Virus record (IMG/VR): IMGVR_UViG_3300037137_003411
Coordinates: 1 to 21,170 of that record
Direction: 5' to 3' (one strand)
DNA from: a virus
Length of the DNA stretch: 21,170 bases
In this document: positions 1-21,170 of the stretch, piece after piece
How positions within the stretch are numbered: position 1 is the stretch's first letter
Layout of the letters: each line of letters begins with the position of its first letter
Made by a program: the position numbers and the translations under genes
The notes under the pieces: generated by a model
What the model was told of the DNA's origin: nothing
The model's database searches: none
The model's input: only the letters and a program-made list of their open reading frames with translations

Positions 1-52
1 TGAATATATATTACATAAAGCATATGGTAAAAAATATTCGGAAGATGAATAG
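1..52 (+). CDS. C-terminal end of an unknown gene (partial)
   Basis: An open frame enters from the left edge and closes at TAG 50-52, giving a 16-residue tail ending in KKYSEDE. Nothing can be said about function. Its stop codon overlaps the GTG start of the next gene (TAGTG), the compact junction seen elsewhere in this window, so it is probably the upstream member of the same operon. The frame is open over the whole visible stretch, but so little is visible that the call rests mainly on this junction. Confidence 0.5.
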   Translation, partial: EYILHKAYGKKYSEDE

Positions 53-927
53 TGGATATAAACAATTTCTTAAGAATTAATGAAAGTATACTAGATCCTC
101 AAGTAGAAGAAATGTGCCAAGAGTTATGGGATAAAAATCTTAAACTTAAAAGTTCTGTAAGGGTTCATATAATCAAAAAACTTGAAACTTGGCTTAAAGG
201 TTATACAGATAAAAAACCCCAGAGAGTTCTTTTAATGGGAAGTATGACTGGATTTCAATACACAGAAACTTCTGATATAGATATAAATTTTGTTATTGAT
301 ATACAAGATAAAGAAAAATTAGAAGCGATGAGAAAATCTCTTCCTAACAATCATACTCTTCCGGGAACTAATCATCCTATAAATTATTTTGTGCGTAATG
401 ACATTGCTGAAGAATGGAAGAACTCTGGGCCTATTTACGATGTAATAAAAGATAAGTGGGTAAAGAAACCCTCAAAGGAAAATCAAGTAGAAGAAACTAC
501 TATTATAGGAAGTTATAGAGTAGTAATTGAACTAGCTAGAGTTTTTCTAGCTGGACTAGATTCTATTATGACAGAATTTCAAGCTGATGTTGCTGCCTAT
601 AAAGCATATGAAAGTTATTTACCAACTTTAAAAAAACCAGAAGATATTGAAGCGGTAAAAGAATTAATTAAATTTAAAATCAACGAAATTGTTTCAGATA
701 TAGATGGGGTAAGACTAGGGAAACATTTATTACATTCATTAAGACAAGAAGCATTCGCAGAAGATAAAAGTTTTAAGATTAGCACACAGATAATAATTAC
801 CGATAGTGCTAATGCCTCAATTAACAATATGATTTATAAATTTGTAGAAAAGCTAGGCTATTTCGAGAAATTACAGAAAATTATGGACGAGAAGGAAAAA
901 TACCTTGCATTGCTGAACCAAAAATAA
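52..927 (+). CDS. Pol-beta-superfamily nucleotidyltransferase-like protein
   Basis: This 291-residue protein carries a nucleotidyltransferase signature at about residues 62-82: G63-S64, a short loop, then D75-x-D77 in a hydrophobic strand (SDIDINFVID). In the family the two aspartates bind the metals for nucleotidyl transfer. The later segment NHPINYFV followed by GPIYDV and KWVKKP resembles the HPVE-type strand of phage members, with Asn where an acidic residue is often found, so activity is not assured. The substrate is unknown. The GTG start at 52 overlaps the preceding stop and has GGAAG 8-9 bases upstream. The N-terminus (MDINNFLRINES) looks like the capsid-targeting-type leaders discussed in the findings. 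It is followed at 944 by the three-paralogue cluster. The fold assignment is fairly secure; the role is not. Confidence 0.75.
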   Translation: MDINNFLRINESILDPQVEEMCQELWDKNLKLKSSVRVHIIKKLETWLKGYTDKKPQRVLLMGSMTGFQYTETSDIDINFVIDIQDKEKLEAMRKSLPNNHTLPGTNHPINYFVRNDIAEEWKNSGPIYDVIKDKWVKKPSKENQVEETTIIGSYRVVIELARVFLAGLDSIMTEFQADVAAYKAYESYLPTLKKPEDIEAVKELIKFKINEIVSDIDGVRLGKHLLHSLRQEAFAEDKSFKISTQIIITDSANASINNMIYKFVEKLGYFEKLQKIMDEKEKYLALLNQK

Positions 928-943
928 AAGTAAAGATATAGAC

Positions 944-1408
944 ATGAAATTAGAAATTAAAGAAACAAAAGAAACCATGAACTTGCAAAGCTTTTTACTA
1001 GAAAATTATCTCGAACTAGATGAAGGTATAAAACATCACAAATTAAGCGATAAGATTAACAAGCTCCTAGAAATCCTTGAGGCTAAAAGATTTATTAAAA
1101 GTTCAGAGGATGACAAGAATGCTCTAGATAAAGCAGAAGTAGCATTAAGAGAAATGCTCCCAGAAGTTAAACGAACGGAAATTGCTTATGAAAGAGGAAA
1201 TATAAACAGAAGGCAAGCACTGGAAAGAATTAGAAAATTTAGAATAAAATCTCTAGCTGTTAAAAAATATCTAGAAGATAAAAAAGTTTTAAACAAGATA
1301 GACTGGAAATTTCTTATCAGCACTGGCTTATCAATTATTTTTCTACCCCTTGTCTTTGCACGAACACAAGGTCTCATAGATGTTATATTACCTAGACCAA
1401 AAGGATAG
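944..1408 (+). CDS. Paralogue A of a tandem small-protein family with C-terminal hydrophobic segment
   Basis: This 154-residue protein has no recognised function. It is the first of three tandem relatives. An acidic N-terminal stretch (SFLLENYLELDE) is followed by a basic helix (KLSDKINKLLE), a charged helical middle, the conserved patch YERGNINRRQAL and then KKYLEDKKVLNKIDW. A hydrophobic segment at about residues 125-143 (FLISTGLSIIFLPLVFA) could span or attach to a membrane. The next protein matches it through MKLE, RQA and KKxLxDKKxLNKxDW, which supports the start at 944 even though no good Shine-Dalgarno is visible; an inner ATG at 977 is possible. It may be a membrane-active or virion-internal protein, but that is inference. 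Confidence 0.7.
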   Translation: MKLEIKETKETMNLQSFLLENYLELDEGIKHHKLSDKINKLLEILEAKRFIKSSEDDKNALDKAEVALREMLPEVKRTEIAYERGNINRRQALERIRKFRIKSLAVKKYLEDKKVLNKIDWKFLISTGLSIIFLPLVFARTQGLIDVILPRPKG

Positions 1409-1412
1409 AATT

Positions 1413-1874
1413 ATGAAACTAGAGAAATTTGTTGATACTAAAGATTTTTATACCGAAGAATTTTTAAATCTTATTACAGAAGTAGCTGGTTCTCATCGTT
1501 TAAGTAAAAAGATAGAAAAACTAATTGAGAAACTTGAAAGTAAAAAAATTACTCTTCCTTCATCAGATTTACCTGACCTAAACAAGGTGGTTAAAATTCT
1601 TCATGACGAATTACTTAAAAAAATAAAATTTCTAGAACGGGAATTTGAGAAGGGAAATCTAAATGCAAGGCAAGTTGCTTTTAAACTAAAGAGATATAAA
1701 GGAAGAGCGCTACAAGTTAAGAAATTTTTACAAGATAAAAAAATACTTAATAAATTTGACTGGCAATTTTTGGTTTATGCAGGTTTGGGGCTCATGTGGC
1801 TGCCTTCAGCAGTTACTTCAATTCCAAGTTTTATTGAAATGCTTGGTCCAAAACCAGCTATTCCTATTAAGTAA
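1413..1874 (+). CDS. Paralogue B of the tandem small-protein family
   Basis: The 153-residue product is clearly homologous to its upstream neighbour: SHRLSKKIEKLIEKLESKK matches the first basic helix, EFEKGNLNARQVA matches the middle patch, and VKKFLQDKKILNKFDW matches the block before the hydrophobic segment (FLVYAGLGLMWLPSAV). I chose ATG 1413, not an upstream in-frame ATG at 1380, because AAAGGA lies 8 bases ahead and the product then begins MKLE like paralogue A. The gene starts four bases after the previous stop. The C-terminus is Pro-rich (GPKPAIPIK), as in A (LPRPKG). No family is known to me. The N-terminal region contains FLNLITE, a possible (L/I)xE cleavage-type motif. Confidence 0.75.
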   Translation: MKLEKFVDTKDFYTEEFLNLITEVAGSHRLSKKIEKLIEKLESKKITLPSSDLPDLNKVVKILHDELLKKIKFLEREFEKGNLNARQVAFKLKRYKGRALQVKKFLQDKKILNKFDWQFLVYAGLGLMWLPSAVTSIPSFIEMLGPKPAIPIK

Positions 1875-1895
1875 AGATAATAACAGAGGAATGAA

Positions 1896-2474
1896 ATGAG
1901 TAAATTATTTGATGTTCTGGAAAAAGTTAAATATGGTGAAGAGTACGAATATATTAAAATAGATGAAGATATAGATGAGGACATAGAAGTTCTAGAAGAA
2001 GGCATTAAATTCTTTAAGGCTAGCCAGCGTCTAAAAAAATTAGCGGATAGATTACAAAAAAAAGACATGAAAGAAATGTCTCCTATAATTGAAAGAACTA
2101 GAAAAGCAGCTAGTGAATTTGAAAGAATTGAAGGTAAGTTTGAAAAGGGTGAAATTACAAAAACTCAAGCTAGACTTAGAATTGATAGTATTAAAAGAAA
2201 TTATAATGATATAATGAAAATGTTGCGTGGCAAAGAATTTGGCGCTTTTCTAAAAGTTGGTGGTATAGTAGCTATTCTTGGTGGTATAGTTGCTTCCATT
2301 ATTTTTGGTTTCCAGCCACTACAAGCAATAGGAATTACTTTACCCAGTTGGGACAAGATAAAAAATACATTAGGACTAATAAGTACGGCAGCGACTAGGG
2401 AATATAATACTTTAAAAAAAGCTTTCGAACAGAAAGTTCTTCCAGCAGTCAAGAGTGCCGTTTCTAGCCTATGA
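1896..2474 (+). CDS. Paralogue C of the tandem small-protein family, diverged and longer
   Basis: At 192 residues this is the most diverged of the three. It keeps the same order: an acidic N-terminus (KIDEDIDEDIEVLEE), the basic helix SQRLKKLADRLQKK, the patch KFEKGEITKTQARLRI, then a Gly/Ile-rich hydrophobic segment at about residues 118-142 (VGGIVAILGGIVASIIFGF) that looks like a true transmembrane helix. An extra amphipathic C-terminal tail of about 45 residues follows. The start is supported by AGAGGA about 8 bases upstream. Translation ends at TGA 2472-2474, followed by two terminators, so this is the last gene of the left operon. Function is unknown; the GxxxG-like hydrophobic stretch suggests membrane insertion or oligomerisation. 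Confidence 0.75.
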   Translation: MSKLFDVLEKVKYGEEYEYIKIDEDIDEDIEVLEEGIKFFKASQRLKKLADRLQKKDMKEMSPIIERTRKAASEFERIEGKFEKGEITKTQARLRIDSIKRNYNDIMKMLRGKEFGAFLKVGGIVAILGGIVASIIFGFQPLQAIGITLPSWDKIKNTLGLISTAATREYNTLKKAFEQKVLPAVKSAVSSL

Positions 2475-2515
2475 TATTTAAAGAACTACATAACATAAAT
2501 CTACTCAAAAAATAA

Positions 2516-2546
2516 AAGCGATGTGTTACCATCGCTTCTTTTATTT
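2516..2546. terminator. Bidirectional rho-independent terminator
   Basis: A perfect 8-bp stem, AAGCGATG (2516-2523) with CATCGCTT (2530-2537), encloses a 6-base loop. It is followed on the + strand by CTTTTATTT. On the - strand the same hairpin is followed by TTATTTTTT. It lies between convergent operons (the + paralogue cluster and the - kinase gene) and can serve both. Confidence 0.8.
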
Positions 2547-2562
2547 CCCTACCTTGGGACCG

Positions 2563-2597
2563 AGGCTCTGGAAACAGAGCCTTTTTATTTTATTATT
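2563..2597 (+). terminator. Rho-independent terminator of the left + operon
   Basis: AGGCTCTG (2563-2570), a GAAA tetraloop and CAGAGCCT (2575-2582) form a perfect 8-bp stem followed by a T-rich tract (TTTTATTTTATTATTTT). The U tract runs into the 3' end of the opposing kinase gene. It backs up the terminator at 2516. Confidence 0.9.
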
Positions 2598-3049
2598 TTA
2601 TCTTTATCTATTCTATTTACATCTTTATAAAAGTTCATTAATTGTTTTTCAATTACATGATGTGAAACATTACTTCTATCTTTGCCAGCTTTTAGATCTG
2701 CTTCTATTCTTTTTACTAGTTCTTCTTTTTGTGCTGGTTCTATTATTTTATACTTTAAATCAAAATCAATTCCTCTTAAATAATTTAGAAAACTTGCTCT
2801 ATCTTTTTCACTAACCATAGTAGAATCTAGTATAGCATTTCTTCCAGCTACCAGTATTTGTTTAACTTTTTCTTTTGCTTCACTCCATATTTCAGTATTT
2901 CGTGAATTGTCTGATACATTACCAGTTAAACTTCTTCGTAAATCATCTGTAGCAACTACTACAAATTTAGGATGAGTTTGTAAATATTCTTGTATCCAAG
3001 TACTTTTTCCAGAACCTGCTGGACCAACCATCATTATTAGTGTTGCCAT
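2585..3049 (-). CDS. Polynucleotide-kinase-like P-loop protein (kinase domain only)
   Basis: This 154-residue P-loop kinase has a Walker A motif GPAGSGKS at residues 9-16, DD at 35-36 followed by LRR (the D-x-x-R pattern of T4 Pnk-type AAA_33 kinases), a DSTMVSEKDR segment, and a C-terminal SHHVIEKQLMNF helix. T4 Pnk is about 300 residues because it adds a 3'-phosphatase domain; that domain is absent here, so only 5'-kinase activity on nucleic acid ends or nucleotides is expected. Its ATG overlaps the stop of the upstream DHH gene (TAATG), implying translational coupling. Together the two could belong to a nucleic acid end-processing or oligonucleotide-recycling module (inference). The exact substrate is uncertain. 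Confidence 0.85.
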   Translation of the reverse strand: MATLIMMVGPAGSGKSTWIQEYLQTHPKFVVVATDDLRRSLTGNVSDNSRNTEIWSEAKEKVKQILVAGRNAILDSTMVSEKDRASFLNYLRGIDFDLKYKIIEPAQKEELVKRIEADLKAGKDRSNVSHHVIEKQLMNFYKDVNRIDKDKIIK

Positions 3050-5481
3050 TATTTTGCCAGCCTTTGTATAATCTCTTTTTGTGAATCTGGTTTCTTAGCT
3101 CTAAATCTTTCTGCTGAAGAAATTGGTTTAGTTACTTTAAGATTAGCAAATTTTCCTTCTAGTATATTTTTAAATTCATCTTCCATTTCGTCCATTATTT
3201 TATTTCTTTCTCTAGAGAAAATATCTTTAATCTTATCTAGAAATTGTGAAATTACCCATTTTACTGGCATTACTTCTTTTAAAGTTGTTTTAATAGTTTT
3301 TAACTTCTTCAATCTTTTATCTAGCGCATCTATCTGTTTCATTGCATCACGAGATTTTGTCATTTGCTCGACTTCTTTTTTTGCTTTATCTATAAATCTT
3401 ATTATATCGCCTTCTTCCCACTTTGCTCTTTTTAAAGCACTTACTATTTTTTTATCTATTTCTAAATCTGTAAATACTCTTTCTACCATAGTGTTGTTAG
3501 TTAAGTTCTGTGGAGTAAGTCCTAGAGTTCCTAGACCAGATACATTTGTAATTCCAGCATGTCCACCACTTTCTTTTCTAATAATGTCAAAAGACCATTT
3601 ATTGTATTTAGTTTCAAATCTCTTTGCTATTTCCTTTAGAACTTCTTGCCCTACTTTTCCTAAATCAATTTGCTTCTTAACTTCTTCTGGTAGGTCTGGA
3701 TTTACATTTACTTGAAAGAAAGTTGGATAGCGCCTAAACATAAATGGATAACGACCTCCACCTTGCTTGGTAAGAAGATTTCCCATAAATCTTTCTACAG
3801 AACCTCCTCCTAATGGATTCTGTTTTATAATTATTCCTTTATCCCCAACTTTAGTGAATTTAGTTTTTCCGGGAGTGGTTTGAGTTTCTATTTGTTCTTT
3901 TCTTGTATCTACTATTTTATCTCTATGTTCGTTAGTAAGTGCTTTTAGTTTAGCCCATTTTTCTGGGGAGACATCTTTCATGTCCTTTCCTTGTTGCGCT
4001 AGATTATCCCATTCCTTTTGTAGTGCTTCTAATTCTTTAGTTGTTTCTAGAGTTGCTTCATTTACATGTGGACTATCTATATCAATTGTATGACTATCGC
4101 TAGCTGGAATTGTCATACTTCTTTTCTTAATTTTTGTAGTTGATGCTGATTTATTTCTCTTTTTATATCTAGCTAAAGATTTTTTAGTTCCTTTATCTAG
4201 GTCATCCTTCATTTCATCATCTACATAATAATTCTCACCCATAATGTAATCACCCCTATTAGGAGTAGCTTCACTTCTAGCTGGATAATTATTGGGTTGT
4301 TTTTTTGTCTTAATTATTTTCTCTGGATGCTTATCAATTTTAGGTTTTCTATGTTTCTTTTTTTCTTGTTCTATATGTTGTCCTCCCATGTAAGCAGCAC
4401 TGGTACCACTAGTAGTTGGACGATAAGTATCTTCTAATTTCAAAGGTTTATTAGGAAACTTAGTAGATGTAGATTTAATTTGTTGAATTGTTTTTTTTGT
4501 TGTTTCAATAGGAAATAATTCTTTTATTATTTTTTGATAAAAACTTGGTTTTCTATTATGTTTAAATATCTCTTTTATTAAATTAAAAATTTCAATTCTT
4601 TCTTCTTTACTTAAGTGGCCAACATTATTATATATAACTTCCTCAGCACCACCTATACTAAGAACTTCTTTTAACCTTTTTTTAATATTTTCAAAGGTAT
4701 CAACATCTTCTTTTACTATTTTTTTCTTCATACCCATCGTAGGCATTCGGTTTCTAATTTCTTCTACTTTATTCCAATCTGGAGTTTCTTTTTGTAATTC
4801 TGCTATTCCTTCTTTTTGTAAATCAGTTAATCTTACATGCTTTAATATGTTATTATATAAAGCAACTAGAGATGGGTTAGTAGTTCTTATTATATTTGAC
4901 ATTGCTGCTCTATTATCTAAAAGCCTAGTTGAAGTTAATAAGGCATTGGTAAGAATAGCTAGCCTCTCCATTCTTCCTGCTTCCTTGAAGTTCTTTGGTA
5001 AATCCATCACATCTTCAAGGTGAGAATAGTTAGCAGAGTCAATAATAGAAATAGCATTAATTGTAGTTGAGTCAGCTAGACCACTAGCATAAATTGTAGC
5101 AAGATGTTCTGATTCACTTGGATATTCGGTAGCACCAGTTTTTCCACCAGCTTTTGATTTTATATCTTTGTCAGTTAGTTGATGATGGTCTGACCAAAAA
5201 TCTGGTCTACGCGAACCTTCCGGCAAGCGAGCGAAGTCTACTAGGACAACCATCTTGCCTTTTTTAGTTTCGAATTGATTTTTATTTGCTTGTCCGTATT
5301 GTATTGGTTCAACAGAAATGTTTTGCGGTGCTAATCCTTGCTTTGATAATTGCCTATAGGCAAGAATAGCAGAAAAAATTCCATCAAAATCTTGGCGACC
5401 TCAGTGATAGAGAATTTTGGCCGCGCGGGTTTCTCGTGGTATGCGAATTCCACTCTCAGTCAAATATTTCTCTATCGTCAT
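3049..5481 (-). CDS. DHH/DHHA1-family phosphoesterase with in-frame TGA at codon 27
   Basis: Reading from ATG 5481-5479, preceded by AGGAGG, gives 810 codons interrupted by one in-frame TGA (5403-5401, codon 27). The frame on both sides is DHH-like: ILYH-TGA-GRQDFDGIFSA carries the metal-binding D31-x-D33 motif, D82 follows in VVLVDF, D98-H99-H100 is the DHH triad (FWSDHH), and D148 lies in IIDSANY. The C-terminal region around 576-645 (RYPFMFRRYPTFFQVNVNP, then ESGGHAG) resembles DHHA1, the oligonucleotide-binding part with its GGH motif. Between them lie about 300 lysine-rich, low-complexity residues. DHH/DHHA1 enzymes hydrolyse short oligonucleotides or cyclic-dinucleotide products. A product restarted at Met77 (5253) would lack the D-x-D motif. 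The gene may be recoded, nonsense-mutated, or carry a sequence error. Confidence 0.8.
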
Positions 5482-5487
5482 TTGGTG

Positions 5488-5493
5488 CCTCCT
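5488..5493 (-). promoter_or_regulatory. Strong Shine-Dalgarno fixing the DHH gene start
   Basis: AGGAGG on the minus strand lies 6 bases before ATG 5481-5479. Its presence, and the conserved DHH motif immediately downstream, show that the true start lies upstream of the in-frame TGA rather than at Met77. Confidence 0.85.
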
Positions 5494-5511
5494 TTCCTAT
5501 TTTTAAACTTA

Positions 5512-6207
5512 TCATTCTAGATAAATCCTTTCTTTAAATCTTTTAATCAACCATTTGTAAAAAGGTTCATCTATTACCTTTACTTTTACTTTATATAAAT
5601 TTTTAAAGGCATCAAATTTTCTTCTAGCATCTTCCATCCACCTTCCTTTTACTTCTATCCAGTATTTTTTATCTGGTAAATAAAAATCTGGAATAAAAGT
5701 TTCGTTTTCATTTATTTCGTATCTCGTAGTTTCAAATTCCCATTTTATCTGTAAGCAATTTAAAATTCTAGCTATATTTGCTTCCCAAGAACTACGAAAA
5801 TAAAAACCTACATCTTCTCTAAATCCGTGTTTAAAACCATTATTTTTACCTATCTTATTTCCATAATTAGGATTATTTTTACCAGTCCATCTTTTTATTT
5901 TTAAGGAATGCTCCGATAATTTTTTCCCTTTATTTGGATGATAGAGTTGTCCGATGTTTATTACTCCATATCTTTCAATATTTGTATTTTTCATTTTTTT
6001 TATTTGTCTTTCCGTTGGTTCTCCTTTTTTTCTTGTTTTTATATTTTCTAATTTTAATAATTTTGCTAGAGTTTGTCTCGCAATATTATACTCAATTCCT
6101 AGTTCTTTAGAAGTATATCCATTTAAATATTTTTCTATTATTTCATTTTTATATTTATTGAAAATTTCCAGAGTGGTTAAATGAATAAGGTAGTTGCTTT
6201 GTTTCAT
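5512..6207 (-). CDS. Free-standing homing endonuclease, PD-(D/E)XK (VSR-like) type
   Basis: The 231-residue product combines a helix-turn-helix-like N-terminus (residues about 26-54, GYTSKELGIEYNIARQTLAK), a NUMOD3-like NNPNYG segment near 111-116, and a C-terminal nuclease core: FRSSWEANIARIL with E142, then IPDFYLPD with D174, and WIEVKG with E185-V-K187. That order is typical of the EDxHD/VSR-like homing endonucleases of phages. Start at 6207 is preferred over an ATG at 6231 because AAAGGT precedes it with suitable spacing. It ends in tandem TGA-TAA stops, 30 bases before the DHH gene. Such genes are mobile and cleave intron-less or endonuclease-less alleles, so this one probably invaded the operon. 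Confidence 0.85.
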   Translation of the reverse strand: MKQSNYLIHLTTLEIFNKYKNEIIEKYLNGYTSKELGIEYNIARQTLAKLLKLENIKTRKKGEPTERQIKKMKNTNIERYGVINIGQLYHPNKGKKLSEHSLKIKRWTGKNNPNYGNKIGKNNGFKHGFREDVGFYFRSSWEANIARILNCLQIKWEFETTRYEINENETFIPDFYLPDKKYWIEVKGRWMEDARRKFDAFKNLYKVKVKVIDEPFYKWLIKRFKERIYLE

Positions 6208-6270
6208 ACAACTACCTTTACAAGACGACATCGAAATCTATATGTTTTTCATATCTTTATCTTTACTTAA

Positions 6271-7413
6271 TTATTCTATTGGATACTCATATACTTTGCC
6301 CAAGTAGTTTTTAATTTTGTAGCTAGTTTCATCTTTAGCAAGAATAGTTTGTGTTGAAATGGGTATCTTTCCGCCACCCTTGGGGGCATCAATAACAAAT
6401 TTTGGAACAGCAAAACCAGATATAAAACCTTGTAATTCATCTATTATTTCTAATCCTTTTTCTACAGAAGTTCTAAAATGCTTTGAACCAGTAATAGGAT
6501 CGCACTGATATAAATATCTAGGTACAACTCTCATTTTTACAAGACCTAGCATTAACTTCTTCATCGTTTCGGCATCATCATTGATACCTTTAAGTAATAC
6601 CGTTTGACTACCAAGCACTATACCAGCATCAGCAAGCATATTACAAGCCTTACTTACTTCTGGCGTAATTTCATCTGGATGTGTAAAATGTATATTAATA
6701 TAAAGTGGATGAAATTGTTTTAAACTATTTACTAGTTCACTAGTAATGCGTTGGGGCATTACTACCGGAATTTTCGTACCTATCCTTATAACATCTATAT
6801 GTGGAATCAAACGTATCTGCTGTAAAAAAATAAGGAGTATGGAAGTATCCATTGATAACGGATCGCCTCCTGAAATAATTACATCCCGTATTGACTTGTG
6901 AGACGAAATATACTGAACAGCCTTTTCCAGATTTATTGAATAGCAATTTTTTTCTCCTACCGACCTAGACCTAGTACAATACCTACAATAAGAAGCACAG
7001 ATACTAGTCACTAGTAAAAGTACTCTATCTGGATAACGATGTACTAGTCCCGGAACAGGACTCATATCATCTTCATGTAAAGGGTCGTCTTCCTCACCCT
7101 TACTTTTGATGAGTTCTTCGCTAGAAGGAATTACTGTCTTACATAGAGGGTAATTTATATTTTTTTGGTATAATAGAGAAGCATAATATGGTGTTATGCT
7201 TAAAGGAAACTTATATTCCTTTTCTTCTAAACCTTCTATCTTTAACTTTTTTAAATCGGAAAATGAAGTTAATCTGTTCGCCATTTGCCAATGCCAATTT
7301 TCCCAATCTCTTTCTTGTATGTAAAATGGTGCTTTTAGCACCCATTTACTTGGAGGTTCCTGCGGTTCCTCTGGTGCTTCTTCTATCGAAGAAGACAATG
7401 TCTCACTAATCAT
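6271..7413 (-). CDS. kamA: Lysine 2,3-aminomutase (radical SAM, PLP)
   Basis: This 380-residue enzyme has the radical SAM cluster C139-x3-C143-x2-C146 (CASYCRYC), SGGDP at 181-185, and the PLP-lysine motif DAPKGGGK with K349. D305 (YQCD) and D342 (VIDAP) match the two aspartates that hold the substrate lysine side chain in clostridial lysine 2,3-aminomutase, so L-lysine to beta-lysine is the predicted reaction. It is shorter than the clostridial enzyme (about 416) and lacks its C-terminal zinc-binding cysteines. EpmB, the EF-P-modifying relative, is also short, so either free beta-lysine (an osmolyte precursor) or EF-P modification is possible. A consensus promoter lies just upstream and it is first in the minus operon; the Shine-Dalgarno (GAGGT) is rather distant. 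Confidence 0.93.
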   Translation of the reverse strand: MISETLSSSIEEAPEEPQEPPSKWVLKAPFYIQERDWENWHWQMANRLTSFSDLKKLKIEGLEEKEYKFPLSITPYYASLLYQKNINYPLCKTVIPSSEELIKSKGEEDDPLHEDDMSPVPGLVHRYPDRVLLLVTSICASYCRYCTRSRSVGEKNCYSINLEKAVQYISSHKSIRDVIISGGDPLSMDTSILLIFLQQIRLIPHIDVIRIGTKIPVVMPQRITSELVNSLKQFHPLYINIHFTHPDEITPEVSKACNMLADAGIVLGSQTVLLKGINDDAETMKKLMLGLVKMRVVPRYLYQCDPITGSKHFRTSVEKGLEIIDELQGFISGFAVPKFVIDAPKGGGKIPISTQTILAKDETSYKIKNYLGKVYEYPIE

Positions 7414-7457
7414 AACTTAAAAAATTTACCTCTCTTAACTAAATATGATATAATTAA

Positions 7458-7486
7458 AGTATAGACATTTATTTCTTTTTTGTCAA
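7458..7486 (-). promoter_or_regulatory. Sigma70-like promoter of the aminomutase operon
   Basis: On the minus strand TTGACA (7486-7481) is separated by 17 bases from TATACT (7463-7458), essentially consensus. Transcription would start near 7451 and leave a leader of about 38 bases before the aminomutase ATG. The strong consensus suggests recognition by unmodified host polymerase, thus early expression. Confidence 0.8.
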
Positions 7487-7589
7487 TACTTTTTACTACA
7501 ATAACTTTACTAAAAGTATTATACACAAAAAATATAATTTTTTGTTATATTTACCCTTTTGCTACTTTTCCGGAGTGAGTTACCACTTA

Positions 7590-7597
7590 TATAAATA
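7590..7597 (+). promoter_or_regulatory. Possible T4-type late promoter (TATAAATA)
   Basis: The octamer TATAAATA matches the T4 late -10 element, with no -35 required. It lies in the intergenic region 269 bases before the tail-assembly gene, which in T4 is a late gene. In AT-rich DNA this octamer arises by chance, and several copies occur inside genes here, so only the location supports the call. Confidence 0.3.
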
Positions 7598-7865
7598 TCA
7601 TTATAGTGTAGAAAATACAAAATCAATAAAGTTTTTACAAATCAATAAATCTTAATTACTTATTAGTTAGTTGTCAAGTGTTAAAGTTGACTAGCGGGTT
7701 GATTAAATTAAACGCTATCGAAAGAAAAAAAGAAAAGATTTCGAAGTAAGTAGATAAGGGTTGAAAAGTGTATCTTTTATCCTTTTCGGAAAAATATATT
7801 TTTTAGATTATAAATTAGTTAATTAAAGAAATTCTTGTAAAGACATAGATAGATTAGGAGATTTT

Positions 7866-8750
7866 ATGACTAAAAAGATTGATGCTATTGACTTAACGAA
7901 AATTAAAAACATTCAAGCAGTTAATAAAGTAGAACCCGGATTTGAGGACCGAGTTGTTAAAGTTGCCGAACAAAAGAAAGCAAAAGAAGGAAAATTTAAT
8001 TTCTCTGCTGCGGAGCTTATTCCTCTTCCCAGTGGTGGAAGACTTTATACTTCTGTAACAACAGACACAGATATACTTAAGGGTTTTATTAGAATTAGAC
8101 CAATGACTATTAAAGAAGAGGAAATTCTTTCCACTTCTAGATTTGCTAAAACTGGCTCGACTACTAGAATGATTATAGATAGATGTCTAGATTCTGAAAT
8201 TGATGCCAAAGATATATTGCTTTATGATAGTAATTTCCTATTATTTTATTTAAGAAAAATCTCTTATGGAGATGAATATCAGTTTCCTCTCACTTGTGGG
8301 AACCCGGTCTGTGAAAAAAAGTTTGATCATAAAATAAATATATCGCAACTTCAATTTGAAACTCTTCCAGAAGATTTTGAAGAACCTATAGTTGTAGAAC
8401 TTCCTAAATCAAAATATATAGTGAAGATTATTCTTCCTAGACTTTATCACTCAGAAGAAATTTATATGAGAAATATGAATAGAAAGAAACGATCTGATGA
8501 AGAAGACAAGAGACTAGTAGATAATATCATGGTCACAACCATGGAAATAATAGATCCATATGGTAAGTCCCTATCTAGAGGAGACTGGGAGGAGTTTATG
8601 AATTCTCTACCTTCGATGGATAGAGCGGAATTAACAGAAGCAACTTCTTATACTACTGGGGTAGATAAACTTCAGGATGTGGCATGCCCTTACTGTGGTA
8701 GTGACTTCTCTGGAACTATTCCTATAGGTCCAGAGTTTTTTCGCTTTTAG
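7866..8750 (+). CDS. T4 gp26-like baseplate/tail assembly protein with zinc ribbon
   Basis: The 294-residue protein resembles the T4-type gp26 baseplate hub family. A disordered charged N-terminus precedes LIPLPSGGRLY and IRPMTIKEEEIL, followed by the helical core. Four cysteines, C144-x4-C149 and C274-x2-C277, look like a split zinc ribbon enclosing a region with SLPSMDRAELTEAT. In T4, genes 26 and 51 are adjacent and help assemble the baseplate hub. AGGAG precedes the ATG with good spacing. The gene ends ...TTT TTT CGC TTT TAG, and a second reading frame without its own start continues from that stop, so a longer frameshifted form is likely (see next entries). Confidence is good for the family and lower for the exact T4 counterpart. 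Confidence 0.8.
   Translation: MTKKIDAIDLTKIKNIQAVNKVEPGFEDRVVKVAEQKKAKEGKFNFSAAELIPLPSGGRLYTSVTTDTDILKGFIRIRPMTIKEEEILSTSRFAKTGSTTRMIIDRCLDSEIDAKDILLYDSNFLLFYLRKISYGDEYQFPLTCGNPVCEKKFDHKINISQLQFETLPEDFEEPIVVELPKSKYIVKIILPRLYHSEEIYMRNMNRKKRSDEEDKRLVDNIMVTTMEIIDPYGKSLSRGDWEEFMNSLPSMDRAELTEATSYTTGVDKLQDVACPYCGSDFSGTIPIGPEFFRF
8736..8750 (+). promoter_or_regulatory. Candidate programmed frameshift site (TTT TTT CGC TTT TAG C)
   Basis: At the stop of the gp26-like gene the P-site codon TTT (8745-8747) is followed by TAG. A +1 slip re-pairs tRNA-Phe perfectly on TTT (8746-8748), and reading continues AGC GAA GAA. The stop is followed by C, a weak termination context. A -2 slip on the TTTTTT run at 8736-8741 would enter the same frame. 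Both routes are inference from sequence. Confidence 0.6.
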
Positions 8751-8988
8751 CGAAGAAAACAAAAAAGGGATTTATTCCAGTATCTTCGCGCTTGTCAATC
8801 ACGGATTTGATTATCCATCCATTTGTAGGATGCCACTGGAAGAATATCAATACTATATTAAACTCTATAATCAAAAACAGGATGAAGAAGAGTCTAGAGC
8901 TAGACAGGCCGCAGCACAATCTAATTTAGAAGCTAGAATGCCTGATGGAAAGTCTATCGGACAAGTTTTACCACAGGTCTCCAAATAG
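8749..8988 (+). CDS. gp51-like downstream part of a frameshifted tail-assembly protein
   Basis: This 79-codon frame is +1 relative to the gp26-like gene and is open only from after TAG 8725-8727. It has no ATG, GTG or TTG start near its beginning; the first ATG (8830) lies inside the conserved-looking part and touches AGG without usable spacing. The product reads IFALVNHGFDYPSICRMPLE followed by a charged, Gln/Glu-rich helix, as in small tail-assembly chaperone extensions. T4 gene 51 lies directly downstream of gene 26, and lambda G/GT shows that such pairs can be fused by frameshifting. The fused product would be 373 residues. It ends at TAG 8986-8988, overlapping the end of the convergent gene. 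Confidence 0.65.
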   Translation, partial: SEENKKGIYSSIFALVNHGFDYPSICRMPLEEYQYYIKLYNQKQDEEESRARQAAAQSNLEARMPDGKSIGQVLPQVSK

Positions 8989-9168
8989 TTTCTTTATCTT
9001 ATGTGCTGAAAGACTACTTTCTTTTCTGCTGTAATTAAGTTTTCCATTTACTTTTTTAAGGTTAAGTTGATGGCTTATTACATCTACCAAGTTAGTAGTA
9101 TTTAAGATATATTTTTTACCCCTGCAGTAATTTTTATTAAAAATTGTTTGGCTATAGACAAAACTCAT
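8968..9168 (-). CDS. Small hypothetical protein directly after the M23 peptidase
   Basis: This 66-residue basic protein is not recognised. Its ATG follows the TAA of the M23 gene without a gap and in the same frame (TAAATG), so it could be translated by reinitiation or as a readthrough extension. It has no clear Shine-Dalgarno of its own. No domain is visible beyond a Ser/Lys-rich C-terminus ending KKLFGDLW. Its stop overlaps by 21 bases the convergent frameshift ORF. The clean junction and phage-like composition favour a real gene, but it might be chance. Confidence 0.5.
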   Translation of the reverse strand: MSFVYSQTIFNKNYCRGKKYILNTTNLVDVISHQLNLKKVNGKLNYSRKESSLSAHKIKKLFGDLW

Positions 9169-9906
9169 TTACAAACCATTGAAAAGTAATTCCGTTGAAT
9201 AACGGGTCTTTTTGTGGCCATTGGCGTCTATGTAACGATAAAGAAACCTATTAGAAAAACTAGCTCCTCTAATCTTTTTTTGTTTGTACCAATTGTTGAG
9301 TATGTCTTGTTCTAATGTAGTCTTAAATTTTTCCTGTGTATGATAGAATTGAACAATTGTATCATTATCATATTCCTTCTCTACTACTACACCAAACTTA
9401 ACTTGAAGTAATTCTTCTAGAATATCACACTTGTCACCAATAGAAATTACTTCAGTGTGAGTATGCCTCCCAGTAGATTCACCATCAGTTCCTGCTGGAC
9501 CAATTAGAATATTTCTAGCTATAGGTCTTCCTTCTTTTAAATCATCCAAAATTAGAATTTCCTCTGGAAACATATGCCCTATAAGAAAATAAAAACTATA
9601 CTTGTCACTAAATAAACGAACCTCTGTTCCGTAAATTTTTCCACGAAGATCTGCGAATGCAGAATGTTCGAAATTAAATGGAGAAACTACTGGATCTTTA
9701 ACACCTTTATAAATACCCCCACTAGCTCTATCTACCCCTGTATGAATTCTTACATACCCCCAATTCATATTATTGTCTTCATCCATTTGAAAACCTTCAG
9801 ATAGGCCAAAGGAGTCGGTTATTTTAGCACCTTTTCTGAAGTTTAGGTCATTAAAGGCATAACTAGTATCCCCATATTCGGAGATAAATTCTTGTAAGGT
9901 TGCCAT
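9169..9906 (-). CDS. M23-family (LytM-like) metallopeptidase
   Basis: The 245-residue protein has the zinc site of M23 peptidoglycan endopeptidases: H55-T-G-V-D59 (HxxxD), H111 in LIGHM, and H148-T-H150 in GRHTHTEV. These enzymes cut peptide cross-bridges of the cell wall. No signal peptide or membrane segment is seen, so it is either a virion-associated wall hydrolase used at entry or a cytoplasmic endolysin. After the catalytic domain comes a helical, Lys-rich region and a C-terminal YIDANGHKKTRYST segment that may bind the wall or a partner. AGGAAA lies before ATG 9906. The N-terminus MATLQEFISEYGD closely resembles the T4 capsid-targeting leader MKTYQEFIAEA. It follows a probable virion gene by 8 bases. 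Confidence 0.85.
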   Translation of the reverse strand: MATLQEFISEYGDTSYAFNDLNFRKGAKITDSFGLSEGFQMDEDNNMNWGYVRIHTGVDRASGGIYKGVKDPVVSPFNFEHSAFADLRGKIYGTEVRLFSDKYSFYFLIGHMFPEEILILDDLKEGRPIARNILIGPAGTDGESTGRHTHTEVISIGDKCDILEELLQVKFGVVVEKEYDNDTIVQFYHTQEKFKTTLEQDILNNWYKQKKIRGASFSNRFLYRYIDANGHKKTRYSTELLFNGL

Positions 9907-9914
9907 AAAATTTC

Positions 9915-10463
9915 CTATGTCATGTAAGTTCTATTAGCTGCTTGATACCACATAGGCATTCTTTCTTCTATAGCAGTTATACTAACTATTTGATTTGCTC
10001 GAAGCCTTAGCCTAGTATAAGGAGTTATCTTATAGAATCTATAGCTATATGTATCACCTGGTATATTTATTGGATTTGATTGTTCTTTATTACTTCTACT
10101 GAGGGTAATTGTGTCTCCTCCAAATTCGGGGAATCTCATAAGAGTAGAATCACCACCTCTTAATAATATTTGCCATGTATTAGAAAGCCTATCAAAGTCA
10201 TATTTTATTCTTCCAATTGTATCACCAGTATTAATATAACTATCTCCACTAAATGGAGCATTATATCCACATCTAGTATCTCCCCAAGAATAATACATTC
10301 CACTATCACCACCAGAAAGCCAGCTAAGTCCTATTGCTGGTCTAACTTGGTTTCTAACATATTTATATGTTTTTCCATTTACTGTTTCTAATAAAATATA
10401 TCCTCTATAAAATGGAGGTTGAATTCTAGTTGTTCCACCTGGAGCACCTGCGATATATGGCAT
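9915..10463 (-). CDS. Hypothetical Gly/Arg-rich, beta-rich virion-like protein
   Basis: This 182-residue protein is unrecognised. It is rich in Gly, Tyr, Arg and Thr with alternating hydrophobic residues, suggesting an all-beta fold. The tripeptide GDT or GDS recurs (GGDSG, WGDTR, SGDSY, TGDTI, GGDST, GGDTI, PGDTY) at intervals of about 8-25 residues, which suggests a repeated turn in a beta structure. No signal peptide is seen. AGGAG precedes ATG 10463. Lying first in an operon with the M23 peptidase, it is plausibly a virion or tail surface protein, but that is inference from composition and context. Confidence 0.7.
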   Translation of the reverse strand: MPYIAGAPGGTTRIQPPFYRGYILLETVNGKTYKYVRNQVRPAIGLSWLSGGDSGMYYSWGDTRCGYNAPFSGDSYINTGDTIGRIKYDFDRLSNTWQILLRGGDSTLMRFPEFGGDTITLSRSNKEQSNPINIPGDTYSYRFYKITPYTRLRLRANQIVSITAIEERMPMWYQAANRTYMT

Positions 10464-10533
10464 ATTTTTCTCCTACAAAAAAGTTCTTAAGTTTATCTTT
10501 ACGCTGACATTAGCTTCTTGGAAAGATACATTC

Positions 10534-11499
10534 ATGAATACTGATAAGATATTTGCTAATTTTCTTTATGAGATGAGTGGTCCAATCCGTAAACTTTTTC
10601 ATTACACAAATACTATAGCATTGGCTGGTATTTTAAAAGATGGAGCAATCAAGTTAGGTAATTATGATATAAATCTAGAAACAGAGAAAAAAATTCATCA
10701 AGGAAGAAATGAACCATTAAGAGTAGCAGAGTTAGCTACGGTTAGACCTACTATGTCTCATTTTATCTATAGAGATGGACTAAGTAATAATATGGGATTC
10801 ATTAAAATTATTATTAAGCCGCATATTCTATCAGATAAGGTAAGGGGAATAAAAGTAAAACCAATAGCGGAGTTTCCACTTTTCGCAATTAATACTATTA
10901 GAGATGAATTTATAAAAATAGGTAATAAAAAACAACTAGCAACAGTAAATGCCAATAGAGTATTAGCTGCTTTTAAAAAAATAGTCGATGACCCAAAATT
11001 AGACCAACAAAATGAAAAACAAGATGAAGAATTTAAGAAATGGTTAAGAGAATCCTTCACCATAGAATTACCAGTAAGAACATTCATAGATGCTGGCGAC
11101 AATATGATGGCCTACATTAAAGCACGAGAAGGTGAAGAAAGAATATCTCTTAAAAAAGGGGATAGGATACCGCTTAATCAAAACTACATATCTATAGAAC
11201 TTATGTCAGGGTTTACACAAGACTTTCAAGAAGGATATATAGAGAAAGTAGATTTTGAAGGGCAAGAAATTCTTGAAGTGGCACAATGGAATAGATGGAT
11301 GGATAAATATCCAGAACTATTTGAAAAGAATGATGAATATTTTAAATTTAGAAATAAATTAAAATCACTAAAAAGAGAATTTGGTAGCAGGGTTATCAGT
11401 GTTTCTTCCAAAACAAAAAAAGTAATAAAGCCAATTGTAAAAGCAAAAGGACCAAGAGTAGAGAAAAAAATTATTATGCCGAAACTGAAAGATTTATAA
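10534..11499 (+). CDS. Possible ADP-ribosyltransferase-fold protein (HYT motif)
   Basis: The 321-residue protein begins with a leader-like MNTDKIFANFLYEMSG and then LFHYTNTIALAGILKDGAIK, the pattern (hydrophobic)-H-Y-T, then a helix and IL-x-x-G, of ART-superfamily and DUF2971/DarT-like proteins. A later TMSHFIYRDG and hydrophobic IKIIIKP strand could belong to the same fold. A glutamate serving as catalytic residue cannot be assigned with certainty. The middle is helical and charged, and the C-terminus is a basic tail rich in Lys, Val and Pro. GGAAAG lies about 9 bases before ATG. T4 packages its Alt ADP-ribosyltransferase in the head with a similar short leader, which makes an Alt-like injected effector attractive, but this is inference. 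Confidence 0.55.
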   Translation: MNTDKIFANFLYEMSGPIRKLFHYTNTIALAGILKDGAIKLGNYDINLETEKKIHQGRNEPLRVAELATVRPTMSHFIYRDGLSNNMGFIKIIIKPHILSDKVRGIKVKPIAEFPLFAINTIRDEFIKIGNKKQLATVNANRVLAAFKKIVDDPKLDQQNEKQDEEFKKWLRESFTIELPVRTFIDAGDNMMAYIKAREGEERISLKKGDRIPLNQNYISIELMSGFTQDFQEGYIEKVDFEGQEILEVAQWNRWMDKYPELFEKNDEYFKFRNKLKSLKREFGSRVISVSSKTKKVIKPIVKAKGPRVEKKIIMPKLKDL

Positions 11500-11509
11500 G
11501 GAGATTTTT

Positions 11510-11815
11510 ATGGCACAATTAGTAACAAAGAAAACAGTAACATTATTATGGGATCCGGTTACAAAAGATACCTCTGGAGTAAAACTTACTGTTGTTCCTA
11601 GGTATAATGTTTATTTAGGGGACTCAACAATCTATGGAACTACAGGCGATTCATTTTTATCTATAACTTTTCCAACTTCAGGAAATAAAACTATTAGGGT
11701 AACCAGTATAATAACTGCTCCTGATGGAATAACTAAGATAGAATCTGCACCAGCTACTATGGATGTTACAGTTTTTTTAGCACCAGCAGCCCCAGTAAAT
11801 TTAAGGATTTTATAA
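11510..11815 (+). CDS. Small Ig/fibronectin-III-like domain protein
   Basis: This 101-residue protein is made of alternating beta strands: VTLLWDPVTKD, YNVYLGDSTIY, FLSITFPTSGNKTIRVTSI, ATMDVTV, ending in APAAPVNLRIL. The Trp-Asp-Pro opening, the Tyr-x-Val-Tyr strand and a single-domain length are typical of FN3/Ig-like modules that decorate phage heads and tails and bind surfaces weakly. AAGGAG precedes the ATG. It starts 10 bases after the ART-like gene and is followed by the promoter of the DNA metabolism block, so it ends this small operon. No terminator was seen after it. Confidence 0.65.
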   Translation: MAQLVTKKTVTLLWDPVTKDTSGVKLTVVPRYNVYLGDSTIYGTTGDSFLSITFPTSGNKTIRVTSIITAPDGITKIESAPATMDVTVFLAPAAPVNLRIL

Positions 11816-11861
11816 AAAGAATATTAGATAAGATAAAAAACTTCTTTCTGTGGCTCTTTAC

Positions 11862-11890
11862 TTGACAAGAAACAATGAAAATTATATGAT
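11862..11890 (+). promoter_or_regulatory. Sigma70-like promoter for the gp32-like gene
   Basis: TTGACA (11862-11867), a 17-base spacer and TATGAT (11885-11890) form a near-consensus promoter. The start would be near 11897, giving a leader of about 100 bases before the gp32-like ATG. Confidence 0.8.
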
Positions 11891-11896
11891 GTAAAA

Positions 11897-11999
11897 TCAT
11901 ATATACTATAGACAAGAACGCTAAACCCTTAACACTATCGCCCATTAAGCCGTTGGCACATTAAGGCAAAGAAAAAGAGTTTGGTTTCGGAGGCGTATT
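11897..11999 (+). promoter_or_regulatory. Structured 5' leader of the gp32-like mRNA
   Basis: The leader holds CCTTAA (11927-11932), which can pair perfectly with TTAAGG (11961-11966), enclosing a GCC-GTT-GGC triloop hairpin (11949-11957). A competing TTAAG lies at 11945-11949. A strong GGAGG (11989-11993) precedes ATG, and CGCC near 11939-11942 could pair with GGCG overlapping it. T4 gene 32 is autoregulated through a leader pseudoknot, so control by the protein itself is plausible but unproven here. Confidence 0.45.
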
Positions 12000-12860
12000 A
12001 TGTCACCACAAAATGTTGAATGGAGCGAGATGCTAGATGAAATGCAGAAGGATAAAGAAGCTAGCTCTATTGCTAAGAAGTATTGGCAACCACCATCTGA
12101 TAAGGAAGGAACTTTTCCTATTAGAATACTTCCACCACTAAAAGGTAAGAGTGAAAAGAAATTTTATTTCAAACATCAGATTCACTGGGTAGATAGAATT
12201 CCTTTTGAGTGTCTAGGACAAGATCTAGTTGATAAGAATGGGAAGGAGCATAAGGCAGAGGAATGTCCTATTTGTACTTATGTTAAAAAGTTATATAGAA
12301 CATCAGAAAAAAATACTGATGGATGGAAACTAGCTGGAGAACTTCGCTCTAAAGATCGCTATGATTATCGCATAATTATTAGAAATACACCAGACCAAGC
12401 ATCTGATGAAACCAAGCCAGTATTTTTTGAAACTGGTAGCACTATTTTTGAAATGTTGTTTCATATAATGAAGGAAACAGATTTTGGAATTATAGTAGAT
12501 CCAAAAGTTGGAAGAGATTTTAATTTAGTGAAGAAGGGACTAAAGAGACAGTCAAGATACGATCAATCATTACCTTCTCCAAATGTATCACCCATTTTTA
12601 CAGAAGTCGCAAAATTAAAGACCTTGTTAGATAATGCTAAAGCATTAGATTATTCTTCCTTGATTGAATTTTCTTCTGTTGATGAAATGGATAAGGCACT
12701 TCGTGCCTATATCGGTGGAGAAAAGCCAGTCACTAAACCTGCAACTAAAGAACCTACTCTTGATGCAGAATTTCCTAATGGACCATCTGGAGATATTGGT
12801 GTTATACCCGCCTCCGTAGAAGAAGATGCTATAGATGACATATTAAAGGAATTTAGCTAG
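12000..12860 (+). CDS. 32: gp32-like single-stranded DNA-binding protein
   Basis: The 286-residue protein has the order of T4 gp32: a short basic N-terminal part (about residues 1-30), an OB-fold core with IRILPPLKG, a zinc site of the C-x2-C type (C89-P-I-C92 with C71 and a histidine such as H59 or H62), followed by YVKKLYR, and an acidic C-terminal tail ending DAIDDILKEFS. The protein coats single-stranded DNA during replication, recombination and repair, and the acidic tail recruits partners such as UvsX and UvsW, both encoded just downstream. Translation starts after a strong GGAGG. It has its own promoter and a structured leader, fitting a highly expressed, self-regulated protein. Zinc ligand assignment is tentative apart from the cysteines. 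Confidence 0.88.
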   Translation: MSPQNVEWSEMLDEMQKDKEASSIAKKYWQPPSDKEGTFPIRILPPLKGKSEKKFYFKHQIHWVDRIPFECLGQDLVDKNGKEHKAEECPICTYVKKLYRTSEKNTDGWKLAGELRSKDRYDYRIIIRNTPDQASDETKPVFFETGSTIFEMLFHIMKETDFGIIVDPKVGRDFNLVKKGLKRQSRYDQSLPSPNVSPIFTEVAKLKTLLDNAKALDYSSLIEFSSVDEMDKALRAYIGGEKPVTKPATKEPTLDAEFPNGPSGDIGVIPASVEEDAIDDILKEFS

Positions 12861-12886
12861 AAGACAATGTCTTGCTAACTGGGTTG

Positions 12887-12916
12887 GAGCGTTTCTAGTA
12901 TAATTAACCAACGCTC
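12887..12916 (+). promoter_or_regulatory. Inverted repeat around a TATAAT box (possible operator/promoter)
   Basis: Perfect 7-bp arms GAGCGTT (12887-12893) and AACGCTC (12910-12916) flank 16 bases that contain TATAAT (12899-12904). No good -35 element lies 16-18 bases upstream. It could be an operator over a -10 box, an activator-dependent promoter, or an RNA hairpin in readthrough transcripts from the gp32-like gene. Confidence 0.45.
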
Positions 12917-12996
12917 ATCTTTTCGGTAGTAAGGAAACCTTGTGACGATAAGAAACCGATGACTGCTAGGAAAGACTAGCTTTTTAAGGATATAAT
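12917..12996 (+). promoter_or_regulatory. Structured leader with attenuator-like hairpin before the zinc-finger gene
   Basis: TCGGT and ACCGA can close a stem containing an inner AAGG-AAA-CCTT hairpin. Next comes GCTAG-GAAAGA-CTAGC (12965-12980) followed by five T (12981-12985), which resembles a weak intrinsic terminator. The Shine-Dalgarno AAGGA (12986-12990) begins right after the T run. This arrangement could attenuate transcription or control ribosome access; no known riboswitch class is recognised. Confidence 0.4.
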
Positions 12997-13347
12997 ATGG
13001 AATGTAAGAAATGTGGTAAGAAATTCCACGCTTGTAATAGTTGTGGATTAAATTATAACTATGAATATAAATACTGCTCTGAAGAATGCTGGAAAAGCTC
13101 GCAGGAATTTCTTGAGGCTAGAGCTTTATTTTTTAGTTTTACAATAATGTTATATAGATCCCAGAGAGAAGCATTAAAGAAAATTCTAAATCTAGATTCA
13201 GATTATGAATTTTGTTTTGAGGATTGGTTAAAAGAAGTTGATAAAATGCAAGAACAAGTAGAAAAAGGAAGATGGAATGGCGAAAAAGAATGTGGTGGAG
13301 ACTGTGGAAATTGCACAGACGAGCAAGAACTCGTTCGAGGATATTGA
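12997..13347 (+). CDS. Small zinc-finger-like protein overlapping uvsX
   Basis: The 116-residue protein begins MECKKCGKKFHACNSCG and continues to YCSEECW, giving three CxxC-type pairs (C3/C6, C13/C16, and C27/C31 with CSEEC spacing), typical of a treble-clef zinc knuckle. A helical middle with hydrophobic FFSFTIMLY follows, and the C-terminus is again cysteine-rich (ECGGDCGNC). The role is unknown; zinc-knuckle proteins of this sort often bind nucleic acid or ribosomal RNA. AAGGA lies 6 bases before ATG. The last 71 bases overlap the uvsX start in another frame, suggesting coupled translation. The cysteine-rich tail lies within the overlap and may be partly a by-product of uvsX coding. Confidence 0.75.
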   Translation: MECKKCGKKFHACNSCGLNYNYEYKYCSEECWKSSQEFLEARALFFSFTIMLYRSQREALKKILNLDSDYEFCFEDWLKEVDKMQEQVEKGRWNGEKECGGDCGNCTDEQELVRGY

Positions 13348-14569
13348 TAAAGCAATAGCGAAAGAATTTGATGACATAATAGATATGTCTAAAGTTGATA
13401 CAAGTGTAAAGACTTGGATTGACTCTGGTGTTTATGCACTTAATTATATTTGCTCTAAAAATCTTTTAGGTGCTTATCCATTTGGTAGAGTTACCAGCAT
13501 AGATGGGCTGGCTTCTACCGGGAAGTCGCTTTTAGCAGCTTGTGCTATGAAAGACCCTAATGTAGATTATGTACTACTTCTAGAATCAGAAGGTGGAGGT
13601 TCTTCTAAAGAACTTCTTCAGTTTGCTGGTGTAAACATGGAAAAAGTTAGAATTAAGAAATTCAAGACTTTTGGAAATTATAGAATAAATAAAAGTAATT
13701 CAGATATAGAAGAAATAGCAGATAATAAATTTCCTAAAAAGAAAGAAGATGAAAAATATATTTATGAAGAAGGAATTACAAGGTTTCTAAAAAGATTTAT
13801 TAATGCCATTAGATTCAATGGAATAAGGAGAAATATTTTAATAATACTAGATTCTCTAGGTAACCTACAATCAGTTCGAGAAATGTCTGGAACTAAAGAC
13901 ATGGGAGCAAAAAATATTGATATTGGAGTTTTCTTTAGAAACTTTGATGTGGATTTTGAAAAAACAAATATCGCATTTATTTTCGCTAATAAATTATATA
14001 CCAATATAGGAAATATCTACGATCCCTATAAAGCAAGTGGAGGGGTGGCAGTTGAGTTTAACCCTTCTCTAGGAATAAGGCTTTTCCTAACTTCAGAAAC
14101 TGATGATGTCAGTGATACAGAAATGAAGAGTGAAAAAGAAAGAAGAACTTCAGCACTTGGTAGTTCTTTAAAAACTATACGAGCAAAAATTATAAAAAGT
14201 AGATTTGGAACAGAATTTAGAAATATTCCTTTCTTAATTGATTTTTCTATGGGTCCAGCTAGATACTCTGGGTTATTTACTTTATGTAGTGATTTTGGTT
14301 TAATAAAAAAAACTGGAGTTATGTATTTTATGAATGGGGTATTTGATAAGTCTTTTTATAAGAAAGATTTTATTTCTTTAATAAGAGAGAACGAAGATTC
14401 TATAATTTCTAAAATTCAGGCTAAACTTGAAGAAGCAGAAAAAAGAATTATGGAAGGGAAGAAAGAAATTCAAACTAAAGATATAGATGTTGTAGCAGAA
14501 GAAACTACAGAAGATCTAGATTCGGAAGAAATGATGAAATTGATGTCTCGTGATGTGGAGAAAATATGA
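13277..14569 (+). CDS. uvsX: UvsX-like RecA-family recombinase
   Basis: The 430-residue product has the RecA core: GRVTSIDGLASTGKS with Walker A at about 77-84, then VLLLESEGG (the catalytic glutamate strand), a Walker B strand ILIILDSLGNL near 190-200, and KASGG of the loop 2 region. Flanking segments such as TWIDSGVYALNYI match T4 UvsX. It forms filaments on gp32-coated single-stranded DNA and drives strand exchange for recombination-dependent replication. ATG 13277 is backed by AGGA 8 bases upstream and lies inside the previous gene; an inner ATG at 13385 would lose N-terminal residues that look conserved. It ends ATGA into the next small gene. The acidic C-terminus (EETTEDLDSEE) is usual for UvsX. 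Confidence 0.92.
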   Translation: MAKKNVVETVEIAQTSKNSFEDIDKAIAKEFDDIIDMSKVDTSVKTWIDSGVYALNYICSKNLLGAYPFGRVTSIDGLASTGKSLLAACAMKDPNVDYVLLLESEGGGSSKELLQFAGVNMEKVRIKKFKTFGNYRINKSNSDIEEIADNKFPKKKEDEKYIYEEGITRFLKRFINAIRFNGIRRNILIILDSLGNLQSVREMSGTKDMGAKNIDIGVFFRNFDVDFEKTNIAFIFANKLYTNIGNIYDPYKASGGVAVEFNPSLGIRLFLTSETDDVSDTEMKSEKERRTSALGSSLKTIRAKIIKSRFGTEFRNIPFLIDFSMGPARYSGLFTLCSDFGLIKKTGVMYFMNGVFDKSFYKKDFISLIRENEDSIISKIQAKLEEAEKRIMEGKKEIQTKDIDVVAEETTEDLDSEEMMKLMSRDVEKI

Positions 14570-14742
14570 CAAAGTTGAAGTTTTTAAATTTGTGTATACT
14601 ACAATGGTTTTTTATAAGACTAACTAAAATAGTAGATATAGAAACTAAAAAAATAATAGGATATAGGTTTTTATTTGGAGTTATTCCAGCTACAGGCTGG
14701 GGAAGCGATTATAAGTATATTTTTAATAGAGGTAAAAAATGA
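14566..14742 (+). CDS. Small hypothetical protein coupled to uvsX
   Basis: A 58-residue frame starts at ATG 14566 overlapping the uvsX stop (ATGA) and stops with TGA overlapping the next ATG (14739-14742). GGAG lies 5 bases before the start, inside uvsX. The product has a hydrophobic aromatic start (FLNLCILQWFFIRL) that might be a short membrane helix, and a second half with GYRFLFGVIPATGWG and YKYIFNRGKK. No family is recognised. Perfect overlaps at both ends make translational coupling, and thus a real gene, likely. Confidence 0.7.
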   Translation: MTKLKFLNLCILQWFFIRLTKIVDIETKKIIGYRFLFGVIPATGWGSDYKYIFNRGKK

Positions 14743-15278
14743 CTGGGCAATACATGGGGATTAGAATAGTAAAGTTTGCTAGTGATGTTATGGTATATCA
14801 AGAAATGATGTGGAAGATAAGGCCAAAAGTAATTGTGGAATGTGGGACTAGATTTGGTGGGAGTGCTTTATTTTTCGCTCACATGATGAATCTAATGAGA
14901 ATTCCAGATGCGAAAGTAATAACTATTGATATTACAGATGAAGAGTATATAGCTCCGGAAAATACTTATATTCATCGTTTAATAGGTTCTAGCGTAGATC
15001 CAAATATTTTTTCTAAAGTAGTAGAAGGGATTGGAAAACTATCACCAGTATTAGTTAGCCTAGATTCAGAACATACAACAGAACATGTTTTAAATGAATT
15101 AAATCTATATCATAAATTAGTAACTAAAGGTAGTTATTTGGTAGTTGAGGATACTAATCAACTTGGACCAAGAATGGCTCTTTATAAGTTTTTGTCAGAG
15201 CATGCAGAGTTTATACCAGATGCCATACTTCAGCCGATGGATTCAAGTAATCCTAGTGGATATTTACTAAGAGTTTAA
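14739..15278 (+). CDS. CmcI/cephalosporin-hydroxylase-like SAM-dependent enzyme
   Basis: The 179-residue protein resembles the CmcI family (methyltransferase-like Rossmann fold). The N-terminal helix DVMVYQEMMWKIRP leads to VIVECGTRFGGSALFFA (about 32-48), the SAM-binding glycine loop with its acidic residue. VITIDI near 61-66 is the second strand, and LVSLDSEHTTEHVLNELNLY near 106-125 carries the D-x-x-H metal or catalytic motif, followed by GSYLVVEDTN and a C-terminal NPSGYLLR. In other members the reaction is O-methylation or related modification of sugars and small molecules; the phage substrate is unknown. It is shorter than many relatives but all core motifs are present. It lies between uvsX and uvsW with an ATGA overlap upstream. 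Confidence 0.8.
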   Translation: MTGQYMGIRIVKFASDVMVYQEMMWKIRPKVIVECGTRFGGSALFFAHMMNLMRIPDAKVITIDITDEEYIAPENTYIHRLIGSSVDPNIFSKVVEGIGKLSPVLVSLDSEHTTEHVLNELNLYHKLVTKGSYLVVEDTNQLGPRMALYKFLSEHAEFIPDAILQPMDSSNPSGYLLRV

Positions 15279-15307
15279 TAGACAAAAAACAAGAATTTTA
15301 ATATAAT
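15279..15307 (+). promoter_or_regulatory. Sigma70-like promoter producing a probable leaderless mRNA
   Basis: TAGACA (15279-15284), exactly 17 bases, then TATAAT (15302-15307). The expected start is about 15313-15315, which coincides with the ATG of the next small gene at 15315, and no Shine-Dalgarno lies before that ATG. Confidence 0.65.
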
Positions 15308-15314
15308 ATAAATT

Positions 15315-15503
15315 ATGATCCGCATAACAAATCAAAAAATAAAATTTATTAAAAATCTTTTTACCCGTGGTTTTTGTGATACTTCTATAATAAAGAAAAT
15401 ACAAGTGAATGACAGAAGAGATTATCTTGTCATTCATTTTTCAATTAATTCTATAAATAATAGATTCGGACAATCAAAATTTTATAAGGTTTATAAGAAG
15501 TGA
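15315..15503 (+). CDS. Small basic hypothetical protein
   Basis: This 62-residue, strongly basic protein (MIRITNQKIKFIKNLF at the N-terminus, FYKVYKK at the end) shows no recognised domain. A promoter-like sequence lies immediately upstream and no Shine-Dalgarno is seen, so it may be read from a leaderless transcript. Its TGA overlaps the GTG of the next gene (GTGA). The coupling downstream and the absence of any alternative coding on the other strand support it as a gene. The basic character would suit nucleic acid binding, which is only a guess. Confidence 0.6.
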   Translation: MIRITNQKIKFIKNLFTRGFCDTSIIKKIQVNDRRDYLVIHFSINSINNRFGQSKFYKVYKK

Positions 15504-15688
15504 GAGAAAGGAAACCAGTAATTTATAAAATAAAATACCTAGCCCTTTTTTTTGGTAGAGATATACAAATTATACAAAGACATCGGTATACAGAAGATTT
15601 TTCACTTTTTTGTATTGATTTTGTTAACAGATTTATGAGTGGGTATGAAGAATTTTGGGGTGAGAAAGAGTATCCATTTTCTAGATGA
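15500..15688 (+). CDS. Small hypothetical protein coupled to uvsW
   Basis: A GTG-initiated 62-residue frame overlaps the previous stop (GTGA) and ends at TGA overlapping the uvsW start (ATGA). The product is aromatic-rich (YLALFFGR, FSLFCIDFVNRFMSGYEEFW) with no known motif. No clear Shine-Dalgarno is present, which fits coupling to the upstream gene. It may be a small accessory protein; nothing indicates its function. Confidence 0.6.
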   Translation: MRERKPVIYKIKYLALFFGRDIQIIQRHRYTEDFSLFCIDFVNRFMSGYEEFWGEKEYPFSR

Positions 15689-17046
15689 AAATACACATAG
15701 ATGATAAGTTTATAATTCTCATATTTGACACAGCGGCAGAAGAAAGAATTGTTAAAGATGCTTTTAGTTTTGATGATATGTCTGCTGTTTTTATAGGAGG
15801 TTCTTTCGATAAACGAAAGATAAAAAGAAAATGTCTTATGAAGAGCAAGAAAAATTTACATCTTCTTTTTTCTGGTTTTCTGCAAGATTTATTACTTCTG
15901 GTAAAGGGAAAAAATATAAAAGTTACGGAAATAGAAGACAAGCGATCAAAATTTCCTTACCAATTGCAAACGACTATAGAAAAGGATTTGTTAAAAGAAT
16001 TATTTCCTCCGCATCATAAATATATAGAACACCAAGTAGAAAGCTTAAAAAGAATGCTTCAAACTAATGTGGGTATTATAGAAGCACCGACCTCATCTGG
16101 TAAATCAGAAACCATGATTGCTTTTATTAAAGCTACAAAACTTCCAACTTTAATAGTTGTAAATAGGATAAGTCTAGCTATACAATTAAAAGATAGATTA
16201 TGCGAACAAGGAATTCAGGCCCAAGCCATATACAGCCAGACATCACAAAAATTAGAAACTTCAGTCGTCGTAGCTACCATAGGCTCTGTAAAGAAAGTTT
16301 CGACGATTGCGAATGTAAAAGTCCTTATAGTAGACGAATGTCACAGGGCAGGAGCGTCCGCTTTCCAAAATTTTTTTTCTACAATAACGGTACCAATCCG
16401 ATTTGGATTCTCAGCGACACCGAATAGTGGAGATAAATATAAGTTTGCTCTAATAAGACAATTTCTGGGCAACGTAATTTATAAAGTTGATGTTAAGGAG
16501 TTAATGGAAAATGAAGTTATTGCAAAACCAAAGATTTCTTTTGTTAAGAATAATGGACATAACACTTTATCTTGGAGCACTGCTTACAATGATTGTATCG
16601 TCCACAACATTGACCGGAACAATAAAATAAAAGAATTAGTAGAAAAACACAATTTACAAACTTTAATACTTGTTAGAATAATAGAACATGGAGAAGAGTT
16701 GTTTAAACTAATTCCAGATTCTGTATTTGTAAGTGGTATAGATGATGCCCTTTATCGTAAAGAAGTAATTAGAAAATTTGAAGCTGGTGAGATTAAAACT
16801 ATAATAAGTTCATCAATTTTTAATGAAGGTATATCTATTAATGCTATTAAACTTCTTATTATAGCTAGTGGTGGAAAATCTAAAATAGAAACTATCCAGA
16901 AATTAGGCCGTGGATTAAGAATTAGACCAGATAAAACTGATGTTATAGTTATTGACTTCGAAGATTCTGGAAATTTATATACTGAGCGACATTCTGTTTT
17001 AAGGAGGAATACTTATGAAAAGGCAGGATTTTCTGTCATAGAGTAG
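15685..17046 (+). CDS. uvsW: UvsW-like SF2 DNA helicase
   Basis: The 453-residue protein has the SF2 motif set: an aromatic/Gln region (YIEHQ) before Walker A APTSSGKS at 134-141, motif Ia LIVVNRISLA, motif II VDECH at 216-220 (DECH instead of DEAH), motif III SATP at 243-246, then the second RecA domain with FEAGEIKTIISSSIFNEGI and motif VI QKLGRGLRIRP. T4 UvsW unwinds branched DNA and R-loops and promotes strand exchange with UvsX. This protein is shorter than T4 UvsW (about 587), with a reduced N-terminal domain (about 1-105). The ATG overlaps the upstream stop (ATGA). It closes the recombination cluster headed by the gp32-like gene. Confidence 0.92.
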   Translation: MKIHIDDKFIILIFDTAAEERIVKDAFSFDDMSAVFIGGSFDKRKIKRKCLMKSKKNLHLLFSGFLQDLLLLVKGKNIKVTEIEDKRSKFPYQLQTTIEKDLLKELFPPHHKYIEHQVESLKRMLQTNVGIIEAPTSSGKSETMIAFIKATKLPTLIVVNRISLAIQLKDRLCEQGIQAQAIYSQTSQKLETSVVVATIGSVKKVSTIANVKVLIVDECHRAGASAFQNFFSTITVPIRFGFSATPNSGDKYKFALIRQFLGNVIYKVDVKELMENEVIAKPKISFVKNNGHNTLSWSTAYNDCIVHNIDRNNKIKELVEKHNLQTLILVRIIEHGEELFKLIPDSVFVSGIDDALYRKEVIRKFEAGEIKTIISSSIFNEGISINAIKLLIIASGGKSKIETIQKLGRGLRIRPDKTDVIVIDFEDSGNLYTERHSVLRRNTYEKAGFSVIE

Positions 17047-17061
17047 TGTAAAGTTATTATT

Positions 17062-17436
17062 ATGACATTTAAAAATCTGCTAGAGGAATTACTAGTAAAG
17101 AAAACAGAACTTGGCAGAGTAAGAATTTACGTTAATCCTACAAAAAAAGAAATAAGTGATTTATCAAACAATGAACTTTATGATGAACCAAATGAATGTA
17201 AATATGTAGCATGGATGCCAAGTAAAGAAAGACAATATTTCTACATCTGGAACGTCAATGAAGGACTACATAATCAAGTTATGAACGAAATAGGAATTCC
17301 TACAAGTGCCCAGCCAAATACATATAAAACGGGCTATCTTTCAATTGAAAAAGACTATTCCCTAAAATTTAGATCTTTACCCAAATTGGAAATGGTTAGA
17401 AAAATATACTTCTTAATTAGAGAATTCTGCAAGTAA
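17062..17436 (+). CDS. Hypothetical protein, possible polyvalent-protein-like domain
   Basis: The 124-residue protein is unrecognised by name. A short leader-like N-terminus (MTFKNLLEELL) is followed by GRVRIYVNPTKKEISDL, then CKYVAWMPSKERQYFYIWNV and EGLHNQVMNEIGI. The order (R-x-(Y/F)-V-N-P-T, then a strand ending in Y-x-W and a histidine) recalls a small domain often seen in large phage polyvalent or virion-associated proteins, from memory only. The C-terminus is helical. It starts 15 bases after uvsW and precedes a longer unknown protein; no Shine-Dalgarno is obvious. Function is unknown. Confidence 0.65.
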   Translation: MTFKNLLEELLVKKTELGRVRIYVNPTKKEISDLSNNELYDEPNECKYVAWMPSKERQYFYIWNVNEGLHNQVMNEIGIPTSAQPNTYKTGYLSIEKDYSLKFRSLPKLEMVRKIYFLIREFCK

Positions 17437-17470
17437 AGATAAAGTCATAGGTATTCCTTAAGGGGTTAAT

Positions 17471-19159
17471 ATGGCTGATAAAAAAACATTTGTAGAAATA
17501 ATGATGGAAGAACTAGAAACTGATAAAGAAAAAGTAGTTCTAGAAGAAAGTTTTGTTCCCTTCACTCCATTTATAGCATTTTCCGCTTTTAAACAAAAGG
17601 TCTTTAATGCCTTTAAAAACAACAAACTATTTCAAACATTCAAGAGTATAGACACTGAAGGAAAAAAATTTAAAGGACAGGCAATAGTAGGAGCTGAGAA
17701 AATTCGTGCTTCTTTAGGTGCTTCTTCCCATGGAACAGTTTATAAACTTACTCCTCAACAAGTTTCTATTATGGGAACTGTTTATAATAAGTATGGAAAG
17801 CAACTAGTTAATGATATACTTAACTTTCGTAAAAATGTTCTAGCCCCATACCAAGTAATAAAAAGAATAATTAAATCTTCTTCTCGCGTTTCTTCAAAAG
17901 ATATTACAGGTTTATCTAAAGAAGAATTTAAGGCATCTACAGAAAGTGGGAGAAAGAAAATTCAAGCTCGTGGACCACAATATTTTGAAAAAGTAGAAGA
18001 TCTAAGAAAAAGGATGGAGGACTACACCAATCAAATAGAAGGATTAGAAACTTTAAAAAGAGACTTTGAGCAAGATGTTCCCGATATTGATTACAACATA
18101 GTAAATAAAGTATTTAAACATTTTGACATTGGCGAAGCCCCAGAGGGATTTTCTAAAGAAGAACTTAAAAAAGTTTATGATGAAATAATGAAAAATTATA
18201 AAGTTCTTCTTACCTCTACCGAACAGGAAGACTTGTCACCAGAAGATTTTAAAAGATTGCGAGATACTAGAAAAAGACAACGTGCTTTGTGGGCTGGTAA
18301 AAGTATAGATTTAACCACACAAAAAAAGGAAGTATTTTTTAAGAAGGGAAGTTTTAATCTAGCTTTTGGAAAATATTTTTTCGCAAGAGAAATAATTAAG
18401 AAACTTACAGAACCCGGAGTATTTAATATTTTTAAAAAAACATATGTTTCTATTATAGGTGAGATGCTTCAAAAAGTAGCCGAATCAAAAAAAGAACTTT
18501 TAAGCCAGCTCATTTCTATGAAAAAGGTTCAAAAATTTAGTGAAAAGGAATCAAAAACTTGGGGAAAACTTCCACATATAAAATCACAATCTGGAAATGA
18601 AGCGGACTACTATCAAAAAGTAAAAGAGGAAGATTTCCTTAAACAACCTTTAGTTATTCATCGTTCTCAAGAACTTGTTGATGCTGAACGAAAAATTGAA
18701 AATGAAATTAAAAAATTCGAACATCAACTTAAAACCATAATATCTGAGGAAGACTTTGATAGTTTAAGAAGAAATAACTTGATAGGAAATCTTATTACTA
18801 TAAAAGAACTTCGTAATCCAAAAGCCTTATTCAAATCAAGAGCAGAATTAATGTCTCAATCTGGAGAAATAGAAACAAAACCAGAAGAAGCACCAGAAGA
18901 AAAAAAAGAACTCCCAGCTTCAGAAGAAAAAACCTCATCAAAAATAGAATTAACGGATATTGAAGAGGCAGCAAAGAAAATTATAGAAAAAGAATATGAT
19001 AATTTTGATGCTATAAAAAGAGATAAAGATAGCCTTAAGCAATTAATAAAACAATACCAAGAAATAGAACCAAAATCGGCAGAAAAATTAGCCAGTATAA
19101 AATTTTTATTTGATAGAATAGAAAACAAGGTTACAAAACTAACGAGTGAAACAAAATAA
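17471..19159 (+). CDS. Long helical hypothetical protein with leader-like N-terminus
   Basis: This 562-residue, Lys/Glu-rich, mostly helical protein has no recognised enzyme motif. It opens MADKKTFVEIMMEELETDK, a leader-like acidic segment, then a Phe-rich stretch (FVPFTPFIAFSAFKQKVFNAF, residues about 28-48) that could be an amphipathic helix. Long coiled-coil-like segments follow (about 170-240 and 350-430), then an acidic Pro-rich linker (KPEEAPEEKKELPASEEK) near 478-495 and a C-terminal helical bundle. AAGGGG precedes ATG 17471. The stop overlaps the next start (TAATG), so the pair is probably co-translated and may act together. Candidate roles are a virion-internal or scaffold-like protein; this is inference from composition. 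Confidence 0.75.
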   Translation: MADKKTFVEIMMEELETDKEKVVLEESFVPFTPFIAFSAFKQKVFNAFKNNKLFQTFKSIDTEGKKFKGQAIVGAEKIRASLGASSHGTVYKLTPQQVSIMGTVYNKYGKQLVNDILNFRKNVLAPYQVIKRIIKSSSRVSSKDITGLSKEEFKASTESGRKKIQARGPQYFEKVEDLRKRMEDYTNQIEGLETLKRDFEQDVPDIDYNIVNKVFKHFDIGEAPEGFSKEELKKVYDEIMKNYKVLLTSTEQEDLSPEDFKRLRDTRKRQRALWAGKSIDLTTQKKEVFFKKGSFNLAFGKYFFAREIIKKLTEPGVFNIFKKTYVSIIGEMLQKVAESKKELLSQLISMKKVQKFSEKESKTWGKLPHIKSQSGNEADYYQKVKEEDFLKQPLVIHRSQELVDAERKIENEIKKFEHQLKTIISEEDFDSLRRNNLIGNLITIKELRNPKALFKSRAELMSQSGEIETKPEEAPEEKKELPASEEKTSSKIELTDIEEAAKKIIEKEYDNFDAIKRDKDSLKQLIKQYQEIEPKSAEKLASIKFLFDRIENKVTKLTSETK

Positions 19160-19956
19160 TGCCTTTCATCACACAGCAATTTACTAACTCAAATATACGA
19201 CAGTTTAAATTTATTCAAAGAATTCATTTAAAGCCAGAAGATTTAAGTTTAAATTTTCTAGCAGCTAGAGAAGTTGGAAGTGATTATAGAGTAGATTTTC
19301 TAGTTCAACTTAATCCCAAACAAGCAATTCAAGATCCATCTAAAATGTTGACAAACTCTGATATTGATATGGCTTCTTTAAGAAATGCCATAATTTCTAA
19401 ACTTGTCCCAATTGATAAAAAATATATGTTACTTAAAAATTTTTCTACTATTAAAGCAGAATTTCATTTTGATAGTAATTTATGGCTTAAAGATACTTTG
19501 AATAATGTGGAACCTAGAACTACTCTGACTACTTTTTCAAAAATTTTTAAATTTAAAATACCACTACCCCCAATGATTTTACGAGATGCTATTAGAATTG
19601 GGTTTCCGCAATTTCTAATAAGAAAATTCAAAAAATACCTAGATTCACAACCAAAAGTTAATAAATGGTTTAATCATTTATTTCCACAAGGAATTAAATC
19701 TATTACAGTTAGATTGCCTGAACGATTTGAGTATATCTATGACTATCAGGCAAATTCAATAACTTTAAAACTTAAAACATTTTGGATAATGGCTTTAGTT
19801 TATGCTATTGGTGAATTCTCTAAAATAGCTAAAGAAAGAAAAATAGAGAAAAAATTAGAAAATCCGGGAAAATTTTTTGAGACTAAAGTTAAACAACAAA
19901 TACCAAATTTTGACGTGCCTGATTTAAAAAACTTTCTAAGTAAGAAGTTCTTATAA
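19159..19956 (+). CDS. Hypothetical protein co-translated with the preceding gene
   Basis: The 265-residue protein is unrecognised. It has an N-terminal alpha/beta-looking region (YRVDFLVQLNPK, FSTIKAEFHFDSNLW), a central basic helix (FPQFLIRKFKKYLDSQ), a strand pair SITVRLPERFEYIYDY and SITLKLKTFWIMALVYAI whose second half is hydrophobic enough to bury or touch a membrane, and a basic C-terminus. Translation is coupled to the preceding gene by TAATG. A promoter for hsp20 begins almost at its stop codon. No domain assignment is justified. Confidence 0.7.
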   Translation: MPFITQQFTNSNIRQFKFIQRIHLKPEDLSLNFLAAREVGSDYRVDFLVQLNPKQAIQDPSKMLTNSDIDMASLRNAIISKLVPIDKKYMLLKNFSTIKAEFHFDSNLWLKDTLNNVEPRTTLTTFSKIFKFKIPLPPMILRDAIRIGFPQFLIRKFKKYLDSQPKVNKWFNHLFPQGIKSITVRLPERFEYIYDYQANSITLKLKTFWIMALVYAIGEFSKIAKERKIEKKLENPGKFFETKVKQQIPNFDVPDLKNFLSKKFL

Positions 19957-19961
19957 AAAAC

Positions 19962-19995
19962 TTGACAAAAATCAATCATTATGGTAAGCTATAAT
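19962..19995 (+). promoter_or_regulatory. Probable hsp20 promoter with non-standard spacing
   Basis: A perfect TTGACA (19962-19967) and a perfect TATAAT (19990-19995) precede the hsp20 leader, but they are separated by 22 bases rather than 17. TATAAT probably serves as the -10 with another -35 or an activator; the hexamers may not work as a pair. The start would be near 20002. Confidence 0.5.
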
Positions 19996-20011
19996 AGTGA
20001 TTAAAGAGAAG

Positions 20012-20085
20012 AGCCGTTGGCTAGCTCAATAATCGGTAGCCTCGTTGAGGAACCAAAAAATATATCTAGCTCTAATATAGAGGAG
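20012..20085 (+). promoter_or_regulatory. Structured hsp20 leader, candidate RNA thermometer
   Basis: Three short hairpins are visible: AGCC-GTT-GGCT (20012-20022), CCTC-GTT-GAGG (20040-20050) and CTCTA-ATA-TAGAG (20070-20082). The last overlaps the Shine-Dalgarno AGGAG (20081-20085). GGCTA (20019-20023) can alternatively pair with TAGCC (20037-20041). A weak, AU-rich hairpin at the ribosome site is the design of heat-labile thermometers of small heat-shock genes. Confidence 0.45.
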
Positions 20086-20091
20086 AAAACC

Positions 20092-20529
20092 ATGAGTAAA
20101 AATATACATGGAATGGCGGATCTGTTTGATGAACTTTTTCTGGGATTGATTGATTTTGGGGTTATGGCGGAACAATATCATTGTGAGTGCTCTGCATTTC
20201 CTCCAACAAATCTGTTCATGAGAAAAAATAAGGATCTGATTTTTGAATTTGCACTGGTTGGATATCCCCAAGAAAATATTCATATAGAATATCTTGGAGA
20301 CCATATGACCTTAAACGTAAGTTCTCCAGAAAAGAAAATTTTAGATGAAGGCGATGTCCGTATTCAAAAAGGCATCAAATCAGCAAAAATTCAAAATCGT
20401 TATTATGTTCCAAATGATAAGTACGATACTGACAATTTGAAGGCAAGCTGGAAGGATGGTCTATTGACTGTTGAAATTCCTTCACGCGAACCAAAAGAGG
20501 CAAAAATAGTAACGATACAAAAAGTATAA
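20092..20529 (+). CDS. hsp20: Hsp20 / alpha-crystallin-type small heat-shock protein
   Basis: The 145-residue chaperone has the alpha-crystallin domain: FPPTNLFMRKNKDLIFEFAL, the GYPQENIHIEYLGDHMTLNV strand pair, RYYVPNDKYDTDNLKASWKD, and GLLTVEIP (the conserved A-x-x-x-(D/N)-G-x-L motif appears as ASWKDGLL). The last residues keep the hydrophobic pattern VTIQKV instead of a clear I-x-I. Such proteins hold unfolded proteins; T4-like cyanophages also carry them, possibly for virion assembly. I take ATG 20092, with AGGAG 6 bases upstream, over a TTG at 20017 that lies in the structured leader. It has its own promoter region and terminator, so it is a single-gene unit. Confidence 0.9.
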   Translation: MSKNIHGMADLFDELFLGLIDFGVMAEQYHCECSAFPPTNLFMRKNKDLIFEFALVGYPQENIHIEYLGDHMTLNVSSPEKKILDEGDVRIQKGIKSAKIQNRYYVPNDKYDTDNLKASWKDGLLTVEIPSREPKEAKIVTIQKV

Positions 20530-20550
20530 ATTTCTCTTCCTTACTTGAAT

Positions 20551-20578
20551 GGCTGACAGAAATGTCAGCCTTTTTTGT
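20551..20578 (+). terminator. Rho-independent terminator of hsp20
   Basis: GGCTGACA (20551-20558), GAAA loop, TGTCAGCC (20563-20570), then TTTTTTG. The 8-bp perfect stem and six T make a strong intrinsic terminator 21 bases after the hsp20 stop. Confidence 0.95.
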
Positions 20579-20634
20579 TTAATGAAAAGATATTTTTATA
20601 TGCTATTCTCTTTATGAGTAGCTCAAAATATATT

Positions 20635-20664
20635 AGCCCACAGCTTCCTGTGGGCTATTTTTTT
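20635..20664. terminator. Second terminator, overlapping the stop of the convergent gene
   Basis: AGCCCACAG (20635-20643), CTTC loop, CTGTGGGCT (20648-20656), then ATTTTTTT on the + strand. The right arm includes part of the TAG stop (20657-20655) of the minus-strand gene. On the minus strand the hairpin is followed by AATATATTTTG, a poorer U tract, so it may serve both directions with + preferred. Confidence 0.8.
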
Positions 20665-21170
20665 ATCCAAATGAATTTATCACTACCACAATCCCAGATT
20701 CTGTCATAGTTATTATTTAACATATTTTGATATTCTGTTAAGCTGGAATCAAAATTTTCCAGTAATTTAGAAAGTCTTTGTTTACAAAAATTAAATCTAT
20801 GATATCTTTTTTGGCTTCTTACATACCAATAGTTTGGATTTGTTTCTTTACATAAGAAGAATCCTAATTTTAAATACAGACTTCCAGTATTCCATCTTTT
20901 GTCTGAGTAAGAATAAACCATATTTGGATTATAGTTTTTTACAAAAAATGAAAACATTTTATTAGCAATTCCTGGAGTAGAAGTTTCCGATATTGAAGCA
21001 AATCGTGTTAATTCATAGTCACCTATAGAGTTTTTTAAGCCAAGTGATATTCTTGGATTTGCTAAGGTCATTACAGAAATAAGTTCTTTTTTTAAAAATG
21101 CCCCAAGTTTTATTGAAGATTTATCTGTCCCCTGAATATGATATTTATTAAGAAAAGTATTTTTATCTAT
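20655..21170 (-). CDS. C-terminal part of a homing-endonuclease-associated phage protein (partial)
   Basis: The frame is open from the right edge to TAG 20657-20655, 171 codons visible, with no need to start at the inner ATG at 21071. It reads NKYHIQGTDKSSIKLGAF, then MTLANPRISLG, YELTRFASISET, FFVKNYNPNMVYSYSDKRW, GSLYLKLGF, NYWYV, HRFNFCKQRL and YDRIWDCGSDKF. This string of motifs is the C-terminal module commonly found in phage proteins annotated as homing endonucleases (VSR-type or HNH nuclease part at the N-terminus). It may help target DNA recognition; the fold is uncertain. The nuclease domain would be outside the window. Gene order (convergent to hsp20, shared terminator region) suggests an inserted mobile gene. 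Confidence 0.8.
   Translation of the reverse strand: MDKNTFLNKYHIQGTDKSSIKLGAFLKKELISVMTLANPRISLGLKNSIGDYELTRFASISETSTPGIANKMFSFFVKNYNPNMVYSYSDKRWNTGSLYLKLGFFLCKETNPNYWYVRSQKRYHRFNFCKQRLSKLLENFDSSLTEYQNMLNNNYDRIWDCGSDKFIWIKK

Follow-up and report, generated by a model that had tools for sequence, protein, structure and literature searches.

The DNA analysed here (the window) is an entire IMG/VR virus record of 21,170 bases, and together with its relatives it represents a little-known group of bacterial viruses. On its minus strand lies a DHH-family gene starting at the ATG at 5481-5479, the frame of which is interrupted at codon 27 by a TGA (5403-5401, minus strand) and is open beyond this TGA until the stop at 3049-3051. 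The sequence-only reading of this DNA had pointed out the TGA and the start codon behind a Shine-Dalgarno sequence, and both were confirmed. It had treated the TGA as an event at the level of one codon; the TGA stands, but relatives revealed that the extra unit is 9 nt and not one codon. As also stated there, TGA is an ordinary stop in the window, because six of the 26 main open reading frames (ORFs) end on it (TAA, 14; TAG, 6; TGA, 6). The features of the locus are as follows.

5488–5495, minus strand: Shine-Dalgarno sequence of the DHH-family gene, AAAGGAGG, recognised in the sequence
5404–5481, minus strand: exon 1 of the DHH-family gene, 26 codons, MTIEKYLTESGIRIPRETRAAKILYH; ESGIRIP..AAKI.YH is conserved in relatives
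5468–5476, minus strand: 5′ arm of the outer helix, GATAGAGAA, just past the start codon (folding and helix tests)
5406–5414, minus strand: 3′ arm of the outer helix, TTCTCTATC, its final base being the first base of the proposed take-off codon (folding and helix tests)
5406–5404, minus strand: proposed take-off codon, the His codon CAC, last codon of exon 1
5395–5403, minus strand: insert and proposed bypassed gap, TGAGGTCGC, 9 nt, its first triplet being the stop TGA; missing from 20 uninterrupted relatives, with 8 and 59 nt there in two other alleles
Within 5395–5403, minus strand: proposed landing codon CGC, the last triplet of the insert
3049–5394, minus strand: exon 2 of the DHH-family gene, from QDFDGIFSA... 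to the stop, 781 codons, with the catalytic DxD at its beginning
5512–6231, minus strand: free-standing homing endonuclease gene (HEG) with HTH, NUMOD3-like and phage endonuclease I-like nuclease parts; 53% identity to its counterpart upstream of the interrupted gene in contig L007

The HEG is upstream, and 30 nt separate its end from the DHH-family gene region, as the sequence-only reading had noted. A P-loop kinase of the AAA_33 group is encoded directly downstream of the interrupted gene (2585-3049, minus strand), and a lysine 2,3-aminomutase-like radical SAM gene, an unusual auxiliary metabolic gene for a phage, occupies 6271-7413 (minus strand). Three neighbouring ORFs in the region 944-2474 (944-1408, 1380-1874 and 1896-2474, plus strand) have common motifs and look by eye like tandem paralogues.

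IMG/VR scans with the window protein and alignments of natural relatives yielded 23 distinct contigs besides the window, and the insert site was read in all of them. Twenty of the 23 have an unbroken frame with H-x-D-x-D-G and no extra codons. The other three (L002, L003 and L007) have an interruption right behind the same His codon and represent two alleles, L003 being identical to L002 across the gene. The insert is 8 nt long and begins with TAG in L007, and is 59 nt long and begins with TAA in L002/L003. Thus a stop stands directly 3′ of the proposed take-off codon in all three alleles, including that of the window, and it is a different one each time (TGA, TAG and TAA). All inserts occur at one nucleotide position, after the His of H-x-D-x-D-G, and this recurrence is more than chance. 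Coding resumes at CAA, CAA or GAA to give Q/Q/E-D-F/L/F-D-G, and uninterrupted relatives carry Q, E, R, D, M or I where the interrupted genes resume with Q/Q/E. Neither 8 nor 59 is a multiple of 3, so the frame shifts in L007 and L002; the 59-nt insert has a TGA within its resume frame, and stops are found in the frames concerned. The insert of L002 (6061-6119) itself folds into a 10-bp hairpin, inside which a 5-bp one is nested; the hairpin inside the gap takes up 46 nt, and 13 nt remain between the coding parts without it. Two metagenomes (L002 and L003) gave identical assemblies of the 59-nt allele, and no second contig with the insert of the window was found.

One scan of bacterial and archaeal genome contigs gave no relative, and among isolated phages (INPHARED) the window and L004 proteins had no match; a distant relative, L014, matched four uncultured large phages in the INPHARED search. 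In another distant DHH relative, L032 (IMGVR_UViG_3300036940_000207, 3901-4301), in-frame TGAs occur inside the conserved frame, and TGA may be decoded as an amino acid in this phage. L032 was counted among the 20 uninterrupted contigs despite these TGAs, which are further down the gene.

Conservation was compared on both sides of the insert. In the stretch from the insert to the first downstream Met, which holds the catalytic DxD, the best interrupted/uninterrupted pairs share 25 of 47 residues (window/L008, 53%), 33 of 50 (L002/L008, 66%) and 29 of 50 (L007/L009, 58%), with all twelve such comparisons spanning 40 to 66%; uninterrupted pairs share 32 of 50 (L004/L009, 64%) and 29 of 50 (L008/L009, 58%). 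Identity between the window and L007 after the insert is only 17/47. Judged from these identities, the stretch after the insert is about as conserved as among uninterrupted genes. Exon 1 is conserved too, matching each of L008, L009, L004 and L026 at 12-15 of 18 residues. By eye, no in-frame ATG, GTG or TTG able to start the DxD-containing stretch was seen upstream of it in the window, L007 or L002, and the earlier statement that a restart at Met77 would lose the DxD proved correct. In a codon-position selection test, third positions lead as a rule, with modest P values. We infer that both parts are still translated together as one protein.

Pfam DHH was matched in 6 of 9 family members, always weakly and below its gathering threshold; DHH-like sequence is present on both sides of the insert, in agreement with the sequence-only reading, which had found the flanking homology intact. 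D-H-H is invariant in the family alignment, and both the H-x-D-x-D motif I and the DHH motif are present. A profile search matched PAP phosphatase 8a8k (E 0.0055), and the top ten Foldseek matches were mostly RecJ, Cdc45 and PggH chains, none of them with E ≤ 0.001. On these grounds the enzyme is DHH-like. For the L009 protein, which is uninterrupted, the AlphaFold model has a mean pLDDT of 60, with about 76-84 in the part containing the insert site; it places this site after a strand (28-33) and before a helix (37-52), where a catalytic loop usually lies.

In all three alleles, the last nucleotides before the proposed take-off point pair perfectly with a segment lying some 75 nt further upstream (9 bp in the window, 13 bp in L007, 12 bp in L002), and the 3′ arm of the helix stops 1 or 2 nt short of the His codon's end. 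Such a helix was matched by 4, 0 and 0 of 3000 dinucleotide shuffles for the window, L007 and L002, respectively. The 15 uninterrupted relatives in this test, from which the copies L003, L035, L036 and L038 as well as L032 and L049 had been set aside, have helices of 3-7 bp, none better than 96/3000 shuffles. When exon 1 was recoded synonymously, keeping the amino acids and using each gene's own codon usage, 2 (window), 1 (L007) and 0 (L002) of 2000 recodings reached the helix. The folding energy of exon 1 against such recodings gave z of -5.4 for the window, -6.6 for L007 and -13.3 for L002 (0/500 each), compared with +1.6, +0.5, 0.0, -1.9, -1.0 and +0.4 for the six closest of the twenty uninterrupted relatives, and none of 142 exon-2 windows of the same three genes reached the low level of exon 1. 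Dinucleotide shuffling of the window region together with its flanks yielded z of only -1.0 and -1.5, and shuffling of exon 1 alone -3.9. The G+C content of exon 1 is 0.45, 0.38 and 0.49 in the three interrupted genes versus 0.32-0.33 in their exon 2, whereas in the five relatives compared any G+C excess of exon 1 is 0.03 at most.

In L002 and L007, the outer helices of the best folds match column by column, and the apical hairpins match closely. Of 88 cells in the three-sequence alignment, 88.6% pair, and both-sided changes affect 7 of 30 pairs (as many in 0 of 500 shuffles, and 0-2 in slid controls), a count from three sequences only with the structure taken from one of them; the outer 12 pairs show 94.4% pairing and 5 both-sided changes. 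An RNA model, R1, built from the three hairpins and run on 20 records scored its own hairpins at 76-98 bits and four uninterrupted relatives weakly, at 17-34 bits. The exon-1 hairpin is strongly selected, and only in interrupted genes. The antisense strand folds nearly as strongly (z of -4.6 for the window, -5.6 for L007 and -11.1 for L002), so an RNA hairpin and a DNA hairpin are not told apart by folding. The folds also suggested that the gap might pair with the Shine-Dalgarno region; this was dropped, as such pairing beat shuffles only in L002 (10/500 as good), and not in the window (113/500) or L007 (462/500). A group I intron or other known RNA family was rejected as well, with no useful Rfam match. 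Coding palindromes are described for nematomorph mitochondria in the consulted sections of PMC6649704, so coding hairpins can exist without bypass.

An HEG directly adjoins the interrupted gene in two of the three alleles, lying directly upstream in the window and in L007 (3251-3952), which supports the earlier hunch that the neighbouring HEG matters. Weak signatures were found, of phage endonuclease I in both HEGs and of NUMOD3 in that of the window. In a search of 11 records, full-length HEGs of this type were confined to the window and L007, and the L012 contig matched once, weakly and in part; two IMG/VR scans for the HEG gave nothing beyond the L007 copy and a single weak, partial match. 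No HEG was found directly upstream of the uninterrupted gene in L004, L008, L009, L012 or L026, and L002/L003 have the insert and the hairpin in the absence of an HEG of this type. An HNH-type-looking HEG, recognised by eye, is located near the uninterrupted DHH gene of L008 but not directly upstream of it (6189-6890, minus strand). The L007 gene preceding the HEG ends with ..LKEDIMKIDNLLNTMLTETKC, which by eye resembles an old DHH gene start (compare ..LKEDTMKLNESGIRIP in L004), and IDNLL recurs after the HEG; the likely old start is at 3209-3247 and the repeat region runs from 3987 onward, also by eye. From this remnant and the repeated IDNLL, the HEG of L007 seems to have landed inside the beginning of the DHH gene. 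The window has no clear remnant of an old gene start.

The interrupted genes did not form one clade in a tree built from 12 exon-2 proteins: L007 was placed with L004/L009 (85/85) and L002 with L012/L026 (81/99). The tree needs three changes of interruption state in 200 of 200 bootstraps; only two of its inner branches are strongly supported, and those are compatible with one origin.

The anatomy of the interrupted genes is like that of T4 gene 60, and the outer helix is found where a zipper would be, which makes bypass of 9, 8 and 59 nt the best-supported reading. It is likely, in our assessment, that these genes are expressed by programmed translational bypassing, zippered by the hairpin, in an HEG-associated cassette; the case is built on three distinct alleles and draws on sequence data. 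In the window, ribosomes would start at ATG 5481, read 26 codons and halt with peptidyl-tRNA-His on CAC (5406-5404) and TGA in the A site. The exon-1 hairpin, just unwound by the ribosome, would re-pair as the mRNA exits the channel, and the outer 9-bp helix, its 3′ arm ending on the take-off codon, would act as a zipper motor, drawing the mRNA back through the ribosome. The peptidyl-tRNA would then release, the ribosome would move 9 nt, imperfect re-pairing would occur at CGC, and translation would resume at CAA, making the catalytic H-x-D-x-D-G motif continuous. The corresponding hops would be 8 nt from CAT to TAC in L007 and 59 nt from CAT to AAC in L002/L003, the latter with the 46-nt hairpin inside the gap. 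The putative take-off and landing codons are unmatched in each case (CAC/CGC, CAT/TAC and CAT/AAC). The His anticodon is GUG, and two or three positions of CGC, TAC and AAC pair or wobble with it, AAC having a mismatch. As exon 1 of the window has only 26 codons, a nascent-peptide signal of the T4 type, at 30 residues from the P site, cannot act there. The insert most likely arose within a homing-endonuclease cassette; the upstream HEG would target the conserved DNA of the catalytic motif, and the insert would split this target and protect its carrier.

Bypassing was weighed against a mini-intron, in which the insert would be cut from the mRNA near the exon-1 hairpin and the mRNA religated. 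Such an intron would provide the joined product that is needed, a strong hairpin abuts the 5′ boundary, and the adjacent AAA_33 P-loop kinase (2585-3049) might act on RNA ends; yet by eye no such kinase is evident beside the gene in L007 or L002, Rfam gave no useful intron match, and the boundaries of the inserts are common only in the initial stop, which splicing does not require. To our knowledge, introns of 8 and 9 nt have no precedent, and we regard splicing here as quite unlikely. It is very unlikely that the gene is simply broken, with damage caused by the HEG or by repair after its cut and a shorter protein made from Met77, or none. The HEG adjoining two of three alleles, the stops in the frame and the long ORFs from internal ATGs would agree with damage, but conservation persists on both sides, the hairpin with compensatory changes occurs only in interrupted genes, and three alleles share one nucleotide position; the three state changes in all 200 bootstraps also indicate that this is not one dying lineage. 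For the same kind of reason, the recent nonsense mutation considered in the sequence-only reading is not supported, since stop-initial inserts recur and the selected hairpin is confined to interrupted genes, and an error is disfavoured by the identical assembly of the 59-nt allele from two metagenomes and by the other alleles at the same place.

Readthrough of the stop, selenocysteine or ordinary frameshifting at the stop would suit the window taken by itself, where 9 nt keep the frame and the product would have three extra residues. These residues would fall in the H-x-D-x-D-G loop, which is free of extra residues in all 20 uninterrupted relatives, and comparing the codon in relatives, a check proposed with the sequence-only reading, showed 20 of 23 contigs without the insert and TAG and TAA in the other alleles, which speaks against selenocysteine, as does the lack of a useful Rfam match; the frame changes caused by 8 and 59 nt and the TGA in the resume frame of the L002 insert argue against readthrough. 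No tRNA gene was found in the window or the loci of the other cases, so a suppressor tRNA or recoded TGA was rejected, TGA being an ordinary stop, and decoding of the stop is extremely improbable. The hairpin might instead be a DNA or regulatory element unrelated to passing the stop, either a target of the HEG or a resolvase or a block to translation start. The nearly equal folding of the antisense strand, the resemblance of the HEG nuclease domain to phage endonuclease I and resolvases, and the location of the 5′ arm at the start codon in the window and L007 would fit such an element. However, L002, which has the strongest hairpin, lacks an HEG of this type and has its start codon with its own ribosome site upstream of the hairpin, and each of the three interrupted genes has its helix end at the take-off codon, a structure absent in uninterrupted ones. 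A role of this kind is thus highly doubtful.

The interrupted genes, read as cases of bypassing, share with T4 gene 60 a stop right after the take-off codon, a non-coding gap between two parts of one gene, an HEG just upstream (in T4 the pseudogene mobA, an HEG remnant) and a gap at a catalytic DxD-type motif, T4 reading ..TDADHDG and then TAG by eye. The T4 TDADHDG stretch is presumably the TOPRIM motif. The mobA cassette was reportedly studied by Bonocora et al. in 2011. The two systems differ in the gene (DHH family here, topoisomerase in T4) and in the HEG (endonuclease I-like here, HNH in T4), unrelated in both respects, and in gap length (9, 8 and 59 nt versus 50 nt). Take-off and landing codons are GGA/GGA in T4 and unmatched here, and T4 has a KKYK nascent-peptide signal for which exon 1 of the window is too short. 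The exon-1 hairpin is far stronger here, as T4 gene 60, taken as a positive control for exon-1 structure, was negative in the same test (z of 0.2 and 0.6). The relevant sections of the literature describe a 50-nt gap in T4 gene 60 that is bypassed from a take-off codon directly followed by UAG (PMC5009743; PMC11194080), an upstream stem-loop that pairs as the mRNA leaves the ribosome and is regarded as a motor pulling the mRNA, and a proposed origin by HEG insertion with a protecting gap (PMC5009743); mobA and other HEGs are treated in PMC2988022, in the portion drawn on here.

According to the same sections of PMC5009743, the byps of Magnusiomyces capitatus mitochondria are bypassed by mitochondrial ribosomes, seemingly independently of mRNA context, in contrast to the upstream hairpin specific to interrupted genes here; their A site holds an unused codon and not a stop, and several of them also lack matched codons. 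The synthetic stop-hops of Weiss et al. (1987), as cited there, likewise cross a stop by a few nt, but they are artificial, with the stop flanked by matched codons, and have 9 nt per residue compared with 12 and 11 here. A known phage gene with a suspected short coding gap is similar to the present genes, but in the part of its description used here the gap is tied to a rare UUA codon and no stop, coding hairpin or HEG is mentioned. Phage bypassing was stated in 2020 to have been observed only in T4 (PMC7576135, in the section consulted), and the corresponding section of PMC8211752 names only T4 and Magnusiomyces as bypass cases. In the open-access literature on bypassing, gene 60, homing endonucleases and DHH, a scope mostly without subscription papers, no report of such a case was found.

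On balance, we favour the view that these phages carry a second natural HEG-linked bypass lineage, independent of T4 in gene, nuclease and signals, in which a coding hairpin would serve as a power-stroke zipper past a stop over 8, 9 or 59 nt with neither a T4-type peptide signal nor matched landing codons. With three natural gap lengths, 20 uninterrupted control contigs and compensatory changes, what drives sliding, the peptide or mRNA zippering, becomes directly testable. Such genes would be annotated as broken, and more of them may therefore be hidden. The finding suggests that bypass evolves repeatedly as an answer to homing endonucleases and, if true, would together with T4 suggest a rule: HEGs that hit the DNA of invariant catalytic motifs select stop-first inserts exactly there, along with mRNA devices that cross them.

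Follow-up and report, generated by a model that had tools for sequence, protein, structure and literature searches.

The window analyzed here, a 21,170-nucleotide stretch of DNA, is a viral contig of 21 kb that carries gp32-like, UvsX-like, and helicase genes of the T4 type. On its plus strand, an open reading frame (ORF) at positions 7866–8750 encodes a 294-residue protein of the T4 gp26 family. This gene is preceded by an AGGAG Shine-Dalgarno sequence (7856–7860, plus strand, read from the sequence), which is located 5 nt before the ATG at 7866, and ends in TTT TAG C at 8745–8751, with the TAG starting at 8748. The family assignment is based on the PF12322 profile (E = 2.3e-19, 70.4 bits versus a cut-off of 24.5) and on PHROG 150 (E = 1.2e-19), and the protein is assigned as the putative short chaperone form (TAC-N, or ‘G’). 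An AF2 model of the protein has a pLDDT of 90.6. Its best two matches in VIA-align both span residues 170–262: the first is YqbN (3klu, Z = 5.5), known as a tail-assembly chaperone, and the second is that of HK97 (2ob9, Z = 4.2). These scores are modest for a TAC-N fold, and the Foldseek match to known tail chaperones is weak (E = 1.2). No other family was seen above Z = 4 in the VIA-align comparison, an absence that is not itself evidence, and the likeness of the model to tail-assembly chaperones is only suggestive. Adjoining the chaperone gene, on the minus strand (6271–7413), is a gene for a KamA-family radical SAM protein near lysine 2,3-aminomutase (TIGR00238, above its cut-off), an unusual cargo for a phage. 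Elsewhere in the window, three ORFs in a row (154, 164, and 192 residues; 944–2474, plus strand) appear by eye to be diverged tandem paralogs, and a 239-residue protein (5512–6231, minus strand) resembles, also by eye, a homing-type endonuclease with an HTH start and a PDxxxP...EVKG end; an NCBIfam match to this protein was not found.

Behind the gp26-like gene, the +1 frame is open. The last upstream stop codon in this frame is a TAG at 8725–8727 (plus strand, read from the sequence), after which any shift must come, and the frame then runs from 8728 to a stop codon at 8986–8988, 79 codons beyond the gp26-like TAG. This openness exceeds chance: 79 open codons were obtained in 0.5% of trials under a first-order Markov model of the region. 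Ahead of the conserved domain encoded in the +1 frame of the window, there is no ATG, GTG, or TTG, and the first ATG, at 8830, lies inside the domain and lacks a spaced Shine-Dalgarno sequence. The original prediction had described the TTT-TAG-C end, the 79 open codons, and an extension without a usable start codon or Shine-Dalgarno sequence, all of which are confirmed here. The extension itself (8743–8988, plus strand; 81 residues and a stop codon) corresponds to a ‘T’ domain (TAC-C). In a search of all six frames of the window with an extension profile from which the window and its three nearest relatives had been left out, the +1 ORF was the sole match (E = 1.7e-8; next, 0.085). A profile of the cyanophage T domain also finds this ORF (E = 2.3e-5). 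By hhalign, the +1 extension is linked to the cyanophage T domain (97%, E = 1e-10), and this domain is linked to the tail of T4 gp51 (96.9%, E = 2e-10). A direct HMMER link from the extension to T4 gp51 was not found (E = 0.2); it is this profile–profile route via the cyanophages that relates the C-terminal T domain of the window to the T4 gp51 tail as a homolog. The −1 frame of the window was also considered as a T-coding frame; it is open for 59 codons and encodes nothing that resembles a T domain.

Searches of viral contigs with a single protein or with two sequences returned one relative only, and larger alignments were needed. Alignment searches seeded with mid-gp26 patterns added 80 loci in one round and 35 in another. 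Among these relatives, contig L001 has a gp26 protein that is 63–65% identical to that of the window and shows the same overlap. Of the 118 gp26-family loci that have a complete gp26 end, 112 show at least 40 open codons across the stop codon in the +1 frame and 11 do so in the −1 frame (a small number of loci fall in both groups), and the median open length past the stop codon is 72.5 codons in the +1 frame versus 11 in the −1 frame. The +1 frame is open in this way even though the search seeds lay mid-gp26. Judged from its substitutions outside the overlap, the extension is under purifying selection, with pN lower than pS in 149 of 149 pairs (extensions 60–97% identical) and a median ratio of 0.28. 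The +1 overlap is also found in the cultured phages Bacillus SP-15, Listeria LIS04, Streptococcus GXN1, Flavobacterium immuto, and Microcystis Mel-JY01. In SP-15, LIS04, and immuto, the gene is situated between the tail tube and tape-measure genes (in immuto, a ‘tail completion’ gene takes the place of the tail tube gene). More broadly, a large ORF is next to the gp26-type gene at 75 of 94 loci; in the window, L001, and a further relative, L050, this gene is not beside a tape-measure gene.

These comparisons bear on two explanations that do not require a ribosomal shift. The window comes from one metagenomic contig, and the site contains a homopolymer, so the split frames could be read as an assembly or sequencing error or as a broken former fusion gene. 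The same layout, however, recurs in over 100 further contigs as well as in SP-15, LIS04, GXN1, and immuto, with pN below pS, and this reading is already refuted by existing data. The indel at the T run that the original prediction had named as one way in which it could fail is likewise ruled out by more than 100 independent genomes. Alternatively, the T domain could be a separate protein made from a nonstandard or internal start by translational coupling behind gp26. Some relatives on the −1 side do have a start codon that overlaps the stop codon (TAATG in QD01 and 1.255.O; TGATG in RHph_I9). Against such a start in the window are the absence of initiation codons ahead of the domain, noted above, and a +1 frame that is open across the Phe pair described below. 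An ATG plus a Shine-Dalgarno sequence for the extension is present at only 3 of 110 loci of the window’s clade, so homologs with a normal start, the second challenge that the original prediction had set itself, leave it standing. A separately initiated T protein is considered extremely unlikely.

The feature that is shared across the family lies close to the gp26 C terminus and consists of two Phe residues (the Phe pair) with Arg or Trp directly behind them; in the window, it reads EFFRF. The proposed +1 shift site is UUU UUU CGC at 8736–8744 (plus strand), which encodes F291, F292, and R293. The slip codons, at 8739–8744 in the window, are conserved family-wide as UUU_CGN, UUU_UGG, or CUU_UGG. 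In 100 unique canonical sites, the second codon of the Phe pair is UUU in 92, CUU in 8, and UUC in none, as compared to a 27% share of UUC among Phe codons elsewhere in the same genes. The base after this codon is always U or C, which means that a P-site tRNA-Phe (or tRNA-Leu) that steps forward by one base always has UUU or UUC to pair with; +1 re-pairing is possible at 100 of the 100 sites. A further in-frame TTTC lies at 8283 of the window. The locus has the combination expected for programmed frameshifting, a conserved slip-prone sequence within an overlap and conserved coding downstream, and a short and a long form, as in T4-type chaperones, would both be encoded by way of the overlapping +1 ORF. 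We estimate a probability of about 0.86 that this one gene yields two tail-assembly chaperone forms by a programmed +1 frameshift at F292. The most likely point of the shift is UUU_CGC at 8739–8744, which would create the junction EFF|AFSEEN instead of EFFRF|SEEN; either junction gives a protein of 373 residues.

The latter junction follows from the slip site of the original prediction, TTTTAGC at 8745–8751 (plus strand). In an RF2-type slip at this stop codon (UUU_UAG_C, F294), tRNA-Phe would move +1, and the product would read ...GPEFFRFSEENK rather than ...GPEFFAFSEENK. The re-pairing at UUU U would be perfect, the stop codon would serve as a slow A-site codon, and L001 and L050 keep UUU UAG and UUU UAA, respectively. 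In nearly all other relatives, however, the zero frame runs several codons beyond the Phe pair and has unrelated ends (GAC TAA, CGA TAA, CCT ACT AAA TAG), while UUU_YGN is constant. The TTTTAGC motif is present in the window, but of the relatives only L001 keeps it and L050 keeps part of it, and what the family shares are the Phe-Phe-(Arg/Trp) codons two upstream. A slip at the stop codon is, for these reasons, unlikely.

Two further explanations make use of the run of six U residues at 8736–8741, which the original prediction had pointed out and which is real. A −2 slip on this run would reach the same frame and give EFFFAF, not EFFAF. A slip of this type has been proposed for phage Mu, and U6–U7 runs would permit −2 re-pairing at 86 of the 100 sites. 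The remaining 14 sites have UUC UUU and bar a −2 slip, whereas a +1 slip fits all 100; UUC is the first Phe codon in these 14 of 100 sites and is never the second. A −2 shift is therefore regarded as very unlikely. Transcriptional slippage at the T run could instead produce a subpopulation of mRNA with an altered U count, for which the U6 of the window and the U7 of many relatives would be the substrate. RNA polymerase slippage normally requires longer runs, however, and the arrangement is kept at 22 of the 100 sites with only 3–4 T residues, which leaves this route scarcely credible. Some relatives depart from the canonical site: L034, L037, L038, L039, L043, and L044 keep the +1 overlap, have L-F-N-P in place of the Phe pair, and may shift instead at CCC_AGU. 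A few relatives with such other sites, or with the −1 frame (L004, L008, L009, and L053), count against the +1 mechanism.

In the preferred +1 shift at F292, most ribosomes would terminate at the TAG at 8748 and release the 294-residue gp26-like short form. A minority would pause with peptidyl-tRNA-Phe on UUU at 8739–8741 and with the Arg codon in the A site not yet decoded. The tRNA-Phe would then slip forward by one base, from UUU at 8739–8741 to UUC at 8740–8742, and translation would continue in the +1 frame to 8985, giving a long form of 292 + 81 = 373 residues that has the T domain at its C terminus. If the two forms divide their work as lambda gpG and gpGT do, the tape-measure protein would be coated by the short form, and tail-tube subunits would be brought in through the T domain. 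The sequences show the layout of the frames and its conservation, the purifying selection, the conserved slip-prone codons, and the homology between the T domain and the T4 gp51 tail; from these, we infer the occurrence of the shift, its efficiency, and the chaperone role of the two forms. RNA structure around the site was also considered. The 100-nt RNA at 8701–8800 folds unusually well in the window (z = −3.88) and in L001 (z = −2.77), as compared to −0.60 in L050. A 10-bp hairpin predicted from this folding (8736–8758, plus strand) would enclose the shift site, and a second hairpin in the same segment ends one base before the U run. The 10-bp hairpin is probably not a frameshift stimulator, since it is not kept in L050 and there is no family-wide signal for downstream structure (mean z of −0.59 versus −0.56 inside the gene). 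Upstream of the site, enrichment of Shine-Dalgarno-like sequence is modest.

The direction of the shift differs within the family. Cyanophages, along with several phages of Vibrio, Aeromonas, and Rhizobium, encode the T domain in the −1 frame, downstream of U_UUU_UUN. This heptamer is present in 12 of all 14 −1 cases and in 2 of 106 +1 loci (Fisher p = 8e-13, uncorrected for relatedness). Among the +1 loci that have UUUUUU, the base before it is U in 3%, versus the 39% predicted from the codon use of the same genes. A tree of 67 gp26/gp51 domains, which derives from a quick search and has some long branches, shows two deep sides. One side holds the classical T4 relatives, all of which use −1, −1/ATG, or two genes, and the other is that of the window, in which 45 of 49 use +1 and two groups use −1. 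This tree requires 5 state changes, versus a mean of 20.9 after shuffling. L004, L053, L008, and L009 are located on the +1 side, use the −1 frame, and all have U_UUU_UUY at the Phe pair. We lean toward a reading in which the gp26/gp51 family consists of two deep lineages that shift in opposite directions at the same Phe-Phe codons, with small changes in context setting the direction and with L004/L053 and L008/L009 as natural switches between +1 and −1. The context would plausibly consist of U or non-U before the Phe pair and the CGN or UGG codon after it. It also seems reasonably likely that the −1 shift was used in classical T4 relatives before the T4 gene duplication and the +1 shift in a large, mostly uncultured sister lineage.

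The two T4 genes fit this scheme. PF12322 matches T4 gp26 (E = 9e-64) and T4 gp51 (E = 4e-52), the latter only over residues 1–201 of 249. At the sequence level, T4 gp51 is a gp26 paralog that carries a T tail, i.e., the long form as a gene of its own, such that T4 genes 26 and 51 would represent the short and long forms encoded apart. The original prediction of a fusion between gp26-like and gp51-like proteins holds insofar as a gp51-like tail would be added by a +1 shift; T4 gp51, however, is not simply the extension but a gp26 paralog that bears it. One PF12322 gene is present per genome in SP-15, LIS04, GXN1, and LR756508, and two in T4 and 44RR. Genes 26 and 51 precede 27-28-29 in T4, where they form a divergent pair; in Enterobacter phage EC-F2 (L133), the gp51-like gene and the gp26-like gene lie one behind the other on the same strand. 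According to PMC3004832, T4 gp51 is needed for assembly and is absent from the particle, and both gp26 and gp51 count as hub assembly chaperones. Their description as T4-type tail-assembly chaperones comes from Vladimirov, Gautam & Davidson (2022, Virology 566:9–15, PMID 34826709), as represented in PMC10885494 and PMC12846349. Assignment of gp51 as the long form agrees with that work, as cited there, and with PMC3004832. The link between the lambda-type and T4-type arrangements that the original prediction envisaged had, according to the same two citing papers, already been proposed by Vladimirov et al.

Tail chaperones hold a fixed ratio of short to long forms, usually by frameshifting, with T4 long the named exception among long-tailed phages, as in a 2016 review (PMC5009743). 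What seems to be new, with Vladimirov et al. represented by its citing papers, is a large sister lineage in which the same Phe-Phe codons serve a +1 instead of a −1 shift; neither the +1 direction nor the clean contrast with the −1 relatives was found described in the literature searched, in which that study was covered through these papers. A −1 shift, a +1 shift, and gene duplication would each yield the same protein pair from homologous genes, and the family lets one test what sets the direction of a shift and how a second gene replaces frameshifting. Many phages are annotated without the long form (SP-15, LIS04, GXN1, ACG-2014i), and a simple motif suggested for finding it is UUU or CUU with CGN or UGG as the next codon, close to the gp26 end. 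In SP-15 (L005), only an internal 39-residue piece of the T domain is annotated (SP15_046), and the domain is unannotated in the public genomes of ACG-2014i (L135), ACG-2014b (L137), L003, and L006.

The gene in the window is very likely one in which a programmed +1 frameshift makes the long form of a T4-type chaperone. Like T4 gp26 and gp51, its products would combine a PF12322 domain with a homologous T tail; the window’s clade differs in its use of +1, with UUU or CUU then CGN or UGG and mostly a non-U base before the Phe pair. The gp26/gp51 genes of the Kyanoviridae (Sf-CH11, ACG-2014i, P-TIM40, ACG-2014b, HTVC008M) have the same two domains in overlapping frames and probably shift at the same Phe-Phe codons, but in the −1 frame behind U_UUU_UUN. 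For lambda gpG/gpGT (Xu et al. 2004; Atkins et al. 2016, PMC5009743), the shift is −1 on a different slippery sequence, and no sequence homology with the window was found. The tail chaperone of the haloarchaeal myovirus HSTV-2, for which a +1 shift has been inferred and is very likely (PMC5009743, PMC8211752), differs in its archaeal host and resembles the gene in the window in the direction of its shift.
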